Positions 1-64,000 of a stretch of DNA of 64,000 bases are shown one piece after another. Origin of the DNA: Blepharisma japonicum (lineage: Eukaryota; Ciliophora; Heterotrichea; Heterotrichida; Blepharismidae); the NCBI GenBank assembly GCA_949751835.1, contig CATKHK010000049.1:62001-126000 (forward strand). Direction: 5' to 3'. Each line of letters begins with the position of its first letter. Within the stretch, counting starts at the first letter, position 1. The notes below the pieces were generated by a model. The model was not told the origin of the DNA and did not search any database. It saw only the letters and a program-made list of their open reading frames with translations. The translations under genes were made by a program, and so were the position numbers.

Positions 1-120
1 TACCTTGGCTAAATTTGTGTCTAATATTGCTATTTGATAATTCAATATTATAATGCAAAATTCAATTTTAATAAAATAATGCTAAAATTTGAAAGAGCTG
101 AATAAATGTGTCGTTAAATT

Positions 121-489
121 TTATTTTCCAATTGCAATTACCACAGCAACTGAATACTCATCCTCATGCGAAAGTGACGTCATTGTATTTTCCACCCCAA
201 TTTCTTCAAGCAGATTTTTCGTTTCCCCATAAGCTCTTATATACGGCTGCCCAGTTTCCTGCTTACAAATTTCAACTTCATGGAACCACACCCTCCTAGA
301 AGCAGTCGCCTTTACTAGAGCTTCTTTTATAGCCCACCTTGACGCTAAATACTTCGAGCTAATTTCACCAATTTTTTCATTAGGATGCAGCACTTTTTCT
401 AAAAATCTTTCCCTAATACATTGGTTATCCAGGATTTTTTGCATCCTTATGTTTTTACATAGATCTATCCCAATCCCAATAATTCTCAT
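121..489 (-). CDS. acpS: Holo-[acyl-carrier-protein] synthase (AcpS-type phosphopantetheinyl transferase)
   Basis: A 122-residue protein of normal AcpS length. It would move 4'-phosphopantetheine from CoA to the serine of an acyl carrier protein, probably for mitochondrial or type II fatty acid synthesis. Visible family motifs are GIGIDLC at residues 5-11 (metal-binding Asp9), the FLEKVLHPNE segment, WAIKEALVKA near residues 52-61 (catalytic Glu of the W/F-xxKEA motif) and SLSHEDEY near the C-terminus. The ATG at 487-489 gives the family's usual N-terminus and the stop is TAA. No intron or in-frame TGA. It lies 26 bp downstream of the RINGv-FHA gene on the same strand. No clear targeting peptide is visible. 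Confidence 0.9.
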   Translation of the reverse strand: MRIIGIGIDLCKNIRMQKILDNQCIRERFLEKVLHPNEKIGEISSKYLASRWAIKEALVKATASRRVWFHEVEICKQETGQPYIRAYGETKNLLEEIGVENTMTSLSHEDEYSVAVVIAIGK

Positions 490-515
490 ACTTTTTATTA
501 TTTTTGCCTATTTAT

Positions 516-1868
516 TTATATTATTGAAGCTTCATTTAATATCCTGTCATTGCTAATGGACTTTTCTTCTTCATTTACTGTCTCAATTGCAATGGAAACT
601 TCTTGATGGGCCATGTCTTCTCGGTTCCATTTAACTTCAGAGTCGCTGTAATTCCTGACGTTGGTTTCTTCTACAACTGAGCTTGTAGGAGCTCCAAAAG
701 CGGCAGGGTTATCTTCAATAATATCAGCCTGCGTCAAATAGGAACAATGGGTAATAGGGACCACCTTTTTAATTCCAAAAGCCCAAAGGCAAGATTTGCA
801 GCTAAAAGGCTCTTTTGATACTAAATGAGCAATAGTTCGTCCTATTTGGACAGTAACCTCTGTATGTGGCTGCAGAATAAACGATTTTTTCATCAGCACA
901 AGGGTACCAAATTTGCTGTTGCTGTCTTCCAATACAAAATTTCCGTCAATGAATTTCAGTTTGCAATGTCTTCGGCTTACTGAAACGTCAGAAATTTTGA
1001 TTTCGCTGTCATTGCCTCTACCTAAGCTTGCAGATTCACCGTCATTTAAGCTTACGACGTGTAAACATCGAGATTCACTTCTTTCAGGCCTATAGTCTTC
1101 CAATAATATATAAGGTTTATCAGGATTTACGATTGCAATTAAATCAAATCGTTCTTTTCCTATACATATACTTGATGGTAATGGTGCCTTGCAGATCTCG
1201 CAGGACAATTCCCCCCAATAATAAGAAGTCGCTTTTTGCAGCCTGTTTACAATAACTTTATTAGTCAGCCACTCCTGTAAGCACCCAACGTGGATATTTT
1301 TCATAGTTCCTATACAGCTGCAAGGTGAAATCAAAGGGTTTTCTTTAGAATTTGTATTGCTTAAGCATATGCGGCAAGATACAACTTCATCCCCTGGAAA
1401 TGGCTCAAAATACTGAAAACTCGCTTTTTCTATATTTGACTCTATTGGTATCGCTAAATTTGAATTGAAATTTGTACAGATCCGCTTTACTTGTAGACGA
1501 ACGCGACCTAGCCTTATCCAGTCGCCTTCACAGATTTTGTAGCCTTTGATGCCGCTGTTTCGGATCGATTTTATTACTAGCCAAAGGCGTTCGTTTAAAG
1601 AATCACCAGCTTGCTGGATAGTGAACTCGCCTCCACGTGCTTTTATTGACAAAATGGGGTTTGAGTCTTCAGTGAGCTTTCGGTGGCAGCTTGAGCTGTT
1701 CAGGATGCAGGAATTATTCGCTCTATGCAAAATTGCTGAATAATTTAGTGTGAAATGATTTTTGGTTGTCACGGTAGCTTGATAATCGTAGAGACAGTTG
1801 GTATCACGATGCCAAGTGGACGTTTGGATTTCAAGACTGATTAGAACTTACTAAGTGTTTTCTGTCAT
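516..1868 (-). CDS. RINGv (RING-CH) plus FHA domain protein, copy 1
   Basis: Two exons, 1852-1868 and 516-1836, separated by a 15-nt intron (1837-1851, gtaagttctaatcag); 445 residues, stop TAA. Residues about 85-120 hold a GDWIRLGRVRLQVK segment shared with the second copy at 35120-36464. A RING-variant finger (residues ~160-222) shows CRIC, CSC, H-x2-C and CEIC zinc ligands. An FHA domain (residues ~275-325) shows LGRG, SVSRRHC and the NSKFGT signature. RINGv proteins are usually membrane-associated E3 ubiquitin ligases and FHA domains bind phosphothreonine, so a phospho-directed ligase is an inference; no clear membrane helix is present. Without the intron the frame opens at a GTG with no ATG, which is why the 17-nt first exon is accepted. 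The C-terminus is acidic and serine-rich. Confidence 0.85.
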
Positions 1869-2056
1869 TTTCTATACAAAATATAATTTCTATAATAAAG
1901 AAATTTCAAGCTAAAAGAGGAGGCCAAACTAAGAAGTTTTTGCATTTATTGATTGTGATAGAAAGGGCTACTGAATAAATTGAAACACCGAAAAACTGTA
2001 TTAAAATAAATAAGATTATTTAATTCACAATAAATTTATTAATTTTTTATGTTGGC

Positions 2057-3109
2057 TTACAGTTCGAAATCAACCATGATTTCTTCACCAAGCTCAGCGT
2101 CCATCAAAGGTAAAGAATTTTTACTCTCAAAATCCCCTGGCCAATACCTGCTTGAAGGAATATTTTCATCTAAAATTCCTAACGCTTTATAAGCTGAAGC
2201 AATCAGCTCTGAGCAAAAATAATTATCTTCAGTTCCAGGCTGTCTCCTTTGATCAATTCCAAATACTTTTTTATATGAAATTTTATACTTTTTGCCTCTT
2301 GCATTGTCAATAAACTCTTGCAGCTTTGTCAAAGTTTCTTCTGTTCTGTTCATAGTAAGCTTGCGTAAGGCAATTCTTTTATAAAGCCTATGCCAGCCAT
2401 ATCTCAAAAAATCATCCCATTGAACTATAGCGACCCCTTCATCTCCAGTTGCTTCAAGAATTGCTATATCCCCAGTTGAATAGCACAATAATAAAGCAAC
2501 ATGGTCATATCGGCCTCTTAAAACGCTTCGTTGCAGCTTTGCTGCAACACTTTTGCCTTTAAACAGTATTAAATCTCCAGTACAAGCTTGGTATCGGAAC
2601 TGTTCTTCTGATAATCTGTCAAACCTCCAGAATTCTTTTTGCATACTTATGGTGGTCATGTCTAATTTTCTCCCATCAGAATATGTAATATGCTTGTGTA
2701 GAGCCATAGCCCAGTCAATAATTTCTTTAGGATCAGGTGATTTTAGCACAAAACACCTTTTGGCGCCTAAAGGCTTTATAAAAATTTTTCTTGGCCTTTC
2801 TGGATCGTATACTTGTACATCAACTGTTATAAGATTAAAATTAATAATCCCAGCTGGCTGAGGGTCGGACTCTTTTCTGAAGTAAACTAGCCTTTTATCT
2901 CTTAATACAAAATATCGCTGCTGGTAACCTCGTAGGAAGTTGTTAGATTTCTTGAGGAGTCAACCTGATTTGTCGACGAGCTCGTTTTGGTTTGAAATTG
3001 CTTGAGAATTGTCAAGCGTCGCATCTGTTTCGTACCTGCTGTAGTTATCACTGATGCTGGATAAAAATTCTTCCAGCTGGGTTTTCTTTGGGGAAGTGTC
3101 TTCTGTCAT
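2057..3109 (-). CDS. PH domain fused to a YiiX/NlpC-P60-like cysteine hydrolase domain
   Basis: A 350-residue single-exon gene. Residues ~47-145 form a pleckstrin-homology domain: SGWLLKK start, RYFVLRD strand and a closing helix ending DWAMALHKH. The tryptophan in SGWLLKK is a TGA codon (2960-2962). Residues ~170-345 look like the circularly permuted NlpC/P60 (YiiX, DUF830) fold: TGDLILFKG, RYDHVALLL with candidate catalytic His203, and NYFCSELIASAY with candidate nucleophile Cys299. The PH domain would recruit the enzyme to phosphoinositide membranes, where a lipid or peptide amide/ester could be the substrate; this is inferred. The upstream ATG was chosen because it is in frame and adds the complete PH domain. 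It is divergent from the coiled-coil gene at 3436. Confidence 0.8.
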
Positions 3110-3435
3110 AATTTTTTCACCTATTATTATAAGGTCTGGATAGAAATAAAAGATAAGGAAAAGACAAGAGGAAGTTTAGATTAATGATAATAAAGAAAAT
3201 TAAGGAGGATTGAGAAACGAGAAGCGGGCGATTCAAAATGAAGAGGTATTAAAAGAGTAATTTTGAATTTGAGACAAAGGGAATGAGAGAAAACTTCTAC
3301 AATGAAAATAAAGCTAAAATTTGAAAAATAATGAAAATAATGCTAAAAGACCTAAAAAATAAAAATAGGTATAAATGATAATATAATGCGACGTATATAT
3401 TCTGTATATATTATAAGCATTTTAAATTATTAAAA
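3110..3435. other. Divergent intergenic spacer
   Basis: A spacer of 326 bp between two gene starts. It is purine-rich on the + strand. A TTATAATA string lies about 13 nt before the minus-strand ATG, and an ATTATAAGC string lies about 26 nt before the plus-strand ATG; both could be core promoter elements. No coding or RNA gene was recognised. Confidence 0.5.
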
Positions 3436-4299
3436 ATGCAAACCAACAACTTAACACTTAGAGATGACATTACTACTGACAATCCTACACAAATGATTGC
3501 CACTCTACAAGCTTATAAAGAGCAAAGTGTAGCTGCTGGCAATTTTTTGGAGGCTGAAAAAGCTGTCGAGCAAATCCAAAAATTGAAGATCCAGGAACAA
3601 AAATTAAAGGAAAAAGAACTCCTGCAGAAGCAAAAAAAAGAAGTCGAGCAGGTAGAGTTTGGCCATTTAGAAGAATTCCAAGAATTTAATAGTTTATGGG
3701 AAGAAGAATTTGATAAATACAAACAAGAATGCAAGCTTCAGTTAATGGATCTTGAAAAAACTCACAGCTCGCAGCTAGAAGAAAAGCAAAAAGAAGCAGA
3801 AGAAAAAATCAAGATAATTCATAAACCGTGCTCGAAAAAATTGAATTTAATGAAAGCTAAAGAAATAGCAATTAAGCAAGAACAATATAAATTGGCGCAT
3901 GACCTGACACAAGAAATCAAAATACTCGAGGAAGAAGAACTAGAAAAAGCAGAGGCGGAAAGAAAAATAAAAATTGAAAAATTTATGGAAAAAGTAGTAA
4001 AACAGCAAAAAGTTGAATACGAAATGCTGAAAAATAGGCTTAAAAGGAATTATGAGGAGCTTAAAAGAAGAAGAGGGATGGAGATGGAAAGAGTTATAAA
4101 GCATGCACAAAACAATAAAAAAGAACTTGAAAGAGTCCAAGGCCATGAAAAAGTGATAGCAAAAGGAAGGTTAAATAGTCCGTTAAGTTGGACTATGAAT
4201 GAAAGCACATCAATAAGTAGGATCCTTCAAACATCAAAATCAGGGACGCCAGGCATTTCTGTCCGTAGAAGAGCAAATATAGATACTAGTAGTAATTAA
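3436..4299 (+). CDS. Coiled-coil protein of unknown function
   Basis: A 287-residue intronless gene. After a short polar N-terminus, residues ~20-235 are almost continuous heptad-like Lys/Glu/Gln-rich helix, followed by a basic serine/threonine tail containing GISVRRRAN. The early segment YKEQSVAAGNFLEAEKA resembles a UVR-like helical motif, but weakly. I do not recognise a family; a cytoskeletal or basal-body structural role is possible from composition only. Its TAA stop overlaps that of the convergent GAF gene: the two stops share the sequence TTAA at 4296-4299. Confidence 0.75.
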   Translation: MQTNNLTLRDDITTDNPTQMIATLQAYKEQSVAAGNFLEAEKAVEQIQKLKIQEQKLKEKELLQKQKKEVEQVEFGHLEEFQEFNSLWEEEFDKYKQECKLQLMDLEKTHSSQLEEKQKEAEEKIKIIHKPCSKKLNLMKAKEIAIKQEQYKLAHDLTQEIKILEEEELEKAEAERKIKIEKFMEKVVKQQKVEYEMLKNRLKRNYEELKRRRGMEMERVIKHAQNNKKELERVQGHEKVIAKGRLNSPLSWTMNESTSISRILQTSKSGTPGISVRRRANIDTSSN

Positions 4300-5882
4300 G
4301 AGAATCGATTTAAATTTAAAGCTAAAATCTTCTCAAAATATTGGAAAATCTCATTGTCCACTTGGTTAAGCTTTGCTCTATTCGAAGAAGCTCTGCCATA
4401 AACCCCTCTATTATTTAAAATTTCTAAAACTGCTATAGCATCTCCTTCATGATTTAATATAGGAAAACAAAGCACAGGCAATGTTGAATCAATATCTACA
4501 ATTCCATTATAACTTGGATCGTTATATGCATCAGGGATATTTAATATAATTTTTTCTTTTGCACACTTTCCTACCAGCCCAATATTACAGCTAAATTTTT
4601 CTTCTTCCCCATTTGCATATCTAATCAGGTTCCCTTCTTTTACCAAATAAATTTTGGAGACATCAGTGCCCATAAGATCCTTTGACCTTTCTTCAGAAAT
4701 TTCCATCACTTTTATAATATTCTTTGCCTCAGTGATTAATATACAAGTTTCTAATACCAACCGCATTTTGTGGAGCATTAGCATAGAAATTTCATTTCTC
4801 ATAGAGTTTCTTAGCATAATTCCTGCCTGAGCGGAGAGGAGCTCAAAAAGAGCTTCGTCATCTGGTGTAAAAATGCCGTCAACTTTATTTATAGCTTCAG
4901 CTACACCTATGATATTTCCTGAAGGATCCTTGATAGGAATTGCAAGGATAGTCTTTGTACGATATGAGGTTTGAATGTCGACTGCTTTATTAAATCTGCT
5001 ATCTTTATAAGCATCTTCAATATTTAGCTTGTTTCCGCTCATAGCTACATATCCGACTATTCCTTTGTCCATAGGAATTCTAATAGTTTTATTAGTCCCT
5101 TTAGCAGCTTTTGTTCATAATTCTCCATTCAGTTCATCAACTAAAAACACACTAGCTCTATCACAAATTAAATTTTCACAGGTTTCATGGACCAATGTCT
5201 CTATTGCTTCATCTAAAACCAAAGAAATTGAAATTTGATGAGATCCAGATATGAGCTTTTTCAATCTCATAGTCAGCCCTAACAATTTTTCGTATTCTTT
5301 TTTTTGATCTTTTATATAAGCAAAAATTTCATTTCTCGTTGAATTATCCATAGCATTTAATTTTTCTGAAAAAGTATCATATTCATCTAATAAATTATCA
5401 ATGATTTTCCTTTTTGCAATATTTTCTTCGCTTTCCATATAATTTGTGGTCTGCTGAATTAAATTGTGAGTGTTTTTTCTTTCTGAGCGCTTTTCCTGCT
5501 TTGGTTGGTAATCTTGATAATTTTGCTTGGATTTTGAAGGCATAGAAATCTCTGCTGCTTTCATTTGCTTCTTGGTTTGATTTAACAGACGTTGATATCA
5601 TCTGATGTTTTCTTTTAATTTTCGATTTTCTTCAAGCGCAGAAGCGATTATTTCGTCTCGTTTTTGTTGACCCATGACAAGCTGCTTGTTCATATTTTCG
5701 AGCTTTGCGATTTCTCGATTTTTGTTTTGCATCATTAACTCAAGCTCACGGTATTCTTTATTCACTGGAGGAGCGATTAAGTCAATATCAGGGCGCTGCT
5801 TTGGGTTGCTTGAGGATCGCTTTAGAGCAGGAAATGATTTTTCACCTCTGGGATTTAGCTCATAAGTTTTAGACAATTGCAT
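4296..5882 (-). CDS. Tandem GAF domain protein with N-terminal coiled coil
   Basis: Read with TGA as Trp (5598-5600 and 5115-5117) this is one 528-residue gene with no intron. Residues ~45-95 and ~150-205 are coiled coil. GAF domain 1 (about 215-380) includes LICDRASVFLVD, the DKGIVGYVAMSG core and AIPIKDPSGNIIGVAEAINK. GAF domain 2 (about 395-525) includes SKIYLVKEG, NIGLVGKCA and LCFPILNHEGDAIAVLEILN. Such tandem GAF modules bind cyclic nucleotides or small ligands in phosphodiesterases and related proteins. No catalytic PDE domain follows, so this is probably a regulatory or scaffold protein. A cyclic-nucleotide PDE is encoded nearby (13192-15336), but any link is conjecture. Confidence 0.82.
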
Positions 5883-7250
5883 TTATTATACATTTAAAAT
5901 AGAAGGAAGGATTATTAAAGAAAGACTCGCTTATGTTCTCTTAGATCGAAAAAGTAAAATTCTTAATCTGAGTGGAATTATAATAACGAAAAGCGCATTA
6001 ATGAGCTTCAAATAATTGATATTACAAATAATTGAGATGACCTATTTATTTTGTAAATAAATTTATTTCTTCATATCTTAATTGGACAAACGCTTTCTTT
6101 AAAGATTTATGGGAAGAAAATAAAATAGCTTTCATGAAAATTTGGTCAAAAAAATTCAGCTCTAGCTCGATTACTTTGAAAGTTTTTGATTATCGTCAAG
6201 ATTAAATTCATTTTGCTAAATTCTTTAAACTTAATTCTTATTAATTAGTTGACCTAAAATACCTAAAAATCTATTTATTTTATTTGATTTATGATTCCTT
6301 CTAATTACTTTATTTATTATACCTCATATAGCTTTTCAAAAATTAAAAAGGCTAAATTTATCTCTTAGCAGGAGCATTTACATTTAGTTAATTTGCTTTA
6401 TTTGTCTAATTTCTACAGCTTTATTAGTATCAAGAATAAATAAAAATTAAATTTTTCTAAGCTAAAATAATCGAAAGTGCTGCTAAAATTGTCCCTTTTG
6501 ATTATGCGAGTTTTTGTGTTTTTTTTTTCGGTTACCCCTTTTTAGAAAGAAGATGATCCTGACTCTTTGAAGCTGTGAGATTGCATTTTTTGGTTCCTTT
6601 GAGCCTATAATTCATACTTTTTTTGCAGTCTTGTATATAGCCTTGCTATGTGCTCGATTTCAATTTGAATTTTTCCTTAGATTTTCCAAGTTCTCAGCAA
6701 TATATAAGTTAATAGCTCTTAATTTCTAGTAGCAAATGCAAAGTTATAATCTTTTACATGATCTTTCTTGATTTTGATAATTGCATGAAAATTAATTGAC
6801 ATCATGATAAGGCACTAGAATATCGTATTAATTTAGAATGATTCATAAGCAAATTTAATGAGATTTTAGACTTTTAAGATACTTAAGATTCAAAAACTTA
6901 ATCAAATTGAATTGCTTATACATTATGAAGACTAATAAAGGCATTTTACATTCCATAGAAAATGCCTTAATGGTTAAATATTCAGCAATTTCCAGCAACT
7001 TAAGTTCTGCTTAATTATTCCAAAAAATCCAACAACAAAAAGCTTATCAAAATTTTTGTTTCTGAATTTATTATAAGCATGAGTCACTAGTCATATTATA
7101 TTGTTCCATGTTTTTTTAAATTGTAAGTGGGATCAGTGGACATTTATTAACATTTTTTTGTTATTTGATGCTTGCTAGTCTAATCTACTCTCTAATTTAT
7201 TCATCCATTTCATCTGAATTCTTAATTTTCATATAAATTACTGTGATTTA
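5883..7250. other. Long AT-rich intergenic region
   Basis: About 1.4 kb between two divergently oriented gene starts. Short homopolymer runs occur (for example ten T at 6521-6530). A short minus-strand stretch at about 6550-6690 has coiled-coil-like codons but contains in-frame TAA and TAG and has no acceptable 15-16 nt intron to remove them. No gene, tRNA or repeat was recognised. Confidence 0.4.
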
Positions 7251-7670
7251 ATGGAAAATCAGTTCAAATGCTACTACCTCAACTGCACCAAAGCCTATAA
7301 GACAAAATACAATTTGAGAAGACATATTAACGCAATTCATTTAAAAATTCGCAATTTTGTGTGTTCTATATGCTCTAAAACTTTTGCTTGTAAGCAAAAC
7401 CTCAACGAGCATGAGCTTTTGCACGATAAGTCAAAGAGACTGTGCAAACAAGAGAGGACTAAACCTCAATTGAAAAATACAGAGAATAAGGGTATTGCAA
7501 CTCCATTTGAGCTTTTATTTATTCATGAAGAGTTATTTAAAAGAGATCCTAATATCAAAGTCCCAAGTGGTCCTATGCCTGTGCTTCCACCAGTGGATAA
7601 AAATCGTCAATCTGAGTGGGTACAAACAAGAATTCCAATACTGCATTCATTACTTAATAACAACCCTTAA
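7251..7670 (+). CDS. Small protein with two C2H2 zinc fingers
   Basis: A 139-residue intronless protein. Finger 1 (residues ~7-30) reads C-x4-C-x12-H-x4-H and finger 2 (residues ~37-58) C-x2-C-x12-H-x3-H, separated by a linker. The remaining C-terminal 80 residues have no recognised domain and include a proline-rich LPPVDK segment. Two adjacent classical fingers suggest nucleic-acid binding, for example a transcription or RNA-processing factor. It sits alone, with more than 1 kb of non-coding sequence on each side, which is unusual for this compact window. Confidence 0.8.
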   Translation: MENQFKCYYLNCTKAYKTKYNLRRHINAIHLKIRNFVCSICSKTFACKQNLNEHELLHDKSKRLCKQERTKPQLKNTENKGIATPFELLFIHEELFKRDPNIKVPSGPMPVLPPVDKNRQSEWVQTRIPILHSLLNNNP

Positions 7671-8713
7671 TTTGAAATGTTAACTACACATTTTGATTTT
7701 AAAAGGCATTTTTTTTTCTGTAGGCTACAGCTGCTAAAGCGCTATAAATCCAGTTTTATTTTAATTATCATGAGTTTTCAATTAGATATTTAGATAAAAA
7801 TTCGATAAATGGTAAATAACTAAAAAATCTCTTCACTTTCAAAGAAAACTGTGTTTTTTGTAAAAATTATTTAGATACTTGTAAAGCAATAAAGATATAA
7901 AGATTTTATTTTTTAAGCTTTGTTGCAGCAGATCTTGTGTTTTACCTTAGCTAGACCTTAAGAATTATGATAATTGCTAGCTTTTCATGAAGATGAATTT
8001 TAACAAAAAAATTTTTTAATTTCTTTCTCTCACTTAATGAATTTGTAAAATAATTAGAATAAAATTTTGAGTAATATTCATCTTTTTGAGGTATTTTTAA
8101 AGTAAATTAGATTCTAATAATTTAAATTTTTTACGACATTTTTTATTAATAAAAATAGGACATATTTAATCATGATGAGTACCAAAATATGATGGAAATA
8201 AGCAATAATATAAAGATATTTATAGTAAATCCAGAAAATTTATGCTCTAGTTTTTAATGGCTTCGTTTAAAATTAATAACGCTCTAAAAAATTTTTTAAT
8301 AAAAATTTTAGAAGCTTTAAAATTTTAGATAATTTGACTCAGATTAGATACAATTTTTTTTTTATAAACAAAATCCAACATCTTTAAATTAAAAAGAAGA
8401 TTACTCTTATTCCCTTAAGATTGGCTAATGCGTCCATTAAAATGGAAGTAAACTTGGCATTTTTTGTAAGATAAGTTTTTGCTATACTTTTGCAAAAAGA
8501 ATTTTATGCGTTTTATATTAAGCTAAGAGTGCATAATTTGATTTTATCCTCTTGCTGTTTTTACAACAATTTCTTCAAAGATTATTTTGAATCAAAAGCC
8601 AAATTTTGGTCGTTTTATGATTTCTTCACTACTTATCAGAATAAAAGCTATCCCTATTACCCTTGGAATTTAATAATGCTTTCTACATAATATTTAATAT
8701 ATAAAATTTTAGC
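7671..8713. other. AT-rich convergent intergenic region
   Basis: About 1.0 kb with multiple A and T runs. A 66-codon open frame at 8490-8690 is rich in Phe and Tyr, has no recognisable domain and probably results from AT-rich composition. Nothing else was recognised. Confidence 0.4.
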
Positions 8714-10108
8714 TTATGAAATTCTTATATCTACTTCATCTCTTTCTTTAGGAATTGAATCTAAAGGCTCATTTTCAGAGTTACAGTTTCTATGTGATTC
8801 AAAAGAAATATCAATTTTTGGCATTTCGTGGTCATCACCAATTTTTCCTGTATATTTTCCAAGTATCTCTCTTTTTCAATATGCTACACAAAATATAATC
8901 CCCATCGGAACAAGAAAAATATTCGAAATTATCAAAGCGTAAGGTCCAAAAGTTGAGCACATTTTCGGCTTTTTATCAATTCCCGCAAAACTTCTGCACT
9001 TGGTGGTAAATCCAGCATTGCTGATTTCAAACCACGAGATGGATGCAGCTAAATTTAGTAAAGCGACTAAAATAGCATACAGCTAAATAAAAATTACATA
9101 ATTCAATGCAGGAATCCCATAATCTTTCTTATTCAATATCGATATATAAGTTTGTAAAAATAATATGAAGCTTATTAATGCAGACCCCTCTAATACTTCA
9201 TAATATGTGCTAGCATGATGTAAGTCTTTATACAAGCCACATGTTGATGAGTGTTTATTATCATAACAATAAACTGCTGATAAACAGTCGTAATTAGTAT
9301 GGATTCCGTTGGCTTCACAATTTATGCAGGATGTAAGTCCTCCTTCCCAAGAGCTATCAGAAGAAATTCGAAGGACCCATTTTCCATATCCAAGGCCAAA
9401 TATTATAGCTGCTAAAGCTGCTGAAAAGAGAAGGCCAACAACTTTCATTCATCAGCTGAAATTGACTTTCAATACTTTCGCGTCTAAATTTATCAGATTT
9501 TTTATAATTATTCCTTTTTTTTGTTTGCAGATGACTACAAATAAGCTAAAATATGCTAACGTGCATAAGATAGAATTTGCGATTGCAAACTTAGGCCCAT
9601 TTCTGGCCACCACTATCGGGTTGGTTCATGAGGAACCTCCGCTTGAATGAAATACAGCTTCATTTAAACTAAACCATGAAATAACTGCGATTATTTGCCC
9701 AGAAGCTGCAAATAATCCTAATAAATGAACAAAAATGTAAGATCCGAAGTCTTTTTCAACTAGTCCTATAAATAATTTTTCGATTAGCATAAGGTTGGAA
9801 ATGAAGGCTAAAACCTCTAATGAAAAATAAGTCACTGCAGCTCCATGTCCAGCGTTATAGGTCATGCAATTTCCGTCATCTATATCAGAATTGCACCTAT
9901 AGTCTGAAAAACATTTCCAGCTTCACGCCTTGTGGAGCTTTGGACACCCTTTGCATTTTCATAGGCTCATTTCGTAAGATTCTGAGCCTAACTCTAAGGT
10001 TGATCAATTGGGAAGTAGTACTGAGATTATCATGAAGGTTGCGGAAAGAATGTATAGTGCAAGAGGAATCGCTAATGTATTTTTGTGCCAAAATTTAGCT
10101 TCTTTCAT
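8714..10108 (-). CDS. Duplicated four-helix membrane protein (two claudin/PMP22-like units in one chain)
   Basis: Two exons, 9098-10108 and 8714-9082, with a 15-nt intron at 9083-9097 (gtaatttttatttag); 459 residues, TAA stop. Two homologous halves each have about four hydrophobic segments. The first extracellular loop in each half is cysteine-rich and ends at a conserved C-x-S/T context: in half 1 KCKGC...KCF...RCN...NCM, in half 2 SCINC...DCLS...YCYD...TCG. The third helix regions ASGQIIAVISWFSLNEA and LAASISWFEISNA clearly match. The halves are joined at TGA-TGA-ATG (about 9446-9454), read here as Trp-Trp-Met with no TAA/TAG between. The loop cysteines and four helices suggest a claudin/PMP22/tetraspanin-like junction or surface protein; the family assignment is tentative. 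Two separate genes would require TGA to terminate here. Confidence 0.7.
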
Positions 10109-10466
10109 TATAATTATAGTATCAGAATATTCCTTTTATGAGTTTCAAAATTAGATAAATAATAAAAAACATGAAATGGATTCGGTATCACTGATTGCAG
10201 AAATGGTGATCTCATTATGTCTAGCTTTTATTTAAGCAATTTTTAGACTATCCCTGATCAGTAAAAATGCGGTAATTAGTAAATATCCATTTTAAAATTG
10301 GAAATTAAATACCTTCATTTAATCAACATCACTCAAGAAAAAAGCGAAAATCTCAAAATGATTTAATATCATCCCAAAAATAATTATAAAATACCAATAT
10401 CTGTGAAGACTAAAGTTTTCTTCAGTTATATTTCCCAAATTATATTTCTTAAAAATCAGTAAAAAT
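10109..10466. other. Divergent intergenic spacer
   Basis: Spacer of 358 bp between two gene starts. It carries TATAATTATA-like sequence directly before the minus-strand ATG at 10108. No gene is recognised; a short plus-strand open frame with a possible 16-nt intron yields only 18 residues and is not accepted. Confidence 0.4.
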
Positions 10467-11324
10467 ATGTACAGAAGATTTTCTTCGTTAATCAAAGCCC
10501 AGGAGCTTAATTCCTTAATTCAAAAAAAATCAAAAATTCACATCCTAGACAGCACCTATGCAATCCCTGAAAAAGACGGCACCCCTCTTTCTAACCACTA
10601 TAAAACTCGTATAGCTAACTCAAAATTCCTCGATCTTCTTGAAATATCAGATAGATCATCTCCTTATCCTCTAATGATGCCAAATAATCAGCAATTTATT
10701 TCTCATATGAAAAAGCTCAGTATTAAAAACGACGACACTCTTGTGGTCTGCTACGACAAGCTTGGAGTATTTTCTGCTACTCGAGCATGATTTGTGCTAA
10801 AATCCTTCGGCAAACAAAACGTAAAAGTCCTTGATGGAGGGCTTCCTTTTTGGCTAAGTCAAGCCTACCCGACTGAATCAGGTGAATATGATCTTTATAA
10901 AGACCCTTCAATAGAAAATGACAATGATTACAGATATTCAAAAGATGCTTCAAGAATAAAAGCTTTTGAAGAAGTTTTAGCAGCCTCTAAAGTAGCTGAT
11001 AGTGTGATATTAGATGCAAGAATGGCAGCGATTTTCAATAAAGAAGACCCAAAACTGACAGTTAACCATGTAGAAGGAGCGAAAAATGTGCCTTGGAAAA
11101 ATCTTATGAATGCAAATGCAACATTGAAAACTCCAGAAGAATTGAGAAGTTTATATGAAGCGGCAGGAGTTAGGGTAGATGAAGAAAAAGCAGTGATCAG
11201 CATGTGCCATCAAGGACTGGCAGCTTGTGTTAATTTGTTTGCTTTGGAAGAATTAGGGAAGAAAGCTTCACTTTATGATGGATCGTGGGCGGAGTGGAAG
11301 GAAAGGTATAATGAAAATCTTTAA
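10467..11324 (+). CDS. Thiosulfate / 3-mercaptopyruvate sulfurtransferase (two rhodanese domains)
   Basis: 285 residues, intronless, with one TGA at 10788-10790 that encodes Trp in SATRAWFVLK, exactly where rhodaneses have RAWW/RVWF. The N-terminal domain (about 10-140) contains ILDSTYAIP, VVCYDK and VLDGGLPFW. The C-terminal domain (about 155-280) contains ILDAR, VEGAKNVPW, the active-site loop MCHQGLAA with catalytic cysteine, and LYDGSWAEW. The basic, hydroxylated N-terminus MYRRFSSLIK suggests a mitochondrial presequence. It would transfer sulfur to cyanide or thiol acceptors. The active loop CHQGLAA differs from both classical rhodanese and MPST loops, so the preferred substrate is unclear. 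Confidence 0.9.
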
Positions 11325-11606
11325 AAATACTATTGTTTAGGTTTAGGAGTAATTCAAGGGTACATTGATTAAGAAATTTTATAAAATAATTATAATTCCA
11401 CTATAGAGATTCATAATTCAAGTGAAAATTGATAAAGGATAGCAAATATAATGAAATCAGATAGAGCCTCTCATCAGTAGTAAGACTGGGGCGGCTGAGT
11501 AATCATCACTCAATCTCCATAAGCTATTCCATATTTATTATTATAAGTCCATATATTTTCTAAAAATTTCCTATTTATTTTCTAAATTATGCAAAAATAT
11601 CATATA

Positions 11607-12509
11607 TTACTCCATCTTAGTCCTGATTTCTTGGGCTTTATTTTTATACATTTCATGCTGTTTTTCTAAATTTGAGAGCCACGAAAGTGTTTTATCCTCA
11701 AAATCTTCATTTTCTTCTTTGATTTCCGTACTCAGAACTTTTACCTTTAAAGGTGGTTTTTGTATTTTTTTAGCAAATTCAATCGCCCTCTGCCTAGTGC
11801 TCATCTCTTTTTCCTTTGGCTTTTTAACAACAGAAGGCGGCAATAATGAAGAATTCGCTTGCATCACCTGCTTGGCGTATTCTTTTTTTTTGTCTTGAAG
11901 TTCTTTCTTTTTTTCCCACTCTTCTGTTCCTATATTAATTGGTCCTAGTCCTCCTAATTCGTAGTATTTATCAGTTCTAATATTTTGATAATCTTTCAAC
12001 GTATATGGCGTAAAATCAATAACTCTTCTTTTTTGTCGGCCAATTAGCTGATCTGTATCAGTCGATCGTAAGTTTTCTTGTGTTTTTCTTAGAGGAGCAG
12101 CTGAAACTGCTTTTTTCTGTTTATGATGTGGCTCTGTAACTCTGGGAGACTGCTGAGCTGAGTATCCATGCGGGATATTTTCAGCTGGAATAGGATAATA
12201 ACTGTTTTTAGGATTTAGCGAGTGAAAATCATGAGGCTCAGTTGCGGCTTCACTTGGAGGTGCATAAAATGAACGCCCTTCAGGGCCTTGGAGCTTAAGA
12301 GGTCTAGCAAAATTGGGGTAATCATTTGTTGGGGATAGCGAATGAATTCCGCTTTTTACTATGTTAGATGCAGAAATTTGCATGATGGATTTTTGGGAAT
12401 GAAACTGAGGCTTGTTAACAGCTTTTGAGGTGTCGACTTCAAACTGTCCTAGTTTATTTATGGTGCTTACTTTATCTTTGAATCTTTCAATAAATAGTTG
12501 TGATGCCAT
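11607..12509 (-). CDS. Basic axoneme-type protein, possible JHY (C11orf63) relative
   Basis: 300 residues, intronless. The first 150 residues are low-complexity and proline/serine-rich. The C-terminal half has a conserved-looking block DFTPYTLKDYQNIRTDKYY followed by LGGLGPINIGTEEWEKKKE and a basic helix EYAKQVMQAN. That order (YTLKDY, LGGLGP, charged helix) recalls the C-terminal part of the vertebrate JHY protein, needed for motile cilia, but I make that link from memory and with limited confidence. The end is coiled coil. TTATAATA lies immediately before the ATG. No membrane segment. Confidence 0.6.
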   Translation of the reverse strand: MASQLFIERFKDKVSTINKLGQFEVDTSKAVNKPQFHSQKSIMQISASNIVKSGIHSLSPTNDYPNFARPLKLQGPEGRSFYAPPSEAATEPHDFHSLNPKNSYYPIPAENIPHGYSAQQSPRVTEPHHKQKKAVSAAPLRKTQENLRSTDTDQLIGRQKRRVIDFTPYTLKDYQNIRTDKYYELGGLGPINIGTEEWEKKKELQDKKKEYAKQVMQANSSLLPPSVVKKPKEKEMSTRQRAIEFAKKIQKPPLKVKVLSTEIKEENEDFEDKTLSWLSNLEKQHEMYKNKAQEIRTKME

Positions 12510-13191
12510 TATTATAAGGCTTGTCCTTTAGATTTTAGGTAGACAAGATATAAAATGGAATTGGAATAAAGTAAGAAAGAAGGGATAGAATTTTAAATTT
12601 CAAATAAATAAAAGAAATAGGGAAGATTGTTTTTAAAGAGAGATTGAGATTTATTTTAAATAGCCTTGAAAGATTTATTAATTGTAAGGCAATCTAAAAA
12701 GTCGAAAAATATTATTTTTGATAGTTAATTTATCTATTAGATGAAGTTTATATGCAATTTTTTAGCAAATTAATTGAAGACTCTTTTTCATAAACAAAAA
12801 TTCTGTTTTAAAATATTCAAAAATTCATAAATGGATAAATGGATAAAGTGAATAAATGAAAACTTAGAGGACATTCAATAAGATTATGCATGCAAAATTT
12901 AAGAAGAATAAAATATAACTGTAGACTTTAAGCAAATAAAATGGGGTTTTTCATATCATTTAATGATATTTTAAGCTTCTTTCATATCATTTGTTCAAGA
13001 TAAGCTTGACGCAAATTCAAATTTATTATTTTTTTATTTTTTATCTAGCATCCTCCATACACAAAAATTTTGTATTTTTCTTGTTGAAAACTTGTGCAAT
13101 TATTTTTAATAAATATTTCTTTATTGAATTTTTTTCTTCTTGTTATTACCGATCATTCAATTATCAATATCATTAATATAAATATAAAACT
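12510..13191. other. Divergent intergenic region
   Basis: 682 bp of AT-rich DNA between two gene starts. TTATAATA abuts the minus-strand start. There are two nearly identical short stretches (tttcatatcatt near 12950 and 12980) that form a small direct repeat. No gene recognised. Confidence 0.4.
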
Positions 13192-15336
13192 ATGGAACTT
13201 AATTGAAATGGAGCTCTAGGATCACCAAAAAATCAATTAGGAAGTGACATAACTCAAGTTGGTCCTCCTCATGAAATTTCTTTGAATAACTCAGATATAA
13301 ACCCCAATTTAAATTCTGCCAATTTCAAATTTTATTTATGCTATGCTGCAGTTTTAGTTTTGTGCATGCTATCAATAATTCTTAGCTACAGCGATCAAGA
13401 AATAAATTTAAGCGAATTTATTTTTGGAATTCTAATTCTTTCTGCTAGTCTAGTATTATGTACTATTGCTTTTATCTTGGAATTAAAATATGGGTCTGAC
13501 CTGATTGAAAAGTGATTATTGATAAATTGGATTTATTTGGTATCAGGAATTACCATAATTCTCTCAGATCCTAACACTTTTACAGTAATTATGCAAGAAA
13601 ATGACAGCAAAGGCTACCTCCCCAGCCTTTCTGCAATTATCATATTAGCAATTGCTGTGCAAGAAAAACTAAAAAATAAGGCCAGCTTTATTATCATTAG
13701 CAGCATCCTTGCCTTTATTTCTTTGTTTCTAAATATGCTGGGAAACCAAAGCACAAATTTAACGATTTTTCAATTTTTTTGTCTTCTAATAGTTATTGGA
13801 TATCTAATTTTGGCTTTTAGTGAGCAGAAAAAAAGTAAAGTCCACTATTTAGAAGTTGCAAAAGAAAGCCAAAGTTTTGTGGTTTCTGAATCTGATTTAA
13901 GGACTGATGGGGTTATACATGGAGCTAAAAAACAAGCAGTTACAGCTATTGAAGAAATTGTAGATGCCATAAATTCTTCATTAGAGTCTCTGAACATCAT
14001 AAAAGATTCTAAAGATTTAAAAGCTAAAGAGCAAGCTGTTATTTCTATGAGTATTTTAAAATCAATTTTAGCTCGTCTTAGAAGAAGTACAAATATTTAT
14101 TATTTAAATATAGAAAATATTACAAAAGGCTTAGATGAACAAGATAAAATTTATTTTGAGCAAACTTTTGTATCTAAAAGAGGTGGTACAATTTATAGTC
14201 TTCCTCCAAGGCAAAAGTCTTTGATAAAATTAGACTCTATATATGGAGTTGCAGAACTTCAAGGCGTTTTGAACCAAATAGGCAAAGAATGGAACTTTAA
14301 CACGTTTTTCGTTAGTGACTGCTCCGGTGGCAGGCCTCTTAAGACTTGTGGATACTATGCTATAGTAAAATGTGGCTTAAAAGACATTTTTAATATATCT
14401 GAAAACACTTTGAATACTTTTTTAGAAGTAATAGAAAGTCGCTATAACAATCAAAACCCTTATCACAATTCATGCCATGCCGCTGATGTAATGTGCTCAT
14501 ATTTATATATAGTTTTCAACACTTTTATTATTGATGAAGTCAATAGTTTAGAGCTTCTAGCCGGAATTATAACTTCGCTAGGCCATGATGTTGGCCACCC
14601 AGCTAAAAGTAATCGTTTCCTAATCATGACCATGGACGATCTAGCTATCCAATTCAACGACATCAGTGTCCTCGAGATGCATCATGCTTCCATAATTTTT
14701 AAAATATTAAAAGAAAACGCCTCAGAAATAATAAAATCAATAGACCCTGACAGATGGTCTAATGTAAGAAAAATGATAATTGAAATGATTTTATCCACAG
14801 ATCTCTCAAAACACTTTGAAATTGTCAGTCATTTTAAAGCAAAATATTTGGCCATAACTGAAGTCCAAGATATTAACGACCCTGATTTTCGACTTGATTT
14901 ATTTAAAATGACGATAAAAGTAGCTGATGTAGGGCACGCTGCTAAAAAGAGGGATTTGCATGCAAAATGGTGCGCGTTGGTGATTCAGGAATTTTTTGAG
15001 CAAGGAGATGTTGAAAAATCACTGGGGATACCGATTTCTATGTATTGTGATAGAGAAGTGACAGAAATAGCGAAAACGCAGATTGGGTTTATTAGAAATA
15101 TTGTTGGCCCTTTGTATAATACTTTTTATATGTTTAGGCCCTCTTCTAATATAAAGGAAAAAATATTGACCCAATTGGAAGAAAATGAAATTTTCTGGGT
15201 TTCGCATCATTTCCCGAATAGAAGGCAAACCTCAATAGAAGTTCCAGATGAAAATTTGGAGGAATATGAAAGACTTTTTAAGTCAATACAGCACAGCAGA
15301 AGAGGAAGTTTGCCTGAGCAGAAATATCTATCGTAA
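13192..15336 (+). CDS. Membrane-anchored cyclic nucleotide phosphodiesterase (PDEase_I)
   Basis: 714 residues, single exon, with TGA-Trp at 13204 and 13513. Residues ~45-210 contain about six hydrophobic helices. The catalytic domain covers about 330-680: YHNSCHAADV (metal-binding His at 425 onward), GHDVGHP at about 464, the STDLSKHFE helix, and KVADVGHAAKKRDLHAKW, with the invariant Asp of the metal site. It would hydrolyse cAMP or cGMP at the cell or alveolar membrane. A six-helix N-terminus followed by a PDE domain is known from protists, in contrast to the soluble regulatory domains of animal PDEs. The start ATG is the first in frame and gives a short polar N-terminus before helix 1. Substrate specificity cannot be read here. 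Confidence 0.92.
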
Positions 15337-15749
15337 TTAATTAATGTTTATCGGTTAACTACTTAATCAATGGTATAAAAGGCATTAGCTAATATTTCTG
15401 ACAATTATTTGATTTTAATAATGATAATGAATGAGAAAAGAAAGACTGTTCATTTTATTTATTACAATATATTTGATAGAATTTACTTTTAATAAATATT
15501 AATCGAAATTTCTATTTTGCTTTATAGAGCATATTGATTCCCCAAAAATAAAGTAAAGATTCATAAAATATTTTAATAAATTAATTTACATAAAAAGTAG
15601 AAAGAATTGATGATATTGACCATCAGATTTTTGGGATGCTTTTCCTTTAAATTAATTTCTGATAAAAATGTCAGAAAAAGATTCCAAAATGCATTTTCTA
15701 AAAATCTAAATAGGTAAACCATTAAATACCTTATCAGTAATACTCCGAA
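15337..15749. other. Intergenic spacer before channel array
   Basis: 413 bp of AT-rich spacer between the PDE gene and the first TMEM63-like gene. No coding or RNA feature recognised. Confidence 0.4.
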
Positions 15750-17916
15750 ATGGATCAAGGATTCTATCAAATTCTTTACACTTTAGGTATTGACGCGATT
15801 ATTTTCTCAATTTTATTTCTGCTATTTTTATTATCCCATAACTATAGAACTAAGCATACCACTACTTATAAGGTCGAAAATGCTCAGCCGAAGAATGCAA
15901 TTTATTCAGAATCTGAGACACCTTTATGAAAATTGTTAAAAATTGTATGGAAAACTGGTCTTATGGACATTCATGACAAGTGTGGGCTTTTAGCTTATAT
16001 TTATATATCTCTTCTATGACAGATAATTATATTTTTATCTGTTGTCTGTATTTTGGGGATTCCTTCATTAGTCCCTATATATTTTTCTGGAAATGGGCTC
16101 CCTAATGAAAGTACGAATAAAGAAGGAATTGCCAATATTTTGGATGATGAGCATTTAATGATAGCACCCATACTTTTTTATGTATTTTTTTCATTTCTTG
16201 CCTATTGGTTTGTCTATATAGTTTTAAGGACGATTTCCTATAGAATAGCTATAAATGTAGGATTTATATAGAAAAAACCTGTATTTGAATATATTATCGA
16301 AGTAAGAGGATTTAACAGAAATTGCCCACCTCAAGAAATAGAACCTAAAGTTATGGAAAAATTTAAAAGTCAATTTCAAGATGAAATCATCGGAATTTAT
16401 GTAGTCCCTGACTATACAAAAAGCTATATTGCAAATCAAAAACTAGAGCAAGCTAAAGAGCGGCTTGACCATTTCCGATACATCGAAAATTCGTAAAAAT
16501 TATACAGAGACCATAAAAGAGAAAAAATTCGAGTCAATTGATGCACACAGAAGGTAGATGCGATTGGGTATTATTCACAAGAAATTGAAAAATATCAAAA
16601 AAAATATGAAGATCATCTTGAAGAAGGACGCCAAAAAAGCACAGGATTTGCTTATATTTTTTGCAAAACACCTGAGGTTGTTGAAAAAATCAATGATAAA
16701 TTCCAAATATATTCGCAAAATTTCGAGACCTTGACATGAATGGTTACAACAGCTCCAGCTCCTCATGAAATAAAATGGGAAAACATGAATTATAACCAAC
16801 TAGTTACTAGAGGTCGCCGTATTGCTTTATTAGCCATTTTTGTGGTAGTTTTCTTTATTTTTTTAACCCCTACAGCTTTTGTCCGATATATAAATGATGC
16901 ATTGTCGGGTATGGAAATAGATAAATATTTAAAAGGAATTTTTTATACGTTTTTGCCTACTTTATTACTGTTAATTTACCAAGGGGTTATCTTGTATCAT
17001 TCAATAATTTTTATTGTAAAACAAGAAAAAAGAGTAAACGTGGCAATGGAAATTGTGAGCAGACTGACAAAATATTTGATTTTTATGGCAATTTATGTGT
17101 TTTTGCTACAAGCATTAGGAATGCAAACAGTGGTTCAAGTTTCTACAGGAGGATGGGACAGCTGAAGAACGCTTTTCCCAAACAAAATTGCTGAAACTGG
17201 GCTATTTTTTACGATTTTTATGATCCATCAAGCTTTAATCCAAAATGGCCTCGCACTACTGCAACCTGGGCTTATTATAATTTCTAAAATAAAATGAAAA
17301 CTTGCTAAAACTCCTAATGAAAAAATGAAAGCCCTGGATTCCCCTGACTTTGATTTTGCATATGAAACAGCTGTTACATTGAACAGTTTTCTTATTCTTT
17401 TAAGCTACTCTATTGCTTATCCCCTCATCCTTATTATTGGATTGATATATTTCTCTATTAGAGTAATTTCTATTTTAGTATATGACTCAGAAATACCTTA
17501 TCCTTTGCACATTTTATGTTGATAAAGCTTCAACTGGCTCAGCTATCCCTAAAGCTTATCTCTATTCAATTTTAACCTATATTTTTATATTCCAGCTACT
17601 CACTGGGCTGATTTTTACTATAAATAAAAACTATCCCATACAAGTTGTGGGTGGGGTTTTGATAATTATTGGATTTGTGGCTTATTTGATTTTACTATGA
17701 AAATTGCCAGCAATAATGAAGTTTGCGAGAAATATTATTAAAAAATTCAAAAAACTTGAAGAGCATAAGCTTGAAAATTTTGAGCATGGGGAGGTATTAT
17801 ATATCCATCCTGTAGAGAAAAAAGAAAAAGAGACTGGAGAAGCAGATGTGGTTTTACTAGACACTTTAGCATCTAAAACACAAAATATCAATACTTCTAA
17901 TGATAATGATACTTAA
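15750..17916 (+). CDS. TMEM63/CSC1/OSCA-type ion channel, tandem copy A
   Basis: Four exons: 15750-16256, 16272-16492, 16508-17462, 17479-17916. Introns are 15, 15 and 16 nt (gtaggatttatatag, gtaaaaattatacag, gtaatttctattttag). The 2121-nt reading frame gives 706 residues and uses several TGA-Trp codons. The first helix starts YQILYTLGIDAIIFS; a second hydrophobic pair surrounds LVPIYFSGN; a cytosolic domain follows; and APAPHEIKWENMNYN matches the PAPxDIxWENL signature that precedes the pore helices of CSC1/OSCA/TMEM63 proteins. Six or more helices follow. The family forms Ca2+-permeable channels opened by osmotic or mechanical stress. In a contractile, touch-sensitive heterotrich a mechanosensory role is plausible, but inferred. 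It is the first of three head-to-tail paralogs. Confidence 0.85.
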
Positions 17917-18332
17917 TTAGATTTATAAATAAAATTCATTAATGAAAAATTAAAAAATAAAATAATTGCTAATTAAAGTGTTTACAGGATAAATTAATCA
18001 ATATAGCCATAAGTAATTGTCGTGATTAAGAAATTTATAAAAAAAAAGATTGCCTTGGATAAGCATAACATTATACAAGCTAATCACCTTTGCATGCCAT
18101 CATATATTTATTAAAAGCAGAATCTTTGTTGAAAACTGCATATAACCAGCGCATCAAGCCCAATCTAGTAAATAATAGGTTTTTTGGTTGGAAACACCAA
18201 AAAAAAAAGAAATTTACTTCAAAAATACTAATTCTATTTATTGAGCTTATTTCTAAATTATTCATCAATTTACTATTAAATTAAAAAATACTAATTTGCT
18301 AAAAAAAAACGAATCTAGTCTAATGTTATAAA
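17917..18332. other. Intergenic spacer within channel array
   Basis: 416 bp between copies A and B. AT-rich, with a ten-A run near 18200 and a TTATAAA string directly before the ATG of copy B. Nothing else recognised. Confidence 0.4.
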
Positions 18333-20450
18333 ATGGAGCAGGGAATCTTCCAAATACTTTACACTCTCGCTATAGATGCAATCATTTTTTCTATACTGTT
18401 TATCCTTTTTTTGGCTACTTATCGCCACAGAACTCGTCACACCGAAAATATAGTCGAAAATTTCAAGCCAAAAAATGCAATTTTTTCAGAATCCGAAACA
18501 CCTAAGTGCAAACTATTCAGAGACGTATGAAACACAAGTCCAAAAGAAATCCGGGATAAATGCGGATTTTTTGCTTATGTTTACCTTTCTCTCCATCGGC
18601 ACATTATTATATTTTTAGCAGTTTTGTCCGTCTTCATAACCCCTGCTCTTGTCCCTATATATTTTCAGGGCAGCGGAATTTCAGGAGAAGATACTAATGC
18701 TGAATCTATAGGACACGTTCTGGATGACGAAAATTATATGATTGCTCCAATTATTTATTTTGTGTTTTTCTCATGTGTGGCATATTGACTAGTTTACATT
18801 ATATTAAAGTCAGTTTCCCCAACTGTAAATTTTATATAGGAAAGCTACATTTATGAACGGGTTATCAAAATTGGTGGGCTTGATAAAAATAAGCCGCCTA
18901 AAGAAATTGGGCCTGAGGTTAATAAAACTTTTGCAGGCCAATTTCAAGAAGAAATTATAGAAACCTGTGTAGTTTCTGATTACACAAATAGCTATGTCGC
19001 CTACCAAGAAATAAATAAAGCAAAAGAGAGAATAGAACACTTTAAAATTGTTGAAAGCCAGTAAAAAATAAACAGAGATAAGAAAAAAGGAGAAATTCGC
19101 GTCAAAATGTGTGGGAAAAAGGTCAATGCTATTGAGCATTATACAAAAGAAATTGAAAAATTTCAAGATGAATTTGGGCAGCATATTGAAGAAGGAAATA
19201 TCAATAATACAGGTTTTGCCTTTGTGGTTTGTAAAAGCAGAGAGGCAGCTGAAAAAGTTAAAGAAGAGTATAAAGATTTGAACTCTTGGTCAATTGATTC
19301 AGCTCCAGCTCCTCATGAAGTGAAATGGGAAAATATGAATTATAACCAAACCACAATAAAAATTCGTCGAGCAGTTTTACTAGTGATTTTCATAGTAGTT
19401 TTCTTCATTTTCTTAACCCCAACAGCATTTGTTCGATACATAAATGATACAGTCTCAAATGCAGATGCTGGAGATTACGTCCAAGGGATTTTTGATACTT
19501 ATTTGCCAACTTTATTATTGATCATTTACCAAGCAGTTGTTGTATATCAAGCAATTATTTTTGTTGTAAAGCAAGAAAAACACATAGATGTGGCAGCTGA
19601 AGTTGTGAGTAGGATGGTCAAGTATTTATTATTTTTCGCCTTTTATATTTTTATATTACAAGCTTTCGGGATGCAAGTTGTAGTCCAAGTTTCTACCGAT
19701 GGCTGGGATAGTGCAAGAACGCTATTTCCTAATAAGATCGCTGAAACTGGACTATTTTTTACAATTTTTATGATTCATCAAGCTGGAATCTCTATGGGTG
19801 TTGCCCTATGGCAGCCTGGAGTTATTATAGGTGGAAAAATAAAACAAAAATTAGCGAAAACTCCTCTCGAAAAAATGCAGGCTTTGGATAACCCAGATTT
19901 TGATTTTTCTTATGAAATAGCAATTACCTTGAACAATTTCCTTATTTTAATGTGCTATTCGGTCGCTTATCCTCTGATCCTTGTAATTGGGTTGATTTAT
20001 TTTGTTCTTAGAGTAATCATTATTTAGTATCTCATCCACAAGTATCTACTTCTCAGCACATTCTATATTGATAAAAGTTCAACTGGAGCTGCAATCCCTA
20101 AAGCTTATATTTATTCCATTATGTCTTATATTTTTATATTCCAGCTACTCACTGGTTTTATTTTTACCATAAATGATAGTGTTGGTATACAAGTGACTGG
20201 TGGGGTGCTAATTATAGTATCATTTATTATATATTTGGCTGTTATGCTGAAATTACCCGCTGTTATGAAATTTGTATGGAAAACTGGTAAATATGTAAAT
20301 GAAAATGAAAATGAAAATGAAGCGTTGAAGATGGAGACAGGATTATATATGCATCCTATAGAAAAAATGCAAATGACTTCAAGAGGACCAAATGAAGCTA
20401 TACAGGATAAAAATACTGAAAGCCTTAATTCTAATGATAATGAAGATTAA
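18333..20450 (+). CDS. TMEM63/CSC1/OSCA-type ion channel, tandem copy B
   Basis: Exons 18333-18824, 18840-19060, 19076-20012 and 20028-20450; 690 residues. The three 15-nt introns (gtaaattttatatag, gtaaaaaataaacag, gtaatcattatttag) occupy the same three positions as in copy A. TGA-Trp codons occur at 18528 and 18787. The same family landmarks are present: FQILYTLAIDAIIFS, LVPIYFQGSG, APAPHEVKWENMNYN, FVRYINDT and LLIIYQAVVV. It is the closest relative of copy A in the pore region. The acidic C-terminal tail contains a short NE repeat (ENENENENE) and the array-wide motif MHPIEKM. Confidence 0.85.
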
Positions 20451-20591
20451 TCCAATATAATTTTTATTAAAAACGCTATTTTTATATAATTATCATAAAT
20501 TGCAAATGAAATTATAATAAACTCGCCAATCATCTCTAACAGCAAATCTATTAAAATCTATAATAATCCTTTTCTATTAATTTACTCAAAA

Positions 20592-22682
20592 ATGATTATG
20601 CACCCAGGTGTCTATCAGCTGATTTACACAGTAGGAGTAGATTTTCTTATCTTTATGATCTACGTTACCTTCTTTCTAATCTACCGAAAATTCGGTAAAC
20701 GTCACCTCCATTCCGAAAACCCTGATCTACAACTAAAGAATGCTGTATTTTCAGATTCCGATACACCTTTTCTTGAAGTAGTCAAGCATGTATGGGAAAC
20801 TTCTCTACAAGATATTTATTCTCGCTGTGGAATTGAAGCTTATATGTATATAGGGCTACACATCCAAATCATGATAGTCCTACTAACTATGATTGTAATT
20901 GGAGCAACAGCATTGATCCCCATATATTTTCAAGGCAATGGAGTATCTGAAGATAACTTAAATAGAGAAGGCATAGCAAATGTTATGAATGACACTTACA
21001 GCATGGTCGCGCCAATTGTATATTCAATAGTCTTTTCATTTATAGGGTATGGATTGGTATATATAGTCATTAAAACTGTGTCGAATAAAGCATTCCCAGC
21101 AAATATCCCAATTTTTAATTATGCGGTTGAATTAAGAGGATTGTCGAGAGACATAGCTCCTGAAATAATTCAGCCTAAATTATTAGAAAAATTTAAAAAA
21201 GAATTTGAAGATGATGTATTAGGAGTTTATGTTGTCCCAAATTATACAGAAAGCTATGAAGCTTATTTAGCATTAAATGAAGCTAAAGAACAATTAAGAA
21301 AATATAGCGTCAAGCTTGAAAAGTCATTGCAAAAAGGTAAAATGAAAAGGCCTTGGATAAGACCAAAGATTTTTAGATCAAAAGTAGACGCTATTGAATA
21401 TTATTCTGGAGAGGTTGAAAAATATAAAATTATATATGAAAATAAGCTGGGTGAAGGACAAAAAGGAAATACAGGGTTTGCTTATATTATGTGCAGGACA
21501 CCCAGCGCAGCTGAAAATGTAAAAAAACATTTTAAGAGAAATCTTGATGAGCTGAACAGCATTTTATGGTTTGCTCATACAGCTCCAGCGCCTCACGAAA
21601 TTAAATGGGAAAATATGACTTATAATCATATATTAATTAGAGGGAAAAGGATTTTATTATTAGCTTTTTTTATGCTGCTATTTTTTGTTTGGGTTACACC
21701 TGCAGGATTTTTGAAGTTTTTTAATGATTTAATCTCAGAATTCTCAGTAAGGAGCTATTTTGAAAGCGTTTTTAACCAATATTTGCCTACACTTCTCCTC
21801 ATTTTTTATCAGCAGGTTATATTATATTATTCAATTAATTATATTGTATCTCATGAGAAAAGAACAAGCTTGGCTATGGAAACAATCAGTAGATTTGAAA
21901 AATATTTGATCTTTATGGCATTTTATGTATTCATACTTCAAGCAATTGGTTTGCAAACGATTATGCAAATTTCAATTGATGGATTCTGGAATAAATGGAG
22001 GAGGGATTTACCAATTGCAATTACTCAAACAGGACAATTTTTTACTGTTTTTATTATCCACCAAACTTTTATTTCAAATGGTCTTGACTTGCTTCGTCCA
22101 GTCAGCATAATAATGACAAAAATCAAGCTAAGCTTACCATACTCAGCTGAAGAAAAGCTATTAATCCAGCAAGCTAGCCCATTTGATTTTGCTTATGAAC
22201 TAGCCACAACTCTCAATTCTTTACTTATTATTCTCAGTTACTCAGTAGCTTATCCAATAATATTGATTTTCGGAGTGTTATATTTCTATACAAGAGTATT
22301 TTATATTTAGTACCTAATTCACAAATATTTAATCCTCTGCGTTTACTATGTTGATAAACGCTCAACAGGATCAAGAATTCCTAAAGCTTGCATTACCTCA
22401 ATACTATTCTCTATTTTTATCTTTCAAGGTGTAACAGGGCTAATTTTTATGATAAATGAAGATTTAAATATTGAATTAATTGGGACAATATTTATAGCAT
22501 TCTCACTGTTAATTTTTGTGATTTTACTATGAAAATTGCCATCAATTTTAAAGAAAATACATAGCTGGATCAATCACATTTCCAGAATATCTGAAGAAAG
22601 AGAAGAGCCTTTGTTACAATTTTCTGAAGCAGTTTATATGCACCCAGTAGAAAAGATTATAAACGGAAGAAATTCCACTTAG
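20592..22682 (+). CDS. TMEM63/CSC1/OSCA-type ion channel, tandem copy C
   Basis: Two exons only, 20592-22295 and 22311-22682; 691 residues, TAG stop. The single 15-nt intron (gtattttatatttag) matches the last intron of copies A and B; the two upstream introns are absent and the coding sequence runs straight through. Landmarks: YQLIYTVGVDFLIFM, LIPIYFQGNGV, APAPHEIKWENMTYN, FLKFFNDL and the closing MHPVEKI tail motif. It is the most diverged of the three copies. It ends only 18 bp before the next gene. Either two introns were lost here or A and B share an ancestor that gained them. Confidence 0.87.
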
Positions 22683-22700
22683 AAATTAATTAATTTTAAT

Positions 22701-24092
22701 ATGGAAGTTGACTTAGCTAACAGTTATTCAAAAGAAATACTTAAAAATTCCCTAGAAAATTCCTCAATAAAATCAGAAATCACCAAAATTCCTGCTCATT
22801 GAATTAATAAACGAGAAATAACGACACGTACTCAGCTTCTTCAAGCCCGAAAACAAGAATTTATCCCTGATATTTCTTTTGATCTCGATGGCGATGGCGT
22901 AGTTGGTCCTCAAGATTACTATATTTCCAAACAATTTTGTAAAACAAATTCCAATAAATTATCATCTGAAGAAAAAAATCAAGCAATTTCTGCTATGCAA
23001 TCTGGATGGACAAATAATATGCTATGAGGGTTAGATGGATCTGGCCCTACCAAGCCATATCGCGTTATTCAAATGCGAGGAAAAATCGTCTTAAATGAAG
23101 ATTTTGGGAAAGTCCATCAGACCTATCCCAAAAACGAATCCCCAACACCTGCTGTGGCTTCTAAATCCCAACTAAATGAGGCTAGAAGACAAGAACGCCA
23201 AGATTTAGGGAGAGAATATGAGTCAAAAAGAGAAAAAAAATTCCGATACAATTTGCCTATAAATGAAATTATAAGCACAGATTGATTCAGTAATAATCCT
23301 CAATTCAAAACTTTTAATGAGAAAAAGGAATTTGAAAGAAGTATAGCTAGAAGTAATGTAGGATTATATAAAGAAAAAGACACCCCAAGGGTTGAGTTTG
23401 GCTATCAAAATGAACCAAAATATAGAACTTGCAGCCATATGAAAGAGAGAAAAAAAGAAGAAATGGTAAAAACCATTTAGGTCGACGTTTTAAATAAAAC
23501 TGCAAATTATGGATATATTGGGGAAAATGAAAGATTGAAGATGAGGGAGCAGGAATTTTTAGCCGGATATTCTAGTGAAGAAGACCCTAAATTAAGATTT
23601 TTAGAAAAAAAGAAAAATGATACAGCTGAGCTTGGGGATAAATTTTCAAAAACTGTTACTGGGGTGCATGGGTGTGAGCTTCCTAAATATGCAGAAAATA
23701 CCAGAGAGTATTGGAAAATTGGAAAAGATTTTTCAGATGTATATTCTGAGCCAGAAAAAACAATTCAAAGTTATCGGGAAAATTATAAAAAAATCGAAAA
23801 ATCACAAGAAATAGCGGTGGATCCTCACAGAATGGTCCCAAGCATACAGATGGCCCAGAACCCTAATGCAAGAAATTCTAGGTGGACGACGTATCATAAT
23901 AATTTTTATCAAAGAAAAATTACTGATTCTAAAGAGTCTCCAGACTTTAAAGAAGAAATAAAGCATAGAGCAGCCAGAGTTACAGTCTCTCAATTTAAAG
24001 GGACTCAGAGTTCAATAACTCAGAGATGGGAAAATAAAGGATCATTAAGTCCTGGCAGGCAGGTTTTAAGATCTGCTGGGTTTACGCAGTAA
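22701..24092 (+). CDS. EF-hand-containing protein, likely ciliary or cytoskeletal
   Basis: Two exons, 22701-23465 and 23481-24092, with a 15-nt intron (gtaaaaaccatttag); 458 residues. TGA-Trp codons lie at 22801, 23026 and 23282. Residues ~58-75 contain one EF-hand-like loop, DLDGDGVVGPQD, with acidic residues at positions 1, 3, 5 and 12. The rest is highly charged and lacks an obvious domain, with repeated RxYWK/TREYWK-type short segments. The pattern FDxDGDGVVGxxDYxIxKxF is common in protist flagellar proteins. Only one canonical EF-hand is visible, so calcium binding is likely but not assured. It is codirectional with the channel array, 18 bp downstream of copy C. Confidence 0.7.
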
Positions 24093-24122
24093 TTTTAATT
24101 TATTAAAAAATTCCATATTTTT

Positions 24123-24539
24123 ATGTCGCAAACGCTCCAAGAATTCTCACAGTCTGTATCTTCAATATCAAGGTCGACCCCTACCCCAGACTTCATGAGT
24201 TCTTCACCTTTATCAGGGATTTTAATGGAAAAAAGCCAAAGTGTGCATGCAAAATCTCAAAAGAACCTAGAAATTGATGTAACATTTTTCAAAAGCAGCA
24301 CAACAACTTCTACGTCAAAAAGTAGTGAAAATAGCGATATAAATCCTACTCCAAGCCCTAAAAAGGATATAAAAACTAATGAAATTGGCATTCAAACTGA
24401 TGATTCAGTCCCTATGACAACACCTGGCATGAAAACAAGAAAAAGCTCAAGACTAGCTTTATTTCAGGAGGAATCAGGTCTAAAACTTAAAAGAAAAATC
24501 AAAGATACAGAAACTGGCAAAAAGAGAATAAAACTCTAA
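24123..24539 (+). CDS. Small serine/threonine-rich protein of unknown function
   Basis: 138 residues, intronless, 30 bp after the EF-hand gene on the same strand and converging on the copper ATPase gene 18 bp away. It has no recognised domain. Composition is rich in Ser, Thr, Pro and Lys, with several S/T-P sites (PTPSPKK), a NEIGIQTDDS segment of the IQT/QTD type seen in axonemal proteins, and a strongly basic C-terminus (KLKRKIKDTETGKKRIKL) that could be a nuclear localisation signal. Probably disordered. The reading frame is clean in a compact neighbourhood, which supports it as a gene. Confidence 0.65.
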   Translation: MSQTLQEFSQSVSSISRSTPTPDFMSSSPLSGILMEKSQSVHAKSQKNLEIDVTFFKSSTTTSTSKSSENSDINPTPSPKKDIKTNEIGIQTDDSVPMTTPGMKTRKSSRLALFQEESGLKLKRKIKDTETGKKRIKL

Positions 24540-24557
24540 TAAATTTTCCTTAATTAG

Positions 24558-27231
24558 CTAATTATGATATTCTGGCGGCTTGTATCTGTTAAGCCATAGT
24601 GACGATAAAATGACTGCAATAGAAGAGCAAGCCATTGTAGCGGCAGCTATAATAGAGTCTATATAAACTCCAGTCCACATATATATGATTCCAGCAGCTA
24701 GAGGAATTCCTATGATATTGTAAATAAATGCCCAGAAAAAGTTGTATTTGATTCTTCTCAATGCTACAGAAGTCAGGTCTAGGGCGATTAGGACATCTTT
24801 AAGATCATTTTTCAACAGTACAATACTTGCTGACTCAATTGCAATATCAGTTCCTCCAATAGCTATCCCAATATCAGCTTGTGCAAGTGAAGGAGAGTCA
24901 TTTATCCCGTCCCCCACAAATAATACTCCGCCATATATTTTTTTCTCAGAGCCAAGCAATGGGTCTTGTATGTCACTTGCTGGTGCTATGTAAGTTTTAT
25001 TATTTTGATTTTTATTTAAATTTTGGTATTGAAGTTCTTCTACTTTTGACTTTTTGCCAACTGGGTGGCAATTTGCAAGGACATTAGACAAAGGAATCCC
25101 TATAGCTTCAGCGACCTTATTTGCACATCTTTCATTGTCTCCAGTGATCATTCATACATTATATCCAAGCCTTTTCAGCTCTTTGATTACAGAAGGGGCT
25201 TCAGGTCTTACCAAATCTTGGTCTTCTAATGCAATTAAGCTGACAACCTGCTTATTTACAGCAGCAAAAACAACGGTGCAGCCTTCATATTCAAGTTTTT
25301 CTTTTCTCTCAGCAAGTTTTATATCAATTTCTACCTCAAATCTGTTCATCAGCTTAGTATTTCCTATACAAACTTCAAGATTGTCTACAATTCCAGTGAC
25401 TCCTTCACCATCAATATTTTTGAAACTTTGGCATTTTTTGATATTATCTGTAAGCTCACATATAGCTTTAGCAACAGGATGTTCACTATTTGCTTCTACA
25501 GCCGCTATCAACTCCTTTGCTTCTGCTTCTTTAAAACTTCCTTTAACCATCTGGAACTCTTTAATCTTTGGTTTTCCATATGTCAAAGTCCCTGTTTTAT
25601 CAAAAACAACGGTTTTTATTCTGGCGGCGTTTTCCAGGCTTTCTCCATCTTTTATTAAAATCCCATAACGAGTCGCAACGCCAGTTGCGACCATAACTGC
25701 AGTAGGAACTGCAAGTCCTAAAGCACAAGGACAAGCAATGACAAGTACTGAAATTCCAAATTTAAAGGCAAATACAAATTTGCTTTCTTCCATATCTTTC
25801 ATCATATTTATGACGTCGCGATTTTCGCTGTAGACTAAGGCAAACCATATGCTTCAAGTTATAATGGCGAAAAGCATTACGCAAGGAACGAAAACTTTAG
25901 AAATTTTGTCAGCAAAAGCTTGAATAGCTGGCTTTGTGGATTGAGCATTTTCCACTAATTCAATAATTTTAGATAATTCAGAGTCTTTGCCAAGTTTTTT
26001 GATTTCTACATGCATGACCCCAGTGTTGTTCATCGTCCCGCCGTATACATATGATCCTTTAGTTTTGTGGACGAGGGAGCTTTCACCAGTCATCATTGAC
26101 TCATTTACCCATGCATCGCCTTCTACAACAGCTCCATCTACAGGTATTGAGGCGCCTGGGTATACTTTTACAATATTTCCAATTTCTAATAGTGCGATAT
26201 CGACTTCTTTTTCAGACCCATTTTCTAATAAAATTGCACTTGAGGTCTGTAAACTTGCTAGTTTTGTGATAGCGTCTGTAGTTTTATGTTTCGATCTACT
26301 TTCAAGGTATTTTCCTAATAAAATGATAGAAATTAGCAGCGCTGAAGTTTCAAAACTATGTGAAGCTTCAATATATTGCATGCTAGATTCAGTTTGGTAA
26401 TTTGATGCATAGTAACTATTCATAAATGAACCATAGGCATATGCGGCAGATGTCCCTAAAGCAATTAATACATCCATATTAGCGACTCCATTTTTCAAAG
26501 ATTCATAGCCTCCTCTATAAAATCTTGACCCAAACCAAAATTGGACTGGTGTGGCTAAAATCCACATAATTAAGTTATAGGTAGGGAGCTTATCGCCTAT
26601 ACGTCCTGAAGTTAAATCTTCGCTATCTACGACATGTGAAATAATCATCCCCAATACAAAAATTGGGACTGTAAAAATCAAGCTCAGCAAAAATTCCTTC
26701 ATCCACATCTTCATGGTTCTCTGCTGTTTTTCAATTAATTCCCCTTTTCTTGTATTTTCATTATACACGCTTACTTTCTTTTTTGTAATTTCCCCAAGGA
26801 AATAAGAAATTTCTCTCGCCTTCAGTGCTTCTGCTGTATACACAATTTTGACTAAATTTGGGTTTTCGAGAAACTCAATATCCGTGATACCATTTTTCTT
26901 TTTTAAAGCTGCACAAATTTCACTTTGGGAAGCATGTGACGGGTAGTCTCCGACAAGCTCAAAAGTGACTTCTCCATCTAAGATGTGGGCTTCTTTGATT
27001 TCATTGCCCTAAATATGGCTTACTTCGAAACCAAGGTTTTCGATCATGTCGATGATTTCATCAGGCTTGAGATTGCTGCCTTTGATGAGGACCTTTTCAC
27101 TGAGAAGACATACAGCGACATGCTTGACTGATGGGAGTTTTGATAAGGCACTAAGGTAAAATTTACTTAAAAAGGGTATTCGAGCATGTGGTGCAGGTCA
27201 TTCCTTGAACTGCAAAGACCTTCTGTTCCAT
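24558..27231 (-). CDS. P1B-type Cu+-transporting ATPase
   Basis: Exons 27167-27231, 27024-27150 and 24558-27008; introns 27151-27166 (16 nt, gtaaattttaccttag) and 27009-27023 (15 nt, gtaagccatatttag). 880 residues, TAG stop. An N-terminal HMA domain carries GMTCTTC at residues 10-16; a second HMA-like stretch (about 65-120) has lost its CxxC. Then come the TGES-type actuator motif ([11 protein letters not shown]), the CPC ion-binding motif near 490, DKTGTLT near 534 (phosphorylated Asp), HPVAKAI, TGDN and GDGINDS near 763, and a last helix with [13 protein letters not shown] as in Cu+ pumps. Two TGA codons (25852 region and 25149-25151) encode Trp. It exports Cu+ from the cytosol or loads secretory cuproenzymes. 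Confidence 0.93.
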
Positions 27232-27551
27232 TTATTTATATGGAATACGTAAGCATTATAGAAGGACTAATGAAAATGTTTAAGAAAAGAGAAGATTAAG
27301 TCTATAAGTATCTCATTTTTAAATTCAAAGTTTTATATCAGTCGCCATTTTTCCATTGAAACTAATATAGGGCATTCTAATTTATTTATAATTTTTTAAA
27401 AAACTCAACTCTTTACTCTGTTGATTTATGATAAGTTTTTAAGAAATTTATAAATAATATTTTCATTATGGACATTTTAAAGCATCTGCATTTTCCAATA
27501 AAAAGGAAAAAATTTCAATTATATCTTTATTTACCTTTAAATTTATAAGAA
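27232..27551. other. Divergent intergenic spacer
   Basis: 320 bp between the copper ATPase start and the kinase start. It has a CATTATAG string near 27250 and a TTTATAAG string 3 nt before the kinase ATG. No gene or RNA recognised. Confidence 0.4.
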
Positions 27552-29447
27552 ATGGAAATTTTTGATGCAATTTCCAACTACCTAGAAAGCAAAGGGTTGC
27601 ACCGTTCTGCTTATCTTCTACGCCAAACATTATCATCTTCAACCCTTAAGCTTAAAGACTCTGAATCTGCCAAAAAACTTTTATCTCACATCCTCTCTTC
27701 TCTACAAAATAAAGAAAACCTAAATCTGCATACAGGAATTGCTCGAGAAAATGAAGATGTAATGGAAAATCTCATGTCTCGTATAATATCAGGCCCATCT
27801 GTAACTAAATATCAAGATATGTCTAAAGGTTATGACTCCCTGCTAAATCTGCGGGCGTTCCATAAGATGGTTAAATGTGCTGAACAATTATTTTTCGAAA
27901 ATGACAGCCAAAATCAGTCCTCAAGCCAGGCAGAAAACAGTAAAAACGTGGAGTCCTCAGAAGAAGATTTACCTCGTTTTGGGCAAGGGAGCAGCAATAA
28001 TTCAGCTCGTGTTGGGCAAAGTACAGAAATAAAGTCCCATCCTTCACAGGATGAAATTTTTGAGACTTCAGATGTAAGAGAGGAGCCTAAAGAAACGAAA
28101 AGTAAAGAAGTTTCTAAGGTATTTGAAGATGAATATGAAGATGATGATGACCCTGGATACGATCTTTATGAATGCAATGAAGAAGATTTAGCATACGTAA
28201 GCAAACAACTAGCTGAAAAATATAATTTCCCTCAGCGAGCTTCATGTCCTAAAAAATTATTAAAACCAAAAACACCTAAAAATAAGCCAAATGGCACAAA
28301 TTCTCTATTGCCAGCTGACTTAATTTTTCCTCCTTCAGACGAAAGTATGTATCCTTTAGAATGTGAAAATATCACTTATGACTGCTACCATTTAAAAGTC
28401 ATTTATGATAGAGAAAGAACAGGCTTTGAGGAAACTAAAGATTTTCCTGTCATTATTGATAGCGTCATTGCAGGAAGATATCAAGTTATAGAATATTTGG
28501 GTTCAGCTGCTTTTAGTAAAGCTTTGCAATGTTTAGATATGCTGACAAAGCAGCTTGTATGTGTAAAAGTGATAGAAAATAATAAAGATTATGTCGATCA
28601 GAGCATAGACGAAATAAAAATTTTAAGACTCATAAATTGTAATGCAGACCCTGACAAAACCCATTTTTTAAAAGTAATTGACTATTTCTACCACAAAGAG
28701 CACTTATTTATTGTCACAGAACTTCTGAGAGATAATTTATATGAGTTTTCTCGTTATAACAGAGAACATGAAGCTGAAATTTATTTTAATTTAGGCAGAC
28801 TGCAAAAGGTGACTCATCAAATTTTGACAGCCTTGGAGTATGTGCATTCTTTACATTTAATTCATTGTGACTTAAAGCCTGAAAATATCTTAATAAAGTC
28901 ATATTCAAGATGTGAAATAAAAGTGATTGATTTTGGAAGCAGCTGCTTTACTCATGACCATTTAAGCTCTTATGTACAATCTCGATCTTATAGAGCTCCA
29001 GAGGTGATTTTGGGATGCAGGTATGATAGTAAAATCGACATTTGGTCTCTTGGCTGCATTGTGGCAGAGTTGTTTACTGGTAATGTGCTGTTTCAAAATG
29101 AAAGTGTTCAAGGATTGCTAGCCAGGGTTATGGGAATTATTGGTCCATTCCCAGAAGATGTGTTTAGGACTGGGAAGCTAATAAAGCATTTCTTTACTGA
29201 TGATAGAATTTTATTTAAGGTGGTAGAAGAAGAACGCGAAGAATCATTCACTCCTGCTTCTTCTGTAACCAAAATTCATCTACTTGTTCCTAAAAAATCA
29301 TCGTTAAAAGCCCGGCTTAGAACTGATGATGAGGTATTTTTAGATTTTGTAGGAAAACTCTTAGAAATCGACAGAGATTTTAGACCAACCGCAAAAGAAG
29401 CTTTAGAGCATCCATGGTTTAAAGTAAAATATCCTGATGGGCTTTAA
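27552..29447 (+). CDS. LisH-DYRK/HIPK-type CMGC protein kinase
   Basis: 631 residues, intronless. A LisH motif lies at residues ~1-30 (IFDAISNYLESKGLHRSAYLL), which usually mediates dimerisation. A long acidic linker follows. The kinase domain spans ~305-625: ATP-lysine in LVCVKVIEN, HCDLKPEN (the DYRK-type HCD variant), VIDFGSSCF, and an activation loop SYVQSRSYRAPEVILG with the tyrosine that DYRK kinases autophosphorylate. C-terminal helices end HPWFKVKYPD. The glycine-rich loop reads EYLGSAAFSKALQ, lacking the second and third glycines, but all catalytic residues are present. LisH plus DYRK resembles plant DYRKP kinases. Confidence 0.9.
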   Translation: MEIFDAISNYLESKGLHRSAYLLRQTLSSSTLKLKDSESAKKLLSHILSSLQNKENLNLHTGIARENEDVMENLMSRIISGPSVTKYQDMSKGYDSLLNLRAFHKMVKCAEQLFFENDSQNQSSSQAENSKNVESSEEDLPRFGQGSSNNSARVGQSTEIKSHPSQDEIFETSDVREEPKETKSKEVSKVFEDEYEDDDDPGYDLYECNEEDLAYVSKQLAEKYNFPQRASCPKKLLKPKTPKNKPNGTNSLLPADLIFPPSDESMYPLECENITYDCYHLKVIYDRERTGFEETKDFPVIIDSVIAGRYQVIEYLGSAAFSKALQCLDMLTKQLVCVKVIENNKDYVDQSIDEIKILRLINCNADPDKTHFLKVIDYFYHKEHLFIVTELLRDNLYEFSRYNREHEAEIYFNLGRLQKVTHQILTALEYVHSLHLIHCDLKPENILIKSYSRCEIKVIDFGSSCFTHDHLSSYVQSRSYRAPEVILGCRYDSKIDIWSLGCIVAELFTGNVLFQNESVQGLLARVMGIIGPFPEDVFRTGKLIKHFFTDDRILFKVVEEEREESFTPASSVTKIHLLVPKKSSLKARLRTDDEVFLDFVGKLLEIDRDFRPTAKEALEHPWFKVKYPDGL

Positions 29448-29534
29448 TTATTTTTATATAAATTCATAATTCTATTAAATATTTTAGGGACTTGTTAAGT
29501 TGCGCTTGAGTTTTCGTGGCATTTTTATAATAAA

Positions 29535-31376
29535 ATGAGCGTAACGTATGTTCTTCGTGATGAATATCCCAGACAAGCATTAGAGATGATGGTTACTGGA
29601 AGGGATAGGTTTATTTACTTTAGGAGACCTATGGTTTCGCTGCTTCTCCCACAAGTTCCAGAAGTTGTCATGCAGATCCCTGAAGAGAGAAAAATGCAGG
29701 AGTCGATTGAAAGTGAGCAGCCTATAGAGCTTACCAAAACAGTTGGAATCCAAACAGTTTTCAGGGAATCTGAAGCCCAAACTGACCCATACTCTCCAGA
29801 ATATACCGTAAAACCTGGCGATGACCCAGAGATCCTTGGCTTCAAATATTTCACATATGGAAATGGTTTGCCAGCCTCCATGGCCGAAATGGAGCTGATA
29901 GAGCAAGCCAGAGAGAAAAAAAGGTTCGAGTTAATGCTCCCAGCTTCTACAGATGAAGCTTGCTTCGCACTTAGAAGAAAGCTTATGGATGAACAAGAGT
30001 TCAAAGAGTGGGCCAAAAGAGAAAGTGATATAAAAAGGATTCAAAATGAAAGACTAAATTTATTACACACAGCTTTACTTGACAGGGAAAAAGAAAATGA
30101 AGAAAGAAGTGCTCAAAGAGTTGAAGAATTAAAATTAAAAAAAACTGAACAAAAAGACAGAGCTTTAGTCAAAATTGGGAGAAAAAGAATTAAAGTCTTA
30201 AGAAAGATGTTCAAGCAAAGAAAAGTTGCTGACCAAATGACAGTAAAAAGAGATATTATTGAAGAATACGCAGACTATGGAAGCAGGGTATATGCAGGAA
30301 TCACTAGAGAAGGGCTAAATTTAGACAAGCTCGCTAACAAATATGAAGTCCAGCCTGAAGTCCTAACTACATATGTAGGGCTAAGAGAATTAAGTGAAAC
30401 TTTACCAGCCAGAATTACTGAAACAGTTGTAAATGTAGTCAAAGAAAAAAATAAAATTGAAAAAAGTTATACAAGAAAAGACATTCAACGCAGAAATGCA
30501 TTAAGCAGGGCCCAACAAGCTATTGACGAACTCTACAAAGCTCCTAGTGAAATTGAAGACAGTAAAGGTCCTGGCCGCCACTCAGTCCAAGAGTTAAGAT
30601 ATCGTCCAGAAACTCCAAGACTTGAAGCTACTGAAAGTGACGCAGAAGAGCGCCGATACATCGCTGTAGTCCTTTTACAAAGACTCCTCAGAGGCAGAGC
30701 CATACAAAACGCTATGTTTGAAGGCAAAGAAAAAAGACTTGATTTAATAGGAGAATTACGAAGGACTGGAGAAATGGAAGAACTCACTGAAGAAGACCAG
30801 GAACGAGCCATTTTGAACGCTTATAAAGAAAGATTGCTAGATGGGACCATAGAAGCTTTACAAGGCGAATTTATATCAGAAACCATGGACAATTTAAGCA
30901 AAGAATTAGTCAGGCTAAAGCAGGAAAGAAAAATCACTGCAATTGTAAAACACGCAGAAAGAGAAAGAAGGAAAAAAGAATGCGAAGAAGCTGGAAGAAG
31001 GCAAGCAGAAGAAATTTTAAGAGCTAGAGAAGATGCGCTGTTTAAAGAAATTATGCAAACTCACCAAGGGACGGTAGATAGCTATTTGCAAAATATTATG
31101 GGACAGGCAGTAGAAGGGGCTTCAGTTACCCAGGCTTATGAAGAAGCAGAATTGAGGGCATTCCAGTTAAATAGAATTGTGGATACTTTGGAAGATAGGC
31201 TGAATAGACCTGAAATGATAGTCAAAGATTTAGTATCAAGCTTCTTGATACCTGAAATAGAGAGAACTAAGATACAAAGACATTTGAAACTTGAAGAAAA
31301 AAGACACCTTGTGGCTGCAAGACAAGTGTTAAAAGAGACAGCTGAAAAAACAAGGAAAAATTTAAATAAAAAATAA
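29535..31376 (+). CDS. CFAP91: CFAP91 (MAATS1), radial-spoke/calmodulin-associated complex protein
   Basis: 613 residues, intronless. The N-terminal block is diagnostic: VGIQTVFRESEAQTDPYSPEY, DDPEILGFKYFTYGNGLPASMAEMELIEQAREKK and a following LRRKLMDEQEFKEWAKRE match the MAATS1 domain order. The rest is charged coiled coil with an AVVLLQRLLRGRAIQNAMFEGK IQ-like segment around residue 380. The protein anchors radial spokes and the calmodulin- and spoke-associated complex on doublet microtubules in motile cilia. The length is somewhat shorter than human CFAP91. A TTTATAATAAA string precedes the start codon. It follows the LisH kinase by 87 bp. Confidence 0.92.
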   Translation: MSVTYVLRDEYPRQALEMMVTGRDRFIYFRRPMVSLLLPQVPEVVMQIPEERKMQESIESEQPIELTKTVGIQTVFRESEAQTDPYSPEYTVKPGDDPEILGFKYFTYGNGLPASMAEMELIEQAREKKRFELMLPASTDEACFALRRKLMDEQEFKEWAKRESDIKRIQNERLNLLHTALLDREKENEERSAQRVEELKLKKTEQKDRALVKIGRKRIKVLRKMFKQRKVADQMTVKRDIIEEYADYGSRVYAGITREGLNLDKLANKYEVQPEVLTTYVGLRELSETLPARITETVVNVVKEKNKIEKSYTRKDIQRRNALSRAQQAIDELYKAPSEIEDSKGPGRHSVQELRYRPETPRLEATESDAEERRYIAVVLLQRLLRGRAIQNAMFEGKEKRLDLIGELRRTGEMEELTEEDQERAILNAYKERLLDGTIEALQGEFISETMDNLSKELVRLKQERKITAIVKHAERERRKKECEEAGRRQAEEILRAREDALFKEIMQTHQGTVDSYLQNIMGQAVEGASVTQAYEEAELRAFQLNRIVDTLEDRLNRPEMIVKDLVSSFLIPEIERTKIQRHLKLEEKRHLVAARQVLKETAEKTRKNLNKK

Positions 31377-31885
31377 GAAAATTCTGATTAAGTTGGCTTT
31401 TTAGCATAAAAAATTATTAGAGGATAATAGGGAATAATTTTGAGTGAATAAAATTTTTTTATCAGATTTGGATTATAAAGGGATACTAATAATTATAGAT
31501 AAGGAAAATATAAAGATGATTTTGAAATCATTGCTATACAAATTTTAGTAATTTATCCTTATCTGCTTGATAGCGTACAAATAGTTCATTGGTTGAAATT
31601 TATATTAATAACCCATTCTTTATACAAATTTTTCCACATATTAAAGTCCCAAAATGCATTTTCAAAAAAGATTATTTTCAATGAAATCATCAAGACTAAG
31701 ATTGTTATAATTAAAATAAATTAATAGGTAATAAGTATTAGCAGGAAGAGTATAGAATTTTCATTTAAAATGAATTTTATAGATGATCTGATGTAAATTA
31801 TATGCAGCATTTATATATTCTCACCAGAATTCATTTTTAACATAAAATATGGATATAAAATGATACCGATAGTGTTTTTAATAAA
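31377..31885. other. AT-rich intergenic spacer
   Basis: 509 bp between CFAP91 and the START gene, both on the + strand. No gene or RNA recognised. Confidence 0.4.
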
Positions 31886-32491
31886 ATGGAAAGCAATTGG
31901 GTAACAATAGCACAACAAACTTTACCAAGAGCTTTAGAAGAAGTCAAACAAACAGTCAACAAAACAGGGTGGATTACAGAAAAAACAAGAGATGGGATCA
32001 CTATTACAACAAATACAACCATTGATAATATGCCTCTAGCGAAATCTGAGGGGGAATTTAATGTCCCAGCGCAAGCTATTGTAAATTTCTTTATGAATAC
32101 ACAAAATACAAAAAAATGAAATCCAAGATTAAAGACCATAGAAGTCTTACAAGAATCAGGAAACATCAGACTTATCAAGCAAATCCTTAAAATGAGGTGG
32201 CCAATTGATAATAGGGAAATCCTTTCTGTTGTCACAACTTTCAATGAAAATGGGCTAACATATATTATTGAAAAAAGTGTTAATGTTGATAATTACCCAG
32301 TAGCAAAAGACCATATTAGGGCTATAGTGAATATGTGTGGATATATTATTGAGCCTTTAGAGAATAACAGAACCAAAGTGACATATCTGAATCAGTATGA
32401 CCCGAATGGGAATATTCCAATGGCAATTCGAAGAAAAATCCAAGGCAAGTTAGCAAGAAGATTAATGGTTGCGAAAAAAGAGTTAAAATAA
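31886..32491 (+). CDS. START-domain lipid-binding protein
   Basis: 201 residues in one exon, with a single TGA-Trp at 32117-32119. The whole protein is one START-like domain: N-terminal helix with WITEKTRDGITIT, the strand KSEGEFNVPAQAIVNFF, then IRLIKQILKMRWPIDNREILSVV (the WPxxxRDxxxxx hallmark of START domains), DYPV-like NVDNYPVAKDHIRAIVNMCGYIIEPL, TKVTYLNQYDPNGNIP and a C-terminal helix. It probably binds a phospholipid, sterol or other hydrophobic ligand, acting in lipid transfer. No membrane helix or extra domain. Confidence 0.85.
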
Positions 32492-32816
32492 ATAAGTAAA
32501 TTTGTTTTAAAATTAGCAATATATATGAGTAATTTAATCTCTTTGCAATTATCATAATGATATTAATTTCATTTTTTTAAAATAATTATCTCATTTTAAT
32601 CTAATAAATATTGGATTAATACTTTATGAGTTTCTAGTAAAGCCAACTCTAACTGTAAACTATAAAAATATTTTAATGAATTAAAATTAATAAATTATTG
32701 ATTGTAAAAGCCTGTTTATTTATGATTGATTTTAATTTAGCTGATTATTAAATATTTCTGAGTTATAAGCATGTGTTCGCCACTTTCTTATATAACTGCT
32801 GATATTTAAAATCAAA
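32492..32816. other. AT-rich intergenic spacer
   Basis: 325 bp between the START and RING/TRAF genes. Very AT-rich; no recognised feature. Confidence 0.4.
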
Positions 32817-33539
32817 ATGAGTGAAAAATCAACGATAACTTTAGACCGCTTTACTTGTAAAGTCGATGAGTATTTCATCTGTATCGTTTGCAACCATATA
32901 GTTGTTGACCCTTTAGAATGCTCTTGCTGTGAGATTTTAGCTTGCACAGAGTGTATAGCAAAAATAGAGACCTGCCCACAATGCAATAATCAGATAAAGC
33001 CAAGAGTTACGTCTAAGTATGCACTACAATATTATAAAAAACTCACACTGAAATGCATAAATTTCAATAATGGATGCTCTCTAGAAGGGCAAATCCATGA
33101 TGTGTTGGAGCATCAAAAATCATGCGACTATGAGATGTTTATATGCTCAAGCCCAATCTGCAGAAAAAAGCTTCTTAAGCTAGAAAGATACTGTCTATCT
33201 CCATTGGTCTGTTCAGAGCTCTGCAAAAAAGTGTGTAATTTTAATAAACTTTTGGATACCCTTGGAGAAGAAGAAATTTTGCAAGCTTTTCAAGGATTTT
33301 TGTATGAAAGTAAATCTCAAGTAATAAAAGAAAAGACTATGAAAATAAGAGAAGAAATCGATAAGCTCGATAAAGAGCTAGCTGACAAAGAAAAATACGA
33401 AAAAGAAGAAGAAAGCTTATTACAAGAACTTGAATTAAGGAAAGAAAATTATCATCCAGGTAAATGGAGTATACAAGGACGGTATTGGACTTGTTGTCTA
33501 TCTAAAAACAAATTAGAGATAGGATGTAGAGGACTTTAA
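32817..33539 (+). CDS. RING finger plus TRAF-type zinc finger protein
   Basis: 240 residues, intronless. A RING finger at residues ~20-65 shows C-x2-C (CIVC), CSCC, C-x2-C (CTEC) and CPQC pairs. A TRAF-type zinc-finger segment follows (about 75-140): CINFNNGC, H-x3-H-x3-C and CRKKLLK. Residues ~160-215 form a coiled coil. This is the typical layout of a TRAF-like or SIAH/NRDP-like E3 ubiquitin ligase truncated before a MATH domain. The C-terminal GRYWTCCLSKNKLEIGC resembles a short zinc-knuckle-like end. It converges on the Ulp1-type gene. Confidence 0.82.
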   Translation: MSEKSTITLDRFTCKVDEYFICIVCNHIVVDPLECSCCEILACTECIAKIETCPQCNNQIKPRVTSKYALQYYKKLTLKCINFNNGCSLEGQIHDVLEHQKSCDYEMFICSSPICRKKLLKLERYCLSPLVCSELCKKVCNFNKLLDTLGEEEILQAFQGFLYESKSQVIKEKTMKIREEIDKLDKELADKEKYEKEEESLLQELELRKENYHPGKWSIQGRYWTCCLSKNKLEIGCRGL

Positions 33540-33825
33540 AAAATAGTATATAAAATTTTGTAAGGGGAATATTTTTTAAATTACTATAATCTTAATATCT
33601 AATAAATATTGGAATTCATATGGCCAACAGTATGAAAAATAATATTAAAAAATATTAAATTTTTAAAATTTTCGATTCAGTTAGAATTTAAATCCAAAAA
33701 AACTTTTCAATTATAGTAAATAAGCCTTAGATCAAGCATTCATCTAAGAAAGACCCTTTATATTCAATTTTTGGCATCTTTTATTTATTATTTATAATTG
33801 TGTATTTTATTATAAAATTTAGCAT

Positions 33826-34998
33826 TTAAATCAGCCTATAAAGAGTTTGATTTTTTAGCTCAAGAGCTATAATTTTCCTTATAAAATCAATCTTTGCTTG
33901 CTCAAAGTCAAATTCTCGATTTTCTACTAAACACCTAATAGTCTGTATCATAAAAATCCCACAATCTCAGCAGGTGCTTTGCTGAGGAACTTGCATAGCT
34001 TTATATTCATAATGATTTCATTCTTCACCTTCAAGTTGGCAAATAAACTCATTAATTGTTTCACAGACTCTCTCAAAACTATTTTCTCCAAAACTGTCAT
34101 AATATTCTATACATTTTCCTTTATTATTTATTTGAGCTGCAACTCAGTGGGATCTATTGAGATTTATTGGAAAAATTAAATATTTTTTAGAAAAAATTCT
34201 GTCAATTCCTTGCTTTTTAAGAATCCTTTTGAGTTTTTTTATATTTCAGCTTCTAGTTGAGAGCATTTCTGAGATATATTCATAGAAAAAGCTGTTAAAT
34301 ATATGAACATTTTTAGGAAAAGGGAGTAATAGTTTTAAATATGCATTGACTACTTCATCATTTATAAACTCTCCAAACTGCAAGCATTTGATGTCTTTAT
34401 ATAAAAGAATAGAATCTTTTATTTTCCCTCATATTTCTTCATATCTTTCATCATTTCATATATTTTCTATTTCTTTTAAAGAATCCAGACTCATTTCTTT
34501 ATCCTTCTCATAAAATTTATTTTCTTCTTGCATTTTGAGAGAAGGGGGGACTTCAATTATTTCTAAATCTGAAGAAGACTCAAAATTTTCACAAAAACCA
34601 TTTTGGGGTATTTTTTGATCATTAGAAATAGGTTCACTCTTTGCGATTCCTTGCTTATCCAATAATATTTCACCAATTTCAATAGCTTCTTTCATAATTT
34701 TAAGTTTGGATGTTAAAATTTCTGAAGAATTTTCATCACTTTGGCTTATAATTGTTCTGAATATTAATTTAGGGTCATTAATTTCAAATTTCACACATTT
34801 TTCACTTTTTGGTATATTATTTATCCTGGATGTATCATTATTAGTTTCTTCTTTTGAAATCTCTTCTTCTTTAAATTCATTAAAATCAATTTTTTTTCTT
34901 TTGAGGTCTATTAGACTGTCTACTTTTGATTCTGACCTGCTTCTTTTATGTGAAAAACATTTATTGAAATAGCCAATATACCTTGAAATAAACTCCAT
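33826..34998 (-). CDS. Ulp1/SENP-type SUMO protease (peptidase C48)
   Basis: 390 residues, one exon when TGA is Trp; seven TGA codons fall in the C-terminal half. Residues ~1-180 are charged and disordered, with a basic KRKK cluster. The C48 domain (about 200-388) shows LQFGEFINDEVVNAYLKLL, the NIKKLKRI region, then INLNRSHWVAAQI with catalytic His, CIEYYDSFG with Asp, QVPQQSTCWDCGIFMI with the oxyanion Gln and the Cys nucleophile in DCGIF. This is the full Ulp1 triad in order. It would process or remove SUMO from nuclear proteins. The ATG at 34996-34998 is the first in frame. The standard code would hide the entire catalytic domain. Confidence 0.9.
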
Positions 34999-35119
34999 AT
35001 TTATCAAAAATGTAAAGCAGATAAAGAGTCAGTATTTTAAGCTTAGAAAGATAGTTATTGCTCTGTATAGAATTAAATTGACAGTTTTCTTTATTTAAAG
35101 ATTCAAATAATATATAATC

Positions 35120-36464
35120 ATGGATCCAATTTTGTTGTAAGATTTATATAGTTAGAATAAAAGCAAGCACTTGACTTCGAGAAACTCACGGTTTATTTGA
35201 CTATGAATCAAAGACTATAGTAAAATCGCATTTAAAACTAAATACTTCTACCTCGATCTACCGGTCTATACAATCTTGCTACATTTGGAGTATGGTAGGC
35301 TCCGACGAATTCCCAGAAGGATCAGAAGCATTGCTGGATATCAAAAAATCTGATGATTCATTCCAAATATCTCTACTGGATAATAGCCCTTACGAAAAAA
35401 TGTGACAAGTTATAAAATTTGCGAAAAATCAAGGAATTAAAGGCCACCCTTTAAAAAAAGGCGACTGAATTAAACTTGGCAGGATCCGACTGCACATAAA
35501 GCAAATCCAATTAGCAAGTTCTGAAGAAGCGAAATTGTCATTAATGCCAAACTCTGAAGACCCAGAAACCAATGAAATGCAAGAAGAAAAAAATACAGAG
35601 TCCATGCCCTGCAGAATTTGTCTTTGCGAAATTACATCTTCAGCCGACCCATTGATAGCACCTTGCAAATGTGCAGGAACAATGAAATATGTCCATATTA
35701 ACTGCTTAAAGGAATGACTGAAAAATAGGATCACAGCTAGAGAAACCCCAAAAGCAATTTCATATTACTGAAAAGATTTTTCATGTGAGCTCTGCAAAAC
35801 CAAGTTACCATCAATAATTCAAATTAACGGCCAGCAATATGAATTAATAGGCTTCACAAACCCTACAAAGCCTTTTATCATTCTGGAAGATTTTCGCTCA
35901 GATCTAAGACATAGCAATGGAGTCCATATAATTACCCTAGACCCTGAAAATTCTGCAGATATTGGCAGAGGGCATGAATGTGATGTAAAACTTACTGATA
36001 TTTCAGTCAGTCGGAATCATTCTAAAATCAAGCTTATAAATAACCAGTTTTATGTAGAAGACCTAAACAGTAAATTTGGGACACTATTGCGAATGAAAGG
36101 GATTTTAAATATAAACGTAAACCAAAGCATAGTTTTACAAGTAAATAGAACAGTTTTACAGCTAGAAGCTAAACAGCCGGTGAATTGTTTTAGCTGCTTT
36201 AATAAGAGGAAGAAAATTAAAATCGCTCCAAGGGTAAGTGAGGTGGCTCATTTAACAAGAGAAGATAACGCTGATGAATCAGGTGTAGAAAGACTAAAAA
36301 GATACCCAAATCCATTGCTATTTATAAAAAATGGGCATTTAGGGGTTGATGGAGAAATTAATTCATCAAATTTGATAGAAAACTCAAGTAATAATTTAGT
36401 ACAATATGAAGAACAAAAAAACGAAGGGGTTTTCATGTATAAAATTCGCTATGATTTGGAATAA
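35120..36464 (+). CDS. RINGv plus FHA domain protein, copy 2 (disturbed start region)
   Basis: Paralog of 516-1868. Open frame from about 35126 to 36464, with TGA-Trp at 35173, 35403, 35466, 35715 and 35769. RINGv: CRICLCEIT, CKCAGTMKYVHINCL and CELCKTKL. FHA: DIGRGHECD, SVSRNHSKI and LNSKFGTLL. N-terminal homology to copy 1 begins at STWLRETHGLFDY. Both copies have a 17-nt candidate first exon and a canonical 15-nt intron at the same place (here 35137-35151, gtaagatttatatag), but in copy 2 splicing it leaves a frame shift; only a 19-nt intron ending at 35155 would restore the frame. The start is therefore uncertain: a sequence error, an odd intron or a recent lesion. The next in-frame ATG is 35292. 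The domain region itself is intact. Confidence 0.72.
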
Positions 36465-36479
36465 ATTTTTATTTAAAAA

Positions 36480-36614
36480 TTAAAATTTTTGCTTTCTTGA
36501 AATCAAGCGCATCACTCCAGTTGCAGCTATTGCGATTGCTGAATACTTTAAGAACTTATACCAATTTTGGGTTGACTGCTTGCGATTTTCTGACTGAGGC
36601 TGTAGGAAAAACAT
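36480..36614 (-). CDS. Small single-pass membrane protein (44 residues)
   Basis: A short minus-strand frame from ATG at 36612-36614 to TAA at 36480-36482. A polar, glutamine-rich N-terminus (MFFLQPQSENRKQSTQ) leads into a hydrophobic helix NWYKFLKYSAIAIAATGVM and a basic tail RLISRKQKF. The layout fits a tail-anchored or mitochondrial small protein. It lies 15 bp past the end of the convergent RINGv-FHA gene, in keeping with local gene density. No homolog is recognised. Composition and placement support it, but its length makes it uncertain. Confidence 0.45.
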   Translation of the reverse strand: MFFLQPQSENRKQSTQNWYKFLKYSAIAIAATGVMRLISRKQKF

Positions 36615-36799
36615 TATTTGGCCTTTAATTTTATTAATAATCCATTAACTCAATTAAATCAGTGATTATTTCTTATGATTTTGACTAAACGCTAATAAAG
36701 CTATAAAATATTATTCAAATGCTTTGTATTAGAATATTAAAGTCTTCTATTTCTTATCCGCGGTGAGAGAGAACTCTGTATACATGTCCTACAAAGAAA

Positions 36800-37080
36800 T
36801 TACATTCCTTCATCTTCTATATCTAAATAGATTTATACCGTTTTTATCAAGCTCTAGATCTTCTTCACTAGACAGTGTTAAATACTGAGACCAAGATAAG
36901 TTGTATAAAGGATTGCAATGAACCTTAATCAAATTCGCTTTCTGAAGATTGCTAATTTTTTTCTTACTGCTGATGAATAGACCTGTAAATCATTTGTTTC
37001 ATGCTGGAACAAACTCTAAACTGATTAGAGCTCATATGGCGAGATGCCATGAACCCAAGTCTTCGAAAAGCTGAATTCAT
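36800..37080 (-). CDS. Small intron-split protein with mitochondrial-type N-terminus
   Basis: Exons 36968-37080, 36839-36951 and 36800-36822; 82 residues. Intron 1 is 16 nt (36952-36967, gtaagaaaaaaattag). Intron 2 is 16 nt (36823-36838, gtataaatctatttag) and is followed by an acidic end DIEDEGM and TAA. An alternative second intron (36789-36803, gtaatttctttgtag) also keeps the frame and gives 100 residues ending at TAG 36747, but lacks the usual A at position 10. The N-terminus MNSAFRRLGFMASRHMSS, rich in Arg and Ser without acidic residues, looks like a mitochondrial presequence. The core includes NPLYNLSWSQYLTLSSEEDLEL. No family recognised. Codon content and splicing both favour a real gene. 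Confidence 0.6.
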
Positions 37081-37408
37081 ACCACTAATTTTTATAAAAT
37101 TTAATATTAAAATGCAAAGTATTAAGTTTCTAATTATTTATCCAGCTAAAATAGCTTGCATTTAGCTTGCTAGTGCTAAGGTTCATTTTGGCTTGGAAAT
37201 AGATAACTTTTTGAGAGAAAATTTACTGAAAATACATATAAGAGATACTACAAGCAATAGCTCTTAATAAATCAGCTCGGGGGTTACAAATCCGTTCCTA
37301 TTTATTGCAAAATTCTTCAAGTCTATATAGAAAGTCCATTTTTTACTTCACTCAAAAGATACATACAAAGATAAAGCTGCAGGCGGAAAGATATCATATA
37401 ATTATAAT
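37081..37408. other. Divergent intergenic spacer
   Basis: 328 bp between the small mitochondrial-type gene and the CCCH gene. ATATAATTATAAT directly precedes the CCCH ATG. No gene or RNA recognised. Confidence 0.4.
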
Positions 37409-37912
37409 ATGCTCAAAGACATTACAAACCTCCTAAAACCTAGAATCAAGAAGCCCATTGATGGGACAAAATACAAAACAGAGTCCTGCAGAAATTGGGT
37501 TGAGCTAGGATTTTGCCACTACGGAGATCGATGCAATTTTGCACATGGCAAACGCGAGCTTATGGACAAAATCCCAGCTAATGATAAATACAAGTCTAAG
37601 AAATGCAACCCATTTCACACTAAAGGATTTTGTACTTATGGGCATAGGTGCTTATTTCTTCATGAAATAAGGACTTTGGAAGAACTTCCTAGATGCTATA
37701 GCAGGTTTATAATGTCCCAAATGTCTCAGGATGAGAATACTAAAAGGCTTCCAGTCTTTAAAAGATTCGTTGAGGATGAAGAGGAAATGGCGGAAAGAAT
37801 TGCTAAAGACACTGAGAGATATTTGGAAAGAATCGTTGCAGGAGAACTTGAAATTCAATGGAATCCTGAGAGTAGCTGTGAAAATGATAAGATAACTAAG
37901 TTTTGCTATTAA
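37409..37912 (+). CDS. Tandem CCCH zinc finger RNA-binding protein (tristetraprolin type)
   Basis: 167 residues, intronless. Two C-x8-C-x5-C-x3-H fingers: CRNWVELGFCHYGDRCNFAH (residues ~26-45) and CNPFHTKGFCTYGHRCLFLH (about 64-83), each preceded by a YKxxxC lead-in (YKTESC, YKSKKC) as in the TTP/ZFP36 family. The spacing between the fingers is the usual 18 residues. Such proteins bind AU-rich 3' UTR elements and promote mRNA decay. The remaining C-terminal helix is acidic and unassigned. Confidence 0.92.
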   Translation: MLKDITNLLKPRIKKPIDGTKYKTESCRNWVELGFCHYGDRCNFAHGKRELMDKIPANDKYKSKKCNPFHTKGFCTYGHRCLFLHEIRTLEELPRCYSRFIMSQMSQDENTKRLPVFKRFVEDEEEMAERIAKDTERYLERIVAGELEIQWNPESSCENDKITKFCY

Positions 37913-37980
37913 ATTTTTAAGAATTTTTATAATAAATTTTTCATAATCCCTATACAAAAATCATATTAACGTAATTAATA

Positions 37981-39036
37981 ATGTCTAAAGAAGTAGTAAA
38001 CCCTTTATGTCCAAAATATATAGCGAAGCCCACAACATTATTTTTACAAACAGAAAGAGACTCAATTTCTACTTTATGCCAAAGATTTTCTACAGATACA
38101 AAGTCTTCTTATATAAATACTTCTTTTCCTTTACTTATCTCTAATAGAAAATCCAATAAATACAAATCCCCAAATTCCTCCCCCGTTAATCTCGATACTG
38201 AGATTTCAAAAATAACAAGTTTTCCTAGCGAGGCTGTGAGTCCTACAATTAATAAAAATTCACGAAAAAATACCAAGAAAAGCACTCAGATAGCTCAAAA
38301 TTTAAAATTAGAAATCCTTGAATTAAAGAAAAATCTTGCGGATAAAGAAATAGAAATTAAAAAGCTTAAAACTGAGAATAGAACCCTACTGCAATTAAAA
38401 GTGGCTGCAGAAATCAAAGCAACCGCAATGTCAATTAACAGTTTAGACCTACCTTTTGATAATAAATTAGAAAAACTTAAAAAAATTGAAGACTTGGAAT
38501 CAGAAATTTTGAAATTAAATAGTGATATCATTAAACTGAGAATTACAAATGAGGATGCCAAAAAACAAAAGCAAGATCTTAGCAAAATAATTGAAAATTC
38601 TCAAGAGACTAATCCTTCATTTGAGAAACCAAAAACACCAGTAAACAATGAGGATTACCATCAACTGCTTAAACAATTTCAGTTTCTTGAAGAATATCAA
38701 AATTTAATTACAAGTGAAAATGCAGAGTTGAAAAATCGAATGGAAACTTATGAAAAATTTAGTGGGAAACCAGATGAAGTGCTTGTTTATTTTTCAATTG
38801 ATATAGAGAAGATTAAAAAAGATATTTTTGAGCTTCATTCTGTGCTATTGTCAATAAAAACACGAAAAGATGTAACCCAAAATTTACTGCTAAGAAAAGA
38901 TACAGAAAAACAGATTAATAATCCAGTTTTTATGGTAACAGAGGATATACACAAAATCAAAGACGGGCTGAAAAAAATAAGAATATTAGTTTTACAACTA
39001 TATGAAAACTACTCCGACGAAGAACTGCTTATATAG
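37981..39036 (+). CDS. Coiled-coil protein of unknown function
   Basis: 351 residues, intronless, 68 bp after the CCCH gene on the same strand. The first 100 residues are polar and Ser/Thr/Lys-rich; residues ~105-180 and ~200-255 are strong coiled coils, and ~260-340 is a helical region with DEVLVYFSIDIEKIKKDIFELHSVL. No domain is recognised. A structural role at the cytoskeleton or basal body is a guess from composition. Confidence 0.7.
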   Translation: MSKEVVNPLCPKYIAKPTTLFLQTERDSISTLCQRFSTDTKSSYINTSFPLLISNRKSNKYKSPNSSPVNLDTEISKITSFPSEAVSPTINKNSRKNTKKSTQIAQNLKLEILELKKNLADKEIEIKKLKTENRTLLQLKVAAEIKATAMSINSLDLPFDNKLEKLKKIEDLESEILKLNSDIIKLRITNEDAKKQKQDLSKIIENSQETNPSFEKPKTPVNNEDYHQLLKQFQFLEEYQNLITSENAELKNRMETYEKFSGKPDEVLVYFSIDIEKIKKDIFELHSVLLSIKTRKDVTQNLLLRKDTEKQINNPVFMVTEDIHKIKDGLKKIRILVLQLYENYSDEELLI

Positions 39037-39111
39037 TTGTAAAATAAAAATTTTATTTATTGTTTTTTTACTAAATAGTTGCAAAAATGACAAATAATTA
39101 ATTCCATAAAA

Positions 39112-40035
39112 ATGATTTACGACTGCGCCGATAGTCCTAAAAAAGCAAAGGACTCAACTGCATCTCAATCTAGCAATTCAGGCAGCAGCACAAAAAGAAA
39201 CCGCTCTTACAGAATTGAAAAAGTTTTTAATCCTATAATTGATGAGGATGAATTCGAAAAAAATCGAGTATTTTTTATATAGAAATCTGAGATAAAGAAA
39301 AAAAAAGCGGCAAGTATTATACAAAGATCTTTACTAACGCTATTTGCAAAAATAAAAATTAAAAATTTGTTGATTTTACAAAGAAAATCAAGAGTTTCTT
39401 TGTATCAAAGTTTAGAAATGCTTGTGGAAAGACTACAAAAGGAGCAAAAAGAAGCCTTCGAAGTAATAAAAAATACGAAAAATTGTATGATACATGAAAA
39501 TTCAAGCGAGTTTATATTTCATGATGGGAATATTTTTGCTGAAATTCCTATTTCAGCTTGTAACAAAACAAACAAAGAATTTTTTAGAATTTTCAATGAA
39601 AATACTAAAGTGAAAGTTTATAAAGCAGATTTCGATGAATCAATTGGACTTGGGGCAGTCAATATAAACCAGGAGGAAATTGTTGTTAAAGATCCATCTT
39701 CATATAATGGCAAAAATATTGAATTTCAATATAATCAAGCCCATAAGCCAGCTTCTCTTTCAGATTTCTCTGAATTTACTGATATGAATTTCTCGAAACT
39801 TGAATTTGTCAAAGCCAATGATATTAGCTTCAATATAGGCAAATTCGAATTGTTAGGAAATACACATGAAAAATTATTTGGAATATATAAAGAAACACAA
39901 CAAAAAGTTGATCAAAAAACAAATGAATTAATGAAAGTCCTAGATCACCGAGATGACTTGATAGCCCAAATTGAGTACAATAAAAAAATGATAGAGAAGT
40001 TAATGGGAATAATTGCTAAGAAAAATAAGTTTTAA
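39112..40035 (+). CDS. IQ-motif-like protein of unknown function
   Basis: Exons 39112-39267 and 39283-40035, intron 39268-39282 (15 nt, gtattttttatatag); 302 residues. Residues ~58-75 (AASIIQRSLLTLFAKIK) form one incomplete IQ-like helix (IQxxxLxxxxxK). Residues 90-110 are helical, the centre is mixed alpha/beta with no recognised fold, and the last 40 residues form a coiled coil (DLIAQIEYNKKMIEKLMGII). The first exon is found only when the intron, which carries an in-frame TAG, is removed. Calmodulin binding is possible but unproven. Confidence 0.68.
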
Positions 40036-40076
40036 ATGCTGATATCACAATTTAATAGTTTTATTTCAACCTTAGC

Positions 40077-40763
40077 TTAATCTGGATACATTTTTTCAAG
40101 ATTTTTCTGTGCTTTGTAAACACTTCTCGGGATGTCTTTTAAAGTATCCAACAGATCTTTATTTTCTCTGTCAAGCGCTATATAAAATGAATTCACATAT
40201 AAGTATTCTCTGACAACTTGCAAATAAATCAGCAGATAAAATACTGCCGGCAGCATTAATATTGCAAGGCCATAATGTTTTCATGTCAATTTTACCCCAT
40301 GCTTTACTTCCTCTTCATAAAATATCTGTTTATCAACTTTTCCGATGCCCTCTTCTCCTTCTCCCTCTACAATCTTCCCATAGGCTTTAAGTTTTGCCTT
40401 TTTACCCCAAAGAATAATCGTTTTATTTCCTAAATTTTTGGGATCGACATCTTCTAATAAAATTTCATTTTTCCCATAAATATTTATATCGCCCAGGTCA
40501 CTTTGCAAATAGTCCTTGGACAGTTCTAAGTTTTTCATTGTCGATATATCCACCTGGGAGAATTTTAAATCTTGGTCTTTAACTGAGAGAGATTCTGTGT
40601 TAATTATTTTGTAAGCGACAGGATTTTTAGAAGAATCAATTGATAAAGGCTTTGTGGCATAAAATCCAGACTGTTCAAGTGATGCTTGTGTTTCTTGTGA
40701 AACTTTAAGGACTTTGTCTTTGTGTTTGACAAGCTCCGAAAAATGCCTAAATATAATTTTCAT
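40077..40763 (-). CDS. Single-pass membrane protein, weakly MUL1/BAM-like
   Basis: 228 residues, one exon, TGA-Trp at 40278-40280. Residues ~25-150 are beta-rich: FYATKPLSIDSSKNPVAYKIINTESLSVKD recalls the substrate-side domain of MUL1-type mitochondrial E3 ligases (set of PLxSxxSxxPxVxY strands), but only loosely. A hydrophobic helix HYGLAILMLPAVFYLLIYL (about 163-182) is followed by a 45-residue tail without a RING finger, so if related it would lack ligase activity. The start MKIIFRHF is uncharged-basic. Family assignment is speculative; membrane topology is more secure. Confidence 0.6.
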
Positions 40764-40870
40764 AGTGAAAATTATTCAATTTTATGTACAAATAATAGTA
40801 AAATAAATAAATAATAGGAATTATATATTAAACCTATCAACATTTTAATATATTCCCCAAATTTCCAGAC

Positions 40871-41539
40871 TTACCTCATCGTGCATGAAATCGATTTTGA
40901 ATACAGATTTCTCGCTTTTATTCTGATAAAGCTGCTTATTTGTTCCCTCAATGGGTCCATATCTCTTTCTTTCATCAAATTAAATCTATTAACAAAATAC
41001 ACAAAATGGCGGAATGACGTATTTAAATGGAATTCCAGCCCCAAATAATTAACGTGTTCTAAATGTGAATGGTAAATATGAGCATACACCCTAAAAAGTC
41101 TATTTAAAACCGTTTTTACAATGAGCACAAACATTGCAGGGAAATTTTTTTTTTCTGCAGTGGGAAATAACATTTCATTTTCTAACAAATTTTCAATCCA
41201 TGACATAACATTTGTTATATACTCATATGCAGTCACCCTTGTCGGCTGCTTCGTTTCTTCAGCGTCAACTCAAAAATATTCATATTTTTCCCCAGCTGAC
41301 ATAGTTGGACAAGTTTTACTTGTGCAAAGCTCAGAAATCGAATCATAAAGTAAATAGATTTCGTTATGAAAATCATGGATATGAACCGCATATCACTCAT
41401 TAAGATCTTCTCCTATCGGCAGCTCTACAGCTGCTTGTAAATCATCAATTGATGGGGCAATCTCCACAATTGTTCTTGATTTTGAGGTAGGGGAAGAAGC
41501 TATTTTATTTGCTAATGACGATAGCTGAGATAATTTCAT
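40871..41539 (-). CDS. MOB1-family kinase activator
   Basis: 222 residues, close to the usual ~216 for MOB1. TGA-Trp occurs at 41396-41398 and in YEYFWVDA. The family core is plain: [30 protein letters not shown] with the cysteine zinc ligands, [40 protein letters not shown] with the histidine ligands, and [21 protein letters not shown]1 proteins bind and activate NDR/LATS-type AGC kinases and govern cytokinesis and cell polarity. Its start lies 17 bp from the end of the mucolipin gene on the same strand. The AGC kinase at 47405 is AKT-like, not NDR, so is not an evident partner. Confidence 0.92.
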
Positions 41540-41555
41540 AATAATTATAAAATTA

Positions 41556-43388
41556 TTAAGGAATAATTGTTTTATCAACATGGTCTTGCAATTCAATGCT
41601 TAGCATGTCATTAAGCCTGTCTTTTAACTTTTCTTGGTCTACAATTTCACCAGGAAGTGGTTCAGCTGACTCCACAAGTGTCAGAATTTGTGCTTTAATA
41701 TCTTCTAAAGCTTTTTCAAGCCTCTCCATGTACACTTCAGTCATATCATTTAGGAGTGGCAATACTAGTTTTCCAGCCAATATTTTTTTCAATGCTTTTT
41801 GGGATTTTCTTTCTAATTATTTATTACTGCTTTCTTCTTTTTCAATATGAAGTTCTGTCTGCTTTTTGGTTAATTTTGGAGATGAGGGCGCAGCAAGCAT
41901 AGGGCTTCCTGCTAGTGAAAAAGGATCAGAAAAATCGTCATCATCACTTTCGTCTCCACGCTTGACAGGGTTTACTTGCAAAGAGTTATAGCCCTCTTGA
42001 AAAATCGCCACAAAAATATTTTGCACACATCTACGTGGGTTTTACGTAATAAAAAAGACAAGATACGCATACATAAAAATTTGACCAAAAACATAGTTGG
42101 CGTCTACTGCATCGCTGAAAAATGGGTATAAAGAGTCGCCATTAAGCATAGCGAAGTTTACTAACATAGAGCCGGTCGGACTAGTATAGTTTCCAGTTTT
42201 CCAAAACAAGCACATACTTAAAAAGGCAAATGCCATAAATACAGGGAGAACACCTATAATATAAGGAAGAAGCCGGGAATATGACCTTTTTATAGTGTTA
42301 ACCACTGTATAAGAGGTTGGAGCTGGCTTTAAAAATCTTAGAACTCCAACCCAACTACAAAAGCAGCCAATTCCACAAATTACTTCTAGCGTTGTAATAG
42401 AGTTATATGACTCCATCAGCCCTCCTAAAGACCCAAAAATCTGGCATAGGTTTCCAATTGTATTTAAAATAATCCACATATCAATAAACCTGAATTTTTC
42501 TTTTAAACTTAAATTTTCCCAAGCATCAGCAATACTTCCTCTTTGGTTTTTTTTAAAAGTTGACATCAGCAAGGCTCTGCTATACAAGTGTCTTGCAGTT
42601 AAGCTAAAAGATAAAAATCCACAAATAAAGACAGCTAAATTAATCCACATGTATTTTTTGAAAACATCGTCTAAATAAAGGTTACAGGTTCCATTTGAGC
42701 AAATTCCACGATCAACGTCTAGGGTTACTGTAATTGGGCCGTGTAATGCGTAATCAAATCTTTGGTGAAGATTCCAGGAATAGCAAGTTGCAGGAACAGG
42801 GACGTCGGAGTGTAAATAATGCTTTAATGTAAAAACTAATTCAAATCTCGACACAACATCTAAGAACTCCTTAAGATTATAATGCTGAAAAGGGCCTAAA
42901 TCATTAGGGGTTAAGTGATATAACTGTCTATATCCTTTATCATTAGCTTCTGATCTATCTCCATATTCTACATACATATGGATTGGTTTAATTTTCCCAT
43001 GAGAAAACTCGTGGGAGTAATTATCTACTGTATGTGAGTTGATATCAAAATATCTCTATCTAAATATTACATCTACTGTTTTTTCAACATAAGTTAGTAA
43101 ATCTCCTATATTAAAAAGATGATAAGTCATCGTTAATGAACTATCACTTCCTTGAACGTCGTGATTTAAAAAAATCTCATTAAATAGAGTAAGCTGTGAA
43201 TAAGAGTATTGAGAACTTGAGTTTACTACAATTCCGACTTGGGCTGATGTTAGAAAAACTAAAATAATGTGCAGAACTAAAACTCATGGAAATATGTCAT
43301 AGACCTGATATTTTTCAACTGGATCCATATAAAGTCTGTCTCTAAGCGGAATCTCTCCAGAGTTTCTTGCTGGGGTATTAGTTGCCAT
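41556..43388 (-). CDS. Mucolipin-like (TRPML) cation channel
   Basis: Four exons: 43071-43388, 42046-43055, 41828-42030, 41556-41812. Introns of 15 nt at 43056-43070 (gtaatatttagatag), 42031-42045 (gtaaaacccacgtag) and 41813-41827 (gtaataaataattag). 595 residues. Helix 1 lies at residues ~35-58, a long lumenal loop to ~210 includes CYSWNLHQRFDYALHGPITVTLD and a cysteine pair, then five helices follow. The pore loop LVNFAMLNGDSLYPFF near residue 410 has the NGD selectivity motif of mucolipins. The C-tail is acidic, then coiled coil. Mucolipins conduct Ca2+ and Fe2+ out of endolysosomes and are gated by phosphoinositides. The splicing at three places keeps one frame, which supports the model. 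Confidence 0.9.
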
Positions 43389-44228
43389 TTTTGGTTAATT
43401 TTATGATGAGAACGTTTAGACAAGTTATTAATAGATTTTAAATGTAAAATGAAGCAATTTGATTAACTTCGAAAGATTTTGAATCATAAATATAATTATA
43501 TAAGTTAATTCTTAAATTGAGCAATAATTTTTGCATTACCTAAGCTCAATTTAGCTTATCTTTATTATTTACAGCAAAGAAATAAAACTTCCTACTTATT
43601 TAACAGAAAATCTTTAAAGACTTTCTTCCTTTGGTTTTGAGCATAATCAATGCTTCATTCCTTTTTAAATCAGCTTAATTTATAATTCGCTATCTTTTTG
43701 TGATGCTGCACCTCTCTTCATATGTCTAATTTTCCAAAGTTAAAAGGCAATATAATGCATTTCTTATTCAAGATAAAAATTGTTTAAAGTGGAAATTAAA
43801 CTGAAAAGTATGGTGAAATAAAGAATATATACAAAGATATGATCTAAAAGTCTAAGAGTTATGGAGATGAAAATAGTTTTTCTGAAATAAATTCAGAAAT
43901 TTTATAAAAATAAATGTGCGAATACATGAACACTTCGTGATTTTCTAATAACTCATGCAATTAAGCTATTAGAAACAATATTAATTGCTAAGCCAAACTC
44001 TCTGCCATGGATTTTTATTATTCTTCCATTTTCATAATATAAACTTATAAGACTATCTACAAAAATCAATAACAATAACTTCTCCAAATAACCTATAAAT
44101 TCCTGATCTATTTATATATAAATTTAATGCCAATTATGCGAATTTCGGCAATTTTCTTGACTATTCTGTCGCGAAATTAATTTAAACTCACAAAACAATA
44201 TGGTCGATAAATATTTGTTGAAGATTTG
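43389..44228. other. AT-rich divergent intergenic region
   Basis: 840 bp between the mucolipin and PEX11 genes. One minus-strand open stretch (about 43915-44105) is long by chance but lacks any ATG or usable intron. No gene, RNA or repeat is supported. Confidence 0.4.
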
Positions 44229-45110
44229 ATGAGCAAAAGAAAAATCAAAAGAAGTTCATCATTTTTAGAGCTTATGGCTCAGCCAACAGTAAAGAGTTCC
44301 CAGCTAATTCTTTATTTTACAACCTGTGTTTCTCATGTTCTCAGGTCTTCTCGAGGTAGAGACAAAATTTTAGGTATTGTCCAATATCTTTCAGATCTAT
44401 ATAAAAACTGCTTGATTGATTATCTTGCAGCAAACCGCATCCGAGAATGGCCAATAATGCTTAGAAACGCTAAAATAATTAATGAATCTATGAAGAGTGG
44501 GCGAAAAATATTTCGCTTATTAAGATGGATTGAAGAATTAGGCAGCATTGGAAAAAACGCGAAAGGCCCTTATGACGCTATTATTATTTTGAAATTGATA
44601 AGGCACGTAGCTGGAACTATTTATTACGCTCTCGATAATTTGGTATGAGTTGCTCAAATCGGAGTGATTTCTAAAGTAATTGCTCATGCCAACTGGAAAT
44701 GAGAAAGCACAAAAGACGCAGCATCTTTTGTAAGGTATATACTGCTGATGATAATAAACTTTTTCTCAATCAGAAAAAGACGTGCAAAAGAAATAGCCTT
44801 GGTGGAACAACTTAATGACGATCCAGGAAGAATTATTTCCGATGATAATTATGGCTACGTGAAAATGCTGAGCTTAATAAAGATCAGAACGAAAAGGAGA
44901 TACCAAACATTAGAAATCATGAAGAATTGTCTCAGAATTTTTATGCTGATGAAATCCCTAAAACTCCCTTTTACTGAAAACGTCAGTGGGGTGTTTTACA
45001 GCTGTTGTGGAATCACTTCAAGCGCATTAGCAATATTCAAGTTATTAACGTTGAAGACTCAGATTTCTATAGAAGGGAAAAAGACTATAAGAAGAGTAGA
45101 TTTTCAATAA
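44229..45110 (+). CDS. PEX11: PEX11-family peroxisomal membrane protein
   Basis: 293 residues, one exon, TGA-Trp at 44646-44648 and 44700. The N-terminal half has the PEX11 pattern: SSRGRDKILGIVQYLSDLY, SMKSGRKIFRLLRWIEELG and an IRHVAGTIYYALDNLVWVAQIGV amphipathic-to-membrane segment. A second hydrophobic segment near the C-terminus (GVFYSCCGITSSALAIFKLL) completes the family topology. PEX11 binds and bends the peroxisomal membrane to start elongation and division. The ATG at 44229 is the first in frame; an ATG at 44200 is in another frame. It converges on the U-box gene with 52 bp between the stops. Confidence 0.87.
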
Positions 45111-45162
45111 AAATAGCCAGGATTTGTAAATACACGCAATAGTCAAAATTGACTGTATTAAT

Positions 45163-45594
45163 TTAACTGTTCTGGTCTCGATTACAAAATTGTCGTCTAT
45201 ATGGTCTTAAATCTCTTTTTCTTAAAGGCTTTCGGGTCAATGGGCATTGATGCTTAGTTAATAGTCAGTTTTCAATAGATTCCCTATCAAATACGTGTCC
45301 ATATGGAGTAATAACAGGATCTCTCATAATTTCTTTAGAAATTGGGCAAATAAAATCTTCATGCATGTAAGGCTGGGCCTCCTGGGCTGCTCTTAATTGC
45401 TTTTCTCTTTCGTTTAATGCATCTTTGGACACCTTTTTGCCAATTCAATATACAAAGCCTAGAGCAGCTCCACAAGTAAGACAGCCTATGATAGGTATAA
45501 GTATAATAAAGCAAACAATAAAAAACACTATAAAATGTTGAATTCATAAAAATATGCTACAAATGATACCGAAAGCAAATATACAAAAAAGCAT
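45163..45594 (-). CDS. Membrane-anchored U-box E3 ubiquitin ligase
   Basis: 143 residues, one exon, with three TGA-Trp codons. Two hydrophobic helices occupy residues ~1-50 (IFAFGIICSIFLWIQHFIVFFIVCF and IIGCLTCGAALGFVY). A U-box domain covers ~80-140: HEDFICPISKEIMRDPVITP, GHVFDRESIENWLL and CPLTRKPLRKRDLRPY, with the conserved Pro-Ile and Pro-Val contact residues for the E2. A U-box next to two membrane helices suggests an E3 at the ER or another endomembrane. Standard-code reading breaks it into fragments, which would hide it. Confidence 0.87.
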
Positions 45595-46197
45595 CTTTAT
45601 CTATTTAAATTGCTTTAAAATAATCCTTTTATATATAAAAATTAATCTTATCAATATAAAATGAAATATCGGAGGAAAGGTTATTTATAAAATTAAGAAA
45701 TAATTGGAAAATTATTTAGTTTTATATAAAGAAATTTTTTGTAAACAATGATTTTCTTCATTTGGCTTTACTAATACAACATACATATAAATTTTGAAAA
45801 AGAGGTTAAATTGAATGCTAATAGCCAAATTTTTGTTTCTCTAGTCAAACTATCAATATAAATCGATATTTTAAATTTAAACAAAACTAGATACCCAGAG
45901 TAATAAATTATTTAATTTAGCATTGAAAGAAATTTTAAATAAAGCAATTTATCGAGCTGTTAATTTAGCTTATTATAAATTAATATAATTGACTAATGAG
46001 TTCTATATCTTAGCAATTATAGATTCTTATTCATAAGTTTATGCATCGATATTTTGCTTCCTATCAATCAAAATATCACCAAAGCAAAACTAAACAATTT
46101 TCAGTATCTTTTACAACAAATGAAACCATATCTAACTGCTAACCAAATAATAACAAGCCTTTCCACTTTATTTTAAATTTAACGATGCCAGAGTAAA
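45595..46197. other. AT-rich divergent intergenic region
   Basis: 603 bp of strongly AT-rich DNA. No tRNA, gene or repeat recognised. Confidence 0.4.
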
Positions 46198-46398
46198 ATG
46201 GTTTTCCAAGAATCTGACCAAAATTTTAATAAATCTGCTTTTCTTCCAAAACCATATAATCTTGCAGTCACAAGAAGATAGGGATACTGTTCAACACTTT
46301 TTTATGTGATTAATACTTTAATTGAATTAGTCTTAATATTTTCCATCATAGTCCCGACATACTCATACTATCCATTCAATGATCAGAAAAATAGGTAA
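46198..46398 (+). CDS. Possible small single-pass membrane protein (61 residues)
   Basis: Exons 46198-46266 and 46282-46398 with a candidate 15-nt intron (gtcacaagaagatag, 46267-46281) that carries an A at position 10 but starts GTC instead of GTA. Reading through gives a polar N-terminus, then a hydrophobic helix YVINTLIELVLIFSIIVPT and a short tail ending FNDQKNR. No homolog is recognised. It is supported only by the open reading frame, the hydrophobic helix and the splice pattern. Confidence 0.32.
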
Positions 46399-46522
46399 TA
46401 ATAACCAACCATCTAAGTAAATAGCCATCACTCCACAAACTAACCGATTATCTAACTTACTTAATCCTCCAAAAAATAAACACATCTAATTTGGCTTGCT
46501 CACTTAAAATATAATTTGTAAA

Positions 46523-47173
46523 ATGTTTGATCCAAGTATGTTCATTAGTGATCGTGACACAAACGATACCGATGGGCATGAACAACCCTTTCTTCCACCG
46601 GATTTCCAACAATTCTTTGTCCCTAACATTCAATATGACGCTGAAAACCCAGATCTCGCTAAGAAAGAAGATGCAAGTGATAGTCTATTTATGCCTCATC
46701 CTGATGTCGATAATTTTGACCCTAGCGTGTTTTTTAATTTCGACCCTGGTTTTATGCAGCCAGATTCACAAGAAATTCGCAGACTTATATCTCAGCCATT
46801 TGATTATTTTTCTATGATAAGTTCAGAGCAAGGAGAAAATAAAAATAATAATAAAGATAAACAAGTGAAGAAATATGAAAATAATTTGCTTCCGAAGCCG
46901 AAAACTATATACTCCCAAAGTAAAAAGATTGGAACCCTTACTTATGAAGAGCGTAGAGAAAAAATTACGAAGTATTTAGAAAAGAGAAAGCGAAGAAATT
47001 TTAATAAAAAAATAGCGTATGCATGCAGAAAACGGGTAGCAGATGACAGGATTCGGGTCAAAGGAAGATTTGTAACAAAAGTGCAAGCCGAAGCACTTAA
47101 AGGGTTGCAAAATGAAAAAAATAATGTGTCCTTACCAATTAAGAGGGATTGAGATAAAATAATGAATAGTTAA
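46523..47173 (+). CDS. CCT-motif (CONSTANS/TOC1-like) protein, copy 1
   Basis: 216 residues, with TGA at 47150-47152 read as Trp, so the stop is TAA 47171-47173. The N-terminal 130 residues are acidic, Pro/Phe/Asp-rich (transactivation-like) with short DPxxF repeats. A CCT motif covers ~148-192: TYEERREKITKYLEKRKRRNF, then ACRKRVADDRIRVKGRFVTK. Aligned CCT sequences in plant clock and flowering regulators carry the same R-x-KGRF ending, which contacts DNA with NF-Y-type partners. This suggests a transcriptional regulator. A paralog lies at 56901-57467. Confidence 0.87.
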
Positions 47174-47404
47174 GCGATAATCAGTAATTAACTGGCATTT
47201 TCTATTTAAAATCCGATAAGATTTTTACCATATTTAACTAAAATAAGGCCTATTCTATCTATTCCCTTGTAAATCTATCACAGAAATCCGCATTAAAAAA
47301 TTTCTTAATATTATTAAAAATTAAAAATATTCCTATTAGAGATCTCTATAATTATCTGCTTTATAAATATCAAGAGTTTTAAAGCTAAACGCCTTAGGTA
47401 AAAA

Positions 47405-48436
47405 ATGGTCGACAACAGTGTTTCAATAGAAGACTTCACCCTCCTTAGTGTTATCGGTAAAGGGTCCTATGGAAAAGTTCTTCTTGTAAGAAAAAACAAC
47501 ACTGGCGAAATGTTGGCTATGAAGATGCTGCGAAAAGAGTTTATTGCTCGTCGTAACCAAATAGAACACACACGCACCGAAAGAAGTGTTTTGGAAAGGG
47601 TAAATCATCCTTACATCGTAAAGCTCAAGTATGCCTTTCAAAGCCCGAAGAAGCTTTATTTTGTATTAGAATATTGCCCTGGAGGAGAACTTTTCTTTCA
47701 CTTATCGCGAGCACAACGTTTCGATGAGCCTCGAGCAACATTTTATGCTGCTTGTATGGTTCTGGCTATAGAACATCTTCATTCCCTTAATATCGTGTAC
47801 CGAGAGTAAGCATTATTTAGCCTTAAACCCGAAAATATTTTAATTGATGCTGAAGGTTATGCAAAAATAACAGACTTCGGGTTATCAAAAGAAAATATTG
47901 TCGATAACACAGGCGCTCAGTCTTTTTGCGGGACTCCTGAGTACCTTGCTCCAGAAATTTTGGCGAAACAAGGACATGGGAAGGCGGTTGATTGGTGGAG
48001 CTTAGGCGCTTTGATTTTTGAGATGCTAACAGGACTTCCACCATTTTACACAAGAGACAGAGAAAAACTCTTTAATAGCATTTTGCATGAGGATATCAAT
48101 TTCCCTACTTATCTTTCAAATAATGCAAGAGATTTATTACAAAGATTGTTTGTAAAAGATCCTTCGCAAAGACTAGGCTGTGGGCCAAACGACAGTGAAC
48201 CGATAAAGTCACACCCATTTTTTGAATCAATTAACTGGGGAGCATTGTTAAGAAAGGAAATGAGACCTCCATTCTTACCTACTGTAAGCAGTGACCATGG
48301 CCTCAATAACTTTGAAGACGAGTTCAAGAAGATGCCAGCCGTTGACTCTGTCGGGAAAGATTCAAGGTTGCAAGGCGCAGCTAGTCCAACTTATCAAGGA
48401 TTCAGCTACGTCAATGAAGGGATACCTGACCAATAA
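47405..48436 (+). CDS. AGC protein kinase of AKT/SGK/PKN type
   Basis: Exons 47405-47805 and 47821-48436, 15-nt intron gtaagcattatttag; 338 residues. The intron splits the HRD-type loop YRDLKPENIL, and removal restores Asp and frame exactly. Other motifs: GKGSYGKVLLV, AMKMLRK (ATP lysine), ILxEPGGELFF (substrate groove), DFGLSKE, the activation loop TGAQSFCGTPEYLAPE with the PDK1-site threonine, SQRLGCGPND and the C-tail turn motif plus hydrophobic motif YQGFSYV, where serine is phosphorylated by TORC2. No PH domain precedes it, as in many protist AKT relatives. Its tail is the source of a decayed duplicate at 49903-50058. Confidence 0.92.
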
Positions 48437-48554
48437 TTATTGAATAAAAGCTTGGCTTTTAATCATTTTATTTTCTAAATTCTAATAAAATTATTCGAAA
48501 AATTTACCTTAAGTATTTATATCATTTTTTTTACATTAATAGTAATAATCAGTG

Positions 48555-49214
48555 ATGGAACCTCAACAAAGATTGCTTGGATCTGCTGAAAATAGCAGAG
48601 ATCCTGCTTCAGCTCTTGCAGAAATAGAGCAAAAAATCAATGGCACTCTTCAGAGAATAGGAGCTGTTAACATAGAATTAGCAGCTTTATATAATGCAAA
48701 TTACCAAAATTTCAATGCAGCTTATGATAGGGTTCAAAGTAGTTTAGCAGCCATAAATCAAATTGGTATTAATGAGCTCCGCTCATGTTCACAACCATTA
48801 GAACAAATTGAAAAGATTACAAGAGGAGTTTTGGTTCTTTTAAGGTGCAATGATCTATCATGGAGTGCTTTCAGAAACCTCTCAAGAGAACATTTTTTGG
48901 AAAGTTTAACAAATTTTGACATTCTTAATGATTCAAAGAAGAGAATTACAGAATTACAGCCAATTATTGACGAATTTCAAGAAACTGGAGAGGACTTACG
49001 CAGATTTTCTATAACTGCTTTTAAATTGTATATTTGAATATCAGCGGTTTATCAGCTTTGCCGAGCTCTTTCTCAATATAACCCTATTGGGCAATTAAGA
49101 GCAGAAATAGATGAAAAAAGCCAAGAGATTGCTAATTTACAGAATAAAGTGATTGAGGGACGTAATAAAATCCAATTGCTTAGAGAGCAAATAGAAAATA
49201 TTAACGGCCGGTAA
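48555..49214 (+). CDS. Free-standing dynein-stalk-like protein, A-type copy 1
   Basis: 219 residues. N-terminal coiled coil (about 20-75), a globular core (about 77-180), and a C-terminal coiled coil (180-219). The core reads INELRSCSQPLEQIEKITRGVLVLL, LSWSAFRNLSREHFLESLTNFDIL, PIIDEFQETGEDLRRFSITAFKLYIWI and YNPIGQLRAEI. This order (helix-break proline, ILLG-type helix, W, FLxxLxxFD, S-x-A-x-x-L-x-x-W and a second proline) is that of the microtubule-binding tip and adjoining stalk of dynein heavy chains, with no AAA+ modules. The Trp at the LYIW position is a TGA (49035-49037). Related copies are at 50178, 51062 and 52388. It could bind microtubules or act as a decoy or cap of dynein sites; this is inference. 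Confidence 0.75.
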
Positions 49215-49347
49215 TCTTTATAGTTATTTTTCTATAAATTTATAAAAGGATTTAAACAGTGAAGGATTTTCTAGTTCTAATTTGTGATAGTATTCATAGA
49301 ATTTTATTATAAAATCTAAATAAAATTCTCATTAAAAATTATAAGTA

Positions 49348-49640
49348 ATGGAGCCTTACTCGAGAATATTAGAAGCTATTGAAAAAATGGATATCCTTCC
49401 TCAGCTCTTGCAGAAATAGAACAAGAAATCAATGAAATCCGTGCACTTGCAAGGCCAGCATAATGAGTGAAAGGGCTGCACAAGGAGTTTTGATTCTTTT
49501 TGGGAGCAATAGTTTATCATGGGATGCCATCAGAAAACCTTCAGGAGATCACTTTTTGAAGAATTTGACAGCTTTGATATTTATAATATTTCAAATAAGA
49601 AAATTGAAGACTTGAAATCAACAGTAGGCAATATCGACTA
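49348..49640 (+). pseudogene. Decayed B-type dynein-stalk-like copy
   Basis: Begins with an ATG and a start nearly identical to the 51062 and 52388 genes (MEPYSRILEAIEK), then has a one-base loss, an in-frame TAG and a deletion of about 140 nt between the caatgaaat and ccgtgcacttgcaaggcc segments. Further on VERAAQGVLILFGSNSL-type and LTALIFIIFQIRK-type codons are recognisable but shifted. It cannot give a full-length product. It lies between the A copy 1 gene and the decayed kinase tail. Confidence 0.7.
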
Positions 49641-49902
49641 GCAGCACTTTGCAGGGTGGAATTTTTGAAGCTTTCATCTTACATTTATAGTAGTTGTGAG
49701 TAATCGAATTAAAAAATATTTTAGACAAATACCTAATGGGATGCACTATTACTTTAAGCTACTAAGGTGTTAGGGTTTTAATTTGTTATGGTGCAAAGTA
49801 AAGCCATTTTATATTTTATCACGTGAAAAATCGACATCATGCACCGATCGGATTTCCTTGCATAACTTATTTTGATTTACCAATCTATTTCGAACTTTAT
49901 AT

Positions 49903-50058
49903 CTACTGTAAGCAGTGACCATGATCTTATAAATTTGAAGATGAGTTCAAAAAGATGCCAGTCGTCGATCTGTCAGGAAAGATTCAAGGTTGCAAGGCGC
50001 AGCCAGTCCAAATTATCAAGAATTCAGCTACGTCAATGAAGGGATACCTGACCAATAA
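49903..50058 (+). pseudogene. Duplicated and decayed 3' end of the AKT-like kinase gene
   Basis: Nearly identical to 48281-48436, the last ~155 nt of the kinase gene, including the coding sequence for SYVNEGIPDQ and TAA, and to about 115 bp of its 3' flank. It carries small deletions that break the frame. It continues directly into the A copy 2 gene at 50178, just as the real kinase continues into A copy 1, with an offset of about 1622 bp. This marks the boundary of a tandem duplication. Confidence 0.88.
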
Positions 50059-50177
50059 TTATTGAATAAAAGCTTGGCTTTTAATCATTTTATTTTCTAA
50101 ATTCTGATAAAAATTTTCGAAAATTTACCTTAAGTGCTTATAGCATTTTTTTTTTAAATTAATAGTAATAATCACTA

Positions 50178-50837
50178 ATGGAACCTCACCTAAAAACGCT
50201 CGAAACTGCTGAAAATAACAGACACCTTGCCTCAGCTCTTGAAGAAATAGATTATCAAATCAATAGAATTCTTCAGAGAATAGGAGCTTTTAACACAGAA
50301 TTGGCAGCTTTATATAGTGCAAATTGCCAAGATTTCCAAGCAGCCTATAATGCAGTTCAAAGTAGTTTATTGGTAATAGATCAAGTTGGTATTACCGAGC
50401 TTCGCTCATTCCCAATTCCAGCAGAGCCAGTCGAAAAGGTTGCACGGGGAGTTTTGATCCTTTTTGGGTCCAATGATTTATCATGGAGTGCTTTCATAAA
50501 CCTCTCAAGAGAACATTTTTTGGAAAGTTTAGCTAATTTTGATATTCTTGATAATCCAAGAAAAAGAGTCACAGAGCTACAGCCAATTATTGACGAATTC
50601 CAAGGAAGCGGAGTGGACTTGCGCAGATTTTCTATCACAGCCCACAAACTGTTTAATTGGATACTAGGGGTTTATCAGCTTTGCCAAGTTATTTCTCAAT
50701 TTAATCCTACTAATCAATTAAGAGCAGAAATAAATGAAAAACGACAAGGGGTTGCTAGTTTACATCAAAGACTAGCTGAATTGCGTAATGAAAGTGATCT
50801 GCTTAGAGAACAAATAGATAATACTAGCAGTAGTTAG
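50178..50837 (+). CDS. Free-standing dynein-stalk-like protein, A-type copy 2
   Basis: 219 residues, TAG stop. Domain layout as for the 48555 gene: coiled coil 20-75, core with TELRSFPIPAEPVEKVARGVL, DLSWSAFINLSREHFLESL, NFDILDNPRKRV, VDLRRFSITAHKLFNWILGVYQ and a second coiled coil 185-219. It has TGG where A copy 1 has TGA in the NWI/YIW position, independent evidence that TGA is Trp. Upstream sequence matches the 3' flank of the kinase. The A-type core has a shorter loop than the B-type copies. Confidence 0.78.
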   Translation: MEPHLKTLETAENNRHLASALEEIDYQINRILQRIGAFNTELAALYSANCQDFQAAYNAVQSSLLVIDQVGITELRSFPIPAEPVEKVARGVLILFGSNDLSWSAFINLSREHFLESLANFDILDNPRKRVTELQPIIDEFQGSGVDLRRFSITAHKLFNWILGVYQLCQVISQFNPTNQLRAEINEKRQGVASLHQRLAELRNESDLLREQIDNTSSS

Positions 50838-51061
50838 TCTTATAATAAATTCATTTTCAAATAATGCAGATTTCTGGTCAAATTTTTAAAGTTATGAGAG
50901 CAGCCATCAGAATTTTACTATAAATTAATGCCTACCAGCAGATAATGTAAATATTATTATTGCCTGCTGTATCCAGTCTATGGAAAAAAGGTTAACAGTA
51001 GAAATGTTTATATTCTCTGTCAGCAAGCGTAAAAAAAAATTCTCATTGGCAATAATAAGCA

Positions 51062-51739
51062 ATGGAGCCTTACTCAAAAATATTAGAAGCTATTGAAAAA
51101 AACGGAGATCCTGCCTCAGCTCTTGTAGAAATAGAACAAGAAATCAATGAAATTCCTCACAAAATAGAAGTTGCAACTGCAGAATTAGCTAGTCTACGTG
51201 AAGAAGAAAATTCATATAACGCCAATCTCCCAAATTACCAAGCAGCTTTAAATGCAGCTAATAGTCACTTGGCAACATTATCAAAATCGGACCTTAACGA
51301 AATCCGTTCACTGGCAAGGCCAGCAAAAACAGTTGAAAGGGTTGCACAAGGAGTTTTGATTCTTTTTGGGATCAATAGTTTATCTTGGGATGCCTTCAGA
51401 AAATTTTTAGGGGACCGCTTTATGGAGAACTTGACGAATTTTGATGTTCATAATATTCAAAAGAAGAAAATTGAGGATCTGAAGCCAATTATTGATGAGT
51501 TCCAAGGACATGAGGATCAGATACGCAATGTTTCTCATGCTGCTTATGGATTGTATATGTGGGTATTTGGGGTCTATCAGGTTTATCAGCTTCTTCATCA
51601 GTTTAGGCCTATTGGGCAGATAAGAACAGAAATAAATGAAAAAAGCCAAGAGATTGCTGATTTGCAGCAAAAATTACTGGAAGCGCCAATAGCAATTGAG
51701 GTGCTTAAAGAAAAAATAGATAAAATGAATAATCCTTAA
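51062..51739 (+). CDS. Free-standing dynein-stalk-like protein, B-type copy 1
   Basis: 225 residues, no TGA. First coiled coil ~20-80 (EIEQEINEIPHKIEVATAEL, NAANSHLATLSKSDLNEIRS). Core 87-183: RPAKTVERVAQGVLILFGI, LSWDAFRKFLGDRFMENL, NFDVHNIQKKKIEDLKPIID, and IRNVSHAAYGLYMWVFGVYQVYQLL. The second coiled coil starts at the FRPIGQIR proline (~183) and ends near 223. The L-x-K-S-D-L-x-E-I-R then P-x-x-V-x-x-V pattern closely resembles the end of the dynein CC1 helix and the tip. Length between the two boundary prolines is about 96 residues, shorter than in typical dyneins. An N-terminal methionine start and no targeting signal suggest a cytosolic protein. Confidence 0.78.
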   Translation: MEPYSKILEAIEKNGDPASALVEIEQEINEIPHKIEVATAELASLREEENSYNANLPNYQAALNAANSHLATLSKSDLNEIRSLARPAKTVERVAQGVLILFGINSLSWDAFRKFLGDRFMENLTNFDVHNIQKKKIEDLKPIIDEFQGHEDQIRNVSHAAYGLYMWVFGVYQVYQLLHQFRPIGQIRTEINEKSQEIADLQQKLLEAPIAIEVLKEKIDKMNNP

Positions 51740-51764
51740 TTCTCCTTTATAATTGTTACTCTAA

Positions 51765-52110
51765 AAATGCAGCATTTATAATCTTTTGCACTACTGGAGA
51801 AGATACATGTATTTGTCTAAAGAGTGATGTCCAGAACGGAGGTAAAGATAAAACCTTCATGGAATCGCGCGATTTGTGAAGCTCGATAGTGCCAGGTTAT
51901 CCTTAAAAAGAGGAAGAACAATTTATTATGCAGCGAAAATGTCTAGAGATAGCGAGCCTGAGTACTTCCTTGAATTTGTTCTCACAATGTAACACTGGAA
52001 GAGTTCTTCTAGCCTTCATGCTGGAGTTGACGCTCGTATATTAAAGCGAAGACCTTAGGTAGCTGGGGAAGTGGCATTCAACCCTAACCTTGATAATTTT
52101 CAAGATTTTA
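51765..52110. repeat. Diverged non-coding repeat, copy 1
   Basis: About 345 bp with recognisable similarity to 53478-53825: both start with ctactggaga, share gtgatg, gtaaagataa, tttgtgaa and attatctt-type words in the same order, and end with ggcattcaaccct and ccttgataa. Both follow a B-type copy or fragment. It has no open frame. It could be a decayed gene or the spacer part of the duplication unit. Confidence 0.6.
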
Positions 52111-52132
52111 AAGCATCATATATTACAAAATA

Positions 52133-52265
52133 TATAATTGAATATTAGGGGTTTATAGGTTTTGTCAAGCTCTTTCTCAGTTTGACTCTATTGAGCACTA
52201 AGAGATTGCTATTTAAAAAGAAAAGCTTGCAGGACATGATAAAATCAAATGGTCGTTATTCTTTA
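52133..52265 (+). pseudogene. Fragment of an A-type dynein-stalk-like gene
   Basis: Matches the codons after the SITAxKL position of the A-type genes (ggggtttatagg, caagctctttctcag, agagattgct, aaaatcaaat) but has lost frame and most of its 5' part. It ends near the same sequence that closes the A genes. Its place between B copy 1 and B copy 2 fits an A-B pair whose A member has decayed. Confidence 0.65.
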
Positions 52266-52387
52266 TAGTATTTTTACTATAAATTCATTTTATGAAATAA
52301 TTCAAATAACTTGATTTAATTCTTGATAGTATTCATCAGAATTTTACTATAAATTTTAAATAAGATTATGATAAGAAATAATTAGTA

Positions 52388-53065
52388 ATGGAATCTTACT
52401 CAAGAATATTAGAAGCTATCGAAAAAAGTGGAGATCCTGTCTCTGCTCTTGCAGAAATAGAACAAGAAATCAATGAAATTCCTCAAAAAATAGAAGCTGC
52501 AACTGCAGAATTAGCCAGTCTACGCGAAGAAGAAAACTCATATAATGTCAATCTCCCAAATCACCAATTAGCTTTAAATAGAGCCCAAAGTTCGTTGTCA
52601 GTATTAACAAAATCGGGCATTAAAGAAATCTGTTCTTTTGCAAGGCCACCAAGAGCAGTTGAAAGGGTTGCACAAGGAATTTTGATTCTTCTTGGGAGCA
52701 ATAGTTTATCTTGGGATGCCTTCAGAAAAATTTCACGAGACAACTTTTTGGGGGATTTGATGAATTTGGATATTTATAATATTCCAAATAAGAGAATTGA
52801 ACTTTTAAAGCCAATTATTGATGAGTATCAAGGTCAGGAGGATCAGATTCGCAATGTTTCTATTGCTGCTTCTGGATTGTATATGTGGGTATTTGGGGTT
52901 TATCAGTTTTATCAGCTTCTTCATCAGTTTAGGCCTATTGGGCAAATAAGAGCAGAAATAAATGAAAAAAGCCAAGAGATTGCCGACTTGCAGCAAAAAT
53001 TACTGGAAGGACCTAATACAATTGAGGTGCTTAAAGAAAAAATAGATAAACTAAATAATCCTTAG
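52388..53065 (+). CDS. Free-standing dynein-stalk-like protein, B-type copy 2
   Basis: 225 residues, no TGA. Very similar to the 51062 gene at both ends and more different in the core, mostly around GIKEICSFARPPRAVERVAQG and NFLGDLMNLDIYNIPNKR. The PPxxVxxV form is the commonest dynein form of this helix. It keeps the SxAAxGLYMWVFGVYQFYQLL helix and the FRPIGQIRAEI start of the second coiled coil. It is preceded by the remnants of an A-type gene. Confidence 0.78.
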   Translation: MESYSRILEAIEKSGDPVSALAEIEQEINEIPQKIEAATAELASLREEENSYNVNLPNHQLALNRAQSSLSVLTKSGIKEICSFARPPRAVERVAQGILILLGSNSLSWDAFRKISRDNFLGDLMNLDIYNIPNKRIELLKPIIDEYQGQEDQIRNVSIAASGLYMWVFGVYQFYQLLHQFRPIGQIRAEINEKSQEIADLQQKLLEGPNTIEVLKEKIDKLNNP

Positions 53066-53249
53066 CTTTTATTTTTTTACTGAAATATTTTTCTGCTGGG
53101 AAATATGTATTGGTCACCTCCATTCTAACATAGGATGTCGCCTGTTTTGACGCCAACTTGGATTGTCCACAGACTAAACCTGTTTATTTTTGAGAGCTAC
53201 TTTTGTTTGAAATTCCTTGCTAGAATCTGCCAGTGTCTAGAGCAGATAT

Positions 53250-53453
53250 GTGGTGCTTCTAATTATACTTATGAATTGTATATTTGGTTATTTAGAATTT
53301 ATCAGGCTTGCCAGCTTCTTCATCAGTTTAGACCTATTGGGTAAATAAGAGCAGAAATAAATGAAAAAAAAGCCAAGAGATTGCTGGCTTGCAGCAAAAT
53401 TACTATAAAGGCCTAATACAATTGAGGTGCTTAAAGAAATAAATAACCCTTAA
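53250..53453 (+). pseudogene. Fragment of a B-type dynein-stalk-like gene
   Basis: Contains the codons for LYIWLFRIYQACQLLHQFRPIG, then an in-frame TAA where the B genes have CAG/CAA, and further one-base insertions in the caagagattgc stretch. Only the last third of the gene is present. It is followed by the second copy of the non-coding repeat. Confidence 0.7.
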
Positions 53454-53477
53454 TTTGATAATTTTTAATAAAATATC

Positions 53478-53825
53478 TATTCATTCATAATCTTTCCTAC
53501 TGGAGAAAAAAATAGGTATTAGTCTAGAGAGTGATGACTAGAGTAGGGGAGTTAAAGATAAGCCTTCTTGAGATCGAGCGGTTTGTGAAACCCGGTAGAT
53601 AGGATTTTGCTGCCAGATTATCTTTTTAGAGGAGAAAGAGAAGCTTATCGTACAGCGCAAATATCCCGGATAGAGACAAAGTCTGATTTTTGCCCTTAGA
53701 TTTTCTTACTACTGGAATTAGAATAGTGCTCCAAGCCTTTCTCCTAAAGTAGACACTCTTCTATCAAAGTGTAGGCCTCAACAATCCATGGGATTAGGCA
53801 TTCAACCCTAGCCTTGATAAATGCA
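53478..53825. repeat. Diverged non-coding repeat, copy 2
   Basis: Counterpart of 51765-52110, about 345 bp. Shared ordered blocks include ctactggagaa, gagagtgatg, gttaaagataa, tttgtgaaac, ttatctttt, and the ending ggcattcaaccctagcc. A truncated beginning of the same element (ctgctgggaaat...gtattggtc) may lie at 53085-53115 after B copy 2. Function unknown. Confidence 0.6.
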
Positions 53826-54094
53826 AGCCTAGTCAGGTTAAAATATAGAGAAAAAATACCTCCTTCAGCCATTTTAATAATTCCTAACACTAATTAGTAT
53901 TTAATGCAATATTGTTTTGCAGTAATGATAATTTGATTTAAAAAATGCAGCATTTAAATTTCTGAAAATTAAATTATAATATTATTGAGGTTAGTGCTCA
54001 TTTTTTAATTAATTTAATTTTTATTATTTCTAAGTATTTAAGTTTCAATTTAAGAGAATTTACAGTATAGAGAAAAATAGCATAAACAATTAAT

Positions 54095-55981
54095 TTAAAC
54101 AAGTTTATAGGTTTGGCTAGATTTTCTTGTCAATAGTATAGCCCTTCGTCTTGCCCACTGGCACAACTCAGGATATCCACAATTTGAATGGCAAAGTTTA
54201 CATTTCTTAATATCTGTATATCCCGGAATATCAACATTTTTTCTAACTACTGCAAAACTTGGATGCAGCTGAAAATCTTTATTAAGTAAATTATACCTAT
54301 AAAGCATCCATCTTGCATCCCCTGCCATTGTATTTTCCTCAAAACCCACAACAGAAATTTTTGGGTGATTTCTTATATTTATAAATAATTTTTCCAAAAC
54401 ATTTTTTTCGCATTTGCAGTCTTTGAGGTAAATTACTTCAAGATTTTCCAAAGTATCTATCATGATTTTAAATGATAAAAAAGCTTGCTCAGTGATTCCA
54501 ATATTTCTTAATGATAGGATGCGGAGTTTAAGGCATTTTGATAGCTGCTGGTAAATAGAAGTTGGGATATGAATTTTTTCAAAGGAAATTTCGAATTCTT
54601 TTAAGGTGGTAGCAGGTAGAAAATTATTATAATTTTCGTTTCCGACTAGAGAGCAGCCTTCAATAATTCCGCCAATATTTAAAGTAGAAAGATTGCTTCA
54701 GAGTGGGGTTTTCTCATTAATTGTAATAAAAATATCTAAATTGCAGTTATTTCAGCCAATATCTATAAGCTCCATAGAATTTGGTAACAGTTCGACAATT
54801 TTTCTAGTCCATGCTGTTCCTATATAATTATTCGAAATATCCAGATGTGTTAACTGCTTAAAACTTGGCAAGCACTCAACAATTAAATCTCCAGAATTTT
54901 GCAAATAATTATTAGCAAGATATATCTTTTTTAATTTTATTTGTGTCATAAGTGCATAATGGATACTCCACATTCCTTTTTGATATAAACTTGACGATGA
55001 GAGATCAAGAACTTCAAGAGTTCTGCATGTTTCTATAGCCCGGCTTAAAGTGAAATTATTTGCTTCTAAATATTGATTATTTCTTAAAGATAGGAACTTA
55101 AGCCTTTCTAATAGAGACTCATGGCCAAAAGCACCAATAAAACGATCCATAATGTCATTGCTTATAAGACAGTTATCAAGCTCAATTGATTTAAGATTGT
55201 TTAGAGGTAATAAATATCCTAGAAGTACTTCGGTATCATCTCTATTAAATGCAATTCCTGACAAATCTATTGCTTTAAGTGTTTTTATAGGAGAAAAATG
55301 GCTGTATAATGACCCTAATCTGCTGAGATCTGTAAACGCATAAGAAAAATCCAAATATTCCAGTTTTGGAAGGGACGCTATTATTTGTCCAAATGCACTT
55401 AAAAATCCAATTTGATCAAAGTTTGAAAATGAATCAACACTTGGTAAGCGATTTTCTAAGCTAAACGATCTTTCTCCAAGGAAACTTGGCTCTGAAAACA
55501 TTGAAATCCTTAAAATTTTGCTTTTTCTTGATCCAAGTGCTAAAAACTCTAAATTGTCCAAAAATGGTAATAAAAGCAGAAAATAATTAAAATTTGGAAT
55601 CAGCATATCATCGTCAATATATAAACTTTTAATCATGCTTGACCCTTCGATTAAAACAGTTTTATAAAGCTCTAAAACTTTTCTATTCATTTCTGATTGA
55701 AATTGCTTATAATTTTTAAGAATAAACTGAAAATAAGACCTTTCACCTTTCTTTTGTAAAAGTACGATAAATCTGGAAACTCTTGAATCCTTCATCATTG
55801 TAAATGATTTTGGTTTAATTGGGATTTTATTCCAAATGATTCCAATATGAGTCGGATCTATGCTGAACGCATTAATAATCTCTAATAATAATCCATTCCA
55901 AGAATCTGGGAATGCAATCACAGTTTTTTCATGTGTTTCATCTCTTATAAAATTCAGCTCAATTATTTTTTCAGAACCCAT
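54095..55981 (-). CDS. Leucine-rich-repeat (RNI-like) protein
   Basis: 628 residues, one exon, with TGA-Trp codons at 54750-54752 and 54698. The N-terminal ~90 residues may form a ubiquitin-like fold (ELNFIRDETHEKTVIAF, DPTHIGIIWNKIPI). Residues ~110-560 contain irregular leucine-rich repeats: LKAIDLSGIAF, LKSIELDNCLIS, LKFLSLRNNQYL, LEVLDLSSSSL, LKKIYLANNYL, LTHLDISNNYIG, LRILSLRNIGIT and LEVIYLKDC. The C-terminus carries a CKLCHSNCGYPELCQW cysteine cluster, possibly zinc binding. A protein-interaction scaffold is likely. Confidence 0.8.
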
Positions 55982-56279
55982 CTTGGATTTATAATAATTA
56001 CTTTATGTGCAAAATTTCAAATCTATATTAAAAAATAATAGTAAAGTAGCTTATACAAAAAGTTCGTAAGTTTTTTCGATTGATTTTAATAGTTTGATTT
56101 ATTATATATGCAGTTAAAAATATGAAATAGAATGCTTCTTCTTTCTTGTGCTCTAAGTATTATTTTTCTTTAATGAAAGATTAGATACCTCAAACATGTA
56201 TTTTAAGAAAAAAAATAATTTGAATTTTTTATATCGATTGAAATACAATTATATGCTTACTTATTATTCAGAGGGCGTG
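55982..56279. other. Intergenic spacer upstream of LRR gene
   Basis: About 300 bp of AT-rich DNA between the LRR gene start and the polypyrimidine block. No feature recognised. Confidence 0.35.
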
Positions 56280-56545
56280 GAAATCCTCCCCAAACTCTTA
56301 TGAGCTTTTTCCTTCTTCTTTTCCATGTAGCTGCCTAAATTTTTTGGTTATTTTCATCATTCCTCTACTCTTACACCTTTTCCCCCATTTCAATTTCTTC
56401 CTCTTCTTTTCTTCTTGTTTTCTTCACAAAGTCAATTCCTTTCCCCTGCTCAATCACTCGTTCAATTATAGAATTGTATCATCCTCTTGCTCATTATACT
56501 GACTCTTCTTGATCCCTTTTAATTTCAGCTTGAACTATTTCTACT
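56280..56545 (-). pseudogene. Polypyrimidine block, possible decayed charged coding sequence on the minus strand
   Basis: The + strand is strikingly C/T-rich. Read on the minus strand, adjacent frames contain coding-like stretches NEQEDDTIL, then ERVIEQGKGIDFVKKTRRKEEEEIEMGEKV and WKRRRKKLIRVW, broken by frame shifts and by TAA/TAG codons. This is compatible with a decayed gene for a charged, possibly Myb/SANT-like protein, but no functional open frame exists. It may equally be simple low-complexity sequence. Confidence 0.3.
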
Positions 56546-56900
56546 CAAATGTGGATTAAAAATCAAGCAGTATTGTCTCGCAGTTTTCACTATGATTTAC
56601 CTGGTTCCATTAAAATAAAAGTGAAATACTTATATATGCAAAGATCAGTAATAAGAAATTATCAAATATGCGATACATGCTGCAAAGTATCCATTCATTC
56701 TTTAAATTCAATGCTATCTAACATTCTATTTTTATTATTAATTAAAACTAAGGCTTAAAATTTACACCTATTTGACCACTTAATCACATATAATTATGTA
56801 ATCATAAATATTATATAGAAAGATGTATATGCAAATTATTTATATCTAGCCACAAATATATTTAATAATTGTCACTGCTTAATTTATTATAAAAATAAAT
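56546..56900. other. AT-rich intergenic spacer
   Basis: About 355 bp, including a 69-codon plus-strand frame (56549-56758) with no recognisable features. Nothing supported. Confidence 0.35.
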
Positions 56901-57467
56901 TTAATTAAGCGACGCCTGACAAGGCGAGTTATTTTCAATTTGCATTTGAGCATTCATTTGTTTTTGCTCTTCCAATAGTAAGCAGGCTTGCTCTTTAGTG
57001 ACAAACCGTCCTTTAACTCTAATTCTTTTATCAGCAACTCTTTTTCTACAGTCATAATTAATTCTTTTATTCCAAGTCCTCCTTTGACGCTTGTCCAAGT
57101 ATCTTTGGACTTTTAGATGTCGCTCTTCTAGAGTTAGACTTCCAATTCTTTTTATAGTAAAATCTGGTATTTCTTTGTCTTGATATAAATTTTCTTGACT
57201 CAATGATTTACTAGGCTGCTTATCATAATATTCAGAAGTCCCTTCTGATACAGCAGTGCTTGCTTTATCGCTTTGCACTGAATCTGGCTCAATAATAGGT
57301 AAATCTTCTATGTCCAATTTTAAAGTATCTGAAGGAACCAAAACAAATAGTGGATCTGTTTCATATAGCACATCTATAAACGAAGGAGATCCCATTGGGG
57401 AATCACAAAATCTTCCTTCCGTGTCCATATCGAGCTCATCGAAACTTTTATTCTCTTTATGTTCCAT
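56901..57467 (-). CDS. CCT-motif (CONSTANS/TOC1-like) protein, copy 2
   Basis: 188 residues, intronless. Acidic N-terminus (about 1-110), followed by a CCT motif at ~118-160: TLEERHLKVQRYLDKRQRRTW, then DCRKRVADKRIRVKGRFVTKEQA. This matches the 46523 protein in the LTxEER lead-in and the RIRVKGRFVTK end, so the two are paralogs. The C-terminus is glutamine-rich. It is divergent from the DIX-J gene. Confidence 0.87.
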   Translation of the reverse strand: MEHKENKSFDELDMDTEGRFCDSPMGSPSFIDVLYETDPLFVLVPSDTLKLDIEDLPIIEPDSVQSDKASTAVSEGTSEYYDKQPSKSLSQENLYQDKEIPDFTIKRIGSLTLEERHLKVQRYLDKRQRRTWNKRINYDCRKRVADKRIRVKGRFVTKEQACLLLEEQKQMNAQMQIENNSPCQASLN

Positions 57468-57805
57468 CTAGTTCAGTTTTCCTCTTAGGTATTTATATTT
57501 ATTAACAATATTCAAAAGTTTAAAACTTTTACAAGGTTAAAAGAAGAAGTTTATGTATATTACTTAGCATGCGCCATTTTTATAAGCTTAGCTGAAAGAT
57601 TATTATTTACAAAAAAATAAAATAATAGGATTAAATGATATAAAGATTAGTATTATAAATTGATTTTAATTATAACTCCTCAATTATTTTCATTTGTAAA
57701 TATCCTGAAATTATTATATTAAAAATAACTCACACTTTACTATCAGAAATATTCATATTTTTTATTATTGTAATATACTAAATTATCCTAACAATAATAG
57801 AGAAG
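57468..57805. other. Divergent intergenic spacer
   Basis: 338 bp between two gene starts. AT-rich, no gene or RNA recognised. Confidence 0.4.
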
Positions 57806-58768
57806 ATGTCAAAGGTCTCCATGATCCATTACACACTTCAAGATGAAGGGAAAAAAGAGCTTTACCTCTATTCTACTCAGGTTTCTCAAGGAAATGAAGT
57901 GACAGTCAAAGATATAAGAAAATCCTTCCCAGTCCCAGGCCGCTTCTTTTTCCGCTTCCGTACAATAATTCAAGAAGAAAATCCTCCAGCAACCGTCTGG
58001 CTTGATCTTCCAGAGGACGATTCTCCAATACCTTTTTATAAAGGCTATATCTATGTCAAGGCTTTACAACTTCCTCCATTCGAAAACAAAAGTCTCTTAA
58101 AGCCAGTCCGGAAGGTCTATAAAGCAGCCTCTTCAGGTTTTTCTTCAAGAAACCATCATAACAGGGAGCCAGATCCTCCACAATTTCAGCGAAAAATTAG
58201 TGATTTTATGGATTTTCCACAAGAGCCTTCTCCAAAGCAAAAGCCAGTAGATGTAAGATCGCACTCCCAAGAAACTCCAAGGCCTCCTCATGAATTGCAG
58301 AAAAATCATTTTATGAGTGCTTTAAATGACCCTACAAATGGACTGAGCACTCAAGAATTGATAGAAAGAAAAGAAAAGTTCATACAAGAGCAAATGAAAA
58401 TTAAAGCAGAATCAGCTAAAAAATCATGGGCTGCTGAAGAAGAAGGGAAAAATCATAGGCTGAATGCTGAAAAAGAGTTCGGGGAGACTATTAATAGGTG
58501 GGAAACTAGAAACTTGCAGAAAAACAATATAATTACGCTAATTTCTACAATGCAAGGAATTTTATGGCAGGGCGCAGAATGGAAACCTATAGGCCCAGGG
58601 GATCTACTAACCCCAAAACAAGTGAAAATCGCCTATATGAAAGCAATTATGATAGTCCACCCCGATAAGCATCAACAAGATCCACCTCATATCAAATACA
58701 TCGCTGATAGAGTTTTTGGAGCATTGAATAACGCTTATAAATTATATCAGCAACAAAATAATTCTTAA
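57806..58768 (+). CDS. DIX-like domain plus auxilin-type J-domain protein
   Basis: 320 residues, intronless. The N-terminal ~100 residues resemble a DIX/DAX domain: VTVKDIRKSFPVPGRFFFRF, a following VWLDLPEDDSPIPFYKGYIYVKAL with the acidic W/E-D-D, P-x-F/Y and KVL pattern seen in Dishevelled and Axin, which polymerise through this fold. A proline-rich linker (about 115-190) and coiled coil follow. The C-terminal J domain (about 240-318) has LLTPKQVKIAYMKAI and the HPD motif in IVHPDKHQQ, with the extended auxilin/GAK N-terminal helix (LWQGAEW). Auxilins recruit Hsc70 to uncoat clathrin vesicles. A DIX module would allow higher-order assembly on the coat; that link is inference. Confidence 0.8.
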   Translation: MSKVSMIHYTLQDEGKKELYLYSTQVSQGNEVTVKDIRKSFPVPGRFFFRFRTIIQEENPPATVWLDLPEDDSPIPFYKGYIYVKALQLPPFENKSLLKPVRKVYKAASSGFSSRNHHNREPDPPQFQRKISDFMDFPQEPSPKQKPVDVRSHSQETPRPPHELQKNHFMSALNDPTNGLSTQELIERKEKFIQEQMKIKAESAKKSWAAEEEGKNHRLNAEKEFGETINRWETRNLQKNNIITLISTMQGILWQGAEWKPIGPGDLLTPKQVKIAYMKAIMIVHPDKHQQDPPHIKYIADRVFGALNNAYKLYQQQNNS

Positions 58769-58780
58769 CCATATTAAAGA

Positions 58781-59404
<624 letters not shown>

Positions 59405-59786
59405 TTATTTTATATATCAGCAAGTTTTAAAGTTATGAAAAAAGCAGCAGAAGTTTTAAAAAAGGCAATTCAGAATTTGATATAAAATGATGGAGTAATG
59501 TCAAAAATATAAGAAATAATAAATTAGTAAAATTGGGTTTTTTGAATACAGATTTTTTAGCTTTTAAAACTGCGTTGGTTTTTAATCAATTAGATGCAAA
59601 TTAATTTTTTATGAATTAAAGTTAGCTTATTGGCTGTTTAAATTTTTTAGCTCTATTTAAAAAGAAGCTTTTAGCTCAATAATGCTTAATCTAAAGTCTA
59701 ATCATTTTTATTATAGCAATTAAATCAAAAAGTTTATTGAAAACGACCAATTAATTAGAATTTATCGTTTGAGCTTATTACACAAG
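59405..59786. other. AT-rich spacer, left edge of tandem duplication
   Basis: 382 bp. The part from about 59640 onward is related to 61600-61795 (ctcaataatg, tttttattat, gaattagaat blocks in the same order), so it belongs to the duplicated unit. No gene recognised. Confidence 0.45.
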
Positions 59787-61094
59787 TTATACCTCTTCCT
59801 CAATAATGCTTTCAAACGTAAATTTTTTTCTATTTCCATTTCCATTCAGGGGCTGGGACCTCCTTGATCGCTTTGGCTGCACTCTAACTCACCTTTCCGG
59901 ATACTTCAGCTCTTCCTCAATAAAATCCCCCCATTCGTCTACAGGAATATTTTCCAGTATTGCTTTTTCATATAATTTTGAAACTGGGACAAGTTTTACT
60001 AATTCTTTTGAACTATTTTGCATTTTATGTGCTAAACATTGGGAATAAAAATATTTTTGTAGAGACTCTTTTGTGTCTTCAATTGAAATCCTGCTATTTT
60101 CAGTTTCAACCGTATCAAATTCTCCTTGATTTTCATCACAAAATGTTGATCTAAAAGAGCTAGCTGAATTTAATGATTCAATACTGCTAAATTCACTGTT
60201 GACACTTTCCAATAATTTCAAATTCAGCCTTAATTCGGGGTTATTTTTTTTAAAAAATGTTTTTTCTAAGCTTTCAGCCTTATCTTTAAAAATTTTTACT
60301 TGCTTTTTTAGTTCGGTGACTTCTTTCATTTTGCTTTCGATTTCGATTTTTTCAATACTTTGTATGGCTTGAGATTGCTCTTGGGAAATAATGAGTAGCC
60401 GCTCGCTATAGATTCTTAATGATAAAGAGCCTTTGAAATTTCCCAGCATTGATTTAATTGATCTTATTACTTCTAAAGTTGCAGCCCCATTGAGTGTATT
60501 ATTAGAATCCAATAATCTTCTACATAACCACTTAAGATTGGCTATAATATTTCGCTCTAAGGGCCTATATAAAGCTTCTTTTTCTTTATTTTCTAAAAAA
60601 TTTCCCATTTTTTGGATTTTTATGTGTAAATTCTCAAGGTCACTTTGACAGTCACTCTTTAAAATTGAAGCTGACAATTTTGTACAAATAAACGAATGCC
60701 TTTCGATAAAGCTTTCAGGAATCATTTCTTGGCAATTAATACAAAGAATCCCAAACTCAACTTCAGCAACGTCATCATTAATCGAATTAAAATCTCCAAG
60801 AGGAGGAACCAAATATTTTACTGGACTTTTTGTATTTTTCAAGGGAATTTTTTTGATTATTTTCTTGATTTGTTTTTTAAAGTGAATTAAATTTATTTTG
60901 GGATTCTCGTTAGGAGGAGTCTCAATGTCGTCTTGAGTTTCGTTAAAATTTAGCATGCTTAGATCTCCTTTTACAGGTGATAAATAGTTTTTAAGTTGTC
61001 TTTTTGGATCCCTTTCGGAATTATTTTGACGGTAATAAATGCTCTTGTGATTTATTGTAGAGTTAGGAGTAAGAAATAATTTTTTTTCTACCAT
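59787..61094 (-). CDS. Zinc-finger and coiled-coil protein, duplicate 1
   Basis: 435 residues, one exon if TGA 59889-59891 is Trp (PERWVRVQ); the sister copy has TGG at that point. Features: a basic N-terminus, a CINCQEMIPESFIERHSFIC segment (C-x2-C-x12-H-x3-C, a C2HC-like zinc knuckle) near 115-135, coiled coil around 225-280 (IEKIEIESKMKEVTELKKQVKIFKDKAESL), a serine-rich linker and a conserved C-terminal FTFESIIEEEV. The family is not recognised. It is very similar (about nine in ten residues) to the 61796-63097 gene, a recent tandem duplicate. Confidence 0.78.
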
Positions 61095-61795
61095 GATTAT
61101 TACTAAGAAGTAATTAACTATAATTTTATATTTTATTGCTTCAGATTGTATAAATTTTATATTTAAATAAAATTTAGAATTATTAAGTTAATTTCTTTGA
61201 TAATATTTTTTAGAGAAAAATTAATATAAAGCAATTGTGATTTCCAGGGCAAATTAAGGTTGTTTTACTTAACTTAGACAGTTAGGACTTTTTGGGTTCT
61301 AGTAATTTCTACCTGGTATCAACCAATTGTCTATTTCTTACTCATGATACAGCCAAAATAAGCTACTGGCTGTGAAATTTAACCAATATTCTGATATTTA
61401 AACCCCAGTGGGCCATATATTTGTTTATAGCTTATTTATATAAACAACTATTATACTTTAATAATCTTATAATTTCTAAATTTTTATCTACTGGCTTCTC
61501 ATTTTTCTAAGCATTATTTTAATATCAAAAAGAATAAAATAATAGATTAGTAATGCTAATCTTTCATTTTTTGAATAAAAGTTTTTTTAGCTGCTTAATT
61601 TTTAATAAATGGAACCAAACTATTGTATTAATTAAAATAAAAAAATGTTTATTAAGTATTTCCAAGTATTTAACTCAATAATGTTTAATGTAAAATCTAA
61701 ACCATTTTTATTATTATTTCTATATCAATTAAATGAGAAATTTTATTGAAAATAACTATTGAATTAGAATTATCAATTGAGCTAATTCTACAGGT
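61095..61795. other. Spacer between duplicated genes
   Basis: About 700 bp. It contains a relic of the 3' end of the MORN-repeat gene (see 61455-61510) and, on its right side, sequence homologous to 59640-59786. No intact gene. Confidence 0.5.
61455..61510 (-). pseudogene. Relic of the MORN gene 3' end
   Basis: About 50 bp matching 63394-63442, which is the 3' flank, stop and last codons of the MORN gene (ttaataatcttataatt, tttatctactggcttc, catttttc). The rest of the MORN gene is absent. It indicates that the duplication that produced the two neighbouring genes included part of the MORN gene, which later decayed or was deleted. Confidence 0.7.
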
Positions 61796-63097
61796 TTAAA
61801 CTTCTTCCTCAATAATGCTTTCAAACGTAAATGATTTTTTACTTCTATTCAAGGGCTGTGACCTCCTTGATCGCCTTGAATGAGCCCTAACCCACCTTTC
61901 CGGATACTTCAGCTCTTCCTCAATAAAATCAGCCCATTTATTTACAGGAATATTTTCCAGTATCGCTTTTTCGTATAACTTTGAGGTTGGGACAAGTTTT
62001 ACTAATTCTTTTGAACTATTTTGCATTTTAAGTGCTAAACATTGGGAATAAAAATATTTTTGTAGAGACTCTTTTGTGTCTCCAATTGAAATCCTGCTAT
62101 TTTCAGTTTCAACCGTATCAAATTCTCCTTGATTTTCATCACAAAACGTCGATCTAAAAGAGCTAGCTGAATTTAATGATTCAGTGCTGCTAAATTCACT
62201 GTTAACACTTTCCAATAATTTCAAATTCAGCCTTAATTCGGGGTTATTTTTTTTAAAAAATATTTTTTCTAAGCTTTCAGCCTTATCTTTAAAACCTTTT
62301 ACTTGCTTTTTTAGTTCAGTGACTTCTTTTATTTTGCTTTCGATTTCGATTTTTTCAACACTCTGTATGGCTTGAGACTGTTCCTGGGAGATGGTGAGTA
62401 GCCGCTCGCTATAGATTCTTAATGATAAAGAGCCTTTGAAAATTTCCAACATTGATTTAATTGATTTTATTACTTCTAAAGTTGCGACACCGTTGCAGGA
62501 ATTATTAGAATCCAGTAACCTTTTGCATAGCCGCTTAAGAACGGCTATAATATTCCTCTCCGAGGGCCTATATAGTTCTTCTTTTTCTTTAATTTCTAAA
62601 AAATTTCCCATTTTTTGGATTTTTATGTGTAAATTCTCAAGGTCACTTTGACTGTCACTCTTTAAAATTGAAACTGACAATTTTGTACAAATAAACGAAT
62701 GCCTTTCGATAAAGCTTTCAGGAATCATTTCTTGGCAATTAATACAAAGAATCCCAAACTCAACTTCAGCCGTGTCATCATTAATTGAATTAAAATCTCC
62801 AAGAGGAGGAACCAAATATTTTACTGGACTTTTTGTATTTTTCAAGGGAATTTTTTTGATTATTTTCTTGGTTTGTTTTTTAAAGTGAATTAGATTTATT
62901 TTGGGATTCTCGTTAGGAGGTGACTCAATGTCGTCTTGGGTCTCATTGAAATTTAGCATGCTTAGATCTCCTTTTACAGGTGATAAATAGTTTTTAAATT
63001 GCTTTTTGAGGTCTTTTTCGGAAATATTTCGATGATGATAATTTGGATGGTGATTTATTTGAGAGTTAGGAGTAAGAAATAAATTTTTTTCCACCAT
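61796..63097 (-). CDS. Zinc-finger and coiled-coil protein, duplicate 2
   Basis: 433 residues, one exon, no TGA. Same layout as duplicate 1: C-x2-C-x12-H-x3-C knuckle near 115-135, coiled coil about 225-280, serine-rich linker, and ending FTFESIIEEEV. It has TGG (Trp) at the position of the TGA of duplicate 1 and a slightly different C-terminal basic patch (AHSRRSRRSQPLNRSKK against VQPKRSRRSQPLNGNGN). Function unknown; the basic tail and zinc knuckle could suggest nucleic-acid or tubulin binding. Confidence 0.78.
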   Translation of the reverse strand: MVEKNLFLTPNSQINHHPNYHHRNISEKDLKKQFKNYLSPVKGDLSMLNFNETQDDIESPPNENPKINLIHFKKQTKKIIKKIPLKNTKSPVKYLVPPLGDFNSINDDTAEVEFGILCINCQEMIPESFIERHSFICTKLSVSILKSDSQSDLENLHIKIQKMGNFLEIKEKEELYRPSERNIIAVLKRLCKRLLDSNNSCNGVATLEVIKSIKSMLEIFKGSLSLRIYSERLLTISQEQSQAIQSVEKIEIESKIKEVTELKKQVKGFKDKAESLEKIFFKKNNPELRLNLKLLESVNSEFSSTESLNSASSFRSTFCDENQGEFDTVETENSRISIGDTKESLQKYFYSQCLALKMQNSSKELVKLVPTSKLYEKAILENIPVNKWADFIEEELKYPERWVRAHSRRSRRSQPLNRSKKSFTFESIIEEEV

Positions 63098-63410
63098 GAT
63101 TATTTATGGAGTCTTTAACTATAATCCTATATTAAATTATTGCTAAATAAACTAATTTTATATTTTTAATTAAATAATTTTAGAAATAAAATGCTGCAAT
63201 TTCTCTGATAAATTTTTAGAGAAAAAAATAAATTAAGATTAACAAGTTAGATTAATGTAATATTTATTTATAGTTTATTATATAAGCAATTATTTAACAA
63301 TGCTATTTGGCTCATCTAATCAAAGCCTTTTGAATTAACAAAGCATAGAACATATTCCAAAAATCTTAAAATAAGCCAGTTTATATAATATTTTAATAAT
63401 CTTATAATTC
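63098..63410. other. AT-rich intergenic spacer
   Basis: 313 bp between duplicate 2 and the MORN gene. The stretch nearest to duplicate 2 resembles 61095-61200. No gene recognised. Confidence 0.4.
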
Positions 63411-64000
63411 TTAATCTTTATCTACTGGCTTCCCATTTTTCCAAACCCCTTTTTTAGATTTTCCTTTTGAATTATACAGTGTTCCTTCCCCATGCTGTTT
63501 CCCATCTTTCCAATATCCTTCATATTTTTTCCCATTCGGCCATATAAAAATCCCAAACCCTTCTTTTTTATCCATATTATAATCTCCTTCATACACCCTC
63601 CCATCGCTCCACTTAAAAACTCCATACCCATGCATTTTATTGTCTTTCCAGTCTCCATCATACTCTCTCCCATTCATCCAAATATATTTCCCTTTTCCCT
63701 CTATATTACTTGCTACAAAATCTCCTTCATAACTGCTCCCATCAGACCACACAAATTTTCCTTTCCCATCTTTTAGCCCTGCTTTATAATTTCCTTCAAA
63801 TCTTGCCCCATCAGGCCACACTTCTTCTCCAAATCCATCATTTTTATCTCCTTTCCAGCTTCCTTTATAAGTGCTTTTTCCAACACAATATAGCGACCCT
63901 TCTCCGTCCATTTTTCCTTCTACAAGTGCTCCCTCATATACATCTCCATTAGCGAAAATTCTTCGGCCTTTTCCATTGGGTTTGCCGTTTTTCCATTGTC
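63411..64000 (-). CDS. MORN-repeat protein (5' end outside the window)
   Basis: An open frame that runs through the window edge, so only the C-terminal ~196 residues are seen. At least eight MORN repeats follow the pattern G-x-G-x-x-x-W-x-D-G-x-x-Y-E-G-x-W-K: for example KGDKNDGFGEEVWPDGARFEG, DGKGKFVWSDGSSYEGDF, GKGKYIWMNGREYDGDWK, GYGVFKWSDGRVYEGDY and GFGIFIWPNGKKYEGYWK. The C-terminus is KGVWKNGKPVDKD. MORN arrays serve as membrane-associated or axonemal scaffolds (RSPH1, PIP5K-like). Identity beyond the repeat type is not possible without the N-terminus. Confidence 0.9.
   Translation of the reverse strand, partial: QWKNGKPNGKGRRIFANGDVYEGALVEGKMDGEGSLYCVGKSTYKGSWKGDKNDGFGEEVWPDGARFEGNYKAGLKDGKGKFVWSDGSSYEGDFVASNIEGKGKYIWMNGREYDGDWKDNKMHGYGVFKWSDGRVYEGDYNMDKKEGFGIFIWPNGKKYEGYWKDGKQHGEGTLYNSKGKSKKGVWKNGKPVDKD

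Follow-up and report, generated by a model that had tools for sequence, protein, structure and literature searches.

Stand-alone dynein stalk-tip genes in the genome of Blepharisma japonicum

The grip of dynein on the microtubule is set by its ring, via sliding of the stalk helices. What, then, might a dynein stalk do when it is encoded apart from the ring? This question is raised by a tandem set of genes within a 64,000-nucleotide stretch of Blepharisma japonicum DNA (the window, part of contig C49). Four intact genes of 219-225 residues had been proposed here by a sequence-only reading, and we find their open frames as follows.

48555..49214, + strand: stalk-tip gene W1, 219 aa; frame 48555-49211, stop TAA 49212-49214, one in-frame TGA read as Trp
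50178..50837, + strand: stalk-tip gene W2, 219 aa; frame 50178-50834
51062..51739, + strand: stalk-tip gene W3, 225 aa; frame 51062-51736
52388..53065, + strand: stalk-tip gene W4, 225 aa; frame 52388-53062

Under the standard code, the W1 frame is interrupted at the TGA at 49035-49037; reading TGA as tryptophan, as Blepharisma stoltei is reported to do (PMC9942806), gives the full length, and the site is TGG in all three paralogues (W2, W3 and W4). This code is supported elsewhere in the window, where a TGA site in 59889-61094 is Trp in the paralogue at 61796-63097, and genome-wide by in-frame TGA within three of 21 full dynein stalks. W1 and W2 match at 64.7% over 215 aa.

The core residues had been read as those of a dynein tip, with a search against the Pfam stalk profile PF12777 proposed as a check. 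The quoted residue pattern is visible in our alignments, and all four proteins score above the curated cut-off of 24 bits: W1 at 30.9 bits (E 1.8e-7), W2 at 34.7 bits (E 1.3e-8), W3 at 59.8 bits (E 3e-16) and W4 at 63.9 bits (E 1.8e-17). With hhalign, the window group aligns to the dynein profile at E 6.5e-24, compared with 0.08-0.29 for three other window proteins picked by eye as coiled-coil controls. Because these controls lack a dynein-profile match, and because the matches of the stalk-tip proteins cover the helical tip and not the coils alone, a generic coiled coil is ruled out as their cause; homology to the dynein stalk is established. The matched span lies within positions 65-255 of the 344 in the profile, and the frames end there, such that a full-length stalk reaching the AAA4/AAA5 ring is absent from W1-W4. 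Relative to a dynein stalk, approximately 65 CC1 and 90 CC2 profile positions are missing.

An antiparallel stalk with a helical tip had also been anticipated, and this is the fold predicted for W3, the one window protein that we modelled. The AlphaFold2 model (pLDDT 86.5, pTM 0.65) places a CC1 helix at 17-70, tip helices at 75-180 and a CC2 helix at 184-223, and its best matches by Foldseek and VIA are dynein stalks and microtubule-binding domains (MTBDs). A model of the 166-aa B. stoltei relative P0004 was too low in confidence for use (pLDDT 60.2). The stalk-tip proteins have in common with the dynein heavy-chain stalk/MTBD a sequence profile, the order of CC1, helical tip and CC2, and, for W3, a predicted fold. 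Unlike DNAH7, with its flap (PMC6629372), they carry no insert between H2 and H3. Similar in layout are the engineered seryl-tRNA-synthetase/dynein MTBD fusions (3err, 3j1t and 6rza), which likewise present a dynein tip on a short stalk with no motor; 3j1t and 6rza are tubulin- or microtubule-bound according to their titles. Those fusions are laboratory constructs whose registry the fusion fixes, whereas the Blepharisma genes are natural and their coiled coil is free.

Are these genes instead exons of a complete dynein? Strong matches to AAA_8, the full stalk and AAA_9 occur at the same 21 loci of the genome, such that each of the 21 heavy-chain loci holds its own stalk. None lies on C49, where genome searches for AAA_8 and AAA_9 found zero matches. 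The heavy-chain exon reading is thereby ruled out, and the earlier claim that no AAA+ ring lies near the genes holds for the two modules searched; the genes are independent of any heavy chain found. Both conditions set beforehand as refuting the dynein-tip reading were thus put to the test, and the reading stands. In contrast to a heavy chain, their products have no AAA+ ring, linker or tail and total 219-225 aa. Separately, the AAA_8 and AAA_9 searches each returned two weak additional matches in the genome, far below the 21.

One way to give such proteins a motor is to suppose that they serve in trans as the stalk of a heavy chain that lacks one. In favor of this, DNAH12 has been described as a dynein without an MTBD (PMC11949491); were this description to hold, motor and tip would likewise have separated in evolution there, DNAH12 being a ring without a tip where the stalk-tip proteins are a tip without a ring. 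The description calls for care, however, as the match between DNAH12 chains and a Blepharisma dynein stalk extends along the stalk (6-280 of 280, E 1e-36). Given also the full-length stalk between AAA_8 and AAA_9 at 21 of 21 strong heavy-chain loci, we regard a split dynein as highly improbable.

The surroundings of the four genes record a history of duplication, with the following additional features.

47405..48436, + strand: protein kinase gene directly upstream of W1 (Pkinase E 7.8e-35 for 47819-48433)
49318..49616, + strand: remnant of a W3/W4-like copy, frame-broken and with an internal part deleted (blastn 84-89% to W3; tblastn pieces spread over several frames)
49900..50183, + strand: dead copy covering the 3′ end of the kinase gene plus intergenic DNA (blastn 90.6% to 48276-48560)
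52125..52288, + strand: remnant, tail part (blastn 75-80% to W1, W2 and W4 pieces)
53240..53445, + strand: remnant, second half, with stops and frame breaks (blastn 83-85% to W3 and W4; tblastn stops)

The kinase gene is interrupted by an intron of 15 nt (47806-47820, as judged from the sequence), and the dead copy of its end is part of a duplicated unit ahead of W2. On contig C30, a paralogue of the kinase (locus L037) is likewise followed immediately by a stalk gene. The stalk-only family extends beyond the window: 11 of its reading frames, spread over six contigs, are intact, and there are broken copies as well. The sequence-only reading had included neither the three remnants nor the members elsewhere. 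None of eight dispersed pieces matched PF12777 at E<=0.1 (one each from C30, C3 and C29, two from C14 and three from C45; C99 and C61 were left out). The C29 and C61 members have longer second coils and cysteine-rich C-termini (...KKKCCGFV and ...GCCRSRFFCF, respectively).

Homologue searches with W3, the C30 protein and a five-row alignment returned only four proteins, P0001-P0004. P0001, a transcript protein from MMETSP that is marked as complete (species not given), is identical to W4 at 224 of 225 residues, so that a transcript protein is established for this copy. P0002 and W3 agree throughout 167 residues; no conclusion rests on P0002. The family occurs in a second species: P0003 (69%) and P0004 (80% identical to the C30 gene) are B. 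stoltei relatives from two of its branches. No relatives outside Blepharisma were found among the 886 candidates for W3, the 99 for the C30 protein or the 8000 richest in shared words for the alignment, but these searches reach only proteins of similar length that share exact words, and relatives elsewhere may have been missed. Viral contigs gave 59 pattern matches, none of them a relative, and phage records gave no match. In a tree of 34 MTBD cores (21 dyneins and 13 family rows), the window genes group with P0003 (support 82) and C30 (94). The deep nodes joining the remaining family branches have support of 41-52, and hence a single origin of all branches is not established. DNAH2 is the best dynein type by sequence score; the tree does not settle the parent type.

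Are these genes merely fragments of duplicated dyneins, staying open by chance and without function? The three remnants in the cluster, the broken copies elsewhere and the fast evolution of the family would fit such debris. The stalk-tip genes, tandem and fast evolving in comparison with dynein stalks, are under weak constraint, with dN/dS of 0.36-0.65 versus 0.03-0.22 for dynein stalks. These values nonetheless argue against debris in all eight pairs, as do the 80% identity of P0004 to its C30 counterpart and the match of W4 to a transcript protein. Further, the start and end of P0003 (MEPYS...MNNP) are nearly those of the window proteins and so kept across species, and the window copies have gene-like starts and stops and their own short CC1 and CC2, with no attached AAA4/AAA5 match. 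We therefore disfavor debris and consider it improbable.

Whether the tips could still grip a microtubule can be considered from their tubulin-contact features in H1, H3 and H6. The window proteins keep three or four of five, compared with two to five in the 21 dyneins; W3 keeps four and P0003 all five. The last two hold the H1 pattern K-x4-E-x-R and an Arg-Lys pair in H3 at the place of R3423/K3424, the pair reported for the Dictyostelium dynein tip (PMC7042235). By contrast, W1 and W2 have a negatively charged MTBD core, which weakens the case for tight microtubule binding by those two, and members on C45, C99 and C29 have lost several contact residues. The acidic cores and these losses, together with the weak constraint, favor an alternative in which the fold has been re-purposed and no longer binds tubulin, serving as a small scaffold of antiparallel coiled coil or as an adaptor between proteins. 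That a dynein tip can bind other proteins is shown by the solved structure 6l4p, by its title a complex of a dynein tip and light chain LC1. The contact residues held by the best-keeping copies speak against this alternative, which we judge rather unlikely but a serious contender.

Our preferred reading, for which the balance tips modestly in favor, is that these are real protein-coding genes for stalk tips cut loose from the motor, most likely docking on tubulin at the dynein site. Each product would amount to the stalk's distal half, in which a short antiparallel coiled coil bears a globular microtubule-binding tip. An old event may have released the stalk from a heavy chain, followed by copying of the stalk gene together with the neighboring protein kinase gene and, later, tandem multiplication of the stalk genes. 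Each protein would dock on tubulin at dynein's place by an induced fit possible for an isolated tip without the ring, and would thereby passively occupy or mark dynein sites with no motor attached. Binding to microtubules, any competition with dynein or regulation of it, and location in the cell are all putative; occupying dynein sites, crosslinking cortical microtubules and sensing register were suggested earlier as possible functions. More tentatively, the family may consist of small non-motor proteins on dynein's microtubule site whose branches tune affinity, with the C29 and C61 members tethering microtubules to membrane, acting as site-blockers or spacers for dynein. In their proposed mode of action, in which lattice occupancy would alter motor traffic, the stalk-tip proteins resemble the non-motor microtubule-associated proteins tau and MAP7, which compete on the lattice (PMC5902456); unlike tau and MAP7, they would bind through a module taken from the motor itself.

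By titles and abstract openings, we found no report of stand-alone dynein stalk genes among the open-licence papers listed by our searches, and the genome paper for B. stoltei (PMC9942806) has no word beginning with "dynein" in its main text. In this family, a motor of several thousand residues would have parted with the module that grips microtubules, which would have become a gene family in its own right. Natural grip-only proteins would reveal how a stalk behaves without its ring and could serve, as they stand, to probe or inhibit the dynein-microtubule contact. If microtubule binding persists, Blepharisma would have a natural means to occupy or mark dynein's track, providing an in vivo test of the long-standing question of how far dynein traffic can be controlled by mere competition for sites.

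The stalk-tip genes occupy 48.5-53.5 kb of the window and comprise four intact + strand genes and three broken remnants. All four members of the tandem array proposed in the sequence-only reading were found, W1 by way of reading TGA as Trp:

48555-49214, + strand: stalk-tip gene W1, intact if TGA encodes Trp
49318-49616: broken stalk-gene remnant
50178-50837, + strand: stalk-tip gene W2, intact
51062-51739, + strand: stalk-tip gene W3, intact
52125-52288: broken stalk-gene remnant
52388-53065, + strand: stalk-tip gene W4, intact
53240-53445: broken stalk-gene remnant

We read TGA as Trp here because the gene at 59889-61094 (- strand) carries a TGA at a position that is Trp in its paralogue, and because 3 of the 21 full dynein stalks of this genome contain an in-frame TGA. 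In Blepharisma stoltei, UGA likewise encodes Trp and introns are mostly 15-16 nt, as described in passages of PMC9942806; the kinase gene preceding W1 has one in-frame 15-nt intron, from our reading of the sequence. W4 is identical at 224/225 positions to an MMETSP transcript protein (P0001), and a second species is represented among the nearest proteins by P0003 of B. stoltei (69%). Code, introns and nearest proteins point to a Blepharisma-like organism other than the B. stoltei that has been sequenced.

Other genes lie close by. Genes with CCT-like motifs flank the cluster at 46523-47152 (PF06203, E 2.2e-17) and 56901-57467 (by eye only), and 57806-58768 encodes a DIX domain protein (PF00778, E 1.2e-7), here in a ciliate, with a C-terminal DnaJ-like stretch (E 0.00011, under Pfam's cut-off). 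The genes at 59889-61094 and 61796-63097 (- strand) are tandem paralogues; the protein of the former had no Pfam match at E<=0.001.

Could the array instead consist of exons of a dynein heavy chain? A genome search with the dynein stalk profile PF12777 returned 25 matches: W1-W4 plus 21 full stalks. W1-W4 match only within positions 65-255 of 344, the distal half of the stalk. Profiles for the heavy-chain ring modules AAA_8 and AAA_9 matched strongly at the same 21 loci (two weak extras each), and in these genome-wide searches neither matched the window's contig, in agreement with the earlier claim that no AAA+ ring is near. Because the three profiles coincide at 21 loci, all off this contig, each of these loci has its own stalk, and the window stalks are homologues of the dynein stalk that, by AAA_8 and AAA_9, adjoin no ring.

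Searching the genome with W3 revealed more stalk-only genes beyond the window, for a total of 11 intact frames on six contigs, W1-W4 included:

Contig C30: one gene, 217 aa, 34% identity to W3
Contig C45: three tandem genes, 234-236 aa
Contig C99: one gene, 244 aa
Contig C29: one gene, 396 aa, longer second coil, one 15-nt intron inferred from frame
Contig C61: one gene, 361 aa, longer second coil, one 15-nt intron inferred from frame

One additional C99 frame is uncertain, and broken copies occur on C14, C45, C87 and C99 as well as in the window. Eight dispersed pieces were compared with Pfam, and PF12777 matched none of them. Profile E-values against the genome's own dyneins were 5.2e-13 for C30, 3.1e-10 for C45 and C99 combined, 2.1e-8 for C29 and 2.7e-6 for C61; PDB sequence searches reached dynein at 7.6e-8 from C61, only at 0.014 from C29 and only at 0.049 from C45. 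The W3 search found two C45 genes at 1.5e-7 and 2.1e-7 and the third at 0.215; the C45 search gave 68% identity between this third gene and the first. In a tree, W1-W4 group with P0003 (support 82) and with C30 (94), and support for joining the other branches is 52 or less.

The C-termini of the C29 and C61 proteins are cysteine-rich (KKKCCGFV and GCCRSRFFCF), and these proteins are possibly lipid-anchored there. On contig C3 (222400-224400), positions 293-1744 of the - strand encode a protein of 484 aa whose N-terminal domain is IMPACT-like (PF01205, E 3.7e-6). Embedded in it at residues ~195-343 is a region resembling the dynein microtubule-binding domain (MTBD); its best PDB match is a Chlamydomonas 4625-residue AAA+ chain (E 3.1e-7), followed by DNAH10. 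Judged by these matches, the region is a putative further MTBD outside a motor, in an architecture different from that of the stalk-only genes.

W3 has the predicted fold of a stalk tip. Two unnamed chains also align to its AlphaFold2 model, 7jtk_C of radial spoke 1 (3.8 A over 167 residues) and 9fqr_Xl of the sperm axoneme (3.0 A over 124 residues), making MTBD-like folds in other axonemal proteins possible. DNAH12 is described in the abstract of PMC11949491 as a dynein without an MTBD, yet DNAH12 chains match a Blepharisma dynein stalk at 6-280 of 280 residues (E 1e-36).

On C30 the stalk gene immediately follows a kinase gene paralogous to that of the window, and the two are read in one direction. 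For the two kinases dS is 1.73 and dN 0.08; for W3/C30 dS is 1.90 and dN 0.69, where dS beyond about 1.3 approaches saturation and permits a loose reading only. This shared neighbourhood and the similar dS fit a unit of kinase and stalk gene that was duplicated once, with the stalk protein thereafter changing about nine times faster. Since a C30-type relative with 80% identity also exists in B. stoltei (P0004, 132/166, named 'uncharacterized'), both branches appear older than the species split. W1-W4 cluster apart from P0003 (support 78), which suggests that the array expanded within the B. japonicum lineage. A dead kinase-tail copy before W2 (49900-50183, 90.6%) marks one duplication unit. 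Between 48276-49211 and 49900-50834, divergence is ~8% in the kinase tail and intergenic stretch and 19-26% in the W1/W2 coding regions; upstream gene conversion or accelerated change of the genes may account for this unevenness. Three paralogue pairs (L017/L018, L022/L024 and the kinases) have dS of about 1.4-1.7, near saturation, and may be traces of an ancient large-scale duplication in the lineage.

The stalk-tip genes are fast-changing yet maintained under weak purifying selection. dN/dS is 0.59 for W3/W4, 0.52 for W1/W2, 0.61 for W1/W3, 0.36 for W3/C30, 0.65 for W2/C30 and 0.49-0.62 for three C45 pairs, compared with 0.03, 0.04 and 0.22 for three pairs of this genome's dynein stalks. Bootstrap pN/pS intervals, for 6/8 pairs, lie below 1, save that W3/W4 touches 1.00.

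Passages of PMC7042235 give the yeast dynein contacts with tubulin as K3117, E3122 and R3124 (tip helix H1), R3152 and R3159 (H3) and R3201 (H6), with mid-H3 R3423/K3424 proposed instead in Dictyostelium. Using our own mapping, by counting along mouse/human and Dictyostelium sequences, we scored these contacts as five features per protein. W1-W4 keep 4, 3, 4 and 3, P0003 keeps all five, and the 21 own dyneins keep 2-5 (median 4). Random letter draws from the same rows reached the observed score in 0-1.35% of cases (2000 trials per row), although shared ancestry by itself would raise the score as well. Counting against a tip that still fits tubulin are the acidic cores of W1 and W2 (net charge -2 and -3; positive in 17/21 dyneins) and contact loss in distant members (C45 2-3, C29 2 and C99a 0 of 5).

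P0003 already carries the automatic name of dynein stalk-domain protein, so the domain itself had been flagged by software; we found no discussion of motor-less dynein stalk genes in the portions of the open-licence literature covered. We regard the family as a known domain in a new form, motor-less and multi-gene. According to the same passages of PMC7042235, the isolated yeast tip can shift to the strong-binding registry on microtubule contact without a ring, and a short ringless stalk should therefore be capable of docking by induced fit. If the proteins bind microtubules, a docked tip would release at its own rate and may compete with dynein as a passive occupant of its sites.
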